A stretch of DNA of 64,000 nucleotides from Mucilaginibacter empetricola. Its GTDB lineage: Bacteria; Bacteroidota; Bacteroidia; Sphingobacteriales; Sphingobacteriaceae. The stretch is from contig NZ_JANUBZ010000002.1 in assembly GCF_024808665.1 (NCBI RefSeq), positions 1 to 64,000 on the forward strand, read 5' to 3'. A program made the translations under genes and the position numbers. Positions 1 to 64,000 of this stretch are shown here, piece after piece (position 1 is the first letter of the stretch; each line of letters opens with the position of its first letter). A model generated the notes under the pieces. That model worked only from the letters and a program-made list of their open reading frames with translations. It ran no database searches and was not told the origin of the DNA.

Positions 1-245
1 AAGCGTGTTTAATAGTGATGAATAAAAAACTTGAAGGAGAAACGGATAAATTGAAGAACCCTTCCCCAGCAAACACATTAAAATGGGCAACCTGGATAAT
101 TGCCCGCATGGGCGGGTGGAAAGGTTATGCCTCACAAAGAAAACCAGGACCAATTGTCTTACAAAAGGGCTTGGTTAAATTCTATAACGTTTATGAAGGA
201 TGGTCGCTCCTCCTCAATTATCAAAAAAATGTGTACACACAGTAG
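1..245 (+). CDS. IS4-family transposase, C-terminal part (cut by the left edge)
   Basis: The reading frame is open from the window edge to the TAG at 243-245, so only the last ~80 codons are present. The visible part carries GGWKGYASQRKPG followed by GLVKFYNVYEGW, a pattern I know from the C-terminal end of IS4/Tn5-type DDE transposases, where it follows the catalytic Glu helix. The DDE residues lie outside the window. The GTG/ATG codons at 15 and 18 are inside the protein and need not be starts. A short gtgtacac palindrome overlaps the last codons; I could not identify a terminal inverted repeat of the element. Whether the copy is intact cannot be judged from here. Confidence 0.75.
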   Translation, partial: ACLIVMNKKLEGETDKLKNPSPANTLKWATWIIARMGGWKGYASQRKPGPIVLQKGLVKFYNVYEGWSLLLNYQKNVYTQ

Positions 246-310
246 CCCGGTAGGGAGGACTTTGATTTGCATACGGATAGACATTTCATCAAAAAAACAG
301 ATGAACAAAA

Positions 311-346
311 AATAAAGAAAGCGGTGACAACTCTGCTTTCTTTATT
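311..346. terminator. Terminator hairpin between transposase and pruA
   Basis: A perfect 12-bp stem (311-322 with 335-346, loop 12 nt) is flanked by A/T runs on both sides, so it can end transcription from the transposase side and from pruA on the minus strand. Confidence 0.55.
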
Positions 347-360
347 TAAATGTTTTAAAA

Positions 361-393
361 AGTCTCCCCAACCGGGGGAGATTTAGAGGGGGC
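361..393. repeat. GC-rich palindromic repeat (copy 1) at the pruA stop codon
   Basis: This 33-bp sequence contains the inverted arms CTCCCC and GGGGAG and abuts the pruA stop codon at 394. It is found again, identical and in the opposite orientation, at 43056-43088 beside the SDR gene. It belongs to a family of small dispersed intergenic repeats. Confidence 0.8.
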
Positions 394-2028
394 TTATACC
401 TCCTTATTCAAAAACGGATACCTGTAATCCTTCGGTGGATCAAAAGTTTCTTTAATAGTACGTGGAGATACCCAACGCAATAAGTTGATCATTGAGCCGG
501 CTTTATCATTAGTGCCCGATCCTCTGGCGCCGCCAAATGGCTGCTGACCAACAACGGCTCCGGTTGGTTTATCATTAATATAAAAGTTTCCGGCAGCGTT
601 ACGCAGGCGATAAGTAGCCTTGTCAATGGCATATCTGTCTTGCGATATAATTGAGCCGGTTAATGCATAGATGGACGTGGTATCAATAATATCCATTATC
701 TCATCAAACTTTTTATCGTCATAAACATATACTGATAATACGGGGCCAAACAGCTCGTCGCACATGGTAACATAATGTGGATCGCTTACTTTCAGCACGG
801 TAGGCTCAATAAACCATCCTTGCGATTTATCATAATTACCACCAGCAACAATTTCAACCGTTTTATCGGCTTTGGCGGCATCAATATATTTAGCCAGTTT
901 ATTGAACGAGCGTTCGTCAATTACGGCATTAACAAAGTTTTCAAAATCTTCAACCGGGCCCATTTTTATATTGGTCAGATCGCGTTGTACTTTTTCTTTA
1001 ACTGATGGCCATAATGATGCCGGGATATAGGCTCTGGATGCAGCCGAACATTTTTGCCCCTGGTATTCAAAAGCACCGCGCACCAATGCAGTTGCCACCA
1101 CGTCAGCATCAGCACTGGAGTGTGCCAGTACAAAATCTTTACCGCCGGTTTCACCCACAATGCGCGGGTAGGTTTTGTATTTATTGATGTTGGTGCCGAT
1201 GGTTTTCCAAATGGTTTGGAAGACGGCAGTTGACCCGGTAAAGTGGATGCCCGCAAAATCAGGGTGACTAAATATAACGTCGCCAGCCAGGGGACCATCG
1301 CCATAAATCATATTGATAACACCAGCAGGTAAACCAGCTTCAATAAATATTTTCATTACCACATTGGCCGCATAAATTTGCGTAGGAGCGGGTTTCCAAA
1401 CCACCACATTACCCATCATAGCTGCCGAAGAAGGTAGATTTCCCGCAATGGCGGTGAAGTTAAATGGTGTAATGGCGAACACAAAGCCTTCCAGCGGGCG
1501 ATGCTCAACCCTGTTCCAAATCCCTTTCGACGATTGTGGCTGCTGGGCATATATTTCAGTCATGTATTGTACATTAAAGCGCAAAAAGTCAATAAACTCA
1601 CATGCTGCATCAATCTCAGCCTGGTAAGCATTTTTTGATTGCCCTAACATGGTGGCCGCATTAATTTCGGCACGGTACGGGCCTGCAACCAAGTCGGCAG
1701 CTTTTAAAAATATAGCTGCACGCTGTTCCCATGGCAGGTTTTCCCAATCGGCCTTTGCAGCCAGGGCAGCATCAATGGCAGCAGTTACGTGGCTCTTATC
1801 GCCATCGTGATAAGTTGCCAGTAAATGTTTATGATCATGTGGCGGACGTATTTCCAGCGTTTTGCCGGTACGTACCTCTTTGCCACCAATGTACATGGGT
1901 ATATCAATTTGTTGAGCACGGGCGCTCTCTAAAGCAGCTTTTAGCGCTGCACGTTCCACGCTGCGCGGGCCATAGTTTAACACGGGCTCGTTTTGCGGCA
2001 CAGGAACATTAAAAAATCCTTTAAGCAT
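394..2028 (-). CDS. pruA: L-glutamate gamma-semialdehyde (1-pyrroline-5-carboxylate) dehydrogenase
   Basis: A 544-residue aldehyde dehydrogenase that oxidises P5C/glutamate semialdehyde to glutamate with NAD, the second step of proline catabolism; cytosolic. It has the N-terminal extension typical of the ALDH4 (mitochondrial P5CDH-like) branch, FTGST at about 263-267, general base Glu293 in VGETGGKDF, and nucleophile Cys327 in YQGQKCSAAS. No proline dehydrogenase domain is fused, so a separate PutA/PRODH must lie elsewhere. It is a single gene: a TATCTTTG box sits 27-34 bp upstream of the ATG, and the coding region ends directly at a palindromic repeat. Length and motifs fit the family well. 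Confidence 0.95.
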   Translation of the reverse strand: MLKGFFNVPVPQNEPVLNYGPRSVERAALKAALESARAQQIDIPMYIGGKEVRTGKTLEIRPPHDHKHLLATYHDGDKSHVTAAIDAALAAKADWENLPWEQRAAIFLKAADLVAGPYRAEINAATMLGQSKNAYQAEIDAACEFIDFLRFNVQYMTEIYAQQPQSSKGIWNRVEHRPLEGFVFAITPFNFTAIAGNLPSSAAMMGNVVVWKPAPTQIYAANVVMKIFIEAGLPAGVINMIYGDGPLAGDVIFSHPDFAGIHFTGSTAVFQTIWKTIGTNINKYKTYPRIVGETGGKDFVLAHSSADADVVATALVRGAFEYQGQKCSAASRAYIPASLWPSVKEKVQRDLTNIKMGPVEDFENFVNAVIDERSFNKLAKYIDAAKADKTVEIVAGGNYDKSQGWFIEPTVLKVSDPHYVTMCDELFGPVLSVYVYDDKKFDEIMDIIDTTSIYALTGSIISQDRYAIDKATYRLRNAAGNFYINDKPTGAVVGQQPFGGARGSGTNDKAGSMINLLRWVSPRTIKETFDPPKDYRYPFLNKEV

Positions 2029-2054
2029 ATAGTTTGTAAGTTTCAGTTACGGGG

Positions 2055-2062
2055 CAAAGATA
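2055..2062 (-). promoter_or_regulatory. -7 box (TATCTTTG) for pruA
   Basis: Matches the Bacteroidota -7 consensus TAnnTTTG on the minus strand; it would give a 5' leader of about 20 nt. No clear -33 TTTG was seen. Confidence 0.5.
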
Positions 2063-2146
2063 GGAATAGATGTGCAGATTTTTGATGTGCAAATATGCAG
2101 ATTACCCTATCGTGACCATGTACCGGGCAGCAATAGTTTAACAATA

Positions 2147-2173
2147 AAAAATGCCTCATTAAGAGGCATTTTT
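2147..2173 (-). terminator. Terminator of the acidic-protein gene
   Basis: An 11-bp perfect stem (AAAAATGCCTC / GAGGCATTTTT, loop 5 nt), located 11 bp after the stop codon of the 2184-2606 gene, with T/A runs on both sides. Confidence 0.75.
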
Positions 2174-2183
2174 ATATATCAAA

Positions 2184-2606
2184 TTATTTTCTGTCGTTTT
2201 TTGGATAGCCTTCTTCATCCAGATCATCCCGGTCATCTTCGGGAGTATGGCTTAGCACCCGGTCTGTTGTATCCAGTTCTACAATGGCACCGTGGTCAAT
2301 GTGCATTCCTAATTTGTCTACATCTGTCTCCAATGATTCATTCGGAATATATTCGTCTGTGGCATCAAAAGGATTGGCTTCATCATATGTAGAGTTCATA
2401 TCTTCGCCGTTTTTTACCGATGTATTGTACGGATCGGGATGTTGATAGTCGGGATCTTTACTTTTTACATCGTACTCAAAGCTGTCATCCTCAGCATTGT
2501 AGTTCAAATCTTCGCTGTCAATAGTTTCGCCCAGTTCATCTTTCAATGTTCTGTCCCTGTCTTCGCTGTCGTCATCAAAGCCCGGGTAAAATGTATCTTT
2601 ATTCAT
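2184..2606 (-). CDS. Acidic hypothetical protein
   Basis: 140 residues, very rich in Asp and Glu with many Asn, Thr, Tyr and Pro; no signal peptide, no membrane segment, and no domain I recognise. Probably soluble and largely disordered. The start is supported by a TATCTTTG box at 2626-2633, about 20 bp upstream of the ATG, and a terminator follows directly, so it is a monocistronic unit. Small acidic proteins of this kind are common in Sphingobacteriaceae, but their role is unknown to me. Confidence 0.75.
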   Translation of the reverse strand: MNKDTFYPGFDDDSEDRDRTLKDELGETIDSEDLNYNAEDDSFEYDVKSKDPDYQHPDPYNTSVKNGEDMNSTYDEANPFDATDEYIPNESLETDVDKLGMHIDHGAIVELDTTDRVLSHTPEDDRDDLDEEGYPKNDRK

Positions 2607-2625
2607 AGGACCTTATTTTATATAT

Positions 2626-2633
2626 CAAAGATA
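2626..2633 (-). promoter_or_regulatory. -7 box (TATCTTTG) for the acidic protein
   Basis: TAnnTTTG match on the minus strand, 19 bp before the ATG at 2606. Confidence 0.5.
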
Positions 2634-2690
2634 CCCTAAAAATCCTGCCAAAAGATTGATGATAATCACAAAAAATAAAACAAAAGAAGC

Positions 2691-3404
2691 TTAATACGGA
2701 ATTTGTTTGGTGTATGAAGTTACGCCACCGCCAATAGCGAACTTAACGCCCAGCGAAATTTGTGTATAAGCATCGTTATGAGATGGGGTGGTAGTAAAGC
2801 CGTCCATATCGCCAAACGAATAGTTATATTCATAAGCCAGGTCTATTCTAACACTTGGCTGCTGGTATTTATTGAATAACTTAAACTCGTACCCAATTCT
2901 TAACGGTATAAATGGCGTGCTGCTTGAATTATAACCGCCGGTAAAAAAGTTGGGTATCTGGTAAGAGTACCTGCTTATTTGGGTGATGTTATTATGGATG
3001 AAACCCGCGCCTGCTGATACATAGAAGTTTTTAAGTACATTATTAAACGGACTTCTGGAATAGTCCAAAAATTCGCCGAACTGCAATTGCCCCCTGAAAA
3101 CAAAAGCATAAAAATCATTATTGGAGTATCTGCCTGTTGTTGTTTTCAATGAATCGCCTTCAGTTAATTTACCAAGCTGAACCTCAAAAACGAAGTTTGT
3201 AAAAGGCGTTGTATTATAAGTAAGGTTAAAATTAATGGCCTCTGTCGTTTTGGTGGTTTGCGCATCGCCCTTTAAGGTATTGAAGCTTACGGAAGTGCCG
3301 ATGTCATACTTAGAGTAGTCATAGCCTATTTGAGCTTTGGCAGAAAGTGTTAAAAAAGATATAAATGCAGCAAGTACTATTGTTTTGGCAAGTATTTTAA
3401 TCAT
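2691..3404 (-). CDS. Outer-membrane beta-barrel protein
   Basis: 237 residues with an N-terminal signal peptide (positively charged MIKILAK, hydrophobic core, cleavage probably after AKA near residue 24). The mature part alternates short hydrophobic/aromatic strands with polar turns, and the C-terminal region ends in strand-like segments (YTQISLGVKFAIGG), as in small Bacteroidota porin-like barrels. No ligand can be inferred. It stands alone between the acidic protein and icd, which is divergent. A TATATTTG box lies only 9-16 bp before the ATG, so the transcript should be nearly leaderless. Confidence 0.75.
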   Translation of the reverse strand: MIKILAKTIVLAAFISFLTLSAKAQIGYDYSKYDIGTSVSFNTLKGDAQTTKTTEAINFNLTYNTTPFTNFVFEVQLGKLTEGDSLKTTTGRYSNNDFYAFVFRGQLQFGEFLDYSRSPFNNVLKNFYVSAGAGFIHNNITQISRYSYQIPNFFTGGYNSSSTPFIPLRIGYEFKLFNKYQQPSVRIDLAYEYNYSFGDMDGFTTTPSHNDAYTQISLGVKFAIGGGVTSYTKQIPY

Positions 3405-3412
3405 ATAATTAT

Positions 3413-3420
3413 CAAATATA
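3413..3420 (-). promoter_or_regulatory. -7 box (TATATTTG) for the barrel gene
   Basis: TAnnTTTG match on the minus strand immediately upstream of the ATG at 3404; predicts an almost leaderless mRNA. Confidence 0.5.
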
Positions 3421-3616
3421 TATTGAGTATCAGGGATATGCCGACGTCTCAGTTTTTTTTATAAAAATAGCATCAAAGTTTATAAAAACAACACCCGTAC
3501 AAATAAAAGTTCATTAATATGTGTGCATTGCGCTTTGGTTAACCATTAATCGCTCACCATAAAAAAAACATTTAAAAGTGACAAAGCATTTACTCACTAC
3601 TCATCAATCAATTTTA

Positions 3617-3624
3617 TATATTTG
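3617..3624 (+). promoter_or_regulatory. -7 box (TATATTTG) for icd
   Basis: TAnnTTTG match 28 bp upstream of the icd ATG; predicted leader about 22 nt. Confidence 0.5.
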
Positions 3625-3652
3625 AAGCCATTAAAAATCAATAGTATCAAAG

Positions 3653-4882
3653 ATGTCAAAAATTAAAGTACTAAATCCGGTGGTTGAACTGGATGGCGAT
3701 GAAATGACCCGTATTATATGGAAGTTCATCAAAGATAAACTGATATTCCCTTATCTTGATCTGGATATAAAATACTATGATCTTGGTATTGAGTATCGTG
3801 ACGAAACAAACGACCAGGTTACTATAGATGCAGCAAACGCCATTAAACAATATGGTGTGGGTATTAAATGTGCTACCATTACTCCGGATGAAGAGCGTGT
3901 GAAAGAATTTGGCTTAAAACAAATGTGGAAATCACCAAATGGTACAATCCGTAATATTTTGGACGGCACTGTTTTTCGCGAGCCTATTGTAATGTCAAAC
4001 GTTCCGCGTTTGGTGCCAAACTGGACAGCGCCCATCTGCATTGGCCGTCACGCTTTTGGCGATCAATACCGTGCTACTGATTTTGTTACTAAAGGAAAAG
4101 GTAAGCTGACTATTACTTTCACTCCTGAAGATGGTGGCGCTGAGCAATCATTTGAAGTGTTTAACTTTAAGGGTGATGGCGTTGCTTTAGCAATGTACAA
4201 TACTGACGAATCTATCAGAGGTTTTGCACACTCATGCTTTAACCAGGCATTGATGAAAGGCTGGCCTTTATACTTATCAACCAAAAACACTATCCTTAAG
4301 AAATATGATGGTCGTTTTAAAGATATTTTTGAAGAGATTTATAAAAACGAGTACAAACAGAAATTTGACGCTGCCGGTATTACTTATGAGCACCGTTTAA
4401 TTGACGACATGGTTGCTTCTGCTTTAAAATGGAACGGTAACTTTGTATGGGCTTGTAAAAACTATGATGGCGATGTACAATCAGATACTGTAGCACAAGG
4501 CTTTGGTTCATTAGGTTTAATGACATCAACTTTGGTTACGCCAGATGGCACCGTTATGGAAGCTGAAGCAGCACACGGAACAGTAACCCGTCACTACCGC
4601 GAGCACCAGGCTGGTAAACCAACATCAACCAACCCAATTGCATCAATTTTTGCATGGACACGCGGTTTAGAATTCCGTGGTTTGTTGGATAACAACCAGG
4701 AGTTGATTGACTTCTGCAAAACTTTAGAAGAGGTTTGTATCGAAACTGTTGAAAGTGGTAAAATGACCAAAGATTTGGCCATCACCATTAAACCAAAAGT
4801 TGAGCACGGTAAAGACTTTTTATATACCGAAGAGTTTTTAGCTGCTATTGACGAAAATTTAAAAGCTAAATTGGGTAAATAA
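3653..4882 (+). CDS. icd: NADP-dependent isocitrate dehydrogenase
   Basis: 409 residues of the eukaryote-like homodimeric IDH subfamily (related to IDH1/IDH2 rather than to the E. coli enzyme). It converts isocitrate to 2-oxoglutarate and CO2 with NADP and Mg/Mn in the TCA cycle. Visible motifs are the substrate-binding SPNGTIRN (94-101), the Arg-containing [12 protein letters not shown] (131-142), metal-binding Asp residues in LIDDMV, and the NADP-binding [11 protein letters not shown] region. Length is typical of the family. It is monocistronic, with a -7 box upstream and a strong terminator 20 bp downstream. Confidence 0.95.
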
Positions 4883-4903
4883 TAAACCCGATATAAATAA
4901 AAG

Positions 4904-4933
4904 CGCCCTAAAATAGCTGACTATTTTAGGGCG
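4904..4933 (+). terminator. Terminator of icd
   Basis: A perfect 13-bp stem (CGCCCTAAAATAG with its complement, loop CTGA) followed by TTGTTTTTT. It probably also serves the convergent small-peptide gene. Confidence 0.85.
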
Positions 4934-4986
4934 TTGTTTTTTATTTTAGCTATGTTAAGTTTACTGCCATAACAGTAAACCCACGT

Positions 4987-5193
4987 TTAGCAATCCTGGC
5001 AAACACATTGATTTGGCGGAACGCAATACAGATCGTGATTTAATGGTGATGTACCACAAGCTGACAAGCCAGTGCAGCAGCCATCGGTGTAAGCTACCGC
5101 TACCTCGTTAATGGTGGCGCAACCAGGGTATTTACCACCCTGAATTTGTTTCATCTCTGCTCTCGATAAAGAAGTTCCTAAATTGGTTTTCAT
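4987..5193 (-). CDS. Double-glycine-leader, cysteine-rich secreted peptide (bacteriocin-like)
   Basis: 68 residues. The N-terminal part has the pattern LSRAEMKQIQGGK, a double-glycine leader of the Bacteroidota bacteriocin-like type, normally cut by C39-peptidase ABC exporters. The presumed core after GG is 47 residues with eight Cys (one CC pair, one CxC near the end, and a C-terminal Cys), suggesting disulfides or another Cys-based modification. No transporter, peptidase, modification enzyme or immunity gene is adjacent: neighbours are icd and manA. Upstream, on the minus strand, a GAGCTTTG sequence resembles a -7 box. The function (antimicrobial, signal or other) cannot be told from the sequence. 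Confidence 0.8.
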   Translation of the reverse strand: MKTNLGTSLSRAEMKQIQGGKYPGCATINEVAVAYTDGCCTGLSACGTSPLNHDLYCVPPNQCVCQDC

Positions 5194-5527
5194 ACTTTTT
5201 TTGTTTAGTTAAGGCTTAGGTTTAAGGTACAAAGCTCACTACCTTAATCCTAAGTTAAATATTAATTTTTAATTGTCAATTAAATTGAAAAATTAATAAT
5301 ACATTAAAAAATATAATACTAAATCTATGGAAATTACATATTTTGTATATTTTGCTTATAAAATAATTTCTTAATGGTTTATTTTGTTAATTTAAAAAAA
5401 TGCCTCAGCAGCATTTAAATGGCAGTTTGTTTGGTTAAATAAATAATAAATCGGCTCCATATTGTTGTTTTAGTATTTCCAGCAATGTTATTTTACTGAT
5501 ACCTTAGCAAAATAAAATCAATGCATC
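5194..5527. other. AT-rich divergent intergenic region between the peptide gene and manA
   Basis: 334 bp, very AT-rich. It holds a weak -7 box (GAGCTTTG, minus strand, 5231-5238) for the peptide gene and, near 5396-5418, a short hairpin (AAATGC/GCATTT) followed by a T run on the minus strand, which looks like a terminator although no convincing gene precedes it. Nothing else recognised. Confidence 0.4.
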
Positions 5528-6508
5528 ATGTCATCATTATATCCGCTAAAATTCAGAACCATTTATAAAGACAAAATTTGGGGTGGTCAGAAAATTAAAA
5601 CCTATTTACATAAAGACTTTGGCGCTTTGCTTAACTGTGGCGAAACCTGGGAAATATCAGGCGTAAAATCCGACGTATCAGTGGTTGCCGATGGAGAACT
5701 GGCCGGTATCTCATTAGCCGATTTACTGGAGCAATATAAAGACGAGTTAGTTGGCAAAAAGGTATACGATCATTTTGGTAATATTTTTCCATTATTAGTA
5801 AAATTTATTGATGCCAATGAAGATCTCTCTATCCAGGTTCACCCTGATGATGAACTGGCAAAAAAACGCCACAACTCCTTTGGCAAAACAGAAATGTGGT
5901 ATGTAATAGAGGCTGATCCGGGCTCAACGCTGATTGCCGGTTTTAATAAAGAATTAACGCAGCAGGAGTATCTGGACAAATTCAACAGCGGTCATTTAAC
6001 AGATGTTTTAAACAAAGAAGATGTTAAAGCTGGGGATGTATTCTTTTTACCTGCCGGACGTGTACATACCATAGGTAAGGGATTGCTGATTGCCGAAATT
6101 CAACAAACATCGGATATTACCTATCGCATCTACGATTTTGATCGCGTTGATGATAAAGGTAACAAACGTGAACTGCATGTTGAGGAAGCACTTGCTGCAA
6201 TTGATTATAAACATTACCCCGAGTATAAAACCAAATATCAACCCGAAAAAGATAAAGCGGTGCACCTGGTAAGCTGCCCTTATTTTACCACCAACCTGCT
6301 CGATTTTACGCATAGCATCACCAAAGATTATTCATCCCTTGATTCGTTTGTGATTTATGTTTGTGTTGAGGGTGAGTTTGCTGTGAAATATAACAATACC
6401 AGTTATTCAGTAAAAATGGGCGATTGTATATTGCTGCCTAAAAGTATTGACAAGGTTGAGCTGGAAACTACTAAAGGATTTAAGATTTTAGAGAGTTATA
6501 TTGAGTAG
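5528..6508 (+). CDS. manA: Mannose-6-phosphate isomerase, class I
   Basis: 326 residues. Zn-dependent interconversion of fructose-6-phosphate and mannose-6-phosphate, feeding GDP-mannose and glycan synthesis, or mannose use. The zinc ligands of type I PMIs are visible: Gln103 and His105 (QVHPDD), Glu122 (FGKTEMWYV) and His180 (AGRVHTIGKG). The C-terminal cupin half is shorter than in enterobacterial ManA, as usual for the Bacillus/Bacteroidota form. Single gene, convergent with the histidine kinase; the space between them is filled with word-like repeats. Confidence 0.92.
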   Translation: MSSLYPLKFRTIYKDKIWGGQKIKTYLHKDFGALLNCGETWEISGVKSDVSVVADGELAGISLADLLEQYKDELVGKKVYDHFGNIFPLLVKFIDANEDLSIQVHPDDELAKKRHNSFGKTEMWYVIEADPGSTLIAGFNKELTQQEYLDKFNSGHLTDVLNKEDVKAGDVFFLPAGRVHTIGKGLLIAEIQQTSDITYRIYDFDRVDDKGNKRELHVEEALAAIDYKHYPEYKTKYQPEKDKAVHLVSCPYFTTNLLDFTHSITKDYSSLDSFVIYVCVEGEFAVKYNNTSYSVKMGDCILLPKSIDKVELETTKGFKILESYIE

Positions 6509-6635
6509 CTTAATAGTTTGCAGTTTTTAGTTTGCAGTTTACAGGCACCATATTTTTAAAGCCAACTGCCGACTGAAAACTGCAAACTATATTTTTTGCA
6601 AGTACCAACTGCCGACTGAAAACTGCCAACTAAAC
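6509..6635. repeat. Degenerate word repeats between manA and the histidine kinase
   Basis: The segment starts with AGTTTGCAGTTT-type words and continues with the complementary type. A 22-bp unit (CCAACTGCCGACTGAAAAC and 3 more bases) occurs twice in direct orientation at 6562-6583 and 6605-6626. The two arms can fold on each other and may act as the terminator of these convergent genes. Confidence 0.7.
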
Positions 6636-8117
6636 TCAAACCAACCTTATCGTAAACTTAGTGCCTACATTAACGGTACTATCCACTTTAATGGAGCCGC
6701 CGAGTGCTTCAATTTGATTGCGGGTAATAAATAGTCCTATTCCCTTGGCGTCGGAGTTTTGATGGAAGGTTTTATACATGCCAAATACTTTGTCGCCGTA
6801 CCTCACCATATCAATGCCAATTCCATTATCTTCAAACGTCATATAAATATGATCGTGATCTTTAATGGTCCGGCAGGCAACTATGGCTTGCCTATCCATA
6901 TGGCGATATTTTAGCGAATTGGTAAGCAGGTTTTGCATGATACTTTCCAGATAGGCCGGTATGTAATTTATAACCGGACACCTGCTAAAATCATACTCAA
7001 TTTTGGCGTCGGTATTTTCAATATTACTTTGCAGCGCCAGCATTACGTTTTTGAACGATTCTTCAAAAGATACCGTTTTCCGTTCCTGCTCCACATCAGT
7101 TTGTATCTTAACAATTTCGTTAAGGTGATCAATAGTAGTGCTTAAACTATTGCTGATTGATTTAATATGCGCAAAAACCTCTGCACGGTCATCTATCGAT
7201 TCACTTTCTTCGTGCAGGTTTACCATAAACTGCAAATTACCCGTATGCGAGCGCAGGTTGTGCGACACGATATAGGCAAAGTTCTGCAGGCGTTTATTTT
7301 GTTCGTTAAGTAAATTGATAGAAGCCTGTAAAGCAAGGCTTTTTCTTTTAATAGCATCAATATCCTGTAAAATTCCTCTTAACTTAACGCATTTACCATA
7401 ATCATCAATAATAGGAATGCCCTTTGCCTTAACCCATATCACATTGTTTTTTGCCGTGCGAAACAGCAATTCCAGGTCATACGGTTTACAATATTTTATG
7501 GCATTATCAATTGCCTCGGCAAGCAGCTGACGGTATTGCGGTTCAAAAAAGCTTATGGCTTCTTCAATGCTCAGCTTTATTTTATCATTTAGCTCATAAA
7601 TATCAAATGCCTCTTTTGATAACCACAAGGTCATTAAAGGTACATCAATTTCAAAGCCACTAACCCGTGCAATAGCACCGGTTTCATTAAATAAAAGATT
7701 ATTTTGTGCCGAATGTAGGCGCAGTAATTTAGCCTGGTTAACGTTAATCAGCGAGCCGGTAAATTTAGGGCCATCGCCATTTTCCCATTTTTGGGTAGCG
7801 CTTTCAAACCATTGATAACCTTGTGATTTGGTTAGTAACCTTATTTGTACAACGTTATTTGGCTCGGCACCACGAGCATGCATGGCATTTAAAAATACAG
7901 GCTTATCATGATGGTAAAGCAGGTGATCTAAAAAGAAATTATAGGAGCACTCTATTTCGCCGGGCATATATCCCAAAATGGTATAAAAGCCCGCAGACCA
8001 TTTAACATCTTTGGTAGCAATGTTAAATTCCCAGATCCCCGCATTTATATGATCAATTATTTGAGCAAGATGCGACGCGTCATCAGAATAGAAGTTATTC
8101 CCGCCTGCAGTACTCAT
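6636..8117 (-). CDS. PAS-domain sensor histidine kinase (cytosolic)
   Basis: 493 residues, no membrane segment. There are two PAS-like domains (about 20-130 and 150-255; the first has IWEFNIATKDVKWSAGFY and a PAS-C-like follow-up). The dimerisation helix carries the phospho-acceptor His286 in YIVSHNLRSH. The ATPase domain has N box NLLTNSLKYR, G1 DNGIGI and G2 KGIGLFI. The SHNLRSH form is typical of Bacteroidota PAS kinases. No response regulator is next to it, so it is an orphan kinase; the signal is unknown, presumably intracellular. Confidence 0.9.
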   Translation of the reverse strand: MSTAGGNNFYSDDASHLAQIIDHINAGIWEFNIATKDVKWSAGFYTILGYMPGEIECSYNFFLDHLLYHHDKPVFLNAMHARGAEPNNVVQIRLLTKSQGYQWFESATQKWENGDGPKFTGSLINVNQAKLLRLHSAQNNLLFNETGAIARVSGFEIDVPLMTLWLSKEAFDIYELNDKIKLSIEEAISFFEPQYRQLLAEAIDNAIKYCKPYDLELLFRTAKNNVIWVKAKGIPIIDDYGKCVKLRGILQDIDAIKRKSLALQASINLLNEQNKRLQNFAYIVSHNLRSHTGNLQFMVNLHEESESIDDRAEVFAHIKSISNSLSTTIDHLNEIVKIQTDVEQERKTVSFEESFKNVMLALQSNIENTDAKIEYDFSRCPVINYIPAYLESIMQNLLTNSLKYRHMDRQAIVACRTIKDHDHIYMTFEDNGIGIDMVRYGDKVFGMYKTFHQNSDAKGIGLFITRNQIEALGGSIKVDSTVNVGTKFTIRLV

Positions 8118-8532
8118 ATTAATAATTGATTCATAGTTAGTTTTGCCAAAAGCTTCTCCGTGGTATAGAAAAATCTATGCCAAAAACCTAAAATCGAAAC
8201 ACTTTGGGACTGATTAATACGGAATACGTTGAAAATAGTTCCCATTCTTTTAAAATTTATTGAAAATCAACAGTAATAATTAAAACTGTAGTTTAATTGT
8301 TAAGTGATCCGATAATTTGTCTCTGGTTTATAAGTTTTATAAATAGTTTATTTAAGGCGATAAAAATAGTTTTTTTTATATTGTAAATAGCATATAATCA
8401 AATAGTTTAATTAACAACTGTGTGGAGTTGAATACTTTTTTTGTGCCTGTTTTAATGTTGAATATGATAAATAGTAACCTAACGGTTAATTGAGGCTGAT
8501 TAGTGCTGTGCAGATTCTCTATGTTGATTATA

Positions 8533-8628
8533 TTATCTTAAAAGTTGCTTTTTCTGTTCAGGAGGCTTCCTCAATTCGGGGATAGGAATACCCTGTTTAT
8601 GGAGATGGACTTTATGGTGATATTTCAT
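8533..8628 (-). CDS. Possible 31-residue basic peptide
   Basis: ATG to TAA, 31 codons, rich in His, Lys, Pro and Gln (begins MKYHHKVHLHKQG). Amino-acid content and the local drop in AT content look more coding-like than the surroundings, but there is no clear -7 box and no homology that I can recall. It could be chance. Confidence 0.2.
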   Translation of the reverse strand: MKYHHKVHLHKQGIPIPELRKPPEQKKQLLR

Positions 8629-8687
8629 TTTTTACTTGGCGAAAAGGTTAGATTTTTAATAATAACCCGCACACTTTTCACAAAAAA

Positions 8688-8706
8688 AGCCGGGTATTAG
8701 CCGGCT
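8688..8706 (-). terminator. Terminator of hmgA-hppD
   Basis: AGCCGG/CCGGCT stem read on the minus strand, followed by a run of seven T; located about 55 bp after the hppD stop codon. Confidence 0.7.
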
Positions 8707-8759
8707 AAAATAAGGAATGATATTGAGCTTTTATAGCTGTGGGTAATAAATTGCTGATA

Positions 8760-9884
8760 TTAGAGATTTCCTCTTGACTCCTGTTCCCGTTCAATGGCTT
8801 CAAATAATGCCTTAAAATTACCGGCACCAAATGATTTTGCACCTTTGCGCTGGATGATCTCAAAAAACAGGGTTGGCCTGTCTTCTACCGGTTTGGTGAA
8901 AATTTGCAACAGGTAGCCTTCATCATCACGGTCAACCAATATGCCCAGTTTTTTTAGCGGTTCCAGGTCTTCGTCAATATGCCCCACGCGGTCAATCAGC
9001 TCGTCATAATAGGTAGTGGGTACTGTTAAAAATTCAATGCCCCGGCTTTGCAGGTCGGTTACAGTTTTTACAATATCCTGGGTGGCTAAAGCTAAATGCT
9101 GTACGCCTTCGCCCTCATAAAATTCCAGGTATTCTTCAATTTGCGATTTCTTTTTCCCTTCAGCTGGCTCATTTATCGGGAATTTAACAAAACCATTTCC
9201 ATTACTCATCACTTTGCTCATTAAGGCAGAGTATTCGGTCGATATCATTTTATCATCAAAGGTCAAGATATTTCTGAAACCCATAATGTCTTCATAAAAA
9301 TTAACCCATTCGTTCATTTTATGCCAGCCCACATTGCCAACGCAATGGTCGATATAAAGCAAACCAGTGTCTGTTGGGTGATGGTGCGACTCCTTCGGTT
9401 GATAACCAGGTAGAAATGGTCCGTTATAATTTTTTCGCTCTACAAAAAGGTGAACAGTTTCGCCATATAACATTATACCGCTCATGCGTACTTCGCCATG
9501 CTCGTCGGTTAGTGTCTGCGGCTCCATATAAACGCGGGCGCCACGTTGGGTAGTTTGTTTAAATGCATCGTAAGCATCATTTACAGAAAGTGCCAATATT
9601 TTTACACCATCGCCATGTTTCTTAATATGTTCAGCAATAGGGTGACCGGAAGTTAACGGTGTTGTTAAAACCAGGCGTATTTTACCCTGTTGCAATACGT
9701 ATGATGCCCTGTCGCGTATACCGGTTTCCGGACCGGCATAGGCCAGATCCTGAAAGCCGAAGGCCGCTTTATAGTAATAGGCGGCCTGTTTGGCATTGCC
9801 CACATAAAATTCAACATAATCGGTCCCATTCAGCGGCAAAAAATCGGCTGTTTGGGTTGGTTTATCTATAGTTAATGTTTCCAT
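8760..9884 (-). CDS. hppD: 4-hydroxyphenylpyruvate dioxygenase
   Basis: 374 residues. Fe(II) dioxygenase that turns 4-hydroxyphenylpyruvate into homogentisate, the second step of tyrosine breakdown. Two VOC (vicinal oxygen chelate) modules are visible (about 18-150 and 175-345); the iron ligands in the C-terminal module are His180 (LYIDHCVGN), His263 (GVQHLALAT) and Glu342 (FFEIIQRKG). It lies 116 bp downstream of hmgA on the same strand, with a palindromic repeat in the gap, and is probably cotranscribed with it. Confidence 0.95.
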   Translation of the reverse strand: METLTIDKPTQTADFLPLNGTDYVEFYVGNAKQAAYYYKAAFGFQDLAYAGPETGIRDRASYVLQQGKIRLVLTTPLTSGHPIAEHIKKHGDGVKILALSVNDAYDAFKQTTQRGARVYMEPQTLTDEHGEVRMSGIMLYGETVHLFVERKNYNGPFLPGYQPKESHHHPTDTGLLYIDHCVGNVGWHKMNEWVNFYEDIMGFRNILTFDDKMISTEYSALMSKVMSNGNGFVKFPINEPAEGKKKSQIEEYLEFYEGEGVQHLALATQDIVKTVTDLQSRGIEFLTVPTTYYDELIDRVGHIDEDLEPLKKLGILVDRDDEGYLLQIFTKPVEDRPTLFFEIIQRKGAKSFGAGNFKALFEAIEREQESRGNL

Positions 9885-9898
9885 TGTTTTTGTTTTTT

Positions 9899-10000
9899 TG
9901 CCTCACCCTGCCCTCTCCAAAGGAGAGGGTGGGAAGAGAATATTTTTATTTTGATATTAAAGCACTTCCGCCAAAGGCGGAGAGGGTTTGGGTGGGGCTA
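9899..10000. repeat. GC-rich palindromic repeats between hmgA and hppD
   Basis: Two palindromic units: CCCTCTCC AAA GGAGAGGG near 9911-9930 and CCGCC AAA GGCGG near 9968-9980, ending in GGTGGGGCT directly at the hmgA stop codon. The same type appears at 44110-44157 beside degP. In an operon it may act as an mRNA-stabilising hairpin. Confidence 0.7.
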
Positions 10001-11158
10001 CTAACTCACCCAGCTTTTATAATAATTTTCGTCCTCAATTTTAATAGCATCCTCGGTAAGCATCAGCGGGTGGAAGGGATCAATCATTACCGCCAATTCG
10101 TCTGTAGCTTCTTTGCCGATTGATTTTTCAACCGAACCGGGATGCGGTCCATGCGGTATACCACCGGGATGCAGGGTAATTTGTCCTTTTACAACGCTTT
10201 TGCGGCTCATAAAATCGCCATCAACATAATACAGCAGTTCATCGCTATCCACATTGCTGTGGTTATAAGGAGCCGGGATGGATAGGGGATGATAATCAAA
10301 CTTGCGCGGCACAAATGAGCAGATCACAAAGTTATGCCCCTCAAACGTTTGATGTACTGGCGGTGGCTGATGCAGGCGTCCGGTTATCGGTTCAAAATCA
10401 TGAATTGAAAATGCCCATGGATAATGAAAGCCATCCCACCCAACAAAATCAAAAGGATGAGTACCGTAGATATATGGATAAATCAAGCCCTGTTTTTTGA
10501 TGAGGATTTTGAAATCGCCTTTTTCATCGTGTGTTTCCAAATCAGTTGGCCTTTTGATATCCCGCTCGCAATACGGAGATTGTTCCGTTATCTGTCCGTA
10601 AGCATTGGTATAACGTTTTGGTATACGGATGGGACTAAAGCTTTCCACAATAAACAAGCGGTTGTTGGGCGTATCAAACTCCATCTGGTAAATAGTACCA
10701 CGCGGAATAATCAGGTAATCGCCATAAACAAATTTGATATTGCCATAGCCAGTTTTAAGTGTTCCGGTCCCCTCATGAATAAATACCACCTCATCGGCCT
10801 GACTGTTTTTATAGAAATAATCAGTCATGGATTTGCGCGGCGCCGCCAGCGAAATATGCAGATCGCTATTAACCAACACCGGTTTACGACTTTCCAGGTA
10901 ATCATCTTCGGGTTCAATTTTAAAGCCGATTAAACTGGTATGTTTCAGGTGTTTTTCGCGGGCAATTTTCGGCTCAACAGAATAGGGTACCCCTAATTCT
11001 TTTACCAGTGTTGGCGGGTAAGCATGATATACCAACGAGTACAGGCTCGAAAAACCTTCCGTTGATACCAGCTCCTCGGCATATAAAGTACCATCGGGCT
11101 TACGGAACTGCGTATGCCGCTTAGGCGGAATAGTTCCTAATGAATGATAAACAGGCAT
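10001..11158 (-). CDS. hmgA: Homogentisate 1,2-dioxygenase
   Basis: 385 residues. Opens the homogentisate ring to maleylacetoacetate using Fe(II). The N-terminus YHSLGTIPPKRHTQF and the central segments (PRGTIYQMEF, GTHPFDFVGWDG, LHQPPPVHQTFEG, ITLHPGGIPHGPHPG) are diagnostic of the HGD cupin family, with iron-binding His/Glu in the PPPVHQTFEGHNFV and PHGPHPG regions. First gene of the hmgA-hppD operon; divergent from fahA across 535 bp. A -7 box at 11385-11392 puts the start of transcription about 220 nt upstream, so the mRNA has a long leader with a small ORF. Confidence 0.95.
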   Translation of the reverse strand: MPVYHSLGTIPPKRHTQFRKPDGTLYAEELVSTEGFSSLYSLVYHAYPPTLVKELGVPYSVEPKIAREKHLKHTSLIGFKIEPEDDYLESRKPVLVNSDLHISLAAPRKSMTDYFYKNSQADEVVFIHEGTGTLKTGYGNIKFVYGDYLIIPRGTIYQMEFDTPNNRLFIVESFSPIRIPKRYTNAYGQITEQSPYCERDIKRPTDLETHDEKGDFKILIKKQGLIYPYIYGTHPFDFVGWDGFHYPWAFSIHDFEPITGRLHQPPPVHQTFEGHNFVICSFVPRKFDYHPLSIPAPYNHSNVDSDELLYYVDGDFMSRKSVVKGQITLHPGGIPHGPHPGSVEKSIGKEATDELAVMIDPFHPLMLTEDAIKIEDENYYKSWVS

Positions 11159-11220
11159 AGTTTGTTAATTGGTTAATTAAGAAACGTTTAAAGCGTTGTA
11201 ATAGTTTGAAAAGAAATAAG

Positions 11221-11247
11221 GGTTGCAATGGCTTAAGCGCAGCAACC
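11221..11247 (-). promoter_or_regulatory. Hairpin in the hmgA leader
   Basis: GGTTGC/GCAACC arms with an internal GCTTAAGC palindrome, followed on the minus strand by a pyrimidine/U-rich stretch (CTTATTTCTTTTC). It lies between the stop codon of the small leader ORF and hmgA and could be a weak terminator or attenuator. Confidence 0.3.
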
Positions 11248-11264
11248 ACAATGCGAGAACTTAA

Positions 11265-11372
11265 TTAGTACTGCGCCAGCACAATTTTAGCGAGCACAGC
11301 ATCCCTGAAAGATGAAGCATCACTCATTGAAGTGAGGCCCAGGGAAAAAAGAAAATGCATTTGTATGCTCAT
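11265..11372 (-). CDS. Candidate 35-residue leader ORF of the hmgA-hppD operon
   Basis: ATG to TAA, 35 codons, beginning MSIQMHFLFSLGL and ending with LAQY. A perfect TAnnTTTG box (TAGCTTTG, 11385-11392) lies 13 bp upstream of the ATG, which makes this the first ORF on the presumed hmgA mRNA. It is not clearly enriched in Tyr or Phe codons. It may be a regulatory leader peptide or a real small hydrophobic protein; a chance ORF cannot be excluded. Confidence 0.35.
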   Translation of the reverse strand: MSIQMHFLFSLGLTSMSDASSFRDAVLAKIVLAQY

Positions 11373-11384
11373 AATTTGGTTATA

Positions 11385-11392
11385 CAAAGCTA
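11385..11392 (-). promoter_or_regulatory. -7 box (TAGCTTTG), presumed hmgA operon promoter
   Basis: TAnnTTTG match on the minus strand; no better box is present nearer to hmgA. Implies a ~220-nt 5' leader. Confidence 0.45.
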
Positions 11393-11404
11393 TAGCATTA
11401 ATAG

Positions 11405-11657
11405 TTAATATGCAAGGGGTGGTTGATTGAGTTGATTAAGTGAGCGGTTGATTAGGTGAGTGGTTGCGAGGTTACAGAGGAGTGTCTTTTCCATAACGAT
11501 GGGTTTTAAAACCCATCGTTATTTTGGCATTACAATTATTAAATCTCACATCATCGATTCAATTAAATCCAACTCAATCAACTTATTCAACCCAATCCAA
11601 CCTATTCAACTTAATCAACCCAATAAACTCAATCAACTTAATAAACCAATCAACTAA
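11405..11657. repeat. Word-repeat arms (GTTGATTAAG / CTTAATCAAC) around a palindrome
   Basis: Left arm (about 11420-11464): repeated words of the type GTTGATTAAGTGAG. Right arm (about 11568-11655): repeated words of the complementary type CAATCAACTTA, CAACCTATTCAAC. A different 28-bp palindrome lies between them. The same words occur in both gaps of the sdh operon. Confidence 0.75.
11494..11521. repeat. Perfect 28-bp palindrome (core CGATGGGTTTTAAAACCCATCG)
   Basis: The sequence is identical to its reverse complement over 28 bp. Half-sites of the same element, separated by 144 bp, occur at 22640-22659 and 22804-22823, so it is a dispersed repeat and not a local operator. Confidence 0.85.
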
Positions 11658-11664
11658 AATTCAC

Positions 11665-11672
11665 TAGCTTTG
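11665..11672 (+). promoter_or_regulatory. -7 box (TAGCTTTG) for fahA
   Basis: TAnnTTTG match that overlaps the in-frame TTG codon at 11670. If this is the promoter, translation must start at the ATG at 11694. Confidence 0.55.
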
Positions 11673-11693
11673 AGTAAACCAACCGATAAGCCA

Positions 11694-12692
11694 ATGAAAT
11701 TAGTATCCTATAAAACCGAAGATATAGAGCATTTGGGTGTTTTTGTAAATGGACACATTTATAACCTCAATTCGTGCGATAAGTTGATCCCCGATAATAT
11801 GAATGAGTTTTTATGGGGAGGAGACGAATTGATGGAACGCGCCCAGCATATCAATAAGGACATTTCTTCGGGAAAATTAGAAGCTAAGGAAGAGTTATTT
11901 TTTGAAATGTTGGCGCCTGTACCGCACCCAACATCGTGCAGGGATGCTTATGCTTTCAGGCAGCATGTAGAAACGGCAAGGCGAAATCGCGGGGCAGCTA
12001 TGATTGCTGAATTTGACCAATACCCGGTATTTTATTTTACCAACCACAACGCCATACAAGGAATCGGCGATATTGAATGTATGCCCGATCATTTCGATAA
12101 ACTTGATTTTGAGCTGGAAGTAGCCATTGTACTCAATAAAAAAGCCCGCAGCATGAAAGCTGCCGATGCAGATAGTTTAATTGCAGGTTTTATGATTATG
12201 AATGATATGAGTGCCCGCACTCTGCAAATGGAAGAGATGTTATTGAATTTAGGTCCGGCAAAAGGCAAAGATTTTTGTACAGTTATTGGCCCCTGGCTGG
12301 TAACGCCCGATGAACTGGAACCTTATAAAGTAGCCCCAAAGCCTGGCCATACCGGCAATGCTTATAAACTGGAAATGAGCTGTGCTGTAAATGGCAAGCA
12401 GGTTTCAAAAGGTAATTTAGCTGATATGGAATGGACCTTTGCCGAAATTATTGAACGCTGCGCCTATGGCTGTGATGTACTGCCCGGCGATGTTATAGGA
12501 TCAGGAACAGTTGGCACCGGATGTTTTCTGGAACTAAATGGAACTGGTTTGTTAAACGATCCTAATTATCAAACACAATGGCTGCAACCCCGAGATCTGG
12601 TTGAAATGGAAGTAACCGGTTTGGGTGTTTTAGGAAACGTTATTGAAAAAGCGAGTAGTGATTTTTCTATTTTGGCATTAAAAAAACACTAG
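11694..12692 (+). CDS. fahA: Fumarylacetoacetate hydrolase family protein (fumarylacetoacetase)
   Basis: 332 residues from the ATG at 11694; the frame is open to a TTG at 11670, but that codon lies inside the presumed -7 box, so the ATG is preferred. FAH-fold C-terminal domain with metal-binding acidic residues (DFELEVAIVL, with FMIMNDMSARTLQ after it) and the GSGTVGTG loop. Context next to hppD and hmgA points to cleavage of fumarylacetoacetate to fumarate and acetoacetate, the last step of tyrosine breakdown. It is shorter than animal FAH (~420) and nearer to the bacterial FAH-like group, so substrate is inferred from context. No maleylacetoacetate isomerase gene is in the window. Confidence 0.88.
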   Translation: MKLVSYKTEDIEHLGVFVNGHIYNLNSCDKLIPDNMNEFLWGGDELMERAQHINKDISSGKLEAKEELFFEMLAPVPHPTSCRDAYAFRQHVETARRNRGAAMIAEFDQYPVFYFTNHNAIQGIGDIECMPDHFDKLDFELEVAIVLNKKARSMKAADADSLIAGFMIMNDMSARTLQMEEMLLNLGPAKGKDFCTVIGPWLVTPDELEPYKVAPKPGHTGNAYKLEMSCAVNGKQVSKGNLADMEWTFAEIIERCAYGCDVLPGDVIGSGTVGTGCFLELNGTGLLNDPNYQTQWLQPRDLVEMEVTGLGVLGNVIEKASSDFSILALKKH

Positions 12693-12694
12693 AT

Positions 12695-12851
12695 CGTCAT
12701 TGCGAGGAATTGCCTTTCCCGAACTTGTTTCGGGAAAGCAATCTATAGGCTATGCAGATAAAAAAAGTAAAAAGCTATTTTGTGGTTCATTAAAAGCAGT
12801 TCGTTCCGTTGATTGTCCTAAGTAGAGATGGCTTCGTACCTCGCCATGACG
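12695..12851. repeat. Paired dispersed repeat, CGTCATTGCGAGG ... CCTCGCCATGACG
   Basis: Outer arms CGTCATTGCGAGG (12695-12707) and its near-complement at 12839-12851 enclose a hairpin unit TTTCCCGAA-CTTGT-TTCGGGAAA. The same outer arms occur at 15335-15471, and one half at about 23209-23234. It lies between the convergent fahA and HAD genes. Confidence 0.75.
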
Positions 12852-12865
12852 AGATGGGGATATGA

Positions 12866-13471
12866 TTATAAAAGTTTAAGTTCAATAAGCTCTTCTCTCA
12901 GCTTTTCAGCATTGGTGAAGTGTATAGATCTAATTCCCAATTTCTCAGCGGCTAAAATGTTGCGGTAATTGTCGTCAATAAATAAGGATTCTTCGGCGTT
13001 CACTTCGTGCCTATCCAGCAAAATTTGGTAAAAGGCAGGCGTTGGTTTGCGCATTTTTTCGGCGCCTGATACTACTATGCCTTCAAACCATCCTAAAAAC
13101 TCAAACTTTGCCTGTGCTTTTGGAAAAGTCTCGGCCGACCAGTTGGTCAACGCATAAATTCTGTATTTGCCGCTATCTTTTAGTTCTTTAAGAATCTCCA
13201 CCGTATCCCAAAAAGCATCACCCAGCATTTCGTCCCAGCGGGTATAAAATGCGCGAATATTGGCTTCGTGCTCTGGAAACTGCTGCACCAATATTTCCGT
13301 ACCCTCCACTAAAGATCGTCCAGCATCTTGTTCTTCGTTCCAATCAGATGTAGTAACAGTTGCCAGGAAGTTTTTCATTTCTTCCTCATCACTAAAAATA
13401 GTGCGGTACATATAATGCGGGTTCCAGTCAATTAAAACTGCGCCGAGATCGAAGATTATGGTGTTGATCAT
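12866..13471 (-). CDS. HAD-superfamily hydrolase (YihX / haloacid dehalogenase-like)
   Basis: 201 residues. Motif I is FDLGAVLIDW (nucleophile Asp8, but the usual second Asp is Gly, as in the YihX and epoxide-hydrolase N-domain group), motif II is ALTNWS, motif III Lys is in EKMRKPTP, and motif IV is FIDDNYRN. A small alpha-helical cap lies between motifs I and II. Probably a sugar-phosphate phosphatase like YihX, but with Gly in place of the second Asp the true reaction is unclear. Single gene between repeat elements. Confidence 0.85.
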   Translation of the reverse strand: MINTIIFDLGAVLIDWNPHYMYRTIFSDEEEMKNFLATVTTSDWNEEQDAGRSLVEGTEILVQQFPEHEANIRAFYTRWDEMLGDAFWDTVEILKELKDSGKYRIYALTNWSAETFPKAQAKFEFLGWFEGIVVSGAEKMRKPTPAFYQILLDRHEVNAEESLFIDDNYRNILAAEKLGIRSIHFTNAEKLREELIELKLL

Positions 13472-13512
13472 ATAATAAGCTAACTATTCAAATAAAATCA
13501 TATAAAAAATGC

Positions 13513-13542
13513 ACGTCATGCCGAACTTGTTTCGGCACCCCA
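13513..13542. repeat. Left inverted repeat of the GIY-YIG cassette
   Basis: 30 bp, ACGTCATGCCGAACTTG and onward; it matches the complement of 13944-13973 at 29 of 30 positions. Internally it forms GCCGAA/TTCGGC. Confidence 0.85.
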
Positions 13543-13586
13543 CCAGAAGAGCGGCGTGCTTAGTATTCAACGTTCAAATTAAGCAC

Positions 13587-13883
13587 TTATAATTCCAACG
13601 TATCTTTTAAATCCTTCATCTCCGGATTTTTTGATTTAATTAAATTGATTTTCCAATCTCTATGCCAATTTTTAAGCTGTTTCTCTCTATCGATGGCATC
13701 CGTTATTCTTTCAAAATGTTCATAATAAACCAGGTCATATAATTTGTATTTCTTTACAAATGCTGAACCTTCGTTATTGATATGCTGCCATACCCTTGCT
13801 TCTAAATTACTTGTTACACCTATATAAAATGTCGTTCGATATTGGTTTGACATGATATAGGTGTAGCCTGGTTTATAAAGCAT
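13587..13883 (-). CDS. GIY-YIG nuclease family protein
   Basis: 98 residues, a stand-alone GIY-YIG domain of the UvrC-N/YhbQ type: YTYIM at 7-11 and FYIGVT at 19-24 supply the two Tyr motifs, Arg30 is in LEARVWQH, and the metal-binding Glu67 is in DREKQLKNWHR. These residues are intact, so an active single-domain endonuclease is plausible. The gene has no operon partner and sits between 30-bp inverted repeats. Small paralogues of this type are numerous in Bacteroidota genomes, which fits a mobile or repeat-associated gene; the function is unknown. Confidence 0.9.
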   Translation of the reverse strand: MLYKPGYTYIMSNQYRTTFYIGVTSNLEARVWQHINNEGSAFVKKYKLYDLVYYEHFERITDAIDREKQLKNWHRDWKINLIKSKNPEMKDLKDTLEL

Positions 13884-13943
13884 ATTTTTTATATAAAGCG
13901 CCCAATTGCATATTGTATACCTAACGCTCGCATACTTAGCATG

Positions 13944-13973
13944 TGGGGTGCCGAAACAAGTTCAGCATGACGT
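13944..13973. repeat. Right inverted repeat of the GIY-YIG cassette
   Basis: Inverted copy (29/30) of 13513-13542; ends 4 bp before the thrC stop codon. Confidence 0.85.
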
Positions 13974-13977
13974 TTTT

Positions 13978-15288
13978 TTAGTTATTTTTCATTAAATAAT
14001 CTTTAAACCCTTCAAAACCTTTACCCAAAGCGGTCGCTTTTTTGTCTTTTTTAAACAGATCTGCTACCTGTTCAGGTACATTCACTTTGGCGGCAATGCT
14101 TTCCGGGAAAACATCAGGGAACTTGCAGGGGTGCGCGGTTGATAAAAATACGCCGGCTGTGTCTGCTTTATAATTATCCTGCTGCCAGTCGCGCAAGGCT
14201 TGCCAGGCAATGGCAGTATGAGGACAAGCCACATAATTGTAATTATCATTAATAAATTTGATAGCTTCCAGCGTTTGCTCGTCGTTGTAGCTGTAGCCGG
14301 TAATCAGGTCTTTTAAGGCTTCCGCATCGGCTTTAAACAAATCGGCAATACGTACCCAGTTACTTGGATCACCAACATCCATGGCATTACTCAGGGTAGC
14401 TACGGAAGGTTTAGGCTGATAAACGCCGGTTTTTAAAAATTCGGGAACGGTATCATTTAAATTGGTTGCTGCAATAAAATGTTCAACAGGTAAGCCCATT
14501 TTCCAGGCTAATAAACCGGCTCCTATATTGCCGAAATTGCCGCTGGGTACACAGAAAACTACTTTGCCTATTCCTTGTTTTAACAGTTGGGCGTAAGCAT
14601 TAAAGTAATAAAATGTTTGAGGTATTAAACGGGCAATGTTGATGGAGTTTGCTGAGGTGAGTCTGAATTTTTCGTTCAGTTCTGCATCGGTAAATGCTTG
14701 CTTAACCAGAGCCTGGCAATCGTCAAAAGTGCCGTCAATTTCAACCGCGCGAATGTTTTGGCCATTGGTAGTTAGTTGTAACTCCTGTATATCGCTCACT
14801 TTTCCTTTAGGGTATAAAATGGTTACACGAGTGTTGGGCACACCTAAAAAGCCGAGTGCAACCGCACCGCCGGTATCACCGGATGTTGCCACCAAAACGT
14901 CCAGTTGTTTCTCACCCTTTTCAAGGAAATAACTCATCACCCGGCTCATAAAGCGGGCGCCGAAATCTTTAAACGCCAGCGATGGGCCGTGCCAAAGTTC
15001 CAGCACAAAAACGTTTTCTTCCAGCTTTACAACAGGTGCTAAAAAATTGATGGTGTCGCTGATGATGGCTTTCAGGTCATTTTCTGGAATATCCTCACCA
15101 ATAAGTGCCTGCGCAACGTGGAAAGCTATCTCGGGTAAAGTATATTCATCCAAATGGTTTAAAAATTTATCGTCGAGCTTTGGAATAGCAACAGGCATGT
15201 ATAAACCTTTATCCTGCGGCATGCTGTTAAATACAGCCTCTTTGAAAGATACCCTTGTTGATGGGTTTTTAGTACTATATAATTTCAT
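13978..15288 (-). CDS. thrC: Threonine synthase
   Basis: 436 residues. PLP enzyme converting O-phosphohomoserine to threonine, the last step of the pathway. The PLP Lys is Lys107 in SLAFKDFGARF, the phosphate loop follows at ATSGDTGGA, and the N-terminal YSTKNPSTRVSF is typical of the E. coli-like (type II) group. Third gene of thrA-thrB-thrC; the 198-bp gap to thrB is filled by a dispersed repeat. A GIY-YIG cassette follows its stop codon. Confidence 0.95.
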   Translation of the reverse strand: MKLYSTKNPSTRVSFKEAVFNSMPQDKGLYMPVAIPKLDDKFLNHLDEYTLPEIAFHVAQALIGEDIPENDLKAIISDTINFLAPVVKLEENVFVLELWHGPSLAFKDFGARFMSRVMSYFLEKGEKQLDVLVATSGDTGGAVALGFLGVPNTRVTILYPKGKVSDIQELQLTTNGQNIRAVEIDGTFDDCQALVKQAFTDAELNEKFRLTSANSINIARLIPQTFYYFNAYAQLLKQGIGKVVFCVPSGNFGNIGAGLLAWKMGLPVEHFIAATNLNDTVPEFLKTGVYQPKPSVATLSNAMDVGDPSNWVRIADLFKADAEALKDLITGYSYNDEQTLEAIKFINDNYNYVACPHTAIAWQALRDWQQDNYKADTAGVFLSTAHPCKFPDVFPESIAAKVNVPEQVADLFKKDKKATALGKGFEGFKDYLMKNN

Positions 15289-15334
15289 TTTGGAATAGCA
15301 ATTTCTTTAATTTTTTAATCTCCTAATCTCCGCA

Positions 15335-15471
15335 CGTCATTGCGAGGTACGAAGCAATCTCTACATAGGCAGGGCAAATATGCAAGGTTCGACACTTTTC
15401 TAATCGCCCTGTAAAGCAAAGAGATTGCTTTCCCGAAACAAGTTCGGGACAGGCGGTACCTCGCAATGACG
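15335..15471. repeat. Paired dispersed repeat inside the thr operon
   Basis: Arms CGTCATTGCGAGG (15335-15347) and its exact complement (15459-15471) enclose a TTCCCGAAACAAGTTCGGGA hairpin. Same family as 12695-12851. It lies within the thrB-thrC gap. Confidence 0.8.
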
Positions 15472-15486
15472 GACTGGGTCTGCACA

Positions 15487-16482
15487 TCATCCCAATACCC
15501 TAGGTCCCTTATCATTAATAGTTGATACATATGCATTTGACCCTATACTTATGCTGGTTAAATGTTGCTGCAGTTTTTGGATGATGTGCTTGGCCGTTTC
15601 CTCATCCCTGGTAAAGGCAAAAACTGAGGGTCCCGAGCCGGAGATACCGAAACTTACGGCACCCAGTTCCATAGCCATTTCACGCATCTGGTAAAAATCA
15701 GGGATCAGCATGGAACGCACCGGTTCCACCAAAATATCTTTCATGCTGCGGCCAATCAGGTCAATATCGTTCATAAACAAACCGCTTACCAGTCCGGCTA
15801 TATTACCCCATTGGGTAACGGCATCCTTCATCTGTATGTTTTTGCGGATGATCTGCCTGGCCTCGCGGGTAGGTACATCAACATCCGGGAAAACAATGGC
15901 GCAATATAAGTCTTTCGGATGCGGCAGACGGATTACATCCAGTGGCTCATAACTGCGTATCAGCACAAAGCCGCCCATTAATGCCGGTGCCACGTTATCT
16001 GCATGGCCATGACCGCAGGCCATTTCTTCGCCTTTCATAGCAAATGGTAACAGGGTAGCCGGGTCGGTTTCATCGCCCAATAAAGTTTTTATAGCAAACA
16101 AACCCGCTACCGTACTGGCCGAGCTTGAACCCAAACCACTACCAATCGGCATTTTTTTATGCAGTTCGATATCCAAACCGATATGGGTACGGTTAATGCT
16201 TTTTAAATAATGCTGCACACTTACGCTCACCGTATTTTTAGCAGCATCAAGCGGTAGTCTGCCATTATCGCCCGTAATTTTGCTGATGGTAATGCCCGGT
16301 TTATTGGCAAGCCGCATAATTACTTCATCACCGGGTTCGTTTACTGCGAACCCAAGTACATCAAAACCGCAAACCACGTTGGCAACGGTTGCTGGGGCAA
16401 AAACGTGAATACCCCCCCCGCCCCCTGAAGGGGGAGCTAAAACGGAGGCTGTTAAATCTTGTATTTTATTTTCCATATACAT
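15487..16482 (-). CDS. thrB: Homoserine kinase
   Basis: 331 residues, GHMP kinase. Phosphorylates homoserine with ATP. The ATP loop is PIGSGLGSSSAS at about 112-123, and the C-terminal GHMP motif is SFGISGSGPSVFAF. The conserved start of the family corresponds to IHVFAPATVANV, here residue 25; the preceding ~24 residues end with LAPPSGGGGG and are encoded by a GC-rich repeat and a G8 tract. No other start codon lies between the repeat and residue 25, so the repeat must be translated if the gene is functional. ATG at 16482 or at 16476 could be used. Second gene of the thr operon. Confidence 0.92.
   Translation of the reverse strand: MYMENKIQDLTASVLAPPSGGGGGIHVFAPATVANVVCGFDVLGFAVNEPGDEVIMRLANKPGITISKITGDNGRLPLDAAKNTVSVSVQHYLKSINRTHIGLDIELHKKMPIGSGLGSSSASTVAGLFAIKTLLGDETDPATLLPFAMKGEEMACGHGHADNVAPALMGGFVLIRSYEPLDVIRLPHPKDLYCAIVFPDVDVPTREARQIIRKNIQMKDAVTQWGNIAGLVSGLFMNDIDLIGRSMKDILVEPVRSMLIPDFYQMREMAMELGAVSFGISGSGPSVFAFTRDEETAKHIIQKLQQHLTSISIGSNAYVSTINDKGPRVLG
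16412..16438. repeat. G8 tract plus palindromic repeat inside the thrB coding region
   Basis: C8 on the plus strand (16412-16419) is followed by CCCCCTGAAGGGGGAGCT (16421-16438), a repeat that elsewhere (29139-29155) is intergenic. Confidence 0.8.
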
Positions 16483-16500
16483 ACTATCAAACTATCAGTT

Positions 16501-16528
16501 CCTCCGCCGGCTGGCGGAGGCTAGGGGG
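16501..16528. repeat. Palindromic repeat in the thrA-thrB gap
   Basis: An 8-bp stem CCTCCGCC/GGCGGAGG with loop GGCT, then CTAGGGGG directly at the thrA stop codon. It is in the 46-bp intercistronic gap and may affect coupling or stability. Confidence 0.7.
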
Positions 16529-18976
16529 TTATGCGCCCACATTTATTAAATCAGCAAATACACCTGCGGCAGTAACTTCTGCACCTGCACCCGGCCCTTT
16601 TACCACCAGCGGACGCTCGCGGTATCTATCAGTAGTGAACGATATAATATTGTCACTGCCCGATAAGGTGAAAAACGGGTGACTTTCATCAACCATTTGC
16701 AGGGTGATGGCCGCTTTGCCGTTTTCCAGCTTGCCAATGTAGCGCAATACCTTATTTTCGGCAGCTGCTTTAGCTTTCAGGTTGCTGAAATGTGCATCTT
16801 CTATTTTTAAAGCGGTATAAAAATCCTCAACAGTTTGGGCCTCTAAACAAGCCTTGGGCAACATGCTTTCAATAAACACATCTTCTGCCTCCATAGCGTA
16901 ACCTGCATCGCGGGCAAGGATCAGTATCTTACGCATGAAATCTTTCCCGCTCAAATCATCGCGCGGATCGGGTTCGGTATAGCCTTTTTCCTGTGCTTCT
17001 TTAACCACGTCGTGGAAATTGGCATCGCCCTTAAAATTGTTAAAAATAAAGGATATAGTGCCCGATAAAATGGCTTCAATTTTAGCAATCCTGTCGCCGC
17101 TATTCATCAGGTCTTTTAACGTGCGGATAATTGGCAAGCCTGCTCCCACATTGGTTTCGTAAAAGAAATCAACCCCATGGCGGTGTGCCGTATCATGAAA
17201 GGTTTTATATTGGTGATACGAAGCAGAGTTACCGATCTTATTACAGGTAATTACGGATATATTCGATTTAAAAACCTGTTCATAAACTTCAACCGGCTTT
17301 GGGCTGGCGGTATTATCAATAAATACACAGTTAGGCAGGTTCATGCTTTTCATTTTAGCTACAAATGCATTTAAGTCGGCGGGCTCGTTGGATGCTTCCA
17401 GCTCGTCCTTCCAGCTATCTAACGAAATACCATCAGCATTAAAAGTCATTTTGCGGGTATTGCTGATGCCTGCAATTTTTACCTGTATGCCGTTATGCTC
17501 CTGCAGGTATGCGGTATGCGCATTTAGCTGTTTAAATAAGGTTTGACCAATATTACCAGTGCCCAGGCAAAAGGCATGCAGTGTTTTGGTAAGCTGCACA
17601 AAAAAACCATCGTGCACGGCATTTAAAGCTTTAGCCAGATCATTGCCCGAAATAATTACCGATATATTATATTCTGATGAGCCCTGAGCAATTGCCCGCA
17701 CATTTACACCATTACGACCCAGCGCATGGAACAGCTTGCCGGATACGCCCGGTGTTTGTTTCATATTTTCGCCCACAATAGCAATAATGGCCAGATTTTG
17801 CTCAATTACCAACGGTTCCAGCTTGTTGGCCAGCAGTTCCAACTCAAACTCCTGTTCAATCAATTGTTTTGCTTTTGCAGCATCATCGGGCTGAACAGCA
17901 AAGGTGATACTGTGTTCTGACGACGATTGGGTGATCAATATAATATTGATCTGCTCACGTGCCAGTAAGGAAAACAACCTTCCGCTAAAGCCCGATTTCC
18001 CCACCATGCCGCTACCTTCTAAATTAAGGATGCTGATGTTATTGATGGATGAAATGCCTTTTATAGGCAAGTTGGATGGCTGGCAATTATGACGTATTAC
18101 GGTCCCTTCAAAATCAGGCTCAAAGGTGTTTTTTATAACGATAGGGATCTTCTTTAAAAATGCCGGGATCATGGTTGGCGGATAAATCACCTTGGCACCA
18201 AAATAAGATAGCTCCATCGCTTCGGTATAAGTAAGCTCGGGTAGCGAGAAGGCCTTTTTTACCATCCGCGGATCGGCAGTCATCATGCCATTCACATCCG
18301 TCCATATTTGAATTTCCTCAGCATTTAGCGCTGCGCCCAATATCGCCGCGGTATAGTCGCTGCCACCGCGACCAAGGGTAGTAATTTGTCCCGCTTCGTT
18401 TGATGCAATAAAGCCGGTTACAAACAGCACCTTATCTTTATGCTCATTATAAAAACCACGCACAAGCAGATCAGTAAGCTCCATGTTTACTCTGGCCTGC
18501 CCAAAAGCACTATCAGTTTTAATAATTTCTGATGCCTCCACACTTAAAGCACCCGGAAAATGTTGCGCGCCTATTTTGCCAATCATCAGCGTTGAACAGC
18601 GTTCGCCAAAGCTCAATACCAGGTCGCGGGTTTTTGGTGTGAGTTCGCGCAGGGTGAGCACACCTTGCAGCAAATCTTCCAGCTGATTAAAGTAGATTTT
18701 TAGACGGGTAAACGCCGGGTTTTGATTTTGAACTGTTAACAGGCTTTTTACTACATCAAAATGACGTTTTTCCAGTTCGGCCAAAGCAATCATAAAATCC
18801 TGACCGTTTGCAGCGCCCTCAGCCATTGAAATCAACAGGTTAGTTACGCCGCTCATGGCAGATAAAACAACTATCGGTTTTTCGCCGTTTTTAACTTCTT
18901 CTTTCAGAATGTTAAGTAAGGTTTGGATGCTTTGAACTGATCCTACGGATGTACCGCCAAATTTTAAAATCTTCAT
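16529..18976 (-). CDS. thrA: Bifunctional aspartate kinase / homoserine dehydrogenase I
   Basis: 815 residues, the usual ThrA length. The N-terminal aspartokinase starts with KFGGTSVGS (4-12) and has TLGRGGSDYTA; paired ACT domains occupy roughly 310-460; the homoserine dehydrogenase starts near residue 466 with the NAD(P) loop GTGNIGQTL and ends with the catalytic-domain segment LSGTISFIFNNF. It catalyses steps 1 and 3 from aspartate to homoserine. First gene of thrA-thrB-thrC. An attenuator lies 20-150 bp upstream; the ACT domains suggest additional feedback inhibition by threonine. Confidence 0.96.
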   Translation of the reverse strand: MKILKFGGTSVGSVQSIQTLLNILKEEVKNGEKPIVVLSAMSGVTNLLISMAEGAANGQDFMIALAELEKRHFDVVKSLLTVQNQNPAFTRLKIYFNQLEDLLQGVLTLRELTPKTRDLVLSFGERCSTLMIGKIGAQHFPGALSVEASEIIKTDSAFGQARVNMELTDLLVRGFYNEHKDKVLFVTGFIASNEAGQITTLGRGGSDYTAAILGAALNAEEIQIWTDVNGMMTADPRMVKKAFSLPELTYTEAMELSYFGAKVIYPPTMIPAFLKKIPIVIKNTFEPDFEGTVIRHNCQPSNLPIKGISSINNISILNLEGSGMVGKSGFSGRLFSLLAREQINIILITQSSSEHSITFAVQPDDAAKAKQLIEQEFELELLANKLEPLVIEQNLAIIAIVGENMKQTPGVSGKLFHALGRNGVNVRAIAQGSSEYNISVIISGNDLAKALNAVHDGFFVQLTKTLHAFCLGTGNIGQTLFKQLNAHTAYLQEHNGIQVKIAGISNTRKMTFNADGISLDSWKDELEASNEPADLNAFVAKMKSMNLPNCVFIDNTASPKPVEVYEQVFKSNISVITCNKIGNSASYHQYKTFHDTAHRHGVDFFYETNVGAGLPIIRTLKDLMNSGDRIAKIEAILSGTISFIFNNFKGDANFHDVVKEAQEKGYTEPDPRDDLSGKDFMRKILILARDAGYAMEAEDVFIESMLPKACLEAQTVEDFYTALKIEDAHFSNLKAKAAAENKVLRYIGKLENGKAAITLQMVDESHPFFTLSGSDNIISFTTDRYRERPLVVKGPGAGAEVTAAGVFADLINVGA

Positions 18977-18995
18977 TATTATTTAAATAAAACAA

Positions 18996-19028
18996 AAACG
19001 CCTTCCTCTTTTGCGGAGGAAGGCGTTT
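18996..19028 (-). terminator. Attenuator terminator of the thr operon
   Basis: A perfect 13-bp stem (arms 19016-19028 and 18996-19008, loop 7 nt), followed on the minus strand by TTTTTGTTTT. It lies between the leader-peptide stop codon and the thrA ATG, i.e. in the position of a classical attenuator. Confidence 0.88.
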
Positions 19029-19072
19029 GTTGGTTTTGTTATGTTTTACACCATACGACTATCTTCCTCCGC
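19013..19072 (-). promoter_or_regulatory. Antiterminator pairing of the thr attenuator
   Basis: GCGGAGGAAG in leader-peptide codons 18-21 (plus-strand 19063-19072) is the exact complement of CTTCCTCCGC in the 5' arm and loop of the terminator (plus-strand 19013-19022). The 10-bp pairing excludes the terminator stem, giving the two alternative structures needed for attenuation. Confidence 0.78.
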
Positions 19073-19124
19073 GTTTTATCCCGGTGGTGGTAATAGTTGT
19101 TGTTGAGGTGTTGTTAATTGTCAT
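19059..19124 (-). CDS. thrL: Threonine operon leader peptide
   Basis: 21 residues, ATG to TAG, of which eight are Thr (including TTT and TTT runs at 8-10 and 12-14) and three Ile. The position (83 bp before thrA), the terminator after it, and a 10-nt antiterminator segment inside its last codons match the logic of the enterobacterial thr leader: a ribosome stalled on uncharged tRNA-Thr would leave codons 18-21 free to form the antiterminator. Upstream, a TTG and a TACTTTAC spaced 21 bp apart weakly resemble -33 and -7 elements. Confidence 0.85.
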   Translation of the reverse strand: MTINNTSTTTITTTGIKRGGR

Positions 19125-19259
19125 ATATTATGTCTGTAAAGTAAGTAGATATTTTTTTAATAAACAAGGAATATTTTGATTTTATGAAAAAATAAAATAT
19201 GGGCGACTTACATGCCGCTAAATAAAATAATGGCAAATTAATAAGCTATGTAATTTGAT

Positions 19260-19267
19260 TACTTTTG
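19260..19267 (+). promoter_or_regulatory. -7 box (TACTTTTG) for rsgA
   Basis: TAnnTTTG match; places the transcription start at about 19274, between the TTG at 19272 and the ATG at 19281. Confidence 0.55.
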
Positions 19268-19280
19268 ATGCTTGTTTAAT

Positions 19281-20201
19281 ATGCAGGGACTAATCATCAA
19301 ATCAACAGGTAGCTGGTACCAGGTTCAATCTACGGATGGGCAGAAAACCGATTGCCGAATAAAAGGGAAGTTCCGTATTAAAGGAATTACTACTACCAAC
19401 CCTTTGGCAGTGGGCGATGTAGTTGATTTTGAGATGGAACCCGATCAGGAAACAGGCGTAATTACCGACCTGCATCCACGCAGAAACTATATTATCCGCA
19501 AATCCATTAATCTGTCCAAACAGGGGCAAATCATAGCAGCTAATCTTGATCAGGCTATGCTGGTGGTTACTTTGGCTTCGCCGCGTACGTCATTAGGGTT
19601 TATTGATCGTTTTTTAGTGACAGCAGAAGCTTATGATATTCAGGCAAAGTTGATTTTTAATAAGCTCGATTTATTTAGTGAAGATGGTCTGGAAATTTTA
19701 GCCGACTATAAGGCTATTTACGAAAATATAGGTTATCCCTGTTATGAAGTCTCGGCGCTTGATGGTACCAATATCGAACAACTGCAGGAATTGATAAAAG
19801 ATAAAGTGACCCTGTTTTCCGGCCACTCGGGCGTAGGCAAGTCAAGCCTGATTAATGTTTTACTACCCGATCTGGATTTGCGTACACACCAGGTGTCTGA
19901 CTGGAGCGATAAAGGCATGCACACCACCACCTTTGCCGAAATGTTTGAACTGCCGCAAGGTGGATTCATTATTGATACCCCTGGCATCCGCGAATTGGGC
20001 GTCATCGACATAGAAAAACAAGAACTTAGTCATTTCTTCCCCGAAATGCGTGAGCGTATGCACGATTGCCGTTTCCATAACTGCCGCCACATTAACGAGC
20101 CCGGCTGCGCCGTATTAGTTGCACTGGAAGATGGCGAAATAGAACTATCCCGCTATGAAAGCTACCTGAGTATTTATAATGGGAATGATACGAGGGCTTG
20201 A
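19281..20201 (+). CDS. rsgA: Ribosome small-subunit GTPase RsgA
   Basis: 306 residues from the ATG at 19281; an upstream in-frame TTG (19272) is less likely because the -7 box leaves almost no leader before it. Circularly permuted GTPase: OB-fold (about 1-65), then G4 FNKLDLF, G5 SAL, G1 GHSGVGKSSL, G3 DTPGIREL, and a C-terminal zinc-binding segment HDCRFHNCRHINEPGC. It assists late 30S maturation and factor release. Single gene, head-to-head with the thr operon. Confidence 0.93.
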   Translation: MQGLIIKSTGSWYQVQSTDGQKTDCRIKGKFRIKGITTTNPLAVGDVVDFEMEPDQETGVITDLHPRRNYIIRKSINLSKQGQIIAANLDQAMLVVTLASPRTSLGFIDRFLVTAEAYDIQAKLIFNKLDLFSEDGLEILADYKAIYENIGYPCYEVSALDGTNIEQLQELIKDKVTLFSGHSGVGKSSLINVLLPDLDLRTHQVSDWSDKGMHTTTFAEMFELPQGGFIIDTPGIRELGVIDIEKQELSHFFPEMRERMHDCRFHNCRHINEPGCAVLVALEDGEIELSRYESYLSIYNGNDTRA

Positions 20202-20210
20202 TTAGTTAAT

Positions 20211-20298
20211 TAGAGGTTAGTGATTGGAGATTGGTTTTTTTGATTAGCTATTAATTTGTCAATGACCACATTTACTAATCTCTAATCACCAGCCTCTA
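20211..20298. repeat. Word-repeat inverted arms between rsgA and the PLP enzyme
   Basis: TAGAGGTTAGTGATTGGAG.. (20211-20232) and its near complement (20277-20298, 19 of 22 positions) around an AT-rich loop; located between convergent genes, so probably acts as a bidirectional terminator. Confidence 0.65.
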
Positions 20299-20309
20299 AT
20301 CACTACGGA

Positions 20310-21542
20310 CTATCCCAACGCTGCTTTAAAATCCCCTACCAAATCATCAATATCTTCAATACCGATTGATAGGCGGATCATGGAGTCCGATATGCCCATT
20401 TCAGCTCGTTTCTCGGCACCCAATTCATTGAAAATAGTATGTGCAACCGGGATCGCCAGCGTGCGGGTATCGCCAAGGTTGCTTGATTTTACTACCAGTT
20501 TCAGTTTATTTAAAAAAGCAAAACAGTCAATACTTTCATCCAACTCAATACTCATCAGTCCACCATATTTCAGGAAAAGTTTACCGGCCATCGTGTGTTG
20601 CGGATGTGATGCCAGGCCGGGGTAGTACACTTTTTTAATTTTAGGGTGATTTTCAAAATAGGTAGCCAAAGCAAAGGCATTATTGCAAGCTCTTTCCATA
20701 CGCAGCGCTAATGTTTCCGAGCCTACAGAGATAGAATGTGCGGCTTCTGGTGATAATGTACCACCTGCATCGCGCAAACCTTTTTTGCGAATTTGTGTCA
20801 TGCCCAAAACTTCGGGTTTTACCTGGGTTTTAAAACCTTCAAAAATATTGGGGAAGTTTGTCCAGTTAAATAAACCAGTATCGGTAACACTACCGCCCAA
20901 GGCATTGCCATGACCGCCAACGTATTTGGTTAAGGAATTGATAACCAAACTTGCTTTCACGTTTACTGGCTGAAACAAGTAAGGCGAAGTCATGGTATTA
21001 TCAACCATGTAAATAATGCCTTTTTCCTGGCATAGGTTGCCTATTTTTTCCAGCTCGACTATTTGCGTGGCCGGGTTGGCAATGGTTTCAACAAAAATAA
21101 GTTTGGTGCTGGGTTTTATACCGTTTTTTACATTGTTAAAATCGGTAGCATCAACAAAAGTAATGTCCAGGCCCATATCCATAAACGACTGGAATACACT
21201 GCGGGTATTACCAAACAGGTATGAACTGGCCAGTATATGGTCGCCATGTTTTATCAAAGCTAATATTGAGGCTGAAATAGCCGCCATGCCGGTTGAAAAA
21301 GCGATGGTTGACAATCCATTTTCCATCTGCGTAACCTTACTTTCTAAAGCCGAAACCGTTGGATTGCCCTGACGGGAATAGGCGAAGCCTTTTTTCTTGT
21401 TTTGAAAGATATCAACCAAATCCTGCACATCATCATAACCATAGGTTACCGAAGTGTGGATAGGTTTATGTAAAGCGCCGTGTTCTGGCTTATCCAGCCT
21501 GTCGGAATGTAAAATGGTGGTAGTAAAGCCTTTTTTATTCAT
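20310..21542 (-). CDS. Cystathionine gamma-synthase-family PLP enzyme
   Basis: 410 residues of the Cys/Met metabolism PLP family (fold type I aspartate aminotransferase superfamily). The Schiff-base Lys is Lys206 in INSLTKYVGGHG; AFAYSRQGNPT-like (FAYSRQGNPT, 53-62) binds PLP phosphate across the dimer; FSTGMAAI is the PLP-stacking loop. Members include cystathionine gamma-synthase, O-acetylhomoserine sulfhydrylase and gamma-lyases; the sequence alone does not let me choose. The gene is preceded, on the same strand, by a GxxExxY cassette that starts only a few bp upstream of its ATG, so its promoter may lie in that cassette. Confidence 0.88.
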   Translation of the reverse strand: MNKKGFTTTILHSDRLDKPEHGALHKPIHTSVTYGYDDVQDLVDIFQNKKKGFAYSRQGNPTVSALESKVTQMENGLSTIAFSTGMAAISASILALIKHGDHILASSYLFGNTRSVFQSFMDMGLDITFVDATDFNNVKNGIKPSTKLIFVETIANPATQIVELEKIGNLCQEKGIIYMVDNTMTSPYLFQPVNVKASLVINSLTKYVGGHGNALGGSVTDTGLFNWTNFPNIFEGFKTQVKPEVLGMTQIRKKGLRDAGGTLSPEAAHSISVGSETLALRMERACNNAFALATYFENHPKIKKVYYPGLASHPQHTMAGKLFLKYGGLMSIELDESIDCFAFLNKLKLVVKSSNLGDTRTLAIPVAHTIFNELGAEKRAEMGISDSMIRLSIGIEDIDDLVGDFKAALG

Positions 21543-21548
21543 GATGGC

Positions 21549-21582
21549 GCGAATTTCACGAATTATTGCGAATTACACGAAT
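21549..21582. repeat. Left repeat of the GxxExxY cassette
   Basis: Contains GCGAATTTCACGAAT (21549-21563, repeated directly at 22036-22050) and a 22-bp segment (21561-21582) that is inverted at 22119-22140 with one mismatch. It starts 7 bp before the PLP-enzyme ATG. Confidence 0.85.
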
Positions 21583-21626
21583 TGAATAGGCACAAATTTT
21601 TACGAATAGCTTCAGAAATAGTGCAT

Positions 21627-22001
21627 TTAAATAATTACTCGTTGATATTCTAATGATGGCATCCCGAAATTAATTACCATGCCTAATCTAAGTCCGGATG
21701 CTTTTAAGTAATTGAGCGTTTGTTTTATGTATGGCTCACCGATGTAACTTCCTATCTTTATTTCAAGAATAATCGTTTCGTAAACAACAAAATCAGCAAT
21801 AAAGAAATGTTTGAGCTTTTGTTCTTTGTAAATAATGGTGAAAGGCTTTTCTCTGATAAATGGAATATCAATTTTTTTTAGTTCAAGTTCCAGGGCATCT
21901 TTATAAACAGCCTCTTTAAACCCATGACCTAATATTTTGTGAACTTCAAAACATGCCCCTATTATTTTATATGATTCTTCCTTAAATAATATATCTGCCA
22001 T
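21627..22001 (-). CDS. GxxExxY protein (PD-(D/E)XK nuclease superfamily)
   Basis: 124 residues. Carries the name-giving motif G27-FK-E30-AV-Y33 (GHGFKEAVY), followed by FIADFVVYETIILEIK, where Asp70 and Glu80-x-Lys82 make a PD-(D/E)XK core. This family (PDDEXK_3) is frequent as stand-alone genes in Bacteroidota and environmental bacteria; its role is not established. All presumed catalytic residues are kept. The gene is placed between copies of a GAATTnCACGAAT-type repeat, like a cassette inserted upstream of the PLP enzyme. Confidence 0.9.
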   Translation of the reverse strand: MADILFKEESYKIIGACFEVHKILGHGFKEAVYKDALELELKKIDIPFIREKPFTIIYKEQKLKHFFIADFVVYETIILEIKIGSYIGEPYIKQTLNYLKASGLRLGMVINFGMPSLEYQRVII

Positions 22002-22035
22002 AAGTAATTATGAACACTAATTTTCACCAATTTAG

Positions 22036-22140
22036 GCGAATTTCACGAATCGAAAACAAAATTTTATCATGCTGCTTAAAGTAATTTGAAATTATTGATG
22101 TTAATTACAACTTGTTACATTCGTGTAATTCGAAATAATT
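22036..22140. repeat. Right repeats of the GxxExxY cassette
   Basis: Direct copy of GCGAATTTCACGAAT at 22036-22050 and inverted 22-bp copy (21/22) at 22119-22140, 26 bp before the dtd ATG. Confidence 0.85.
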
Positions 22141-22165
22141 CGCAAAAATTAGTGTATATTATAAT

Positions 22166-22618
22166 ATGAGGGTTGTTATACAACGTGTTTCATCGGCGAG
22201 CTGTACCGTTGAAGGTAAAATAACCGGAGCAATTGATGCCGGTTTTTTGGTGCTCTTGGGTATAGAAGATGCAGATACTATCGAGGACTTGCAATGGCTG
22301 GCACAAAAAATAACCGGAATGCGGATATTTGGCGATGAAAACGGACTGATGAATAAAGCCCTTGCAGATATTGATGGAGACATTTTACTTATATCACAAT
22401 TTACGCTTTTCGCTCAAACCAAAAAGGGAAACCGGCCATCGTTTTTAAAGGCAGCACGGCCGGATAAAGCTATTCCGCTATATGAGCAAATGATAACTAC
22501 TTTGGAAAGCGTAACCGGCAAAAAGATTGCGACAGGTATTTTTGGCGGCGATATGAAAATTGCTTTGGTGAACGATGGCCCGGTGACCATTATATTGGAT
22601 ACAAAAAATAAGGAATAA
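22166..22618 (+). CDS. dtd: D-aminoacyl-tRNA deacylase
   Basis: 150 residues, the standard length. Removes D-amino acids (and Gly from tRNA-Ala) from tRNA. Both family motifs are present: SQFTLFA and the Gly-cisPro motif NDGPVTI near the C-terminus; the start MRVVIQRVSSASC is canonical. Close to the next gene (mazG-like), from which it is separated by nested repeats. Confidence 0.95.
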   Translation: MRVVIQRVSSASCTVEGKITGAIDAGFLVLLGIEDADTIEDLQWLAQKITGMRIFGDENGLMNKALADIDGDILLISQFTLFAQTKKGNRPSFLKAARPDKAIPLYEQMITTLESVTGKKIATGIFGGDMKIALVNDGPVTIILDTKNKE

Positions 22619-22639
22619 ATAGCGCACATGATTGCTAAT

Positions 22640-22823
22640 ATAGCGATGGGTTTTAAAACCTTGAGTGTTCGAAACCTTGGTTTTATTACGAAATATGATA
22701 GGGAAGTCACCCTGAGGCACTCGAAGGGTGAGCGCAGAGGCCTTTGCCCACATGCTTCGAGTGCCTCAGCATGACACCCTTTTTAATGTTTCGAACACTC
22801 TTAGTTTTAAAACCCATCGCTAT
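22640..22823. repeat. Nested inverted repeats between dtd and the MazG-like gene
   Basis: Outer arms: 20 bp, perfect (22640-22659 / 22804-22823), half-sites of the 28-bp palindrome at 11494. Middle arms: 13 bp, perfect (GAGTGTTCGAAAC, 22663-22675 / 22788-22800). Inner arms: 21 bp with 2 mismatches (22706-22726 / 22755-22775), of the GTCA..CTGAGGCACTCGAAG type. Looks like one repeat inserted into another. Confidence 0.8.
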
Positions 22824-22865
22824 GGAAGAAGCAGTTAGTGCAATTTACCCAATTAATGCATAAAT

Positions 22866-23192
22866 ATGGAAATTAAAGAAGCTCAGCAACTGGTTGATAA
22901 ATGGATAACCACAACCGGGATAAGATATTTTAACGAACTGACCAATACTGCCATTTTAATGGAAGAAGTAGGGGAGGTGGCCCGCATAATGGCCCGGCAG
23001 TATGGAGAGCAATCCTTCAAAAAATCAGACACAGAAGTAAATCTAGCTGATGAAATGGCTGATGTACTTTTTGTACTGATATGCCTGGCCAATCAAACCG
23101 GTATTGATTTGACTAATGCTTTGGAAAGGAATATGGAGAAGAAAAGTATCCGCGATGCCGACAGGCATAAAAATAATGAAAAGTTGAAGTAG
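22866..23192 (+). CDS. MazG-like nucleotide pyrophosphohydrolase
   Basis: 108 residues, single MazG domain of the short type. The metal-binding pattern is visible as EEVGEVARI (EExxE) and, ~28 residues later, DEMADVLF (ExxD). It hydrolyses (d)NTPs or modified nucleotides to monophosphates; the substrate cannot be assigned. The gene follows dtd, both being housecleaning functions, but the space with large repeats argues against a tight operon. Confidence 0.9.
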   Translation: MEIKEAQQLVDKWITTTGIRYFNELTNTAILMEEVGEVARIMARQYGEQSFKKSDTEVNLADEMADVLFVLICLANQTGIDLTNALERNMEKKSIRDADRHKNNEKLK

Positions 23193-23237
23193 TCAACACT
23201 TCTGCACATCATTGCTTCGTACCTCGCAATGACGTCT

Positions 23238-23951
23238 TTAAATTAGCTTTACCAATCTTTCTCCCTCCAAAATGGGAATAGCTGTTGTTAAATCAACCTG
23301 CAAACAAAATTCAATATCCTTTTCAATACCCAGTTTTTTGAGGCGTTCGCCGTGTGATGTTTTTTTGAGATATTGATTGATGTCGTTTTTACCTATCTGA
23401 AAAAGATCATTTGCAGCAATCGCGGCATCATCAAGCTTAAATTCAAAATCTTTAAGCTGCTCAACAACGGCTCCGGCAAATAGAGTATCCTCCAGGTTGA
23501 AATTGTTTTTCCAGCCGGCACAGACCAATAAAATGTTATCATTTTGTGTTTTAAGCCAGTTGCAAATGGCGGTGAGATTTAGAAAAGAACCGATGACTAT
23601 TTTTTTTGCGCTACGCGATAAATGCAGCGCATGGGTGCCATTAGTTGTGGTAAGTACTATAGTTTTACCGGCAACTTTCTCTTTGGTGTATGAAAATGGC
23701 GAATTGCCGAAATCAAAGCCATCAACAACCTTACCATCCCGCTCGGCGGCGAGTAAATAGTCGAATCCTTTCTCGCGGTAAGCAGCGCATTCTTCTACTT
23801 CTGATACCGGGATAATAGCTTCGGCGCCATTTTCAATACCGTAGCAGATAGATGAAGTAGCTCTGAAAATATCTATAATCACCACCACATAATCCTCCAC
23901 CTTATAAAGCGGAATTAATGATGGCGAAAGGCAAACGTTTAATTGGTTCAT
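23238..23951 (-). CDS. comB: 2-phosphosulfolactate phosphatase family protein (ComB-like)
   Basis: 237 residues. Matches the ComB family by VVVIIDIFRATSSI near the N-terminus, the LTTTNGTHAL motif and VCAGWKNNFNLEDTLFAGAV. In methanogens ComB makes sulfolactate for coenzyme M. No comA, comC, comD or comE is in the window, and a bacterium of this kind is not expected to make coenzyme M; sulfolactate or a related sulfonate (sulfonolipid precursors occur in this phylum) is a possible, unproven alternative. The ATG lies in the left arm of an inverted repeat. Confidence 0.85.
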   Translation of the reverse strand: MNQLNVCLSPSLIPLYKVEDYVVVIIDIFRATSSICYGIENGAEAIIPVSEVEECAAYREKGFDYLLAAERDGKVVDGFDFGNSPFSYTKEKVAGKTIVLTTTNGTHALHLSRSAKKIVIGSFLNLTAICNWLKTQNDNILLVCAGWKNNFNLEDTLFAGAVVEQLKDFEFKLDDAAIAANDLFQIGKNDINQYLKKTSHGERLKKLGIEKDIEFCLQVDLTTAIPILEGERLVKLI

Positions 23952-23962
23952 TAGTTCAATTG

Positions 23963-24024
23963 TTCATTAGTTTATTGGTGTGTATGGTTATTAATCAAAT
24001 TGCAGATACCAATAAACTAATGAA
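23963..24024. repeat. Word-repeat inverted arms between gcvT and comB
   Basis: TTCATTAGTTTATTGGT (23963-23979) and its perfect complement (24008-24024), extended by further words of the TTGGTTCATTAG type. One-armed relatives occur at 48098-48130. Confidence 0.75.
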
Positions 24025-24040
24025 CCGGTGAACCAATAGA

Positions 24041-25120
24041 CTACTTGTTAAAAGGCGGTTTAACAACTTTTGCTTTTACTTTATTATCGCGGATGCTGAT
24101 GTATATTTCGGTGCCTTCCTTAGCAAACTCGGTTTTTATATAGCCCATGCCGATAGCTTTTTGCAATGATGGTGATTGGGTGCCCGAAGTAACTTTTCCA
24201 ATATTATTACCATCGGCGTCAACAATAATATAATCATGGCGGGGAATGCCGCGATCTATCATTTCAAAACCTACCAGTTTGCGTTTTAAGCCGTCCTGTT
24301 TTTGTTGTTGCAAAGCAGCGGAGTTGGTAAACTCTTTGCTGAATTTGGTAACCCAGCCCAAACCTGCTTCCAGTGGCGAAGTGGTGTCGTCAATGTCATT
24401 ACCATACAAACAAAAACCCATTTCTAAACGCAGCGTATCGCGTGCGCCTAAACCAATTGGCTTTATACCAAAGGGCTCACCAACTTTAAAAATGGTGTTC
24501 CAGATGTGTTCGGCATGCTGATTGTCAACATATATTTCAAAACCACCGGCGCCGGTATAGCCGGTTGCTGATACTAATACATTATCAATGCCGGCAAACT
24601 TTCCTTTTTTAAAGGTGTAGTATTCCATCGATGCCAGGTCAATTTCAGTCAAACTTTGTAAAGCCTCGGCAGCTTTCGGACCTTGTATAGCCAGCAGGGA
24701 TGTACGGTCTGAAATATCTTTCATATCCACACCAAAAGAATTAAAGCCGGAGACCCAGTTCCAGTCTTTTTCAATGTTGGATGCGTTAACTACCAGCATA
24801 TAAGTTTTATCGTCAATACGATAAACCAGCAAATCGTCAACTATACCGCCATCTTTATTAGGCAGGCAGGAGTATTGTACCTTGCCATCATATAGCTTTG
24901 ATGCATCGTTACTGGTAACCTGCTGAATAAGGTCGAGCGCTTTTTCACCTTTTAAAATAAATTCGCCCATGTGGCTCACATCAAACACGCCCACACCATT
25001 ACGCACGGTTTCATGTTCGGCATTAATGCCTGCATATTGAACAGGCATATTATAACCAGCAAAAGGAACCATTTTGGCACCTTCTTTTATATGGACTTCG
25101 GTTAAAGCAGTATTCTTCAT
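24041..25120 (-). CDS. gcvT: Glycine cleavage system T protein (aminomethyltransferase)
   Basis: 359 residues from the ATG at 25120; an adjacent upstream GTG at 25123 is also in frame. Transfers the aminomethyl carbon from H protein to tetrahydrofolate in glycine breakdown. Typical features: [19 protein letters not shown], and [12 protein letters not shown], with C-terminal barrel segment [15 protein letters not shown]. gcvH and gcvP are not adjacent. A TACTTTTG box lies 18-25 bp upstream, so the leader is only ~11 nt and there is no room for a glycine riboswitch. Confidence 0.95.
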
Positions 25121-25137
25121 CACAATTTATTTGGCCG

Positions 25138-25145
25138 CAAAAGTA
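25138..25145 (-). promoter_or_regulatory. -7 box (TACTTTTG) for gcvT
   Basis: TAnnTTTG match on the minus strand; supports the ATG at 25120. Confidence 0.5.
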
Positions 25146-25160
25146 ATAAAATCATTAGCT

Positions 25161-25312
25161 GATTTACGAATTACGGTTTGCGAATTGAGATTTATTAAAT
25201 ACTATAAAGTATAGGGAATTGGTGTGGTTTGGAGGCGAAATATTGAATAAGTGAAATTTTCAATCAATCATAAATCAGTATACCTGCAATAACCAATCGT
25301 AATTCGTAAATC
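25161..25312. repeat. Inverted repeat in the gcvT-glycosyltransferase gap
   Basis: GATTTACGAATTACG (25161-25175) and its perfect complement (25298-25312), each followed by more ACGAATT words; nothing coding lies between them. Confidence 0.7.
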
Positions 25313-25324
25313 TGAAATCGTAAA

Positions 25325-26524
25325 TCAAATAATCGTTTGATAAAACCCTACCAATTTCTCCGTAACCTTATTTACATCGTGCTGCTCTTCAATTAACTTG
25401 CGGGCATTAAGGCCTACCGATTTGCAATAGTTTTCATCAGAAATGCAAAGTTTTATGGCATCATAAAACTCATCAGTGTTATTGGCAATCAGTATATTTT
25501 CGCCATTTTTATAGTCAATTCCTTCGGCGCCTAATGAAGTTGAAATAATACACTTTTGCATAGCCATACCCTCCACAATTTTAACGCGCATACCCCCGCT
25601 GGAAAGCAGGGGGACAATCATTATGGCTTTACTGTTTACAAATTCAAGGGCATCATCCACCTCGCCTTGTATAAATATCTTTCCCAGCACATCATAGTCG
25701 TCAAATCGCTCGGGAATGTCATTGCCGGCTACGTAGAAACGCACACGCAGTTCGCCATCGATTAAATCCTGCTTAAAATTTTCTATAAACCATTCAATTC
25801 CTTCCCGATTTGGCAGCCAATCCAATGATCCTAAAAAGAAAAGGCTCGGGAACTCGGTTTTTTCAAAATCGGGGTGGTAATGTTCCAGGTTAACGCCTAC
25901 TGGCAATATCTCAATAGGGATTTTAGCGCCATATTCCATTAATGTGCCTTTATCCTGTTCGGTAAATACCGTTATGGCATCAAAATTATTTAACTGCTGT
26001 AACTCGTAATTCTTTATCCGCTTGGCGTGCATCTTTAAATACGACTTCTTAAAAGGATCAGACTTTTGTTGCGCCAACCGGTGCCATATCTGACTTTCCA
26101 CATTGTGCAGGCGGTAAATAAGCCGTGCATTTGAGTTTTTGCGGATGGTTGAAAGATACAGCGAAACAAAAAGGCCCTCGAATTGGATGATATCGTAATT
26201 TGTATTTTTTAGTTCCTTTATCAACAGGCGCTCAAATTCCGCGTCGTAATATTTATCAATATTAAATGAGGTTTTGCTGAAAAGATTTGCCGCCACCTCA
26301 AATACCGATACGTTAGTGTTGATGCTATAAGCGCGGTAATTTATTTTAGATAACAGTTCCTTATCATCATCGTTATTTTGGTGATGATTTTTTTTGGCAT
26401 TAAGGGCAACCAGCGAAACGTCGTGCCCTAAATTTACGAGCCCTCTTATAGTGTTGCAAACAACTATAGGATAGCCCCCATTTTGAGGAAACGGAACACG
26501 ATGGGTTAAAAAAAGTATTTTCAA
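25325..26524 (-). CDS. Glycosyltransferase, GT4-type
   Basis: 399 residues, GT-B fold. The N-terminus KILFLTHRVPFPQNGGYPIV is an acceptor-domain start of the type seen in Bacteroidota exopolysaccharide glycosyltransferases; the C-terminal domain has FLGSLDWLPNREG, PLLSSGGMRVKIVEGMAMQK (nucleotide-sugar binding with acidic Glu) and CIISTSLGAEGI. Donor and acceptor are unknown. It is not in a polysaccharide cluster here. A TATTTTTG box lies 20 bp upstream of the ATG. Confidence 0.9.
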   Translation of the reverse strand: MKILFLTHRVPFPQNGGYPIVVCNTIRGLVNLGHDVSLVALNAKKNHHQNNDDDKELLSKINYRAYSINTNVSVFEVAANLFSKTSFNIDKYYDAEFERLLIKELKNTNYDIIQFEGLFVSLYLSTIRKNSNARLIYRLHNVESQIWHRLAQQKSDPFKKSYLKMHAKRIKNYELQQLNNFDAITVFTEQDKGTLMEYGAKIPIEILPVGVNLEHYHPDFEKTEFPSLFFLGSLDWLPNREGIEWFIENFKQDLIDGELRVRFYVAGNDIPERFDDYDVLGKIFIQGEVDDALEFVNSKAIMIVPLLSSGGMRVKIVEGMAMQKCIISTSLGAEGIDYKNGENILIANNTDEFYDAIKLCISDENYCKSVGLNARKLIEEQHDVNKVTEKLVGFYQTII

Positions 26525-26543
26525 TTGGTCTGCTGGTTTCCAA

Positions 26544-26551
26544 CAAAAATA
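26544..26551 (-). promoter_or_regulatory. -7 box (TATTTTTG) for the glycosyltransferase
   Basis: TAnnTTTG match on the minus strand, 19 bp before the ATG. Confidence 0.45.
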
Positions 26552-26673
26552 ATAATTTGGGCGACGCCTGAAAGTTTTAGCCTAACAGATTAGTTGATTT
26601 TAATATAAAAATTACAAAAAAATCATATTATTAAAAATACGCGTCGTGCCTATTACAAAAGCCATCAATATTT

Positions 26674-26681
26674 TAACTTTG
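26674..26681 (+). promoter_or_regulatory. -7 box (TAACTTTG) for rnhB
   Basis: TAnnTTTG match ending 7 bp before the ATG at 26689; transcription would start at or next to the ATG, giving a leaderless mRNA. Confidence 0.5.
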
Positions 26682-26688
26682 TAATTAT

Positions 26689-27285
26689 ATGTTAATAGCC
26701 AGATATCAGCAGGAATTTATTGAGGCCGGATGCGATGAGGCCGGTCGCGGTTGTTTGGCTGGACCTGTTTTTGCTGCGGCTGTTATTTTGCCCGATGATT
26801 TTGACCATCCTTTATTGAATGATTCCAAGCAGTTATCAGAGGAGGTCAGGTATCAACTTCGTACAGAAATTGAACAACGGGCGGTTGCTTATGCTGTAGC
26901 CTCGGTTGATAATTTAGAGATAGATGAAATTAATATCCTGAATGCTTCCTTCCTGGCAATGCACCGGGCTATTGAGCAGCTTTCTTTAGTACCTCAGTTT
27001 TTAATTATTGATGGTAACCGGTTTAATAAATACGGTACTACACCACATCAATGCATTGTTGAAGGCGATGCCAAATACCTCAGCATCGCGGCAGCATCAA
27101 TATTAGCCAAAACCTACCGCGATGATTATATGAAGCAAATTGCTTTAGAGCATCCGGAGTACGATTGGCATAAAAATAAAGGCTACCCTACCGTTAAACA
27201 CCGCGAAACCGTTTTAAAAATAGGATACACTCCGTATCATCGCCGTACTTTCAGAGTAAGCGATCCGCAGTTGGCGCTTTTTTAA
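26689..27285 (+). CDS. rnhB: Ribonuclease HII
   Basis: 198 residues. Cleaves RNA of RNA-DNA hybrids and single ribonucleotides in [19 protein letters not shown] (15-30) holds Asp16 and Glu17; the further carboxylates are in LIIDGNRF and in the [19 protein letters not shown] region. Length is standard. Single gene, divergent from the glycosyltransferase. Confidence 0.96.
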
Positions 27286-27605
27286 CAGTCATTTTACCGT
27301 TATAGCAAGCTTCGAAAAATTCTGATAAATTCTCGTTCCAAACAATTCATATCAACGATAGTTCAATTATTAATTAGGTTATTCTTTTACTGCCACCTGG
27401 ATATCTATATTCTTTTTGATGATTGTTTATATGGATTTTCTTTGAAAAATCCATATAAAAATTATTAAATTTAGGTGTAAAATGAAAATTTGTTAAAATT
27501 TTATTAAAAATATTACTAAAAAATTCTTTTTTATACAAAAACACTTTATAAATTACGGTTTTAAAAAGTAACTGGTTATCATATTTTAATTATTGTATTT
27601 TTCTT
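27286..27605. other. AT-rich gap with one hairpin before the ATP-grasp operon
   Basis: 320 bp, strongly AT-rich. The only structure I see is a perfect 12-bp stem with a 6-nt loop at 27428-27457 (TATATGGATTTT and complement). No T run follows, so it may be a regulatory hairpin or an operator and not a terminator. A TATTTTTC (one mismatch to the -7 box) lies just before the ATG at 27606. Confidence 0.4.
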
Positions 27606-29057
27606 ATGTCTGAATCAGCTTATTTTGATAAATATAATCCCATAAATGGCGTTTGGGATGAAATGTACGGGCCGGAAGCTCTTGTGCGCGATCACTATCG
27701 TAAGGTTATCGAATATATTTCGGGCGAATCGGCAGATGATCTGAATAAAAAAGAAGAATTAGCCAAACGGCTCTTTATGAGCCAGGGTATTACTTTTACC
27801 GTATACAATAGTGGCGAGGGAATAGAGAAGATATTTCCTTTTGATATTATTCCCCGCATTATTACCGCCAGCGAGTGGGCTTTTGTAGAGAAAGGCATTA
27901 AACAGCGCCTCACTGCATTGAACCTGTTTCTGAAAGACGTTTATCACAATCAATTCATCATTAATGATGGCATAGTACCTATCGATATTATTTATTCGTG
28001 CCCGCACTTTTTACGCGAGATGCATCACTTGCAGGTACCTTATGATATTTATGTACATATTTCAGGTATCGATTTAATTCGCGATCATGACGGCACCTTT
28101 TATGTGCTGGAAGATAACCTGCGTACCCCATCGGGTGTTAGTTATATGCTCGAGAACAGGGAGATAACCAAACGATTATTTCCCGATCTATTGCCGCAAT
28201 GCGGGGTGAGGAGCGTTACCGAGTATCCAACCATATTATATAAAAATCTGCTGGCGCTATCGCCGCGACAAATACATAACCCAACTATAGTGTTGCTAAG
28301 TCCGGGTATTTATAATTCAGCTTATTTTGAGCATACCACATTGGCCCGCTTAATGGGCGTTGAACTGGTTGAAGGACGCGACCTGGTAGTGAATAATCAC
28401 AAAGTATACATGAAAACCACCACCGGTTTGCAGCAGGTTGATGTTATTTACCGCAGGGTTGATGACGAGTTTCTTGACCCACTGGTGTTTAATCCGGCAA
28501 GTATGTTGGGTGTTGCCGGTATTATGGGCGCATACCGTAAGGGCAATGTAGCCATAGTAAATGCCACCGGAACCGGCGTGGCCGATGACAAAGCGGTTTA
28601 CACCTATGTGCCCGATATGATACGCTATTATTTAAACGAAGAGCCGATATTAAAGAACGTGCCTACCCATCAGCTGGGCCATGCTGACGAGCGCGAGCAC
28701 GTGTTTAAGAACATTAACAATATGGTGATTAAAAAAACCAATGGGAGCGGCGGCTATGGTATGTTAATGGGACACGCTGCTACTGAGCAAGAAATTGACG
28801 AATATAAAATTGAGGTGATGAAAGACCCGCGGAATTTTATTGCGCAGCCAACCATCAGCCTCTCTGCCGCACCTTGTTATATGCAGGGTGAACTAAAACC
28901 CCGCCGTGTTGACCTACGACCCTATGCCTTGTACGGCCCCGACGGTATTGAGATTGTACCGGGCGGATTAACAAGGGTAGCGCTAAAGGAAGGCTCGCTG
29001 GTAGTAAATAGCTCACAGGGTGGAGGTAGTAAGGATACGTGGGTGCTGGCCCCCTAA
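27606..29057 (+). CDS. Circularly permuted ATP-grasp type 2 family protein
   Basis: 483 residues of the COG2308 / CP_ATPgrasp_2 type. Recognisable parts are NPINGVWDEMYGP at the N-terminus, YVLEDNLRTPSGVSYMLENR, IYRRVDDEFLDP and KKTNGSGGYGMLMG (glycine-rich ATP loop). Members are predicted peptide or amide ligases; no substrate is established for this group. First gene of an operon with an alpha-E protein and a transglutaminase-like protein, a combination known from comparative genomics and often linked with the Anbu proteasome-like peptidase; Anbu is not in this neighbourhood. The C-terminal codons and stop lie inside a GC-rich repeat. Confidence 0.92.
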   Translation: MSESAYFDKYNPINGVWDEMYGPEALVRDHYRKVIEYISGESADDLNKKEELAKRLFMSQGITFTVYNSGEGIEKIFPFDIIPRIITASEWAFVEKGIKQRLTALNLFLKDVYHNQFIINDGIVPIDIIYSCPHFLREMHHLQVPYDIYVHISGIDLIRDHDGTFYVLEDNLRTPSGVSYMLENREITKRLFPDLLPQCGVRSVTEYPTILYKNLLALSPRQIHNPTIVLLSPGIYNSAYFEHTTLARLMGVELVEGRDLVVNNHKVYMKTTTGLQQVDVIYRRVDDEFLDPLVFNPASMLGVAGIMGAYRKGNVAIVNATGTGVADDKAVYTYVPDMIRYYLNEEPILKNVPTHQLGHADEREHVFKNINNMVIKKTNGSGGYGMLMGHAATEQEIDEYKIEVMKDPRNFIAQPTISLSAAPCYMQGELKPRRVDLRPYALYGPDGIEIVPGGLTRVALKEGSLVVNSSQGGGSKDTWVLAP

Positions 29058-29162
29058 CCCCCTGAAGTGGGAACTGATGGGCAAGTTGCAGAAGTTAGTT
29101 ATAGAGTAAATAAACGAAAAAATACAAGTCAAAAATTCCCCCTTCAGGGGGCTAGGGGGTTA
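29049..29162. repeat. Palindromic repeats between ATP-grasp and alpha-E genes
   Basis: GGCCCCCTAACCCCCTGAAG (from 29049) overlaps the last codons of the ATP-grasp gene and supplies its TAA. An inverted relative, CCCCCTTCAGGGGGCTAGGG (from 29138), ends 2 bp before the alpha-E ATG. Both are of the family found in thrB and at the thrA stop. Confidence 0.8.
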
Positions 29163-29164
29163 AT

Positions 29165-30097
29165 ATGTTAAGCAGGGTAGCAGCAAGTTTTTATTGGTTA
29201 AGCAGGTACATTGAGCGCAGCGATGGTATGCTGCGGATGCTAAAGATTAATTATGCATCATCGCAGGATGCGGTGCAGGAATTCACCTGGAAACCGGTAA
29301 TCAGAATATTTGCCGGGCATGATGAATATTCCGAAGCGCTGGAAGACAGTAGTCGCGAGGTTTTGAAGTTTATGGTTACCGGGAAAATTAATGCCAACTC
29401 CATTTTAAACATTATTACCCTTGCCCGCGAAAATGCCCGCAGTGTGCAGGAACACATCCCCAAAGATTTGTGGCAGTGCTTAAACGAGTATTACCATACC
29501 GTAAAAGATCCCCGGTTGGAGAAAGCGTTACAACGCGAAGATCCTATTGGCTTGCTGGATATATTGATAAAGCAGGTTATGCTTTATTATGGCACCATTG
29601 AAATTACCATGGAACGTGGCGAGGGGCGCAGCTTTATGAATATCGGCAAATATTTGGAACGGGCTATCCAGTCGGTTGATATTTTGGACACTAAATTTGG
29701 CTCCGTTGGCGATAATCCCGATTTATTGACCGATACCAGCTATTGGAAACACCTGTTGCTGTCATTGGGGGGATATGAGCTCTATTTAAAAACTTATCGC
29801 GAGGGATTTGAAGCGGCCAATATTTTGGAGCAGGTAGTTTTGAATAATGATTTCCCCCGGTCTGTAATTTACTCGGTAAACAACATTCAACGTTATTTCG
29901 ACAGGTTAAAGAGCGATAGTAATATTGATACTTTCAGGGAAATGTCGTTCCAGATAGGGCGATTGCAGAGCCGGATTAAATATAGCTCGGTAAAAACCAT
30001 TGAGCAGGAAGGCTTGCATTCCTTTTTAACACAGATACGAAAAGAACTATATGGTATAGGAAATGCACTTAACGAATATTATTTTGCAAACTCCTGA
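29165..30097 (+). CDS. Alpha-E domain-containing protein
   Basis: 310 residues, all-helical, DUF403/COG2307. The start MLSRVAASFYWLSRYIERSDGMLR (here described by its key part FYWLSRYIERSD at 11-22) is diagnostic; further family segments are ARENARSVQEHI and IGKYLERAIQS. The function of the domain is unknown; it always keeps company with the ATP-grasp and transglutaminase proteins. Second gene of the operon, after a 107-bp gap with repeats. Confidence 0.92.
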   Translation: MLSRVAASFYWLSRYIERSDGMLRMLKINYASSQDAVQEFTWKPVIRIFAGHDEYSEALEDSSREVLKFMVTGKINANSILNIITLARENARSVQEHIPKDLWQCLNEYYHTVKDPRLEKALQREDPIGLLDILIKQVMLYYGTIEITMERGEGRSFMNIGKYLERAIQSVDILDTKFGSVGDNPDLLTDTSYWKHLLLSLGGYELYLKTYREGFEAANILEQVVLNNDFPRSVIYSVNNIQRYFDRLKSDSNIDTFREMSFQIGRLQSRIKYSSVKTIEQEGLHSFLTQIRKELYGIGNALNEYYFANS

Positions 30098-30134
30098 TCA
30101 AATTATTTTGCAGACCACAATTAACTGAGCAAAG

Positions 30135-31109
30135 ATGCCCGAATTTGAGATACAACATATTACCCGTTACATTTATGAAGGACCGGTTCGCGATAGCGCC
30201 AACCAGGTTATTCTTTTTCCTATAAAAGATCAGTATCAGGATGTAATTAAGCAGGAGCTTACCATTACAGGTAATCCATTGGTTGATACGCATATTGATT
30301 ATTACGGTAATGAAGTGGGTAGCTTTACCTATTCTGATCCGCATTCGGTGCTTACCATCAATTCAAGAGTATGGGTTGTTACCAAGCACCGCGAATTGCC
30401 TGTTAATGATATATTTCCGGCTCATCAATGGGAAGATTTGCGCCGGTTGCAATTTATGGTGCCTTATATTGATTTTTTGAAGCAGGAATATTTTGAGGGT
30501 ATTAATGAATTAAAAACAGTTATTGAAGCGCAAAGCCAGAGTGACGACACGCCCTACCATGTAGCATTGCGTTTTTGCGAATATGTTTATAAAAATTTTG
30601 AATACATAAAAGGCGTTACCACGGTTGAAACAACACTCGACGAAATATGGAAACTCAAGGCAGGTGTTTGCCAGGATTTTGCCCATATTTTAATGGAAAT
30701 GCTGCGTATGGTACAAATACCGGCCCGTTATGTTAGCGGCTACATCTGTACCAGCAAACGCAATGGCATGCGGGGCGAAGGCGCTACTCATGCGTGGGCG
30801 GAGGTATACCTGCCTGATTATGGCTGGCTGGGCATCGACCCAACCAATAATTGTATTGCTAATGAAACGCACGTGCGGTTGGCTGTAGGGCGTAATTTTA
30901 GTGACTGTTCGCCGGTTAAGGGCGTTTACAAAGGCTCATCTAACCATAAGCTGGAAGTGGCAGTTGCCGTTGATGACGAAAATGTTTTACAAAACAGCGA
31001 TGCCGTAATTGCCGAAGCGCACGTAACCAGTATTGTTTCTGATACGCAAAAAAACAGTTATCAGCGCCACATGGAAATCATACAGCAACAGCAACAACAG
31101 CAGCAATAA
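30135..31109 (+). CDS. Transglutaminase-like cysteine peptidase family protein
   Basis: 324 residues, COG1305 with an N-terminal beta-strand region (Bact_transglu_N, about 1-100) and a core with the catalytic triad Cys179 (KAGVCQDFAH), His219 (GATHAWAEV) and Asp235 (LGIDPTNN). Probably cleaves or transfers an amide made by the ATP-grasp partner; this is inference from the operon. Third gene, 37 bp after alpha-E. Odd feature: the protein ends in eight consecutive Gln (317-324), coded by a CAR-codon run directly before the stop. Confidence 0.93.
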   Translation: MPEFEIQHITRYIYEGPVRDSANQVILFPIKDQYQDVIKQELTITGNPLVDTHIDYYGNEVGSFTYSDPHSVLTINSRVWVVTKHRELPVNDIFPAHQWEDLRRLQFMVPYIDFLKQEYFEGINELKTVIEAQSQSDDTPYHVALRFCEYVYKNFEYIKGVTTVETTLDEIWKLKAGVCQDFAHILMEMLRMVQIPARYVSGYICTSKRNGMRGEGATHAWAEVYLPDYGWLGIDPTNNCIANETHVRLAVGRNFSDCSPVKGVYKGSSNHKLEVAVAVDDENVLQNSDAVIAEAHVTSIVSDTQKNSYQRHMEIIQQQQQQQQ

Positions 31110-31232
31110 AAACCCATTTCAGTATTTTATACTAAATCACATTGTTTTAATTACCTGCTTAAAGAAGTAATTTGCCGTAAATAAAGTTCAGGAATAAACG
31201 ATGAACATTGTTCAGTAAATCGGCCCGAACAA

Positions 31233-31559
31233 TTACATTATTAATCTCTCGCGCTTATTCCAGTTTTTTGAAACCCATTCGGCTACACTTTTGTGGCTTT
31301 TTTTCCAAAGGGGTAAATCAAAAGCAATCATTTCTTCAGCTTTTAAATAGTGCGAAAGTGTGGGTTCTTCCGGAAAATCTTTAAACAAGTAGTTTATAAA
31401 ATAAAGCACTTCGTTTCCATTTGTACGGTCAAATGTCGAATCGCCGTCGCCGCCTGTGTAAAAAGGGCTGTAAATGTCTGCAGGTTTTTCCCAGTTATAC
31501 CTGCCGCTGTCGTTGTAACGCAGCTCCGATTGCTCAAAACTCATTTCTATAGTTTGCAT
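31233..31559 (-). CDS. Hypothetical protein, 108 residues
   Basis: Soluble, with several Trp and aromatic residues and acidic N-terminal half (YNWEKPADIYSPFYTGGDGDSTFDR); no signal peptide and no domain I recognise. Stands alone, convergent with the transglutaminase gene. Composition and length suggest a real conserved small protein; function unknown. Confidence 0.65.
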   Translation of the reverse strand: MQTIEMSFEQSELRYNDSGRYNWEKPADIYSPFYTGGDGDSTFDRTNGNEVLYFINYLFKDFPEEPTLSHYLKAEEMIAFDLPLWKKSHKSVAEWVSKNWNKRERLIM

Positions 31560-31773
31560 AATTTGGTTACATTGGTGTACATCTAAATACGTAATTAATT
31601 TTTAATTAACATTGAGTTAAAACACGCGACTTAACCCCGTTAAAACACCCGTTTTTACATAATTTGGCCTGCTTTTAACATCGGTGTTTTTAAATGATAT
31701 CTTAATGATAAGTTAAACGAACGTATAAAGGCTTTGGTTACACAATAAACGGGCATATATTATATACATTAAA

Positions 31774-32193
31774 TTATCTGGATAAGGTTTTTTTAAATAA
31801 TCCGGCGTAGCCATCAACAGAAATCCCATTGCAATCAATAAAATAGAATAGTACGGCTAAATAGGCGCTGTAAACGAGTTGCGTAAATACAGCATTCCAT
31901 TGTTCTATCAGGCTGCTGCCCAAAATAAGCGTAAGCATAATTGCAACACCTAAAACAATAGCGAAACGGGTAAACCATCCCAGTAATAACAATAAACCAG
32001 TTATAAACTCCAAAAAGGGTAACACATACCCAAAAGCAAGTACAAGCGCTGCCGGTAATAACGATTTGCTGAATTGCCCAACCATACCATGGCTAAAAGC
32101 ATCCAGCTTGGTTAAGCGTATCAATCCGTGGCCAAAAAAGCTCATTCCCAGCGGAAGCCGGGCCAGCAGATAAGCGTATTCTTTCTTCTTCAT
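31774..32193 (-). CDS. DoxX family membrane protein
   Basis: 139 residues with about four hydrophobic segments and the DoxX-like start ARLPLGMSFFGHGLIRL. Members include a quinol oxidase subunit in archaea, but for most bacterial proteins the role is unknown. Divergent from the PfkB kinase with 84 bp between the starts; a short imperfect palindrome (ATTGCA..TGCAAT, 32215-32234) lies in that gap. Confidence 0.85.
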   Translation of the reverse strand: MKKKEYAYLLARLPLGMSFFGHGLIRLTKLDAFSHGMVGQFSKSLLPAALVLAFGYVLPFLEFITGLLLLLGWFTRFAIVLGVAIMLTLILGSSLIEQWNAVFTQLVYSAYLAVLFYFIDCNGISVDGYAGLFKKTLSR

Positions 32194-32277
32194 TTGGTTT
32201 ATTTTCCGTTAGGAATTGCATTTAAAAGTGCAATTTATTTATTAAGCAAATTACTATATTGGCTTTTATTTTTCACT

Positions 32278-33147
32278 ATGTATGATATTTGTTGCATAGG
32301 GCATATCACTGCCGACAAGGTGGTAACCGCAACTTCTGTAAATTATATGCCCGGCGGCACTGCTTTTTATTTCTCGTATGCAATAAATAAGCTGAATGTT
32401 GATTATCTCCTGGTTACTGCTTTAGGCGGTGCCGAAATGCATTACGTTGAAAAGATGCGTGAGGCAGGTATTGAGATCAAAGTACAGCAAAGCGCCCATA
32501 CCGTTTATTTCGAGAATATTTATGCCGAAGATCAGGATATAAGGACACAAAATGTATTACAAACGGCGGATGCTTTTACCATGGAACAGCTTGCAGACAT
32601 AGAAGCCCGTGTTTTTCATTTGGGGCCGTTGCTGGCGGATGATTTTTCGATATATGTTATACAGGAACTTTCAAAAAAAGGGATAGTCGCTTTAGATGTA
32701 CAGGGCTATTTACGCAAGGTTGTAAATTATAAAGTAGTACCCGTAGATTGGCTTTGGAAGAAAGAGGCGCTATTGTATATCAGTATTTTGAAGGCCGATG
32801 TTAATGAACTATTGACATTAACCGGGCAAAAAGATGTAAAAAACGGTTGCCTGCAGCTGACAGATTGGGGCGTAAAGGAAGTTGTGATTACCGACGGTAG
32901 TAATGGCTCATTGATTTATAAGGATGGTGCTTTTTATGATATCCCAGCCTATCAACCAAAAACTATAGTTGACGCTACAGGATGTGGCGACACTTATATG
33001 GCAGGATATTTATACAAGCGTAGTAAAAATGCCGAAATACAAGAGTCGGGCGAATTTGCGGCAGCTATGGCTGGCCTTAAAACTGCAATAGCAGGGCCCT
33101 TTACGGGCACAGAGCAAGACGTTATGCGGTTTTTAGGCAAGTATTAA
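32278..33147 (+). CDS. PfkB-family carbohydrate/nucleoside kinase
   Basis: 289 residues from the ATG at 32278 (MYDICCIGHITADKVV). The frame is open for another 50 codons upstream, but these overlap the DoxX gene and lack PfkB similarity. Ribokinase fold: first signature GGTAFYFSYAINKL, second signature VDATGCGDTYMAGYL at about 230-244 with the catalytic Asp in GCGD. The substrate is unknown; no transporter or pathway gene is nearby. Confidence 0.88.
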   Translation: MYDICCIGHITADKVVTATSVNYMPGGTAFYFSYAINKLNVDYLLVTALGGAEMHYVEKMREAGIEIKVQQSAHTVYFENIYAEDQDIRTQNVLQTADAFTMEQLADIEARVFHLGPLLADDFSIYVIQELSKKGIVALDVQGYLRKVVNYKVVPVDWLWKKEALLYISILKADVNELLTLTGQKDVKNGCLQLTDWGVKEVVITDGSNGSLIYKDGAFYDIPAYQPKTIVDATGCGDTYMAGYLYKRSKNAEIQESGEFAAAMAGLKTAIAGPFTGTEQDVMRFLGKY

Positions 33148-33156
33148 CCATCCGTT

Positions 33157-34587
33157 TTAACCCGGAAAGCTGATGGTAAACCTGCTATATAGCCCTTCTT
33201 CAGATTTTACCTGTATGCGACCGTTCATTTGTTTAACGGCATCTTTTACCAGGTATAAACCCAGTCCCGAGCTTTTTTTATTAATACCCGATAAATAAAA
33301 CTTATCAAAAATGCGTTCCTGGTCGTTTTTTCTTATGCCCAGGCCATTATCCTCAATCTCAATTATGGCTTCACTATCGGTACGGTAGGTTTTAACCTTT
33401 ACCCATTGTTCATCCTTTTTGGTATCACTGTATTTTACTGCGTTAGAAACCAGATTGTTCAATATTACCTGCAATTTAAGCGAGTCGCTTTCAATTTGAT
33501 CAAGCAGCAATTCCTTATAAAAGTGTACTTCCTTACCTTCTTTTACATAATGATTTTGGGTAAGTACATTTTCAATGATCATATTAAGGCTGCATTCCTT
33601 TTTAATAAGGCCGGTGTGCTTGCTTTGTATAAAGGTGAGCATTTCATTAATAAACAGATCCTGCTTTTCCAGGCTGTCTTTCATCAGTAGGGTATAGGCC
33701 TTAATTTGCGCCATATCGGTTTCGTCATCAATTAAACTGATCAACCCGATTAAGGAAACCAGCGGCGACCGTAAATCGTGCGTGATATTGAATACAAATT
33801 TATCAAGCCCTGCATTTATGGATTGCAGATTAAAGTTTTGTTCAATTATTTTCTTTCTGGATTCGCGCAGGTTTCTGATCATAATACCGGCATATGAATA
33901 TGAGCTGATAATGATAACCAGTATTACCGCTATATCCGCAATAAACAGGTATACATTAACATTACTGCTTATAATGCCAAGTGTATTTGAAAAATCTTCT
34001 TCCTTAACCGTTAGCTGTTGCGATAAGTTGTTGATAGATAATATAAACGATTGTTTTTCCGCAGGTGAAATTTTTTGCGACAGCATTTTCTGCCGTGCTA
34101 GTATGCCAGTTAAATAAAGTTTGTTTACTAACTCATCCCCATCTGTCCAGGTTGCAATTACCTTTTTAAAAATGGGCAATTGCTTAAACGTGGTAAAAAG
34201 CCAAACCATATTTGCCACATCTTTCGGATAATTTTTCCCTTGTAAAAAACCTCCGGTTGCTTCGGCAGTATTATGTTTGTTTGATAAGGCAATGCGGGCT
34301 ATTTGATCGCCAAGAGGAATGCTGATGTTTTGTTGAAAAGCCTTGTAGTCGGTATCATTTTCAAGGTAGATGTATTTGATAAGATAAGCGGAAGCATCTT
34401 TTTGCCCCTTTGAATATTGTGACTCTCCGTTAATATAAGCCCTTGCGGCTGATGCGATTTTTATGGTGTAATAGTTAGTTACAATCATGGCGGCTGATGC
34501 CGCCAAAATGATAACCAATAAAATCAGCGATGTTTTTCTTTTCAATAATTTGAACCAGGCAATGAGGTAGTTTAGTTTTTGTGTCAA
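33157..34587 (-). CDS. Membrane-bound sensor histidine kinase
   Basis: 476 residues beginning with TTG at 34587 (no ATG lies before the first membrane segment). TM1 at about 19-38 and TM2 at about 211-236 enclose a ~170-residue periplasmic helical sensor region. Then a HisKA helix with His270 in FVFNITHDLRSP, N box NNLVSNAVKYS, G1 DNGLGI and G2 SSGLGLYLV. No response regulator adjacent. Ends 9 bp from the convergent PfkB gene. Ligand unknown. Confidence 0.9.
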   Translation of the reverse strand: MTQKLNYLIAWFKLLKRKTSLILLVIILAASAAMIVTNYYTIKIASAARAYINGESQYSKGQKDASAYLIKYIYLENDTDYKAFQQNISIPLGDQIARIALSNKHNTAEATGGFLQGKNYPKDVANMVWLFTTFKQLPIFKKVIATWTDGDELVNKLYLTGILARQKMLSQKISPAEKQSFILSINNLSQQLTVKEEDFSNTLGIISSNVNVYLFIADIAVILVIIISSYSYAGIMIRNLRESRKKIIEQNFNLQSINAGLDKFVFNITHDLRSPLVSLIGLISLIDDETDMAQIKAYTLLMKDSLEKQDLFINEMLTFIQSKHTGLIKKECSLNMIIENVLTQNHYVKEGKEVHFYKELLLDQIESDSLKLQVILNNLVSNAVKYSDTKKDEQWVKVKTYRTDSEAIIEIEDNGLGIRKNDQERIFDKFYLSGINKKSSGLGLYLVKDAVKQMNGRIQVKSEEGLYSRFTISFPG

Positions 34588-34890
34588 ACTGATATTTCTT
34601 TATAGGATATATTTGTAATAAATGGATGAGTTGTTTTGCTATAGGCTATAAATCGTAGATACTAACGAAATATTAGCTGTTTTTCAAGTAGATAAGTATA
34701 TTTCTGTTTTGGTAAATTAAATGATGAAGCTTTATTCATTGGTGAAAGGTTTAAGGTAAATCGCGGTTTTGTACGGGAGCTAAATAAAAAATGTTTCATT
34801 TTAAGCAATAAAATTTAACAAGAAGATTAATTGTGTTTCTGACGGATATTTCAAAGCAGGTTGATGTTGCTGACGTCGTTTAAACAAAAA
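34588..34890. other. AT-rich gap, no feature recognised
   Basis: About 300 bp upstream of the histidine kinase. Very AT-rich; I see no ORF, repeat or convincing TAnnTTTG box in it. Confidence 0.35.
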
Positions 34891-34915
34891 AGCCCCGTAT
34901 AAGATATACAGGGCT
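34891..34915 (-). terminator. Terminator of the Pro-rich protein gene
   Basis: An 11-bp stem with one G-U pair (AGCCCCGTATA / TATACAGGGCT, loop 3 nt), followed on the minus strand by TTTTTTG. Confidence 0.75.
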
Positions 34916-34949
34916 ATAAATTGAACTTTGATATGTTGTGTTTTATATG

Positions 34950-35300
34950 TTAATGACCGGGTATTGGAGGTGCTGGCGCTGGTGTAGGGTTGGGGCTCGG
35001 ATTCGGATTCGGGCTTGGACTTGGGGTAGGATTAGGGTTAGGAACTGGCATTGGATTAGGACTGGGGTTTGGATTCGGCATCGGATTGGGACTCGGGCTT
35101 GGATTAGGGCTTGGTGTAGGTGTAGGTGTAGGTGTAGGTGTTGGGTTGGGCGCTGGTCTCGGCGTAGTAGGTATGGTGTCAGTCACTACTCTATCTGTTT
35201 TTGAAATTACTACGCCGTTATTATTAGCTCCACTTGCTGCTGCAACCTCAAATATTGCTGCTATGGCAAGGGCTGCTGCTATTGAACTTAACTTTTTCAT
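34950..35300 (-). CDS. Secreted proline-rich repeat protein
   Basis: 116 residues. N-terminal signal peptide ([17 protein letters not shown], Ala-rich), then a short Asn/Asp-containing linker, and from about residue 46 a run of ~65 residues made of PTP, PNPSP and PNPMP units ending in APAPPIPGH. No anchoring motif or domain is visible. It could form a polyproline-II spacer or be a small envelope protein. Its own terminator follows. The repeats at DNA level are imperfect, so the unit number may vary between strains. Confidence 0.65.
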
Positions 35301-35503
35301 AATTTTAGTATTTCTATGTAATTAATTTAGTTAATTATAGATTTAACAATATAAATGAAAGTAAGTTTTTATTAATTGCCGAAATAAGATGTGATAATTT
35401 AACGATTATAGAATAGGTTAAAATTTACTGTTTACAATAAATGCCAGCAATGTATGATTATAAGGACAACCGGAACCAATACCATATTCGGCTACAAATC
35501 AAT

Positions 35504-35537
35504 AACAATGCCTGTTGATGAATCAACAGGCATTGTT
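35504..35537 (-). terminator. Terminator of the 35561-36142 barrel gene
   Basis: A perfect 15-bp stem (AACAATGCCTGTTGA and complement, loop TGAA); 23 bp after the stop codon on the minus strand. Confidence 0.75.
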
Positions 35538-35560
35538 TTAAAAGATACAAAAGGAATAAA

Positions 35561-36142
35561 TTATTTCATATCGCCCTGTATTTTTTGAGCGGTCGATTTG
35601 CCCGGCAGATAGATCTGAAGACCGAAATTCAGGGTCAATTTATTTTGATATACCTGGCTGCCAAAGCCTAATACGCCGTTATACTCTAACAATGTTTCGA
35701 GGCCAACGCTGGGCGTTACAAAATAGGAGAATCCCGGTCCGAAACCAAAATCGAAGCCGTTGGTATTGCCGCCGCCATCGCTGATATCAACGCCGCCTAT
35801 ACCTGCATTAGCTTGGGCAAACAGACGGCCATGCTTCAATATCGAAACATCTGATCCGGTATAATACCTGCCCAAGCCACCAACACCATAGTTAATAACA
35901 GTAACCGAATTGGATGCGGTTTGAACACCAAAGTTTAAATACCCGCCAATTGCCACATTGTCCTGCACAAACCAGGCGGCCTCGGGAGTGATATTAAAGC
36001 TAAAGGTATGTGGGGTGTTTAATTGCCAGCTCAAATTGCTGAAAGTGCTCCCTACCAAAACATTCCCCTGCTGAATTTGAGCAACAGATGGAATACTGTA
36101 TGCAAATATTGCAAATACGACTAAAAGAGTAATTTTTTTCAT
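35561..36142 (-). CDS. Outer-membrane beta-barrel protein (OmpW/OprF-like porin fold)
   Basis: 193 residues with signal peptide MKKITLLVVFAIFAYSIPSVAQ. The mature part has alternating strands with Gly-rich turns (NVLVGSTFSNLSW, DNVAIGGYLNFGV, LTLNFGLQIYLPG), as in the outer-membrane beta-barrel superfamily of Bacteroidota. No ligand or partner can be inferred. Monocistronic, with its own terminator. Confidence 0.8.
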   Translation of the reverse strand: MKKITLLVVFAIFAYSIPSVAQIQQGNVLVGSTFSNLSWQLNTPHTFSFNITPEAAWFVQDNVAIGGYLNFGVQTASNSVTVINYGVGGLGRYYTGSDVSILKHGRLFAQANAGIGGVDISDGGGNTNGFDFGFGPGFSYFVTPSVGLETLLEYNGVLGFGSQVYQNKLTLNFGLQIYLPGKSTAQKIQGDMK

Positions 36143-36276
36143 GATAAATCAATTTAAGTGAAACCTATTATCAGAATTTACAATAGCTATGCCAGTACTT
36201 GCTTTAAATTGTGGTATTTGTAATTAATAGTTTAATTAGGTTGATTAAGAAGAATATCAGAACCTTTAAAAGGAAA

Positions 36277-36305
36277 AAAGGCTTGAGAGAAACTCCCAAG
36301 CCTTT
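36277..36305 (-). terminator. Terminator of the sdh operon
   Basis: AAAGGCTTG/CAAGCCTTT stem, followed on the minus strand by a T-rich run (CCTTTTTTCC), 26 bp after the sdhB stop codon. Confidence 0.75.
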
Positions 36306-36330
36306 ACAGATTAAAACAAGTGTAATATTA

Positions 36331-37122
36331 TTATTCGCCGGCAGCGTGCTCGTGTGTTGATTCCTCACGGAATAACTTGGCGCTGAAATAATCGTTATTC
36401 ATCCGGCTGATGTTGGTCATCTTGATTTCTTTAGGGCATTCGGCTTCACAAGCACCAGTATTGGTACAGTTACCAAATCCTTCTTCGTCCATCTGAGCAA
36501 CCATTGCCTGTACACGGTTCCAGCGCTCAGGCTGCCCTTGCGGCAACATAGCTAACTGGCTAACCTTGGCCGATACAAATAACATAGCCGAAGCATTTTT
36601 ACAAGCAGCAACGCAAGCACCACAACCAATGCAGGTTGCAGAGTTAAAAGCTTCGTCGGCAATTACTTTTGGAATGGGGATTTCGTTGGCATCAACAGTA
36701 ACACCTGTGTTTACCGATACGAAACCACCAGCTTGCTGTATCCTGTCGAAAGATGAACGGTCAACTGCTAAATCCTTAATAACCGGGAAAGCAGCCGCAC
36801 GCCATGGTTCAATTACAATGGTTTCGCCATCATGAAAAGAACGCATATGCAACTGGCAGGTAGTGATGGCATTTTTAGGTCCGTGAGGATGACCGTTGAT
36901 ATACAATGAACACATACCGCAAATACCTTCGCGACAATCGTGATCAAAATGTACCGGCTCACCACCTTTTAAAATAAGACCCTCATTTACTATATCCAGC
37001 ATTTCCAGGAACGACATATCGGGCGAAATTCCTTCAGCCTTGTAGGTTACAAAAGCACCTTTGGTGTCTGCATTTTTTTGGCGCCAAACTTTCAGCGTCA
37101 GATTCATATTTCCGTTACTCAT
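36331..37122 (-). CDS. sdhB: Succinate dehydrogenase / fumarate reductase iron-sulfur subunit
   Basis: 263 residues, subunit B of complex II (membrane-associated, cytoplasmic side). [2Fe-2S] ligands Cys63, Cys68, Cys71 and Cys89; the second cluster motif [11 protein letters not shown] (164-174); and the last set around Cys219, Cys225 and Cys229 ([14 protein letters not shown]). Third gene of sdhC-sdhA-sdhB. Whether the complex works as succinate dehydrogenase or fumarate reductase in vivo is not told by the sequence; with icd in the genome, an oxidative TCA role is likely. Confidence 0.95.
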
Positions 37123-37147
37123 TCTTCGTTAGATTTGAGATGTGACG

Positions 37148-37240
37148 TTTAGTTGATTAAGTTAATTAGGTTGATTAAGTGAATAGTTATAACTTCTTAA
37201 CCCAATCAACTCATTCAACCTAATCAACCATTCACTATTT
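37148..37240. repeat. Word-repeat arms in the sdhA-sdhB gap
   Basis: Left: AGTTGATTAAGTTAATTAGG-type words. Right: CCCAATCAACTCATTCAACC-type words. Same vocabulary as at 11405-11657 and 39180-39290. Confidence 0.7.
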
Positions 37241-39169
37241 ATAGCTTCTTTGTGTTAAATGAACAAATTCAAAGTCAAGCACTTCTTTGTGCAATACTTC
37301 AGGTTGGTTATCCGCTTTATATTCCCAGGCGGCAACGAAGGCGAAGTTATCGTCGTCGCGTAAAGCTTCGCCTTCCGGTGTTTGCGATTCCAAACGGAAA
37401 TGTCCCCCGCATGACTCCCTGCGCATCAGGGCATCGTCCACCATCAACTCGCCTAGTTCTAAAAAGTCTGCTACACGTCCGGCCTTTTCAAGGGCGGGGT
37501 TTACTTCATCGTTTTCCCCTACCACAATAACATTTTTCCAGAAATCAGCTCTCAGTTCGCTTATTAATCCTTTTGCTTTGGTCAAACCTTCTTCAGTTCT
37601 GGCCATACCACAATATTCCCACATAATAAGGCCCAATGAACGGTGATAATCATCAACCGTGCGGGTACCTTTTAATGAAAGTAATTTATTTATGTAGTCT
37701 AAAGTCTCCTGTTTTGTTTTTGCAAAAGCAGGGTGATTGATATCAACAGGTTTTGGTCCTATAGTTGCCAAATAATCGCCCAAAGTATAGGGGATCACAA
37801 AATAACCATCAGCTAATCCCTGCATTAATGCTGATGCACCTAAACGGTTGGCACCATGGTCAGAGAAATTACATTCGCCCAAAGCATATAAGCCTGGGAT
37901 ATTAGTACTCAGGTTATAATCAACCCACAAACCACCCATGGTATAGTGTACCGCTGGGTAAATACGCATCGGTTGGGTATAAGGATCTTCGTTGGTAATT
38001 TGATAGTACATATCAAACAGGTTACCATATTTGGCAGCTACCGCATCTTTGCCTAAACGGTGAATCGCGTCAGCAAAATCAAGGAATACAGCAATGCCAG
38101 ATGTACCTACACCACGGTTATCATCCACCATTTCCTTTGCGTTACGTGATGCCACGTCGCGTGGAACCAGGTTACCGAATGAAGGATATTTTCTTTCCAG
38201 GAAGTAGTCGCGGTCATCTTCTTTTATATCGGCAGCTTTCAGCTGCCCTTTACGCAATTTCTCTGCTGTTTCAACTGTTTTTGGTGCCCAAACACGACCA
38301 TCATTACGTAACGACTCTGACATCAGCGTTAATTTTGACTGATGATCGCCGGTTACCGGAATACAGGTTGGGTGTATTTGCGTAAAACATGGGTTGGCAA
38401 AAAATGCACCACGTTTATGTGCTCGCCATGCAGCGGTAACGTTTGAACCCATTGCATTGGTTGACAGGTAAAATACGTTTCCGTATCCACCGGTAGCAAG
38501 CAATACTGCATGTCCGCTATGTGTTTCAATTTCTCCGTTGATAAGGTTACGGGTAATAATACCTTTTGCATGGCCATCAATTTTCACCACATCCAGCATT
38601 TCGGTGCGGGTGTACATTTTTACCTTACCTAAGTGGATCTGGCGGTTAAGAGCCGAGTAGGCACCTAATAACAATTGTTGTCCTGTTTGTCCCCTCGCAT
38701 AAAAGGTACGTGATACCTGCGAACCACCGAATGAACGGTTATCCAGCAAGCCGCCGTATTCGCGGGCAAAAGGAACGCCCTGTGCCACACACTGGTCAAT
38801 TATATTTACTGATACCTCGGCCAGGCGGTAAACGTTTCCCTCGCGGGCACGGTAATCACCGCCTTTAATAGTATCGTAAAACAAACGATAAACGCTATCG
38901 CCGTCGTTCTGATAGTTTTTTGCAGCATTAATACCACCTTGTGCAGCAATAGAGTGCGCACGGCGGGGGCTATCCTGAAAGCAAAATGCTTTTACGTTGT
39001 AACCCAACTCAGCTAATGATGCCGCAGCGGCGCCACCTGCAAGCCCCGTACCTACAACTATAATGTCGTATTTACGTTTGTTGGCAGGGTTAACCAGCTT
39101 TAAATCAAACTTATGCTTGCTCCATTTTTCGGCTAATGGACCTTTTGGAATTTTAGCATCTAAACTCAT
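37235..39169 (-). CDS. sdhA: Succinate dehydrogenase / fumarate reductase flavoprotein subunit
   Basis: 644 residues from the ATG at 39169 ([16 protein letters not shown]). The frame is open upstream for 31 further codons, but these are encoded by the word-repeat spacer and do not look like protein. FAD-binding [17 protein letters not shown], the covalent-FAD His in [13 protein letters not shown], and the active-site region with HPTCIPV and the Arg-containing [10 protein letters not shown] are present. It belongs to the longer non-classical (type B/E-like) group found in Bacteroidota. Catalytic subunit of complex II. Confidence 0.95.
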
Positions 39170-39179
39170 GTTTCTTTTA

Positions 39180-39290
39180 TTTAGTGAGTGGTTGATTGGG
39201 TTGATTGGGTGAATGGTTTGTTGCTCAGTGAGCTCAGGGTTGAACTTAATCAACTTATTCAACCTAATCTAACTTAATCAACTACTTATT
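39180..39290. repeat. Word-repeat arms in the sdhC-sdhA gap
   Basis: GAGTGGTTGATTGGGTTGA words on the left, CTTAATCAACTTATTCAACC words on the right; same family as the sdhA-sdhB gap. Confidence 0.7.
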
Positions 39291-40071
39291 TACTTAAACT
39301 TAGTATATAATAAACTATCGGCATAGCCGCAAAACCAATCGGGATAATGACCGCGAAGAGCCAGGTACCAATAAAATAAACAATTGGCGTATACTTTTTA
39401 TGTACCCATCCTAATGTGCGGAATGCACTTTGAAAGCCGTGCACCAGGTGAAACGATACAGCTCCCATGGCTATTACATAAAATATTACATAAAATATAT
39501 TGCTAAAGCTGGAAGCAACACGCGCATGCAAGTCTTTAACCCTTATCACTTCGTAATCGCCTTCGGTAGTAACTGATTTTTCAAATTTTGGCGATTCAGG
39601 CACATAATCAGTAGCAGTGGTTTCGTCAGTATTTACATTGGTGCGGTACTCTTTGTAACCAATTTTGTCGCTATACTTGTAGTTAAACCAAAAATCGCTC
39701 ATGTGTATTACAATAAACAAAAACAGGATAGAGCCTAATAGCCCCATGTTTTTTGACGACCATGTGGTTGGCGATTTATTTACTGTAGCATAAGCTACCG
39801 GGCGTGCTTTGCGGTTTTTAATGGTTAAAACCAGTGCATAAATGGCATGTACCAATATGGCAAGATAAAGCAGGTAAGCTACAACTTCTATCGGCGGAAA
39901 GTGCGTTAAAAAGTTAGCATACATGTTAAAGCTATAACCACCATCACTGCTGAACAGTAACAGGTTACCGCCAAGGTGCACAATTAAAAAAGTACACAGA
40001 AACAAGCCCGTTAAAGCCATTATCAGCTTCTTTCCCAACGATGAGTTAAAGGTTTGTTTGAATTCGCTCAT
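39286..40071 (-). CDS. sdhC: Succinate dehydrogenase cytochrome b subunit
   Basis: 261 residues, five membrane segments, single-anchor type of complex II. Putative haem ligands are the His residues in IVHLGGN, LVHAIY, IVIHMSD and FHLVHGFQSAF, as in the b558 family. Start MSEFKQTFNSSLGKKLIMALTGLFLC is canonical (key part SSLGKKLIMALTG). Between the third and fourth segments is a hydrophilic loop (~135-175, rich in Thr, Asp, Glu) that seems longer than in other members I recall. First gene of the operon; a TACTTTTG box lies 20 bp upstream. Confidence 0.93.
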   Translation of the reverse strand: MSEFKQTFNSSLGKKLIMALTGLFLCTFLIVHLGGNLLLFSSDGGYSFNMYANFLTHFPPIEVVAYLLYLAILVHAIYALVLTIKNRKARPVAYATVNKSPTTWSSKNMGLLGSILFLFIVIHMSDFWFNYKYSDKIGYKEYRTNVNTDETTATDYVPESPKFEKSVTTEGDYEVIRVKDLHARVASSFSNIFYVIFYVIAMGAVSFHLVHGFQSAFRTLGWVHKKYTPIVYFIGTWLFAVIIPIGFAAMPIVYYILSLSK

Positions 40072-40091
40072 TATATATCAGATTTATTGGG

Positions 40092-40099
40092 CAAAAGTA
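40092..40099 (-). promoter_or_regulatory. -7 box (TACTTTTG) for the sdh operon
   Basis: TAnnTTTG match on the minus strand, 20 bp before the sdhC ATG. Confidence 0.5.
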
Positions 40100-40251
40100 T
40101 TTATTATATGCCAAAAGATATAAATGGAATTGGCTTAAACAGGAGTTATTGGTTATTTAGAAACAATCTAAAAACAATGTATTTGATTTGTTTGCGTTTA
40201 GCGTTACCAGGCCTATATTAGCGGCAATTAAACACCTATCCAAATTAAAAT

Positions 40252-41391
40252 ATGAAATATATTTCTGTAATATTTTGCGCCTTTTTGCTTACCGGCTGTA
40301 TAAAAAGGCCGGGCATTGAGTTTACCGGTATTACGCCAGGTATTAAAAACGGTGTATTTGTGGTGAAAACTATAGGCGACAGTACGGTATTTGGTGAGAA
40401 TATAAAGGATGGCAAATTTACTATCGCCAAAAAGCCGCTGAAAGAACCCGGATATTATATGATGAATATTGTTGATGAGGATAATAGGGATGACCATTTA
40501 CCTTTTGAGGTTTACCTGGAAAGTGGCATTTATAGCATTGAAACCGAAAACGGTAAACTGTTTAAATATCCCAAAATAACTACATCGTCAAAAACACAGC
40601 AGCAGCTGTCGGCATTTTATACTTTGGATGATAAGCTGGGACTTGAAACCCAGCAGGAAGTTCAAAAACTAAACGATGAGATTAAAACAAAAGGTGATGC
40701 ACTCTCAAAATTGGCTTATAACCAATTATTAAATAAGCTGAGTGCCGCCGAGGCCAGCATGGCCACCAATAATGAAACAGCGTTTAAAGAATTTTTGAAG
40801 GAGTTTCCTAATAGCGATATCAGCGCTCACTTAATGAGCAAGTTAAACTATGAAGATGATCCGTTAAGTTATTATGCCATTTTTAAAACACTTAGCGCTG
40901 CGGCAAAAAATAGCGACGACGGCAAAGAAATTGGCGATAAACTGAGCCATTTGGTTAAAACAGTTGAAGGCGCCCCTGCACCGGCTATTGTGGGCAAAAT
41001 GCCCGATGGCAAAACATTCGACCCAAAATCAATAACGCAGAAGATTATTTTGGTTGAGTTTTGGCGCGCAAGTAATGACGTGAGCAGAAGAAACCACCAA
41101 ACTATTAACGATATACTTACGCAGAGTAAATATGGTAAAAACCTGGCCGTTGTAAGTATATCGCTTGATACCAAAAGCAGCTGGTGGACCAGTGCCATTA
41201 TGGAAGATAATATGAAATGGCCACAAATCAGCGACCTAAAAGGTGACGACTCGCCAAATGCTGTGAATTGGAGTATTAACCAAATTCCAACCTATTATTT
41301 GCTTGACGGCAGCTGGAAAATAGTACGACGGGATATTGAAAGCGACAGAATGAGCTTTGAGGTTAACGATTATCTGGAAAAACACCATTAA
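40252..41391 (+). CDS. Thioredoxin-like (TlpA/DUF4369) lipoprotein lacking CxxC
   Basis: 379 residues. Lipobox LLTGC with Cys16, so a lipoprotein. N-terminal DUF4369-like beta domain (about 20-115), a helical middle (115-235), then a thioredoxin fold: VEFWRASNDVSRRN (268-281) stands where TlpA proteins have FWxxWCxxC, and the cis-Pro loop IPTYYLLDG (345-353) is kept. The two redox Cys are absent, so thiol-disulfide exchange is not possible in the usual way; it may be a structural or binding protein. The stop codon overlaps that of the convergent pdeM by 4 bp. Confidence 0.88.
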   Translation: MKYISVIFCAFLLTGCIKRPGIEFTGITPGIKNGVFVVKTIGDSTVFGENIKDGKFTIAKKPLKEPGYYMMNIVDEDNRDDHLPFEVYLESGIYSIETENGKLFKYPKITTSSKTQQQLSAFYTLDDKLGLETQQEVQKLNDEIKTKGDALSKLAYNQLLNKLSAAEASMATNNETAFKEFLKEFPNSDISAHLMSKLNYEDDPLSYYAIFKTLSAAAKNSDDGKEIGDKLSHLVKTVEGAPAPAIVGKMPDGKTFDPKSITQKIILVEFWRASNDVSRRNHQTINDILTQSKYGKNLAVVSISLDTKSSWWTSAIMEDNMKWPQISDLKGDDSPNAVNWSINQIPTYYLLDGSWKIVRRDIESDRMSFEVNDYLEKHH

Positions 41392-42053
41392 TCAATAGCG
41401 AGTACCTTATCTTTTGTTACTGCGAATATTTTATCAGTTTTGATACTGCGGATGGCCACCCTGCCGGTAAACTTGCCGAATGAGGGTAAAATAGCCTGCT
41501 TTTGCCCAAATGCAAAGCAGGGTAAGGTTATTTGCTGCCGCCCGCGTCCCACCAAACTCACCCCCGGATGGATATGCCCGCAAAAAGCATATGCTTTGGT
41601 TTGTTGTAGGGCGGTGGGTGTTAAAGGATGATGAAGCATTAAAAAAGGGCCTATCAGCAGCTCATCGCACAAATCGATATTTAGTTGGTGATAATAGCTG
41701 TCGTTAATAATATCGTGATTACCTTTTATAAGAATAATTTGCAGCCTGGGGAATTGGCTGCGCCATAAAATGAACCAATCCCAATCGGTATTCATATCGC
41801 TATGAAAAAGATCACCCAGGAAGATGATTTTTTCAGGCTGATGTTCGTGGATAAGATCTGATAAGATAGCTAAGTCACTTTGTTCCATATCACGAGGCAC
41901 TGCTATTCCGGCTTTACGGAAGTGACCTACCTTGCCCAAATGTACATCGGCAGCCAGTAAAGCTTTCTCTTGTTTCCAGTAAATAGCTTTTTGGGGCAAT
42001 AACAGCAAATCGTTACCTAATAAATTAAAAGCTACAGCAGCATTGGCGTTCAT
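41388..42053 (-). CDS. pdeM: Ligase-associated DNA-damage-response endonuclease PdeM
   Basis: 221 residues, calcineurin-like phosphoesterase fold. Metal-binding motifs in order: DVHLGKVGHFRK, GDLFHSD, KGNHD and CGHIHPG. The tight match to the PdeM type (the metallophosphoesterase that travels with an ATP-dependent DNA ligase, an Lhr-like helicase and an exonuclease) rests on these motifs. The partner genes are not adjacent here. A TATTTTTG box directly before the ATG suggests a leaderless mRNA. Confidence 0.87.
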   Translation of the reverse strand: MNANAAVAFNLLGNDLLLLPQKAIYWKQEKALLAADVHLGKVGHFRKAGIAVPRDMEQSDLAILSDLIHEHQPEKIIFLGDLFHSDMNTDWDWFILWRSQFPRLQIILIKGNHDIINDSYYHQLNIDLCDELLIGPFLMLHHPLTPTALQQTKAYAFCGHIHPGVSLVGRGRQQITLPCFAFGQKQAILPSFGKFTGRVAIRSIKTDKIFAVTKDKVLAID

Positions 42054-42058
42054 TGCTG

Positions 42059-42066
42059 CAAAAATA
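42059..42066 (-). promoter_or_regulatory. -7 box (TATTTTTG) for pdeM
   Basis: TAnnTTTG match 5 bp before the ATG; predicts a leaderless transcript. Confidence 0.45.
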
Positions 42067-42086
42067 GCAAAGGCGTTAATATTTCT

Positions 42087-42977
42087 TTAATTCAATAGTT
42101 GTCTTTTATATTGATTGGGGCTTATCCCAGTTTCTTTTTTAAACAGTCGCGAAAAATAGGGTAAATTATCAAAGCCTAAAGTATAAGCCGTTTCGGCAAT
42201 GTTATTGTCAGTTCCGGTTAGCAAATTTTTGGCCTCAGATATTAAAAATATATGGATCAGTTCAATTGCCGTTTTTCCGGTTTCCTGTTTTAAAACATCA
42301 CTTAAATACTTGGGCGATAAATTTAACTGCGAGGCCATTAATGCTACCGACGGCAAACCTTTTTGCTGTAAGAAACCATTATCAAAATAAGCCGAAAGGG
42401 TATTGTTGAATTTTGAAACTACTTTTCCCGATAGGTCGGTACGGTTAATAAATTGCCTCTTATAAAAACGTTGCGAATATTTTAATATGGAATCGATATG
42501 GGCCAGTATAATATCTTTGCTATACTCATCCTGATTGTTATTGTACTCGGTTTCAATTTTTCCATATAACTCTGCTATAGTTCGCTCCTCGCTAGGCGAC
42601 AAATGCAGCGCTTCATTGGCTTCATATTCAAAGTAACCGTACTTTCTGATATCTGAATGCAGGGCATGGCCGTTTAAAAAATCCTCGTGAAAAAAGATAA
42701 CAAATCCATCCTCCTCAAATTCCAGGTTTACCAGTTTCATTGCCTGCCTGGGTTTTATAAACGACAAGCAGCCATTTTCATGATCATATCGGGTTCTGCC
42801 ATAAAAAAATACCCCTGATTTTAGTTTTTTAAACCCGATCATATAAAAATCACCGGTAAACTCTGTCGCTCCAATAGAGCAAACATTTGTACACCTGAAT
42901 ACGCTAATCAATGGGTTTTCGGGTGGTGGAAGGCTGTTGGCCCGGTGTAATTCGGCTAAACTTTTAAAGTGCTTCAT
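42087..42977 (-). CDS. AraC-family transcriptional regulator
   Basis: 296 residues from the ATG at 42977 (a TTG two codons upstream is less likely). N-terminal cupin-like sensing part (about 1-165), then two helix-turn-helix motifs: ALMASQLNLSPKYLSDVLKQ (key part LNLSPKYLSDVL) and IAETAYTLGFDNLPYFSRLFKKETG ending with SPNQYKR, the AraC signature. Neighbour on the same strand is an SDR oxidoreductase 168 bp upstream, a likely target. A perfect 13-bp inverted repeat lies 18 bp before the ATG. Confidence 0.93.
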   Translation of the reverse strand: MKHFKSLAELHRANSLPPPENPLISVFRCTNVCSIGATEFTGDFYMIGFKKLKSGVFFYGRTRYDHENGCLSFIKPRQAMKLVNLEFEEDGFVIFFHEDFLNGHALHSDIRKYGYFEYEANEALHLSPSEERTIAELYGKIETEYNNNQDEYSKDIILAHIDSILKYSQRFYKRQFINRTDLSGKVVSKFNNTLSAYFDNGFLQQKGLPSVALMASQLNLSPKYLSDVLKQETGKTAIELIHIFLISEAKNLLTGTDNNIAETAYTLGFDNLPYFSRLFKKETGISPNQYKRQLLN

Positions 42978-42994
42978 AATCAATGCAATATTAG

Positions 42995-43026
42995 CAAAGT
43001 CTATGCGGTAAATCGCATAGACTTTG
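42995..43026. promoter_or_regulatory. Perfect 13-bp inverted repeat in front of the AraC-type gene
   Basis: CAAAGTCTATGCG (42995-43007), spacer GTAAAT, and its exact complement (43014-43026). It covers the place where the promoter should be and has no T run, so an operator is more likely than a terminator. Confidence 0.6.
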
Positions 43027-43055
43027 TCAGTTTAATTCAATAATATTGGCCTCAG

Positions 43056-43144
43056 GCCCCCTCTAAATCTCCCCCGGTTGGGGAGACTTTTGACTTCGCT
43101 CATGCCCATTTTTTAAGTCCTCCCGGGGAGGATTTAGGTGGGGC
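43056..43144. repeat. GC-rich palindromic repeats (copy 2) at the SDR stop codon
   Basis: 43056-43088 is identical (33/33, opposite orientation) to 361-393. A second related unit with CCTCCCGGGGAGG follows at about 43117-43144 and ends directly at the SDR stop codon. Confidence 0.85.
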
Positions 43145-43963
43145 TTATTTCCCGTGTGCAGCTGTAGCCACATCAGCCCAGCTTTCCCATTCGGCTAAGC
43201 GCCCGGCATAAACCTGTTTTACCCAAGGCTGCGCTACCTTACCTAAGAATAAACGCAACGGTGGTTTTTCACTGTCAACCAATTTAAGTATAGCTGCGGA
43301 TGTTGCCTCAGGGTTACCAAAAGCGTCATCAGTTAAACCCGCCTGGAATGCTGCTCTTACCGGATTGTAAACATCCATAGGTTGTGAATTAACTGCCGAA
43401 GCGCCTGCCCAATCTGTAGCAAAGCCATTTGGCTCAATCAGCGTTACATTAATACCAAAAGCTTTTACTTCAGTAGCCAGGGTTTCGCTCAAACCTTCTA
43501 CAGCAAATTTTGAAGCATTGTAAATACTTAAAATTGGCAGTGTTGCTATTCCTAATACACTTGATAATTGTATAATATGACCGTGACCTTGTTTACGCAT
43601 TATTGGCAATGCAGCCTGTGTAAGCCATAATAAACCGAAGAAGTTGGTATCCATCTGGTCACGGGCTTCTTTCTCAGTAGTTTCTTCTACCGTACCGAAA
43701 AGACCATAGCCTGCATTGTTTATCAATACATCAATAACACCAAAGTGTTGTTTTGCTTTATTAACTGCTTCAAAGGCGGCAGCCCTGTCGTTAACATCCA
43801 GTTGTAAAGGAAGGATGTGGTTACCGTATGTTTTAACCAGATCATTCAGTGTATTTAAGTTTCTTGCGGTGGCAACTACCTTATCGCCACGTTTTAAAAA
43901 TGCTTCAGCCCAAAGCTTTCCGAACCCGCGGGAAGCACCTGTTATAAAAATTACTCTTGCCAT
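43145..43963 (-). CDS. SDR-family NAD(P)-dependent oxidoreductase
   Basis: 272 residues from the ATG at 43963 (MARVIFITGASRGFG). The frame is open upstream to 44026, but the TAACTTTG box at 43990-43997 lies inside that extension, which argues for the shorter form. Classical SDR: cofactor loop TGASRGFG, NNAGYG, and catalytic SSVLG...YNASKFA (Ser, Tyr, Lys). Arg and Asn after the loop (TARN) suggest NADP. Substrate unknown. Confidence 0.93.
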   Translation of the reverse strand: MARVIFITGASRGFGKLWAEAFLKRGDKVVATARNLNTLNDLVKTYGNHILPLQLDVNDRAAAFEAVNKAKQHFGVIDVLINNAGYGLFGTVEETTEKEARDQMDTNFFGLLWLTQAALPIMRKQGHGHIIQLSSVLGIATLPILSIYNASKFAVEGLSETLATEVKAFGINVTLIEPNGFATDWAGASAVNSQPMDVYNPVRAAFQAGLTDDAFGNPEATSAAILKLVDSEKPPLRLFLGKVAQPWVKQVYAGRLAEWESWADVATAAHGK

Positions 43964-43989
43964 TTTGTTTTTGATTAAATTTTGTACCA

Positions 43990-43997
43990 CAAAGTTA
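43990..43997 (-). promoter_or_regulatory. -7 box (TAACTTTG) for the SDR gene
   Basis: TAnnTTTG match on the minus strand, 26 bp before the ATG at 43963. Confidence 0.5.
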
Positions 43998-44109
43998 TAT
44001 GTACTATGGCGGCTGGGTTTATACAAAAGGCGGCATTACAGATACATTTTGCGCTTGTAAATGGATTCAGGGAAATAACATGACTTCGATATAAAATTTT
44101 AACTCATGG

Positions 44110-44157
44110 ACCTATTTTAGCCCCTCTCCCTTGGAAAGGGGGTGGGGTGAGGCTTAA
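44110..44157. repeat. Palindromic repeat downstream of degP
   Basis: GCCCCTCTCCCTTGGAAAGG and onward, ending GGGTGAGGC; same type as 9899-9935. Confidence 0.7.
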
Positions 44158-44162
44158 ACAAA

Positions 44163-44190
44163 AAAGCCGCTTCCTTTCGGAAGCAGCTTT
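44163..44190 (-). terminator. Terminator of degP
   Basis: A 12-bp stem with one G-U pair (AAAGCCGCTTCC / GGAAGCAGCTTT, loop 4 nt), followed by a T run on the minus strand, 33 bp after the stop codon. Confidence 0.8.
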
Positions 44191-44222
44191 GCTGATTTAT
44201 TTAAATTGTAAGTGTAAGAAAA

Positions 44223-45797
44223 TTATTGAACCTGTATGGTGCTTCGTAATTTGCTGCCATCAGGATAGAAACCCGAAATAGTTAACAAGCCATTTTTCAA
44301 ATTGTTTAGCGTATGATCAATATCATCAATGCTGGCAATTGGCTGCCTGTTAATTTCGGTGATTACCGACCCTACAGGAACTTCGGTATAATCGAATAAA
44401 CCACCATCCCTAACCTGGGTAACCACTACCCCGGCATTGATATGGAATTTAGCTTTTTGAGTACCGTTAACAGGTATAAAGCTTGCCCCAAATTTGTTGA
44501 ACAGCTCCTCTGCCGATTTTGAAACGGCTACTTTTGGCGTAGCAGCTTCCGGTTTTAGGGTAACAGTAAAGCTTTTCTCGTCGTTACCGCGTAAAACAGT
44601 AAGGTTTATCTTATCACCTGGTTCTAATCGGCCAACGCGTTCCTGCAAATCTGATGATTCATAAACTTTGTTGCCTTCTACTTTAGTAATGATATCGCCT
44701 TTTTCGAGCCCTGCCTGTGCTGCGCCGCCGCCAGGTATTACTTCATCAACATATAAACCAACGGTGCGGTCAATATGTAATTGCTGGGCAGCATCCTGGT
44801 CAAGTTCTTTAAAGCTGATGCCTACGTAACCGCGTTTTACGGCACCGTATTTTTCAATGTCATCCAAAACCTTTTTTGCAAGGTTAACCGGAATAGCAAA
44901 ACCATAACCTTCGTACGAACCAGTATGTGAGGCAATGGCCGAATTAATGCCAATCAGTTCGCCATTGGTATTTACCAGCGCACCACCGCTATTGCCGGGG
45001 TTAATGGCCGCGTCAGTTTGAATAAATGATTCGATGGCTTTGTTTAATCTAGGTTTGCCCTGATACTGAGTACGGCCAAATGGATTTTGATTTTCATCCT
45101 GGTTATCTTCCGAGCCAATGATACCTATATTACGGCCCTTTGCACTAACTATACCGGCAGTAACGGTTGAGGTTAATTTAAAAGGATTACCCACAGCCAA
45201 TACCCACTCGCCAACTTTTACATTATCAGAGTTGCCTAATTTTACAATAGGCAAATCATGACCTTCAATTTTTATAAGGGCAAGATCGGTGCTTGGGTCG
45301 GTACCAATAACTTTTGCTTTAAAATCCTGGTGATCATTGGTCACCACTTCAATTTTTTCGGCTTTGTCAACCACGTGATTATTGGTTACAATATAACCAT
45401 CCGGCGAAATAATTACGCCTGATCCTGATGCCATTTCGGGCCCTGCCTGCGGGCGCCCACGCTGACCAAACATATCGCCAAACATTTGCTGTAACTGACT
45501 TTGCTGGCCGTTATCGGGCTGAGCAGCGTAGGTGGTACGGATATAAACCACTGCAGGAGTTACTGCTGCCGCAGCCTCGGTAAAATCAGTAGGCTGCCCC
45601 GCCGATGATGTTACTGAGGATGCAGGAGCAATACGGTTGCTTGTAAAATAAACTTTTTGCCTGTCTTCAAAACTCATGTTGCTGGCGTATTTACTCTCAA
45701 CAATTTTATACCCGCCAAGCGCCATAGCGCCACCAACAAAAGCTGTTAATAATGTTAAACCAAACTTTTTCATCTTTTTTGTTTTGTTTTTAATCAT
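44223..45797 (-). CDS. degP: Do/DegP-family serine protease (HtrA)
   Basis: 524 residues. A short N-terminal membrane segment (GLTLLTAFVGGAMALGGY, ~13-30) suggests an anchored or secreted periplasmic protein. Trypsin-like domain with His141 (TNNHVVD), Asp171 (STDLALIKI) and Ser270 (NPGNSGGAL); two PDZ domains follow (about 310-420 and 440-520). Periplasmic quality control. ATG at 45797 or 45773 could be the start. A TAAATTTG box at 45901-45908 implies a ~95-nt leader. Confidence 0.93.
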   Translation of the reverse strand: MIKNKTKKMKKFGLTLLTAFVGGAMALGGYKIVESKYASNMSFEDRQKVYFTSNRIAPASSVTSSAGQPTDFTEAAAAVTPAVVYIRTTYAAQPDNGQQSQLQQMFGDMFGQRGRPQAGPEMASGSGVIISPDGYIVTNNHVVDKAEKIEVVTNDHQDFKAKVIGTDPSTDLALIKIEGHDLPIVKLGNSDNVKVGEWVLAVGNPFKLTSTVTAGIVSAKGRNIGIIGSEDNQDENQNPFGRTQYQGKPRLNKAIESFIQTDAAINPGNSGGALVNTNGELIGINSAIASHTGSYEGYGFAIPVNLAKKVLDDIEKYGAVKRGYVGISFKELDQDAAQQLHIDRTVGLYVDEVIPGGGAAQAGLEKGDIITKVEGNKVYESSDLQERVGRLEPGDKINLTVLRGNDEKSFTVTLKPEAATPKVAVSKSAEELFNKFGASFIPVNGTQKAKFHINAGVVVTQVRDGGLFDYTEVPVGSVITEINRQPIASIDDIDHTLNNLKNGLLTISGFYPDGSKLRSTIQVQ

Positions 45798-45900
45798 AGT
45801 GTTAATGATGATATCGCGTTTTTTGAATTTTATTTTTACGCTGATGTTATCATCATTTCGTGTTTTATTCTCTTCTTTGTTATGTTTATAAGTTATTATT

Positions 45901-45908
45901 CAAATTTA
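45901..45908 (-). promoter_or_regulatory. -7 box (TAAATTTG) for degP
   Basis: TAnnTTTG match on the minus strand, 103 bp before the ATG. Confidence 0.4.
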
Positions 45909-46035
45909 ATACCATATAGACGGTAGAACCAGCGTTAAGTTATAGGCATTTTTGTTAAAATTTGTTAAATGCAGAACAAAGAGGAATTTTTCACTAGCTG
46001 GATAATAAAGGTACTAACAAATTAATGAATTTATT

Positions 46036-46821
46036 GTGATCATCCATTTCTATAAATACCAGGGTGCAGGGAATGATTTTATCCTGATTGATAACCGCAC
46101 CAATGCTGTAAATCATCAAAATCCACAGCTGATTGCAAGCCTTTGCGACCGCCGTTTTGGTATTGGGGGCGATGGCCTCATGCTGCTGCAAAATAAAGCT
46201 GGCTATGATTTTGAGATGGTATATTATAATGCCGATGGCCAGCCCAGCAGCATGTGCGGCAATGGCGGACGATGCATTGTAGCCTTTGCCAAGTTTTTAG
46301 GAATAATTGACACCGAAACAAACTTTTTGGCAGTTGACGGCCCCCATTACGCCAAAATTTCAGCCGAAGGCGACTGGGTGAGCTTGCAAATGATTGATGT
46401 GGATATCATTAATAGCGATGCAGATGCCTATGTGCTTAACACCGGCTCGCCGCACTATGTAAAAATGGTTAGTGGGCTAAAGGAAAAAGATGTTTATACC
46501 GATGGATATAATATCCGCAATAATGATACTTACAAAGCACACGGCATTAACGTAAACTTTGTTGAACCTACCGACACAGGCTATTTTGTACGCACCTTTG
46601 AACGTGGTGTAGAAGACGAAACTTACGCCTGCGGTACAGGCGTTACTGCCGTAGCCCTTGCAATGGCCAAACATAATCACCAAAATGGCAACATTACCAC
46701 CCCCATAAAAGTATTGGGAGGCGATTTAAATATTCGCTTCAATTACAATGGCCAAACTTATACCGATATTTTCTTAGAGGGTCCTGCGAAGAAAGTTTTT
46801 GAGGGGGAGGTGGTATTATGA
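46036..46821 (+). CDS. dapF: Diaminopimelate epimerase
   Basis: 261 residues, GTG start (no ATG is available at the right place). Converts LL-DAP to meso-DAP for lysine and peptidoglycan. The two catalytic Cys are Cys74 (SSMCGNGGRC) and Cys199 (YACGTGVTA). YKYQGAGNDFILID is the standard N-terminus. Its stop overlaps the ATG of the next small ORF (ATGA), so the two are translationally coupled. Confidence 0.95.
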   Translation: MIIHFYKYQGAGNDFILIDNRTNAVNHQNPQLIASLCDRRFGIGGDGLMLLQNKAGYDFEMVYYNADGQPSSMCGNGGRCIVAFAKFLGIIDTETNFLAVDGPHYAKISAEGDWVSLQMIDVDIINSDADAYVLNTGSPHYVKMVSGLKEKDVYTDGYNIRNNDTYKAHGINVNFVEPTDTGYFVRTFERGVEDETYACGTGVTAVALAMAKHNHQNGNITTPIKVLGGDLNIRFNYNGQTYTDIFLEGPAKKVFEGEVVL

Positions 46822-46976
46822 ATATCGAGGAACTTAATAAGAGGAAAGCGCCTATAGTGGTAATTGATAATTCCCTAAAAAAGTACAAAGAGCTTCCTAT
46901 ATTTCAGGATAAGGTAGATAAAGCTAATGAAATGCTACGTACAGTTGGCCTTCCAAAGGATATAAATAAAATCTAA
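46818..46976 (+). CDS. Small protein of 52 residues coupled to dapF
   Basis: ATG overlaps the dapF TGA by 4 bp (ATGA), and the ORF ends with TAA overlapping by 4 bp the stop codon of the convergent DUF1016 gene. The protein is highly charged (many Lys and Glu), with MNIEELNKRKAPIVVIDNSL at the start and ANEMLRTVGLP near the end; probably alpha-helical and cytosolic. No family recognised. The coupling and protein-like composition argue that it is real. Confidence 0.6.
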   Translation: MNIEELNKRKAPIVVIDNSLKKYKELPIFQDKVDKANEMLRTVGLPKDINKI

Positions 46977-48013
46977 CTTTCAAGTTCGTTTTCTATTTCT
47001 TCAATTGTCGGAAGACTTCCTTTAAAGCTGTCGGGAATAGACTGAGTTAATTCATATTCTGTTATACCTATTGGTTTATTTATATCGCGTAAAGCATATT
47101 CAGCCACTACCTTATTTCTTTCTTTACATATTAAAATACCAATTGTTGTATTATCAGTTGGGTGTTTGAGTATATCATCAACAGCACTAAGATAAAAATT
47201 CAGTTTGCTTGCATATTCGGGTATGAATTTTCCTGTTTTTAATTCTATTACTACATAACTTCTTAGCTTTAGGTGATAAAATAACAAATCAATATAAAAA
47301 TCTTCTCCTCCAATTTCCAAATGATATTGCCTTCCGACATAGCTAAAGCCTGCACCCAATTCTAGAAGGAATTTTGTGATATGATTAACCAGGGCATCTT
47401 CCAAATCTCTTTCAAGGTACTCTTCAGACAAGTTCAGGAAATCGAATTTATATGGATCTTTTAACATTTCTTTGGCCAAATCACTTTGTGGTACGGGCAA
47501 AGTTTGAATGAAATTATTGATTGCTTTTCCTTGTCGGTGATATAACCCACTTTCTATTTGATGTATTAATACGTTTCTGCTCCAGTTGTTTTCGATAGCC
47601 TTTTGAATATAAAAATTTTTCTCTTCCGGTACTTTTACTTTGTCTAATAATGTGCAAATATGAAACCATGGTAATTGTGCAGCAGCTTGCTGCACAATTA
47701 TGCTATTTTCCATTTGTGCAGCTGTCGGCTGCACAAATTCAGGATAAGTCTGAGCAAATGCCCGCATGTATTTAAGATTTCGTGGTGACGTACCTTTCAT
47801 ACTTGGAAATTCCTTACGTAAGTCATTTGACAATCTCTCAATAACTTTAGTTCCCCATCCTTCCAAATTTTGTTGTAGTAATATTATATTGCCAATTTTC
47901 CAATACAACATTAATAAATGTTGATTGACTGAAATAGCCGCTTTTAATCTTGCTGTTTCAATTTCGTCCTTGATTTTTGCTATTGTAGCTGCATAACTAT
48001 TTTCCGTAAGCAT
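46973..48013 (-). CDS. YhcG / DUF1016 PD-(D/E)XK nuclease-domain protein
   Basis: 346 residues. N-terminal DUF1016_N helical part (about 15-165, VNQHLLMLYWKIGNIIL, LSNDLRKEFPSMKGTSPRNL) and C-terminal nuclease domain (about 185-330) with DFYIDLLFYH and YVVIELKTGKF, i.e. D and ExK of the PD-(D/E)XK fold. Family members are predicted nucleases near restriction or defence genes; no such partner is present here. Between residues ~92 and 116 two similar stretches (VQPTAAQ and VQQAAAQ) are encoded by palindromic DNA. Confidence 0.9.
   Translation of the reverse strand: MLTENSYAATIAKIKDEIETARLKAAISVNQHLLMLYWKIGNIILLQQNLEGWGTKVIERLSNDLRKEFPSMKGTSPRNLKYMRAFAQTYPEFVQPTAAQMENSIIVQQAAAQLPWFHICTLLDKVKVPEEKNFYIQKAIENNWSRNVLIHQIESGLYHRQGKAINNFIQTLPVPQSDLAKEMLKDPYKFDFLNLSEEYLERDLEDALVNHITKFLLELGAGFSYVGRQYHLEIGGEDFYIDLLFYHLKLRSYVVIELKTGKFIPEYASKLNFYLSAVDDILKHPTDNTTIGILICKERNKVVAEYALRDINKPIGITEYELTQSIPDSFKGSLPTIEEIENELES
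47672..47738. repeat. Two palindromes inside the DUF1016 coding region
   Basis: 47672-47700: perfect 13-bp arms (TAATTGTGCAGCA and complement, loop GCT). 47712-47738: perfect 11-bp arms (ATTTGTGCAGC and complement, loop 5). Both are related in sequence and are translated in frame. Confidence 0.85.
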
Positions 48014-48241
48014 GTATTATTCTCAATAATTGCAATGTTTCGTAAAACTAATAAAATGACAAGATAATTTAGAACATGCTTCTTCTGAATCCCGCCACCA
48101 ATGAACTAATAAACAACTGAACCAATGAACATTCCCAGATGTTAACAAATATTTAACACAAAACATTTTTACTTACTGCAAATTCTGTTTACGTTTGAAT
48201 TTTTTGTTGATGTAACTTCTAATAATTTTTTTATCAGAAGT

Positions 48242-51142
48242 ATGCTACGCGTCGACTCAACTAAGCCCTGCCAGATTATTTATGCCATAGCCCGGCACGA
48301 CTATCTTTCCTATGTGATTGAGCCCCACGTAGTTCAACTTAACCCCAATGGCGAATTTTCACTTACCCACCAGCGTTTATTTTCAAATACAGTTAAAGAG
48401 TTTAGTAACTATATTGATGAAACAGACCTTAAGCTGGTTAAAATACTGGAAGAGCTGGAGCAGGGTAACATCATAAAAAGATATTATAAAAAGCCAATCC
48501 GTCCGTTTGAATTCTTCTCCAAAATTTTTAACGAACAGTTTTTTGATACCATAAGGCCCAAAATGGAAAAGCGCATGGCCGAAGCCCTGGCTTTGCTGCC
48601 TGCCAAAAGGCTTTTCCAGATGAGTAAAGAAGGCTACCCGGCAGAGCGCGAGGTGCATATTGCCACCGAAGCGGCAACGGTGCTGTTCCATTTCAGGCGC
48701 GATACGGAGGAGATACGGTATTTCCCTACCATTAAATACCAGGGTATGCGTATTGAGTTTATGTTCAAAAATGCCGAGATCATTTGCAACCATCCGGCAT
48801 GGATGCTGCTGGATGATACCCTGTATTATTTTGAAAAGGAAATTGAAGGTAAAAAATTGGTTCCGTTCCTTAATAAACGCTATATCGCCATACCCAAATC
48901 GTCCGAGCAATCGTATTTTGAGAAATTTGTGGCGCCACTTATTGAAAAGCATCATGTTTTTGCCGAAGGCTTTACCATCAACACCGAAAAATATGATGCG
49001 CGGCCTGTTTTAAAGCCTATTTATATTGAAGGTGGTACTTCGCAGTTGCAGCTTTTTTTTAAATATGCCGGCTATACTTTTTCTTATGGCGATGAAAGGC
49101 ATATTTCCGTGCGCATGGAGCGCGATGGCGATGATTATACCTTTCACCGCATCAAACGCTCCGTGGTTTGGGAGAAAAATAAGTTTCAGCTGTTAGAAAG
49201 CATGGGACTAAAAACCACTTCATCTTTATTTAAAAATTTGGAGGTTGATATAGCTGATGAAGATGCAGATCATTCGTTTTCTGTTTTTGAATGGATAAAC
49301 CAACATTTTGACCAGCTGACTGACGAGGGCTTTGAAATAGAACAACCCACCAACGACGGACAAAAACGCTATGTTTTTGGCAGCAGTAAAATTGATATGG
49401 AAATCAGCGAACAAAACGACTGGTTTGATATTAATGCCTTTGTTTATTTTGGGTCGTACCGCATCCCGTTTATCCAGCTAAAAAATCACATCCTCAATCA
49501 TAAAAAGGAATTTGTATTGCCGTCGGGCGAAATTGCGGTAATTCCTGAAAAATGGTTCTCGCAATTTGGCAACCTGCTGCACTTTACCGATGGTGGTAAT
49601 GATATTAAACTGCGCAAGCATCACCTTGGCTTAGTTAATAGCTTGGTTGAAGGCGAAATGGCCAATGTTACCATGAACCGCAAACTGCAAAAGCTAAGTG
49701 AGTTTGAGGAACTGGAAGATATACCAATGCCACAGTTTTTTGAAGGCAATTTACGTCCCTATCAAAAAGCAGGCTACAACTGGTTCCACTTTTTAAAGCA
49801 ATACCATTTTGGCGGCTGCCTGGCGGATGACATGGGTTTGGGTAAAACCATACAAACCCTTGCCCTGCTGCAAAAACATAAAGAAGATACCGAGGCTGGC
49901 GGTGGTAAAAGCACGTCGCTGGTAATTATGCCCACCTCGCTGATATACAACTGGCTGAACGAGGCCAAGAAGTTTGCACCTCAATTACGTTTAATGGTGC
50001 ATACCGGTGCCATGCGTTATAAATCGCCGGAGGTTTTTGCTAATTACGATGTGGTGATAACTACTTACGGCATCAGTCGTATCGATATTGAACTGTTTAA
50101 GGCTTACTTTTTTGATTATGTGATATTGGATGAAAGTCAGAATATTAAAAATCCGTCGTCAAAATCCTTCCTGGCGGTTAAGCAGTTAAAATCGCGTTTT
50201 AAACTGATATTGAGTGGTACTCCGGTTGAAAACTCGGTAAATGATCTGTGGACGCAAATGTCATTCATTAATCCGGGGCTATTAGGTATTCAGCAGTTTT
50301 TTCAAAATGAGTTTGTAACACCCATTGAAAAGAAAAAGGACGAAGACAAGGCCCGCAAACTACAGGCACTGATTAAACCGTTCGTACTGCGCCGCACCAA
50401 GGAGCAGGTAGCCACCGAGCTTCCACCTAAAACCGAAACGCTGTTGTATTGCCAGATGAGCGAAGAGCAGGCATCAGTTTATGAAAAGGTAAAATCCGAA
50501 TATCGTAACGAATTATTGAGAAGCCTGGAAGACGGAACTTTCGCCAAAACGCAGATCCAGGTTTTACAGGGATTGATCAAACTACGCCAGATTGCCAATC
50601 ACCCGATAATGATTGACAGTGAATATGAAGGCGATTCCGGCAAGTTTGAAAACGTGGTACATACGTTAAAAACCGTGCTTGATGGCGGTCATAAAGTGCT
50701 TATCTTCTCGCAATTTGTGAAACAGCTGAATATTTACCGCGAATATTTTGATACCGAAAATATTCCATATGTGTATCTGGATGGCGCCACTCAAAACCGT
50801 GGCGACGTGGTAAAACAATTCCAGGAAGATCCGAAAACGCGCGTGTTTTTAATTTCGATAAAAGCGGGCGGCGTAGGGTTAAACCTTACCGAGGCTGATT
50901 ACGTTTTTATCCTTGACCCATGGTGGAACCCAGCCGTTGAGCAACAGGCTATCGACCGTACACATCGTATTGGCCAAACCAAAAATGTTTTCATCTACAA
51001 ATTCATCACCAAAGATTCAGTCGAAGAAAAGATACTGGCCCTGCAGCAGCGTAAATTAAGTGTGGCCAGAGCGTTGATTACTACCGAAGAAAGCTTTATT
51101 AAGTCGCTTTCTGTGGATGATATTAAGGAGATATTGGGGTAA
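48242..51142 (+). CDS. SNF2-family DNA/RNA helicase (ATP-dependent translocase)
   Basis: 966 residues. About 450 N-terminal residues of poorly known type, then the two RecA-like domains: Walker A in ADDMGLGKTIQT (~527-538), Walker B DESQ (~629) in place of DEAH, SGTPVENS, and in the C-terminal half FSQFVKQL, AGGVGLNLTEADYV and DRTHRIGQ (motif VI). Bacterial SNF2 proteins of this size remodel protein-nucleic acid complexes (compare RapA). No neighbouring methylase, phospholipase or nuclease in the same operon supports a defence role. Single gene. Confidence 0.92.
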   Translation: MLRVDSTKPCQIIYAIARHDYLSYVIEPHVVQLNPNGEFSLTHQRLFSNTVKEFSNYIDETDLKLVKILEELEQGNIIKRYYKKPIRPFEFFSKIFNEQFFDTIRPKMEKRMAEALALLPAKRLFQMSKEGYPAEREVHIATEAATVLFHFRRDTEEIRYFPTIKYQGMRIEFMFKNAEIICNHPAWMLLDDTLYYFEKEIEGKKLVPFLNKRYIAIPKSSEQSYFEKFVAPLIEKHHVFAEGFTINTEKYDARPVLKPIYIEGGTSQLQLFFKYAGYTFSYGDERHISVRMERDGDDYTFHRIKRSVVWEKNKFQLLESMGLKTTSSLFKNLEVDIADEDADHSFSVFEWINQHFDQLTDEGFEIEQPTNDGQKRYVFGSSKIDMEISEQNDWFDINAFVYFGSYRIPFIQLKNHILNHKKEFVLPSGEIAVIPEKWFSQFGNLLHFTDGGNDIKLRKHHLGLVNSLVEGEMANVTMNRKLQKLSEFEELEDIPMPQFFEGNLRPYQKAGYNWFHFLKQYHFGGCLADDMGLGKTIQTLALLQKHKEDTEAGGGKSTSLVIMPTSLIYNWLNEAKKFAPQLRLMVHTGAMRYKSPEVFANYDVVITTYGISRIDIELFKAYFFDYVILDESQNIKNPSSKSFLAVKQLKSRFKLILSGTPVENSVNDLWTQMSFINPGLLGIQQFFQNEFVTPIEKKKDEDKARKLQALIKPFVLRRTKEQVATELPPKTETLLYCQMSEEQASVYEKVKSEYRNELLRSLEDGTFAKTQIQVLQGLIKLRQIANHPIMIDSEYEGDSGKFENVVHTLKTVLDGGHKVLIFSQFVKQLNIYREYFDTENIPYVYLDGATQNRGDVVKQFQEDPKTRVFLISIKAGGVGLNLTEADYVFILDPWWNPAVEQQAIDRTHRIGQTKNVFIYKFITKDSVEEKILALQQRKLSVARALITTEESFIKSLSVDDIKEILG

Positions 51143-51160
51143 AAATATCAAAAACCAGGT

Positions 51161-51192
51161 TGTCATTTCGACGAGGTACGAGGAGAAATCTT
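51161..51192. repeat. Left inverted repeat of the YcxB cassette
   Basis: 32 bp (TGTCATTTCGACGAGGTACG and 12 more), the perfect complement of 51989-52020. A second word GCAAAAGTTTTCTC (51215-51228) is also repeated inverted (one mismatch) at 51932-51945. Confidence 0.88.
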
Positions 51193-51290
51193 GTACGCGG
51201 GACATTTATCGCGCGCAAAAGTTTTCTCACTATCGGCAATGACGAGCGCGTTATTATTTTTATTTACTTTAGCTTTATAAACCTTTAATC

Positions 51291-51785
51291 ATGAATGAAT
51301 TTTCGATAACCAATAAAACTACGCTTAAAGGTTATATGATCCTTACTTTCGCGATCTTGTACGACATATTACTCATGAGAATATATTCAACATTTGCAGT
51401 AGTCTATTTGATTTCGTGCATGTTTTACTCTAATAAGGATTTTGGTTTCTTGATAAGAATAATCGGTTTAACAGCTTGTTTTATTGCTGTTTATCGCCCG
51501 TTGCTAACTCTTTTTATCACCTATCGAAGTTATAAAAGTAATAAGGCGTTACAAGAAACGATAACAACAACTTTTACAGATGACGAAATAAAGAAAGTTG
51601 GCGAATCTTTTTCTCTATCTTTTAAGTTGGATAATATTTATCAGGTGAAGATTTTAAGAAACTGGGTGCTATTTTATCAAAGTAAGACACCTGTTAATTT
51701 TATTGGATTTAAAACAGAAGATAAATCCAACATAGAAACACTTAAAAACTTTGTAGAAAAAAGAAATATCAAACACAACTGGTAA
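51291..51785 (+). CDS. YcxB-like membrane protein
   Basis: 164 residues. Two hydrophobic segments in the first half (about 15-47 and 53-78), then a soluble part with FTDDEIKKVGESFSLSFKL-like pattern, here TTTFTDDEIKKVGESFS, and WVLFYQSKTPVNFIGFK, which fits the YcxB-like domain (C-terminal). The family is widespread and uncharacterised. The gene stands alone, AT-richer than its neighbours, and lies between 32-bp inverted repeats. Confidence 0.75.
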   Translation: MNEFSITNKTTLKGYMILTFAILYDILLMRIYSTFAVVYLISCMFYSNKDFGFLIRIIGLTACFIAVYRPLLTLFITYRSYKSNKALQETITTTFTDDEIKKVGESFSLSFKLDNIYQVKILRNWVLFYQSKTPVNFIGFKTEDKSNIETLKNFVEKRNIKHNW

Positions 51786-52125
51786 TAGCATTACCAGGAT
51801 GTTATATTATTTTGATTTCAAACTTGGCGAGCTGTCACTGTTTCAAAAGTATTTCACAGTTGTTTGCTTCTGAAATGAAACGATAAAAGACGAATCAACA
51901 TGCACCCTGTCTTTTCGAATTGGGTATCTAGGAGAAACCTTTTGCATCATCTGTCAACGCTCTGTATAGTTCGTATTGCACATCGTATAAGATTTCTCCT
52001 CGTACCTCGTCGAAATGACATTGTTTTTATACAGGTGCGATAAAATAATCAAACAAAATAACGTTAATATTGGTTGTTCAACCATTTATTGTCGTTTTTA
52101 AAATCAACCTTAAAATATTAATCCA
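51786..52125. other. Gap with the right inverted repeat of the YcxB cassette
   Basis: 340 bp without a gene. It holds 51932-51945 and 51989-52020, the inverted copies described for the left side; no promoter box for the following gene could be identified with confidence. Confidence 0.7.
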
Positions 52126-52977
52126 ATGAAAAAGCTTTTACTTCTGTCTTTTTTTGTTTTTTGTGCTGTATTTGCATTCAGCCAAAGCAAAATGGCTTGC
52201 TGTGCCAATCCATCAGCCACGCAACAGTTTGCAATGCTGGCTTCCAGTAAGGATTTCCGCATGTCGCATCAAAACCCGTTGAAAATGCATTTTCAGAGCA
52301 GCATAGGCAAAGCCATTACCTATAAAACTGCCGATGGCAAGGACGCTGATGCTTATGAGTTTAAAGCTAAAAATCCTACCAATAACTATCTTTTGGTAGT
52401 CCACGAGTGGTGGGGGCTAAACGACTGGGTAAAAAAAGAATCAGAAAAATTATACACTGACCTGGGGAACGTAAACGTAATCGACATTGATTTATATGAC
52501 GGCAAAGTAGCCACCACGCGCGATGAAGCCGGTAAATTGATGCAGGCCGTAAGTGACGATCGTGCCAAAGCCATCATCAACGGGGCTATTACTTACGTTG
52601 GCGCTAAGGCACATATTACTACCATTGGCTGGTGCTTTGGCGGTGGTTGGAGCTTACAGGCTTCTATACTGGCCGGTAAACAAGGTGCAGGCTGCGTAAT
52701 GTATTATGGTATGCCCGAGCAGGATATAAATAAACTTAAAACGCTTCATGGTGATGTTTTAGGTAATTTTGGCAATAAAGATCAGTGGATAAACCCAAAA
52801 GTGGTTGCCAAATTTGAGGCTGATATGAAAACCGCCGGTAAAAAGTTGATTGTACACCAATATGATGCCGACCACGGTTTTGCCAACCCCAGCAACCCCA
52901 TTTACGATAGCCAGGCTACCAAAGATGCCTATGCTTATACCATCGCATTTTTAAAACCAAGGCTCGCTAACTTTTAA
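52126..52977 (+). CDS. Dienelactone hydrolase family protein, exported
   Basis: 283 residues with signal peptide MKKLLLLSFFVFCAVFAFSQ. Alpha/beta hydrolase of the DLH family: nucleophile Cys in GWCFGGGWS, Asp in FGNKDQWI and His in DADHGFANP. The Cys-Asp-His set is that of dienelactone hydrolases; a periplasmic location makes the chlorocatechol substrate unlikely, and the real one is unknown. Single gene. Confidence 0.9.
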   Translation: MKKLLLLSFFVFCAVFAFSQSKMACCANPSATQQFAMLASSKDFRMSHQNPLKMHFQSSIGKAITYKTADGKDADAYEFKAKNPTNNYLLVVHEWWGLNDWVKKESEKLYTDLGNVNVIDIDLYDGKVATTRDEAGKLMQAVSDDRAKAIINGAITYVGAKAHITTIGWCFGGGWSLQASILAGKQGAGCVMYYGMPEQDINKLKTLHGDVLGNFGNKDQWINPKVVAKFEADMKTAGKKLIVHQYDADHGFANPSNPIYDSQATKDAYAYTIAFLKPRLANF

Positions 52978-53074
52978 ATCCGACCGCGTGCCGCCTTAGC
53001 TTTAGCGGTGGCGCAAATCGAAATTCCGAAATTCGAAATCATTCACGTAACATTGCAAAAAAAACATTCTGCCA

Positions 53075-54049
53075 TTGACTGCCCGTAACAAAAAACTGTT
53101 CTCTTTTCTGCTTAAACTCGGCATACTGGTACTGGCATTTTGGTTTATTTATCAGCGCATTTTAAAAAACGACGATAATCTTCAAAAGTTCCATACCCTG
53201 GTTTCGGCCATAACCTATCAAAAGGTATTCATCACCATGACTTTGGTGGTATTACTGATGATTGTTAACTGGACGCTGGAAGCTTTAAAGTGGTGGCATT
53301 TAACAAGGGTTTTATCGCCAATGTCTGTTTGGAGGGCTATTGAATCGGTTTTTTGCGGCCTAACCTGGGCAGTATTTACCCCCAACCGACTAGGTGAATA
53401 CGGTGGCAGGGTTATGTTTTTGCCTCCGCGTAAGCGGATCCACGGTGTATTTGCTATGGCTGTTGGTTCGTTTGGGCAAAATGTAATTACCAATGTTTTG
53501 GGCGCCGGCGCTATTGTTTGGTTCTTTTACACTTTTATTCATCCGCAATGGTGGATAATGCTGGGCATTGCGCTTGTTGCCGTTGGGTTTATAGCCATAA
53601 TGCTCACCTTTTATTTCCATATTAAATGGATGGTGCTGCTGCTTAACCGTATTAAATTTTTGAAAAAGTTTCATCGCTTTTTTGATATTATGGGTAAATA
53701 CCGATTCAGGGAGTTGTTGAGCATTATGTGGTTTTGTTTAGGTCGATTTTTTGTTTTTACCTTTCAGTATTATCTCATTATCCACCTGCTGATACCCGAA
53801 ATTCCGTTCCTTACCATGACTTTGCTCATGTTTGTGTTTTTCTTTATCCAATCGGCTATACCATCATTGGATCTGCTGGATATTGGTGTGAGGGCGCTTA
53901 CCGCAGGTAAATTATTCAGTTATGTAACTGATCAATCTATTGCCGTGGTAGTAGCCATATCGCTCATTTATATTATTAACCTGATTATTCCTGCTATTTT
54001 AGGGTCTGTTTTTGTACTTAAATTAAAATTCTTTGATCGCACTGCTTAG
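53075..54049 (+). CDS. Lysylphosphatidylglycerol synthase TM region / UPF0104 membrane protein
   Basis: 324 residues starting with TTG (no ATG fits). About seven to eight membrane segments; the typical WTLEALKWWHL, TPNRLGEYGGR and IPSLDLLDIGVRA motifs identify the UPF0104 (LPG synthase TM / AglD) family. Function unknown; family members are flippase-like or lipid-related. Overlaps the start of the following glycosyltransferase by 17 bp, which suggests one operon and possibly a common lipid or glycan task. Confidence 0.87.
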   Translation: MTARNKKLFSFLLKLGILVLAFWFIYQRILKNDDNLQKFHTLVSAITYQKVFITMTLVVLLMIVNWTLEALKWWHLTRVLSPMSVWRAIESVFCGLTWAVFTPNRLGEYGGRVMFLPPRKRIHGVFAMAVGSFGQNVITNVLGAGAIVWFFYTFIHPQWWIMLGIALVAVGFIAIMLTFYFHIKWMVLLLNRIKFLKKFHRFFDIMGKYRFRELLSIMWFCLGRFFVFTFQYYLIIHLLIPEIPFLTMTLLMFVFFFIQSAIPSLDLLDIGVRALTAGKLFSYVTDQSIAVVVAISLIYIINLIIPAILGSVFVLKLKFFDRTA

Positions 54050-55163
54050 TACATTATCGTTTTTGCTAACGGGTTTGTTCCTGTCTGTTTGTATCTTTAT
54101 TATAAGGGGATGGAATGCTGTAAAGCAACCGCTGCTCAAATCATCAGGCTTTACCACCAAAGTGACCATACTGATTGCCGCCCGCAATGAAGAAGAAAAG
54201 ATACATCTCACTATTGAAGACATACTGGCACAGGATTACCCCAAACATCTAACAGAAATAATCATAGCCGACGATCACTCAACCGACCGCACTTCGGTCA
54301 TCATCAGTAGTTATGCTGATAGGGGTGTAAAGCTGTTGCAGATGAACGAGGATAAACCACTCAATTCGTACAAGAAAAAAGCCATTGCCAAAGCCATCGA
54401 CTTATCAACCGGCGATTTGATGGTTGCTACTGATGCTGATTGCCGTATGGGTAATAAGTGGCTGTCAACCGTGGTGGGGTATTTTGAAATGCACAACCCG
54501 GTTATGATTTCGTCGCCTGTGAGTTATTTTGAAGAGAAGTCGTTATTTGAGCGTATGCAAAGCCTGGAGTTTTACTCGCTCATAGCTACCGGCGCAGCGT
54601 TTATAGGTAATGGGCATGCATCTACTTGCAATGGTGCCAATCTGGCTTATCGTAAGGATGTTTTTTATAAAGTAGGTGGCTTTAAAGGGATTGACGACCT
54701 GGCCTCGGGCGATGATGAGCTTTTGTTGCAGAAGGTAGCTGCACAGTATCCCGGCAAAATAGGCTTTTTAAAGTTGTACGATGCCATTGTTTTTACTCAT
54801 GCTAAACCCAATTTAAAGGAGTTTTTGCAGCAACGCCGGCGATGGGCTTCTAAATCGGTGAAATATAAAGACAAAAAAGTGGTTGCCCTGGTAGTTGGAT
54901 TGTGGCTGTTTTATGTTTCTGTGGGATTGAATTTATTGGGCGGCTTATTAAGCTATCGCTTTTTGGAGGTTTTTGCCATACAGTTTGTGCTTATGTATTT
55001 TACCGAATTAATTATGCTTTGGCCGGTTACCCAATTCTTTAAAAGGCAAAAACTGTTGTCATTATTAATCATAAGTATTCCGCTGTATACCGTTTACTTT
55101 ATTTATATCGGAATGATAGGTAATAAAGGCAAATATGCGTGGAAGGGGAGAATGGTGAGATAG
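54033..55163 (+). CDS. Glycosyltransferase family 2, membrane-anchored
   Basis: 376 residues from a TTG inside the preceding gene. One N-terminal membrane segment, then a GT-A domain with DDHSTDRTS (donor), ATDADCRMG (DxD-like), SGDDELLLQ and the QQRRRWASK motif of processive-type synthases, then two to three C-terminal membrane segments. Probably adds sugar to a lipid or grows a polysaccharide at the inner membrane; donor unknown. Coupled to the upstream UPF0104 gene. Confidence 0.9.
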   Translation: MIALLSTLSFLLTGLFLSVCIFIIRGWNAVKQPLLKSSGFTTKVTILIAARNEEEKIHLTIEDILAQDYPKHLTEIIIADDHSTDRTSVIISSYADRGVKLLQMNEDKPLNSYKKKAIAKAIDLSTGDLMVATDADCRMGNKWLSTVVGYFEMHNPVMISSPVSYFEEKSLFERMQSLEFYSLIATGAAFIGNGHASTCNGANLAYRKDVFYKVGGFKGIDDLASGDDELLLQKVAAQYPGKIGFLKLYDAIVFTHAKPNLKEFLQQRRRWASKSVKYKDKKVVALVVGLWLFYVSVGLNLLGGLLSYRFLEVFAIQFVLMYFTELIMLWPVTQFFKRQKLLSLLIISIPLYTVYFIYIGMIGNKGKYAWKGRMVR

Positions 55164-55285
55164 TGATCAGATGATTGTAATTGATGAGCGACTAATTTGT
55201 TCACAAACATGTCAAATCATGAGTTATTCTATACGCAATCCGGTAAAAAAGACGACATTTAAGCAAAAGCACCCGAATAGTTAAA

Positions 55286-56389
55286 TTGACTGATCTTAGC
55301 CCTTCGCAGCGAACCTGGAAAACGTTTAAACGCAATAAAATTGCCGTTGCTGGCATGGTATTTATTGTGATTTTAACGCTGGTGGCTATATTGGGTTATT
55401 TAATTATGCCCGATTCAACCCCACTGGCTAATAACATGACCGTTCAGCTAAGCCTTAAAAAACCCGGATCTGAATTTATGATGCTGCGCCTCCGTAAAAC
55501 GGAGCCGGTTGATACGGTAAATATCTTCGCCAAAATGCTTTACGGCCAGCCATCGTTTTACCGGGATATTCCCATAACCGGGTATCATTTCACCAAAGAT
55601 GCTGTTATTGTTGATGAATACGTTGGCTTGGAGGATAAACCCGAAAAAAAATCATACCTCATTCCGGCTACAAAAGGAGGCACTCCTGCGGGCATTATTC
55701 ATAAAACCTTTTGGCTGGGAACCGATATTTACGGCCGTGATATGCTGAGCAGACTCATTTTAGGTACCCGCATCTCTTTATCGGTTGGTTTAATGGCGGT
55801 TATTATCAGTATGCTGCTGGGTGTTACCATTGGTGCTATTGCCGGTTATTTTGGAGGATGGATTGATGCCGGGCTAAGCTGGCTCATGAATATTTTATGG
55901 TCATTGCCGGCCTTACTATTGGTTATTGCCATTTCATTTGCCCTGGGTAAGGGCTTGTGGCAAATATTTATTGCCGTAGGTTTATCTATGTGGGTTGAGG
56001 TGGCCCGGTTGGTGCGTGGGCAGGTAATGAGCTTAAAACAAGTTGAATATATCGAGGCTGCCCGTTCGCTCGGCTTTAATAATACCCGCATTATCAGCAA
56101 ACATATTTTGCCTAATATTATAGGCCCCATATTGGTGCTGGCATCATCAAACTTTGCATCGGCTATACTTTTAGAGGCGGGGCTTAGCTTTTTGGGCTTT
56201 GGCGCGCAGCCACCTATGCCTACCTGGGGAAGTATGATTAAAGAACATTATGGTTATATTGTGATGGATGCCGCATACCTGGCAATTATGCCCGGCCTGG
56301 CTATTATGTTATTGGTTTACGCTTTTAACCTTGTAACTGTTGGTTTAAGAGATGCGTATGATATTAAATCACAAAGTACACGTTTTTAA
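55286..56389 (+). CDS. ABC transporter permease, DppC/OppC type
   Basis: 367 residues from a TTG at 55286. TM1 near residues 18-40, a ~85-residue periplasmic insertion, then five TM segments with the permease EAA loop EAARSLGFNNTRIISKHILPN (key part EAARSLGFNNTRI). OppC-N-like start TWKTFKRNKIAVAGM. The second permease, ATPases and binding protein are not in the window, so it is encoded alone. Peptide or nickel-type substrate cannot be assigned. Confidence 0.9.
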   Translation: MTDLSPSQRTWKTFKRNKIAVAGMVFIVILTLVAILGYLIMPDSTPLANNMTVQLSLKKPGSEFMMLRLRKTEPVDTVNIFAKMLYGQPSFYRDIPITGYHFTKDAVIVDEYVGLEDKPEKKSYLIPATKGGTPAGIIHKTFWLGTDIYGRDMLSRLILGTRISLSVGLMAVIISMLLGVTIGAIAGYFGGWIDAGLSWLMNILWSLPALLLVIAISFALGKGLWQIFIAVGLSMWVEVARLVRGQVMSLKQVEYIEAARSLGFNNTRIISKHILPNIIGPILVLASSNFASAILLEAGLSFLGFGAQPPMPTWGSMIKEHYGYIVMDAAYLAIMPGLAIMLLVYAFNLVTVGLRDAYDIKSQSTRF

Positions 56390-56429
56390 AAAAATATATT
56401 TATTTTAGGCTGCCTTTTTAATTAAGCTA

Positions 56430-57665
56430 ATGCAAAATTTCGACGAGATCTCGGCAGAAGACGAACTAATTCAACTATTGCTTAAAAGGCAAACGGAGCT
56501 AAATGCATTGCTTGAAATAACGCAGGCCATTAATAAAGATACCAGTACACCCGTACTGATACAAATGCTGCAGGTAATTTTGCAGAGCTATTTGCAGGTA
56601 GGCAAGCTGCGGTTTTTAATTGAAAAAGACAGCAATTTTGTGTTGTTGTCGAAATATGGCGGTGATATTGAGCCTGTTGGTAAATTGCACCGGGCCTGCC
56701 TTAAACTTAATAAGTTTAAAGAGCCAACGCCGCTAAAAAACCACGACGATCCGCTGTTAAACAAGTACGACTACTTTATTCCCATTTACCATAAAAAAAA
56801 GGCCCTTGCATTTGCCCTTATTGGCGATTTTAATACCACCAGCGAATTATTGAGTAACGATCTTAATTTTATTCAAACGGTTATTAATGTTATTGTGGTG
56901 GCCCTTGAGAATAAAAAACTGTTTAAGGAGCGGCTGCAATCAGAAAGGTTTCAACGCGAAATGGAACTGGCTGTTGAAGTGCAGAACATGCTTATCCCTT
57001 TAAAACTTTATAAAGACAGCAGGGTAGAGGTAAGCGCCCGTTATATTCCGCACCAAAATATTGGCGGCGATTACTTTGACTTTGTGCGGATAAACGATCA
57101 TGAGTTTTTATGGTGTATTGCCGATGTTTCGGGAAAAGGAATTTCGGCTGCCCTGCTGATGGCTAATTTCCAGGCGAGTTTAAGGGCATGGGCAGCGGTA
57201 GAAAGCGACCTGAATAATATTATTGACCGTTTAAATAAAATAGTAGTTACCAATACCAAAGGCGAACGGTTTATAACCCTGTTTTTAGCCAAATATAACG
57301 AAAAAACACGCAGGCTTAATTATATTAATGCAGGCCATAACTCTACCGTTTTATACTCAAAAGGCGAAGCTGTGGCGCTTAGCCTGGGCACCACCATGAT
57401 TGGTGTTTTTGATGAACTCCCATTCCTTAATCCCGGTGATATTTATGTTGAACCTGATAGCTTGCTGGTAAATTATACCGATGGCTTAATGGATCATGAG
57501 CACAGCAACCCCAACTGGACCGAAGCCAACCTGGTTGAGTTTATTGAAACCCACGGTCATGAAACGCCTGATATTTTTAATCAGCGCATAATGGATCACA
57601 TTAATGGGGTAATAAAAGGCAAACCTATTGATGATGTTACCCTGCTAACCCTCCGTATTTTTTAA
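56430..57665 (+). CDS. GAF plus SpoIIE/PP2C-type serine phosphatase (RsbU-like)
   Basis: 411 residues. N-terminal GAF-like domain (about 20-175), a helical linker, then the phosphatase: GGDYFDFVRI and IADVSGKGISAALLMANFQ contribute the metal-binding Asp residues, with NAGHNSTVL and NYTDGLMD further on. Such proteins dephosphorylate anti-sigma-factor antagonists; no STAS or RsbW-type partner is adjacent. Soluble. Only 41 bp separate it from the ABC permease gene, on the same strand. Confidence 0.92.
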   Translation: MQNFDEISAEDELIQLLLKRQTELNALLEITQAINKDTSTPVLIQMLQVILQSYLQVGKLRFLIEKDSNFVLLSKYGGDIEPVGKLHRACLKLNKFKEPTPLKNHDDPLLNKYDYFIPIYHKKKALAFALIGDFNTTSELLSNDLNFIQTVINVIVVALENKKLFKERLQSERFQREMELAVEVQNMLIPLKLYKDSRVEVSARYIPHQNIGGDYFDFVRINDHEFLWCIADVSGKGISAALLMANFQASLRAWAAVESDLNNIIDRLNKIVVTNTKGERFITLFLAKYNEKTRRLNYINAGHNSTVLYSKGEAVALSLGTTMIGVFDELPFLNPGDIYVEPDSLLVNYTDGLMDHEHSNPNWTEANLVEFIETHGHETPDIFNQRIMDHINGVIKGKPIDDVTLLTLRIF

Positions 57666-57855
57666 ATACTACCTTCCAGTTTATAATATCTGTTTTCATT
57701 CTGCTATTTTATCTGCCTGACAGCTATACACCTGGCAATATTTTCTTCTTGCTTATTAAACCATAATAAACTTAAATAGTCATAATTGCGTAATAAGCGT
57801 TGCAAATAAGTATTTATAAAATAATAAGTTTAAAAACCCCTAAGAAAACAACATT

Positions 57856-58008
57856 ATGAAATCTATTAAATATTTCGCAGTAATAATGGTAATGGCAGCA
57901 AGTTTAAGTTCATGCGTGGTACGCGCGCACGGTCCGGGATGGGTTCCTGGTCATTATGATTACTATCCAAATGGTGGTCGTGCATGGGTACCTGGTCATT
58001 ATAGATAA
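57856..58008 (+). CDS. Small WxPGHY-repeat lipoprotein
   Basis: 50 residues. Signal peptide of lipoprotein type with SLSSC, lipidated Cys20. The mature part contains GWVPGHYDYY and AWVPGHYR, i.e. two copies of the W-x-PGHY unit known from the YXWGXW/WXXGXW small proteins of Bacteroidota. Function unknown. Followed by a strong terminator shared with the convergent TonB-type receptor. Confidence 0.75.
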   Translation: MKSIKYFAVIMVMAASLSSCVVRAHGPGWVPGHYDYYPNGGRAWVPGHYR

Positions 58009-58043
58009 TAGGTAAGCATTCAATTCGTCACCCTATAAACATA

Positions 58044-58074
58044 AAAAGGCCCGTTGGTAATCAACGGGCCTTTT
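58044..58074. terminator. Bidirectional terminator
   Basis: A perfect 13-bp stem (AAAAGGCCCGTTG and complement, loop 5 nt) with A and T runs; between the small lipoprotein gene and the convergent receptor gene. Confidence 0.85.
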
Positions 58075-58091
58075 GCATTTTGTATTTTCGG

Positions 58092-60647
58092 TTATCCTTT
58101 ACCTCCGCCAGATTTGCTGCCCGGTGTTCCACCCGGCTGAGTGCCACCCTGGTTAAGCGAGCTACCGTCATCAGGTGCAGTATCCTGCTGTTGATCCAGT
58201 GGCTGTTGCTGATCTTTATTTTTGCGTTTTTGAGGTATACCATTGTTACCAAAGCGATAGGCCAGTGTAAGTACACCGGTACGGGTGTTAAACCTACGGT
58301 CAGACACCTGAATGGCGTTAATTTCGGGATTAAAATTAATATCCGATACGTATTTACGAGTATTGAAAATATCACGCACGTTGGCGCTCAAGTTAAGTTT
58401 TTTGGTCAAATCGTAACGTACACCGCCATCAACCCCATAAATAGCCTTCATAGTTCCCTGTGGTATTACTTGCGGCGCCTGGTAATCGGCACGTATTTGT
58501 ATGCCTAATCTTTTTAGCGGTTTCACATTGGCGGTGATGTTGCCGTTCCAAGAGTAGCCCGATGTGGTGGCAATGCTCAAAGCAGGATCGCCTACGATGT
58601 ATTTGTAGTAAATGTTCAGGTTGACTGTTAAATCGAGCAATTGGCTCGGGCTTATTTTGGCGATCAACTCATAACCTGCGTTTGATGCACTTTTTACGTT
58701 TTGATATTGTGTTAAAGTGGTGTCCAAATTGCCAGGTGTAAGCGGGGTGGTTATTTGCTGTATATTATCTAACGTTAAACGGTAATATAATGCCGATGTA
58801 AGGGTAACTGTTTTCCAGTAATTGATGTAGCTCAATTCAAACGAGTGCGTATCCTCGGGCAATAAATAAGGGTTACCCTGCTGATAATTTAAACGGTTAC
58901 TCTCATCAATAAATGGGGATAGCTGTCTGTTATTCGGCCGGGTTACACGCCTGCTGTAGCTTAACTGTAAGGTTTGATTTTCGGTTATTTTATCGGTTAA
59001 AAATAAGCTTGGGTATACCCTGAAATAATCCTGTTTATGGTTGGTAGTAACGCCGGTATCAATCAGTTGGGTATTGATATTGGCATCCTCCAGCCTTAAA
59101 CCTGCTTGCACACTAAATTTACCAAAGTCATGCTGATAGTTGGTATAAATAGCCTCGATGTTCTCTTTGTAAAGGAAATCGTTTGATAGTATCGGATCGT
59201 AGTCGTAATTGCCGGTAACGTTGTTCAGCGTATCAGAAATGTAATTGGTGTTGTTATTATTAATGGTACCTCTGAAACCTGCTTCCAGTTTACCATTACG
59301 CAGGGGCAGGGTATAATCTGCCTGAGCTATGTAATTATGCTGCCAGCCTATGGTAGTGTTGTGTTGTACCGAGTTAAAAGTTGAATCGGGATTAAAATAA
59401 CTGTAAGCGCTGTTTAAATTATCAAAGTTGTTGTTTTTATCGCTCGAGTAACCCAGCGTCGCGGTTAACTCCTCACCCTTCTTCTTGTATTTATGATCGA
59501 AATCTAAAGTGAAATCAAGATTGGTGCCGTGTCCGTTAGACATATTGTTTTGGGCGATGCTTTGCAACGTAGTGTCATTCCTTGCAATATCGGTGTTGCC
59601 ATACTGGTCGCGATATCTGTCGCGGATGTTAATGTTATTGGTAAAGGTTATGGTGGTTTTTGGCGTTATGCTAAAGTCAATACCGCTGCGGATATTCTGT
59701 CCTTTAAAATTGAAACTTTGGTTAGCAGTCTGATCCTGTGTTTGTATGCCGCCATTGGGAAGAAAAGTAGTTTTATCAACCGAACCATTGCCCACGCGAT
59801 CACCCTGGCGATAGCTGTAATTGGTATAAACGTTAATTTTTTTGTTTTGATAGGCCAGGTTAAACGTACCGTTATAAGTATGCTGTGTACCTACAGATGC
59901 TGATGCACTGCCTGTAAAGCCTTTTTGTACATTCTTTTTTAGTACGATGTTGATAATACCCGAGTCGCCCTCAGAATCATATTTTGATGAGGGGTTGGTA
60001 ATTACTTCGATGGTTTCGATAGCACTTGCAGGGATAGATTGCAGGATATCGGTAATATCGCCCCCGGTTAGAGCTGACGGCTTGCCGTTAATCAGAATCT
60101 TTACATTGGTTGATCCGCGTAAACTTACATTACCATCTACGTCCACCTGCACCGATGGTACGTTGGTTAACAAATCAGTAGCCGAGCCGCCCTGGCTCAC
60201 CAGACTTTGCTCCACATTAAATGATTTTTTATCAATGCCTAATTGTATCTGGCTTTTTTGTGCCGATACCACTACTTCTTTCAGCATGCCCTTATTCTGG
60301 TGCAATTTAATATTGCCCAGGTTAACTACTTTTTTGGCGGGGGTAATAGCAATACTATCTTTTAAAAATGATAAATAGCTCACATAGGTGGCCCGCAATA
60401 TGTACAAACCATTGGGCACGCCGGTAAGCGAAAATGCACCGTTAAGATCGGTTTGTAGGCTTTGTATTTGTTTATTGTCGGCTTTGCGTACCAGTGCTAC
60501 AGTTGCCAGTTCAAGTGGTTGTCCGTTTGCAGCATCAACCAGCTTGCCCGAAATAGTGCCTCCGGTTGCCGGCTGCTGTGCTCGCGCAGCGGAAAATGAA
60601 AATAAAATCAGGGTAAAAAAAACTAATTTGCGTAAGGTTGACTTCAT
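58092..60647 (-). CDS. TonB-type outer-membrane receptor (OMP_b-brl_3)
   Basis: 851 residues from the ATG at 60647 (signal peptide LRKLVFFTLILFSFSAARA); the frame is open for 12 more codons upstream, without signal-peptide logic. Order: carboxypeptidase-like regulatory domain (about 30-115), plug domain (about 120-235; LINGKPSALTGGDITDIL and IEVITNPSSKYD), then a barrel of the outer membrane beta-barrel family 3. Low-complexity Gln/Pro/Gly tail (DQQQ, GGTPGSKSGGGKG). Substrate unknown; no SusD or ferric-transport gene is nearby. Monocistronic. Confidence 0.92.
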   Translation of the reverse strand: MKSTLRKLVFFTLILFSFSAARAQQPATGGTISGKLVDAANGQPLELATVALVRKADNKQIQSLQTDLNGAFSLTGVPNGLYILRATYVSYLSFLKDSIAITPAKKVVNLGNIKLHQNKGMLKEVVVSAQKSQIQLGIDKKSFNVEQSLVSQGGSATDLLTNVPSVQVDVDGNVSLRGSTNVKILINGKPSALTGGDITDILQSIPASAIETIEVITNPSSKYDSEGDSGIINIVLKKNVQKGFTGSASASVGTQHTYNGTFNLAYQNKKINVYTNYSYRQGDRVGNGSVDKTTFLPNGGIQTQDQTANQSFNFKGQNIRSGIDFSITPKTTITFTNNINIRDRYRDQYGNTDIARNDTTLQSIAQNNMSNGHGTNLDFTLDFDHKYKKKGEELTATLGYSSDKNNNFDNLNSAYSYFNPDSTFNSVQHNTTIGWQHNYIAQADYTLPLRNGKLEAGFRGTINNNNTNYISDTLNNVTGNYDYDPILSNDFLYKENIEAIYTNYQHDFGKFSVQAGLRLEDANINTQLIDTGVTTNHKQDYFRVYPSLFLTDKITENQTLQLSYSRRVTRPNNRQLSPFIDESNRLNYQQGNPYLLPEDTHSFELSYINYWKTVTLTSALYYRLTLDNIQQITTPLTPGNLDTTLTQYQNVKSASNAGYELIAKISPSQLLDLTVNLNIYYKYIVGDPALSIATTSGYSWNGNITANVKPLKRLGIQIRADYQAPQVIPQGTMKAIYGVDGGVRYDLTKKLNLSANVRDIFNTRKYVSDINFNPEINAIQVSDRRFNTRTGVLTLAYRFGNNGIPQKRKNKDQQQPLDQQQDTAPDDGSSLNQGGTQPGGTPGSKSGGGKG

Positions 60648-60765
60648 GCCGCAAAAATCACTTTTTTTGTTTTTAAACGGCAAAACAGCTTGTAACTTCT
60701 TTGATAAACAATAATTTTTTCGGTAAATATTATATTACAAGTACTATAAACAAAATAATAAATAC

Positions 60766-60798
60766 AAAAAAAGGTGCCTGTTTAAGGCACCTTTTTTT
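60766..60798 (-). terminator. Terminator of the redoxin lipoprotein gene
   Basis: A perfect 14-bp stem AAAAAAAGGTGCCT/AGGCACCTTTTTTT (loop 5 nt), 13 bp after the stop codon. Confidence 0.85.
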
Positions 60799-60811
60799 GT
60801 ATTAGCTATAG

Positions 60812-61309
60812 CTATAGTTTTTGCGCATCAGCGGCAAGATCATCTATTTTAGGAACTTTATCATAGTATTTTACAAGCTTGTGGCTTTTATCATACAAGG
60901 CTATGTATGGTGTAGTGCGCACCTGGTAAAACTTCTGTACCACATAAGTATAACCTTCGGTACCTACTTTAAAGTTAGGGTGTTTTTTTAAATCAAAATC
61001 TCTGTAAAATACCTGCGATGCTTTCAGCGGTTCGGCAAAGGTTATCATTACTACCTGCACATTTTTAAAGGCAATCATTTTAGGTTTCATTTCATACATT
61101 AAATGCTGGCAGTGACTGCAATCGGGCGAAAAATAAATAATCATTACTGCCTTATTGCTTTTTAAGTTGGCCGGCGTTTCGTAAACGCTATCGGTAGTTA
61201 AAATATGGTATGGCGGTATAGTAGCTGGTGGTGTATATGGTAGTGGTGTTTGTGCGTTGGTGCAGCCCGCAGCTATTATAAGGCCGAAAAAGAATAATAG
61301 TTTTTTCAT
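60812..61309 (-). CDS. Thioredoxin-fold lipoprotein (redoxin)
   Basis: 165 residues from the ATG at 61309, chosen because it starts a lipoprotein signal peptide (MKKLLFFFGLIIAAGC, lipid Cys16); an upstream in-frame start at 61339 would bury it. The redox motif is FSPDCSHCQHL, and the cis-Pro loop is TTPYIALYD. Probably periplasmic-side thiol oxidoreductase. 43 bp downstream of the Gfo/Idh gene on the same strand. Confidence 0.88.
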   Translation of the reverse strand: MKKLLFFFGLIIAAGCTNAQTPLPYTPPATIPPYHILTTDSVYETPANLKSNKAVMIIYFSPDCSHCQHLMYEMKPKMIAFKNVQVVMITFAEPLKASQVFYRDFDLKKHPNFKVGTEGYTYVVQKFYQVRTTPYIALYDKSHKLVKYYDKVPKIDDLAADAQKL

Positions 61310-61352
61310 TGTTTTTATTTGAAAGTTCAGTGATGACATAGTTACGATATTT

Positions 61353-62369
61353 TTACGCTTCGAGCAATTCTAATTGCCAGGCAATATGTTCTTCAGTTAC
61401 TGGGTATAACGCATTATTGCGGATGGTATGATACACATCATTAAATAAATCGGTGTAATCACCTTTGGGGGCTTTTAATAATTCTTCACGTCTTTTGTTT
61501 TCCAGGTCCATTATTACCAGCTTGCCATCAATACCTTCGGGCTCCCAGCCGTAGCCTGTATCGGTAGGTAACATGCCTTTATCCAATTGAGTTTCCTGTA
61601 CGTCGCCGCGTTCTTTGCTAAATACACCTTGTGTGCCCTGTACAACAAAGCCCGGTAAGGCTTCAGCCAATAAAAGGCCTGCAGTTAGGTAAACATTAAG
61701 TTGGTTGGGGTATTTAAGGTGATAATTAAAATAATCGGCCACTTCCGATCCATTCCGGTAAACGCCGGTTGTTTTGGTAAAGCTCAATGGCCTGCCAAAC
61801 AGGCTTATGGCATTATCAATCAGGTGCGATCCTAAGTCATACACCACTCCATTTGCCGGGGTTGATGCAGTTTCTTTAAAAGCTTTGGGACTAATTGCTC
61901 TTTTAAACCTGTCCATCCTAAAAGTAACTTCAATCAGTTGGCCTAATCTGCCACTTTCTATAACCTGTTTGGTTAGCTGGAAACCACTGTCCCACCGGCG
62001 ATTGTGATAAACCATCAAGTGGCGGTTGACTTTACGGGCCAGGTCGAACATCTGCTTAACCTCCGCACCGGTGGCAGCGGCGGGTTTTTCAACCAGCACA
62101 TGTTTGCCGGCGTTTAGTGCTTTTATGGTAAGATCGAAATGGGTATTGTTTGGCGTGTTTACTATTACCAATTCTATTTCATTATCGGCTAATAATTCGT
62201 CTACACTGTTGTAACTAATCACTTCCGGATACCGGGCGGCAGCCTTTTTTTCGTGACGTTCAACCACAGCCTTAAATTTAAAGTTTGGGTTGGTGCTCAC
62301 AAACGGCGCATGGAATATCCTTCCAGACATACCGTACGACAATATTCCTGTTATAATAGGTTTTGACAT
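61353..62369 (-). CDS. Gfo/Idh/MocA-family oxidoreductase
   Basis: 338 residues. N-terminal Rossmann fold (TGILSYGMSGRIFHAPFV with a GxxG-type loop), the EKP motif in LVEKPAAA typical of the family, and a C-terminal beta-sheet domain with YDLGSHLIDNAI holding the catalytic-type His. Acts on a sugar or inositol derivative; identity unknown. Close to E. coli YdgJ in length and in the SYGMSGRIFHAPF start. Confidence 0.93.
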   Translation of the reverse strand: MSKPIITGILSYGMSGRIFHAPFVSTNPNFKFKAVVERHEKKAAARYPEVISYNSVDELLADNEIELVIVNTPNNTHFDLTIKALNAGKHVLVEKPAAATGAEVKQMFDLARKVNRHLMVYHNRRWDSGFQLTKQVIESGRLGQLIEVTFRMDRFKRAISPKAFKETASTPANGVVYDLGSHLIDNAISLFGRPLSFTKTTGVYRNGSEVADYFNYHLKYPNQLNVYLTAGLLLAEALPGFVVQGTQGVFSKERGDVQETQLDKGMLPTDTGYGWEPEGIDGKLVIMDLENKRREELLKAPKGDYTDLFNDVYHTIRNNALYPVTEEHIAWQLELLEA

Positions 62370-62405
62370 GATTCTTCTCTTTTAATAAATACTAAAACTC
62401 CCAAA

Positions 62406-64000
62406 TTATTCGCCAATTGGACTTCCATCTGGCATAGGCAATACAGGTGCTGGTTTAAACTTTTCGGGATCTTTTTCAAACTGGTTGATCTGCTGTAGCG
62501 CAAACAGTAAACTGGCTTTTTGTTCGCTGCTTGTTGTTTTTGCCGAATTTGTTAGCCATGTTTTGAGGTTGTATATCTCCAATAAAGTAATACCCCGTAC
62601 ACTCTCTGGAGCACTGTTATCGGCAGCCAAAGTAAGCAATTGTTTTAAAGTTAAACTGTTTACCAGGCCCTGTAGTTCGCCTTTGTAACCGTTTTGTTGC
62701 GGCGCTTTCCAGGTTTGGGCAATCAGTTTATCTAAAACCGCTTCTAAGCCGGGTTGGCTGTTATCTCTTGCATGGTAATCAACCAATCTGGCAGCCCTTT
62801 CGGGGTTCAGCATAAAAGCCAGGGTAGTTCCAGCGGCTGATTCTGCTGCTGCCATAGGGTCAAACGTTAAACCGGTATGCGATTTAAACAGCTCGCGCGT
62901 ACGCGGATAGCCTACCGGGCGGGGTGGTATCATTTCAATCAGTTTTTCTGGAAGGGCCAGTGCGTCGGGGCTAAGCGTACTCATTAAGGCATCAAAAGCT
63001 TTCCATTGTTCGGCAGGGGTAATAAATTTGGTGATAACCTGTCCGTCGTTTTTGATGGCGTAGGTATAGTATAGGCCACCCAGCATTTTTGAAGCAGCTT
63101 CCACCTGGTAACGTTGCAGCAAGTAAATGGGTACCAATGCCTCCTCAATGGTAGCCATAGGCGCATCCTGCCTGATGGCCTTTTCCGAAAAATTATCCAG
63201 CAAATGCTTACGGATACCCATTAGCCTGTTCAATTCGTCGGCCGCGTTTGTGCCGTTATCCCAAAGGTGGGCCAGGGGATGAGCGCCACCGGCTGGGCGG
63301 GCATCGTCATCAGTAATAAATAAGTAGCCTTGTTTCAGCGTGGTATCAATAATAGCTTTTAATGCCGCGTCTTCATCTGTTCCGGCAGGGAAATCCTGGT
63401 AGCCAAATAAAATGGCTCTTTTGTCCCAACCGCCAATTTCGGTGGTATAAGCTTTTGAAAGATCCATGCTGCCATCTGCATTTAGGTTGATATATGGTGG
63501 CGGATAATCCATTACCGAGGCGCGGTCATTTACGCTTGCCGTAAAATTATGCTGTAGGCCAAGGGTATGCCCAACCTCATGGGCGGCTAATTGGTGCAAA
63601 CGAGCTATGGCCAGTTTCATCATGGCATCGCTAACGGGCTTGCCATCTTCATATGGCTGTAGCAGGCCTTCGGCAATTAAAAAATCCTGCCGGTCGCGTA
63701 ATGATCCTAATGATACCTGCCCTTTAATAATCTCTCCGGTACGTGGATCAACTATCGATGCTCCGTACGACCATCCCCTTGTGGAACGATGCACCCACTG
63801 AATAATGTTATACCTGATATCCATCGGGTCGGCATCTTCGGGCAGTAATTTTACCTGGAAGGCATTTTTATATCCAGCCGCTTCAAAAGCCTGATTCCAC
63901 CACGACGCACCTTCCATCAGGGCTGTCCGCACAGGCTCCGGAGCGCCACGATCAACATAATAAACAATAGGCTTTATCGCTTCGCTTACTGCTGCGCCCG
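62406..64000 (-). CDS. Zinc-dependent metalloprotease, N-terminal part cut by the right edge
   Basis: The frame is open to position 64000, so the gene begins outside; the GTG at 63932 is an internal codon, preceded by more protein-like sequence. The visible ~530 residues include the extended metzincin motif HEVGHTLGLQH and, about 15 residues later, a Met-turn-like SVMDYPPP. This matches the large (about 800-residue) zinc-dependent metalloproteases of Bacteroidota (DUF5117 type), which are exported; the signal peptide would be outside the window. Substrate unknown. Confidence 0.88.
   Translation of the reverse strand, partial: GAAVSEAIKPIVYYVDRGAPEPVRTALMEGASWWNQAFEAAGYKNAFQVKLLPEDADPMDIRYNIIQWVHRSTRGWSYGASIVDPRTGEIIKGQVSLGSLRDRQDFLIAEGLLQPYEDGKPVSDAMMKLAIARLHQLAAHEVGHTLGLQHNFTASVNDRASVMDYPPPYINLNADGSMDLSKAYTTEIGGWDKRAILFGYQDFPAGTDEDAALKAIIDTTLKQGYLFITDDDARPAGGAHPLAHLWDNGTNAADELNRLMGIRKHLLDNFSEKAIRQDAPMATIEEALVPIYLLQRYQVEAASKMLGGLYYTYAIKNDGQVITKFITPAEQWKAFDALMSTLSPDALALPEKLIEMIPPRPVGYPRTRELFKSHTGLTFDPMAAAESAAGTTLAFMLNPERAARLVDYHARDNSQPGLEAVLDKLIAQTWKAPQQNGYKGELQGLVNSLTLKQLLTLAADNSAPESVRGITLLEIYNLKTWLTNSAKTTSSEQKASLLFALQQINQFEKDPEKFKPAPVLPMPDGSPIGE

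What the first reader, a model, noticed from the sequence alone, without database searches (positions are those of the whole stretch)
18976..19124. Complete threonine attenuator with leader peptide in a Bacteroidota-type genome
Seen: a 21-codon ORF with eight Thr and three Ile codons, a perfect 13-bp terminator with T run between it and thrA, and a 10-nt segment in the last leader codons exactly complementary to the terminator's 5' arm and loop (19063-19072 with 19013-19022). Known: enterobacterial thrL attenuation works by this logic. Inference: a ribosome stalled on Thr codons frees the antiterminator and opens thrABC. The presence of Ile codons suggests that branched-chain supply is sensed as well. 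It is not in the usual Rfam-type annotation that I know for this phylum.
Basis: partly seen in the sequence, partly recalled or inferred. Interest (0 to 1): 0.75.

Follow-up and report, generated by a model that had tools for sequence, protein, structure and literature searches.

The report
Threonine-operon attenuator in a soil Bacteroidota
Just before the threonine-making genes of a Mucilaginibacter-like bacterium lies a short threonine-rich reading frame and a transcription stop signal that very probably switch the genes off when threonine is plentiful; the switch is built like the textbook one of E. coli, and close relatives carry it too.

Summary
It is no chance feature: 1 of 1486 small ORFs of the window has >=5 Thr at >=30%. 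Of 134 distinct upstream regions of related thrA, 105 have a U-tailed hairpin preceded by an ORF with >=4 Thr at >=20%, against 0 of 134 shuffled and 0 of 134 reverse-complement controls. Terminator arms covary. The leader arm keeps pairing with its own terminator across several arm types (0 of 2000 permutations as good), but a fixed-column count was only weakly positive. Geometry matches E. coli thrL; the Rfam Thr_leader cut-off is missed (34.4 of 55 bits), and the ThrA tree sets this clade apart from E. coli, so convergence is likely. Verdict: new member of a known kind; mechanism inferred, no RNA data. In passing: other Bacteroidota families precede thrA with a different Thr-rich leader lacking a detected U-tailed terminator; mechanism open.

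The parts
19137..19167 (-). promoter-like pair TTG-N21-TACTTTA (resembles the Bacteroidota -33/-7 pattern; that consensus is recalled)
   Evidence: pattern within 90 nt upstream of the leader in 93 of 128 relatives, shuffled mean 6.4
19059..19124 (-). leader ORF MTINNTSTTTITTTGIKRGGR, 8 Thr and 3 Ile codons, stop TAG
   Evidence: relatives
19063..19072 (-). antiterminator 5' arm GCGGAGGAAG in the last leader codons
   Evidence: exact complement of 19013-19022; swap test
19046..19054 (-). ATGGTGTAA, a start-codon-stop string conserved downstream of the arm; role unknown
   Evidence: [ATG]TG[GT]TNTA[AG] in 85 of 129 relatives, shuffled mean 5.0
18996..19028 (-). intrinsic terminator hairpin: 5' arm 19028-19016, loop 19015-19009, 3' arm 19008-18996; U-rich tail to about 18986
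19013..19022 (-). antiterminator 3' arm CTTCCTCCGC (terminator 5' arm plus part of loop)
16529..18976 (-). thrA, bifunctional aspartate kinase/homoserine dehydrogenase I
15487..16482 (-). thrB, homoserine kinase
13978..15288 (-). thrC, threonine synthase

Best explanation
A ribosome-mediated transcription attenuator of the thrABC operon. Transcription starts shortly upstream of the leader (inferred from a conserved promoter-like pattern). A ribosome follows RNA polymerase through the leader. With enough Thr-tRNA (and Ile-tRNA) it reaches the stop at 19061-19059 and covers the arm 19072-19063, so the terminator 19028-18996 forms and transcription ends near 18990. With scarce Thr-tRNA or Ile-tRNA it stalls in the Thr/Ile run; the arm lies beyond its leading edge, pairs with 19022-19013 as soon as that is made, and the terminator cannot form, so thrABC is transcribed. 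Shown: the sequence elements, their conservation, mutually exclusive folds of nearly equal computed stability. Inferred: translation of the leader, stalling, termination, response to amino acids.
For: Elements exact; Thr content beyond chance. RNA up to the terminator loop folds as antiterminator at -23.0 kcal/mol; RNA without the arm folds as terminator at -22.4 to -24.4. 131 of 134 distinct upstream regions have a U-tailed hairpin with a small ORF ending within 70 nt before it (no Thr minimum); 105 of 134 when the ORF must have >=4 Thr at >=20%, against 0 of 134 dinucleotide shuffles and 0 of 134 reverse complements. Terminator: 92.3% of cells paired, 118 cells changed on both sides against 37.3 in shuffles. 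Antiterminator: summed own pairing 2215.5 against a permuted mean of 1854.8, sd 32.6, 0 of 2000 as high; leader ends pair best with terminator arms of their own type. The distance from the last Thr codon to the arm is 12 nt in 44 and 11-13 nt in 76 of 129 although the stop codon moves relative to the arm: about what a ribosome stalled on the last Thr codon would just leave free (footprint size recalled). E. coli thrL, read from its record, has the same plan: 21 codons, 10-nt arm GGTGCGGGCT in the last codons.
Against: No RNA or protein data. The fixed-column antiterminator count was 66.9% paired against 63.8% in shuffles, with 7 double-changed pairs against 6.9 (323 of 500 shuffles as high) and 37 double-changed cells against 30.3 (52 of 500); MAFFT shifts the register there. 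Even for the terminator the number of pairs with a double change (9 against 6.8) was reached by 35 of 500 shuffles. In the leader-end shuffle control only 70 of 115 reach <=5 of 100 shuffles; Pedobacter arms are short (mostly 5-6 bp) and single regions such as L061 and L114 pair poorly. Related sequences inflate every permutation test here. 29 of 134 regions fail the strict rule, and nine picked leaders have only 2 or 3 Thr. L038 and L149 have a weakened U-run and L008 has an insertion between the unit and thrA.
Confidence: 0.9

Rival explanations
1. The hairpin is an ordinary terminator (of an upstream transcript) and the Thr-rich ORF is incidental.
For: The hairpin is strong and could act in both directions (one search lists it on both strands).
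Against: The gene upstream, rsgA, is divergent (19272-20201, +), so no same-strand gene ends just before it; the hairpin ends 19 nt before the thrA start; Thr-rich ORF and hairpin co-occur in 105 of 134 relatives and in no control, and the leader arm tracks the hairpin sequence.
Confidence: 0.03
2. The element is a small-molecule or protein-binding RNA switch and the leader only looks Thr-rich.
For: Sequence downstream of the leader (ATGGTGTAA and similar) is conserved without explanation.
Against: No Rfam match at cut-off; the further helix that I tested between the arms is not supported; codon content rather than a fixed RNA sequence is kept: leaders vary while staying rich in Thr and Ile.
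Confidence: 0.03
3. The leader acts mainly through re-initiation at the conserved two-codon minicistron, with the terminator as a secondary effect.
For: A start-codon-stop string follows the arm in 85 of 129 relatives (shuffled mean 5.0); in 17 of 129 it is the leader's own end.
Against: thrA starts about 70 nt further down, behind the terminator, so a ribosome at the minicistron does not reach it; a U-tailed hairpin is found in 132 of 134 regions.
Confidence: 0.04

Closest known systems
E. coli thrL attenuator / Rfam RF00506 Thr_leader
   Same: 21-codon Thr/Ile leader, 10-nt antiterminator arm in the last codons, U-tailed hairpin before thrA; RF00506 is the best Rfam match (E 6.7e-5 in a 351-base search).
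   Different: 34.4 bits against a gathering score of 55; the arm starts 6 nt after the last Thr codon in E. coli, most often 12 nt here; ThrA lies in a Bacteroidota clade far from E. coli ThrA, so common descent of the leader is doubtful.
Leader-peptide attenuation reported in Flavobacterium psychrophilum (PMC9723704)
   Different: The main text has no 'threonine' or 'thrA'; its supplement (Table S7, 64 elements) was not readable here and may list one. I did not examine that genome.
uORF attenuator of ilvB in Corynebacterium (PMC10272879)
   Same: Leader enriched in the pathway's amino acids, terminator P2 and antiterminator (passages seen).
   Different: Other amino acids, operon and phylum; no sequence relation was tested.

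Membership tests
Ribosome-mediated (thrL-like) transcription attenuator | Short ORF rich in codons of the operon's end product, upstream of the operon | tested here: met
Ribosome-mediated (thrL-like) transcription attenuator | Intrinsic terminator between leader and first gene | tested here: met
Ribosome-mediated (thrL-like) transcription attenuator | Mutually exclusive antiterminator with its 5' arm where a terminating ribosome sits | tested here: met
   fixed-column count weak
Ribosome-mediated (thrL-like) transcription attenuator | Leader is translated and read-through responds to charged Thr-tRNA | not testable with these tools
   no RNA-seq or ribosome profiling at hand
Rfam RF00506 Thr_leader | Bit score at or above the curated gathering score (55) | tested here: not met
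   34.4 bits; nothing at gathering
Rfam RF00506 Thr_leader | Common descent with the gammaproteobacterial thrL-thrA unit | tested here: inconclusive
   ThrA of this clade groups with other Bacteroidota, E. coli on a very long branch; one E. coli sequence only, quick method; the leader itself is too short for a tree

The most novel reading that the evidence does not exclude
Bacteroidota carry two unrelated output devices behind the same threonine-sensing leader: the window's thrL-like terminator type, which arose within the Sphingobacteriaceae ThrA clade independently of E. coli, and a second type in other families (Thr run running into a short G-C hairpin that holds or abuts the stop codon, a following conserved A/U stretch, no U-tailed terminator found), which would be an undescribed class of leader-peptide regulator, perhaps Rho-dependent.
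Probability: 0.3. Interest if true: 0.65.

Novelty: new member of a known kind. Interest (0 to 1): 0.4.

Why it matters
It extends classical attenuation of the threonine operon to a family of Bacteroidota with comparative evidence, in a phylum whose ribosomes are reported to ignore Shine-Dalgarno sequences (abstract start of PMC9976891 seen in a listing), although the antiterminator arm here reads GGAGGAAG. The near-identity of build with E. coli thrL without closely related ThrA lineages points to convergence on one geometry. The contrast with the leaders of other families, in which no U-tailed terminator was found, makes the evolution of attenuators, and a possibly different mechanism, directly testable.

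Tried and rejected
A middle helix (UGGU:ACCA) between the arm and the terminator looked conserved by eye; own pairing was 10.35 against 9.9 in shuffles and 963 of 1000 permutations were as good, so it is rejected.

Two other matches of the thrA upstream DNA in the own genome are not leaders: one covers the start of a second aspartokinase gene (lysC-like), the other lies inside an ORF that looks like a helicase; both names are given by eye.

Homology with gammaproteobacterial thrL by transfer together with thrA is not supported by the ThrA tree. A ThrA search of viral contigs gave none.

A sequence model of the second leader type gave matches at E<=5 in 6 of 10 genomes; in each of the six the best match is the thrA site; four weaker matches (E 0.33-4.2) looked unconvincing. 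The scan scores only 150 candidates per genome and missed the site of G207 that one search lists, so it says little about other operons. ilvD upstream regions (15 loci) showed no convincing leader by eye and rule. RNAalifold on that alignment gave 3 pairs, none with a double change, so its hairpin rests on the constant CCC/GGG and on hairpins found row by row, not on formal covariation.

Literature: nine searches. Those that could have listed a thr leader of Bacteroidota listed no paper on one; this covers only the held open-access library, and no supplement could be read. Lopatovskaya et al. 2010 (PMID 20198868), the likeliest place for a prediction of this leader, is not held; its content is only recalled as a multi-phylum survey.

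The first relatives script read minus-strand loci in the wrong orientation; it was replaced. Its output was not used.

Full report
What is there. On the minus strand, between the divergent rsgA (19272-20201, +) and thrA (start 18976), lies an ORF MTINNTSTTTITTTGIKRGGR (19124-19059) and a 13-bp hairpin with a U-rich tail (19028-18996). Segment 19063-19072 in the last leader codons is an exact 10-nt complement of 19013-19022, the terminator's 5' arm and part of its loop. thrA, thrB and thrC follow, each over an NCBIfam cut-off.

Is it more than chance. Of 1486 ORFs of 10-50 codons in the window, one has at least 5 Thr at 30% or more. The region folds better than all 200 shuffles. RNA ending at the terminator loop folds into the antiterminator at -23.0 kcal/mol; with the arm removed the terminator forms at -22.4 to -24.4; with both present the terminator fold is the best one (-24.5). 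The two states exclude each other and are close in computed energy, as a co-transcriptional switch needs.

Relatives. ThrA is 94% identical to that of Mucilaginibacter frigoritolerans. A family search found ThrA in 104 of 121 genomes at E<=1e-100. I took 160 upstream regions: 30 loci and 74 fetched stretches for the 104, and 56 of the 67 named loci (11 archaeal ones left out). 149 are distinct in their last 250 nt. Set aside before counting: L078 (truncated), 7 regions of divergent ThrA (47-50% identity) and 7 of Saprospiraceae/Lewinella-like records. Of the remaining 134, 132 have a U-tailed hairpin and 131 also an ORF of 10-50 codons ending within 70 nt before it. That rule has no Thr minimum, so I added a control: requiring >=4 Thr at >=20%, 105 of 134 pass, against 0 of 134 dinucleotide shuffles and 0 of 134 reverse complements; none of the 14 regions set aside for their ThrA passes. 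The three misses: L008 (its unit stands more than 200 nt upstream of thrA), L038 and L149 (weakened U-run). Median 6 Thr per leader, nine leaders with 2 or 3; 128 of 131 have Ile, 103 of 131 at least three.

Covariation. On a plain MAFFT alignment of 80 diverse regions picked from 125 the terminator has 92.3% paired cells and 118 cells changed on both sides (shuffled mean 37.3), and loses this when slid; the number of pairs with a double change (9 against 6.8) was reached by 35 of 500 shuffles. The antiterminator in fixed columns is 66.9% paired against 63.8% shuffled, and its count of double-changed pairs is not above shuffles: weak, since the arm sits in different registers. A register-free test asks whether each leader end pairs with its own terminator arm better than with others: sum 2215.5, permuted mean 1854.8, sd 32.6, 0 of 2000 as high, over 115 distinct regions; with their own arm the four groups score 15.8-20.5 on average, with arms of other types 12.2-15.8. 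Against dinucleotide shuffles of the leader end, 70 of 115 stand out at <=5 of 100. Some regions (L061, L114) pair poorly. Relatedness inflates such tests; the repeated change of arm type with kept pairing is the stronger point.

A ruler. From the last Thr codon to the arm is 12 nt in 44 and 11-13 nt in 76 of 129 regions, while the stop codon's end lies anywhere from 27 nt after to 4 nt before the arm start. A ribosome stalled on the last Thr codon would just clear the arm; one at the window's stop would cover it (footprint recalled).

Promoter. TTG-N17-22-TAn(n)TTT[GA], resembling the Bacteroidota promoter (recalled), lies within 90 nt upstream of the leader in 93 of 128 (shuffled mean 6.4); in the window at 19167-19137.

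Comparison. E. coli thrL read from NC_000913 has 21 codons, [21 protein letters not shown], and a 10-nt arm GGTGCGGGCT in the last codons complementary to the terminator arm: the same plan. Rfam's Thr_leader matches at 34.4 bits, below 55. In a quick tree of 60 ThrA proteins the 22 sampled rows of this type form one side of a branch (SH-aLRT 95) among the Bacteroidota rows, with L179 next to them, and E. coli is on a very long branch outside. So it works like thrL, but is not an Rfam member by score and is probably convergent.

Outside this clade. A phylum search found ThrA in 86 of 109 genomes. I read 46 further thrA upstream regions from other, unnamed families (26 loci and 20 fetched stretches, about half of the places listed; in 5 of the 46 the match does not begin at a start codon, so the true start may lie off). 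One (L192, family f14) passes the strict leader-plus-terminator rule; L179 has a Thr-poor leader with a hairpin of similar sequence. Sixteen of 46, and 4 of the 7 divergent Sphingobacteriaceae regions, have a Thr run leading into a short CCC/GGG hairpin that holds or abuts the stop codon. By the rules no U-tailed hairpin lies between leader and thrA in these; in L184 the stop hairpin itself meets the lax U rule, and L173 and L175 list a hairpin inside the leader. In one family (f4) I examined 29 further regions, of 48 other places listed: 28 show this hairpin as the best of a loose scan, L280 by eye, and 0 of 29 have a U-tailed hairpin in the 320 nt upstream. An alignment of 36 shows invariant CCC and GG and a following A/U stretch. 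No Rfam family reached its cut-off in six loci of this type. The window's own genome has a His-rich leader MKAHTLHFSHLHHHHHVVIR before hisG, without a U-tailed hairpin by eye, and 7 of the 8 other same-genus loci printed have a His-rich ORF there (L229 was not positioned on the gene start), whereas two relatives of other families have His leaders followed by U-tailed hairpins. The mechanism of the second type is unknown.

Literature. Leader-peptide attenuation before amino-acid operons is in print for F. psychrophilum (PMC9723704, section 19 read); a B. thetaiotaomicron study mentions leader-peptide-like sORFs (PMC7366714, passages). Three large RNA-motif surveys have no 'threonine' or 'thrA' in their main text (PMC6429828, PMC8632094, PMC11109978; term counts and passages). 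I found no paper on a Bacteroidota thr leader; supplements and the 2010 survey by Lopatovskaya and others could not be read.

Verdict. Real, conserved and very probably a classical Thr/Ile attenuator; ordinary in mechanism, with the likely convergence and the contrast to other families as its interest.

Noticed in passing
L182, L184, L185, L187-L189, L191, L195, L197-L201, L203, L208, L223, L172-L175, L253-L281 (upstream of thrA): In other Bacteroidota families thrA is preceded by a different Thr-bearing leader whose end runs into a short CCC/GGG hairpin holding or abutting the stop codon, followed by a conserved A/U stretch, with no U-tailed terminator found between leader and gene; not in Rfam at cut-off for six loci tested.
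   Followed up: partly
L228 (own genome, upstream of hisG) and L230-L236: His-rich leader (MKAHTLHFSHLHHHHHVVIR in the own genome) with a short inverted repeat at its end in several loci, a conserved following stretch, and no U-tailed hairpin by eye.
   Followed up: partly
window 19046-19054: ATGGTGTAA, a start-codon-stop string 4-9 nt (17 nt in two) beyond the antiterminator arm, is kept as [ATG]TG[GT]TNTA[AG] in 85 of 129 relatives (shuffled mean 5.0) and is the leader's own end in 17; no explanation.
   Followed up: partly
window 19063-19072: The antiterminator arm contains GGAGGAAG, a strong Shine-Dalgarno-like string, in a phylum whose ribosomes are reported not to recognise such sequences (PMC9976891, abstract start in a listing).
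   Followed up: no
L012, L013 upstream of thrA, downstream of the terminator: Between terminator and thrA these two Mucilaginibacter relatives carry an extra inverted repeat (GGCCTCACCCTGCCCTCTCC... and the reverse), perhaps a small repeat element.
   Followed up: no
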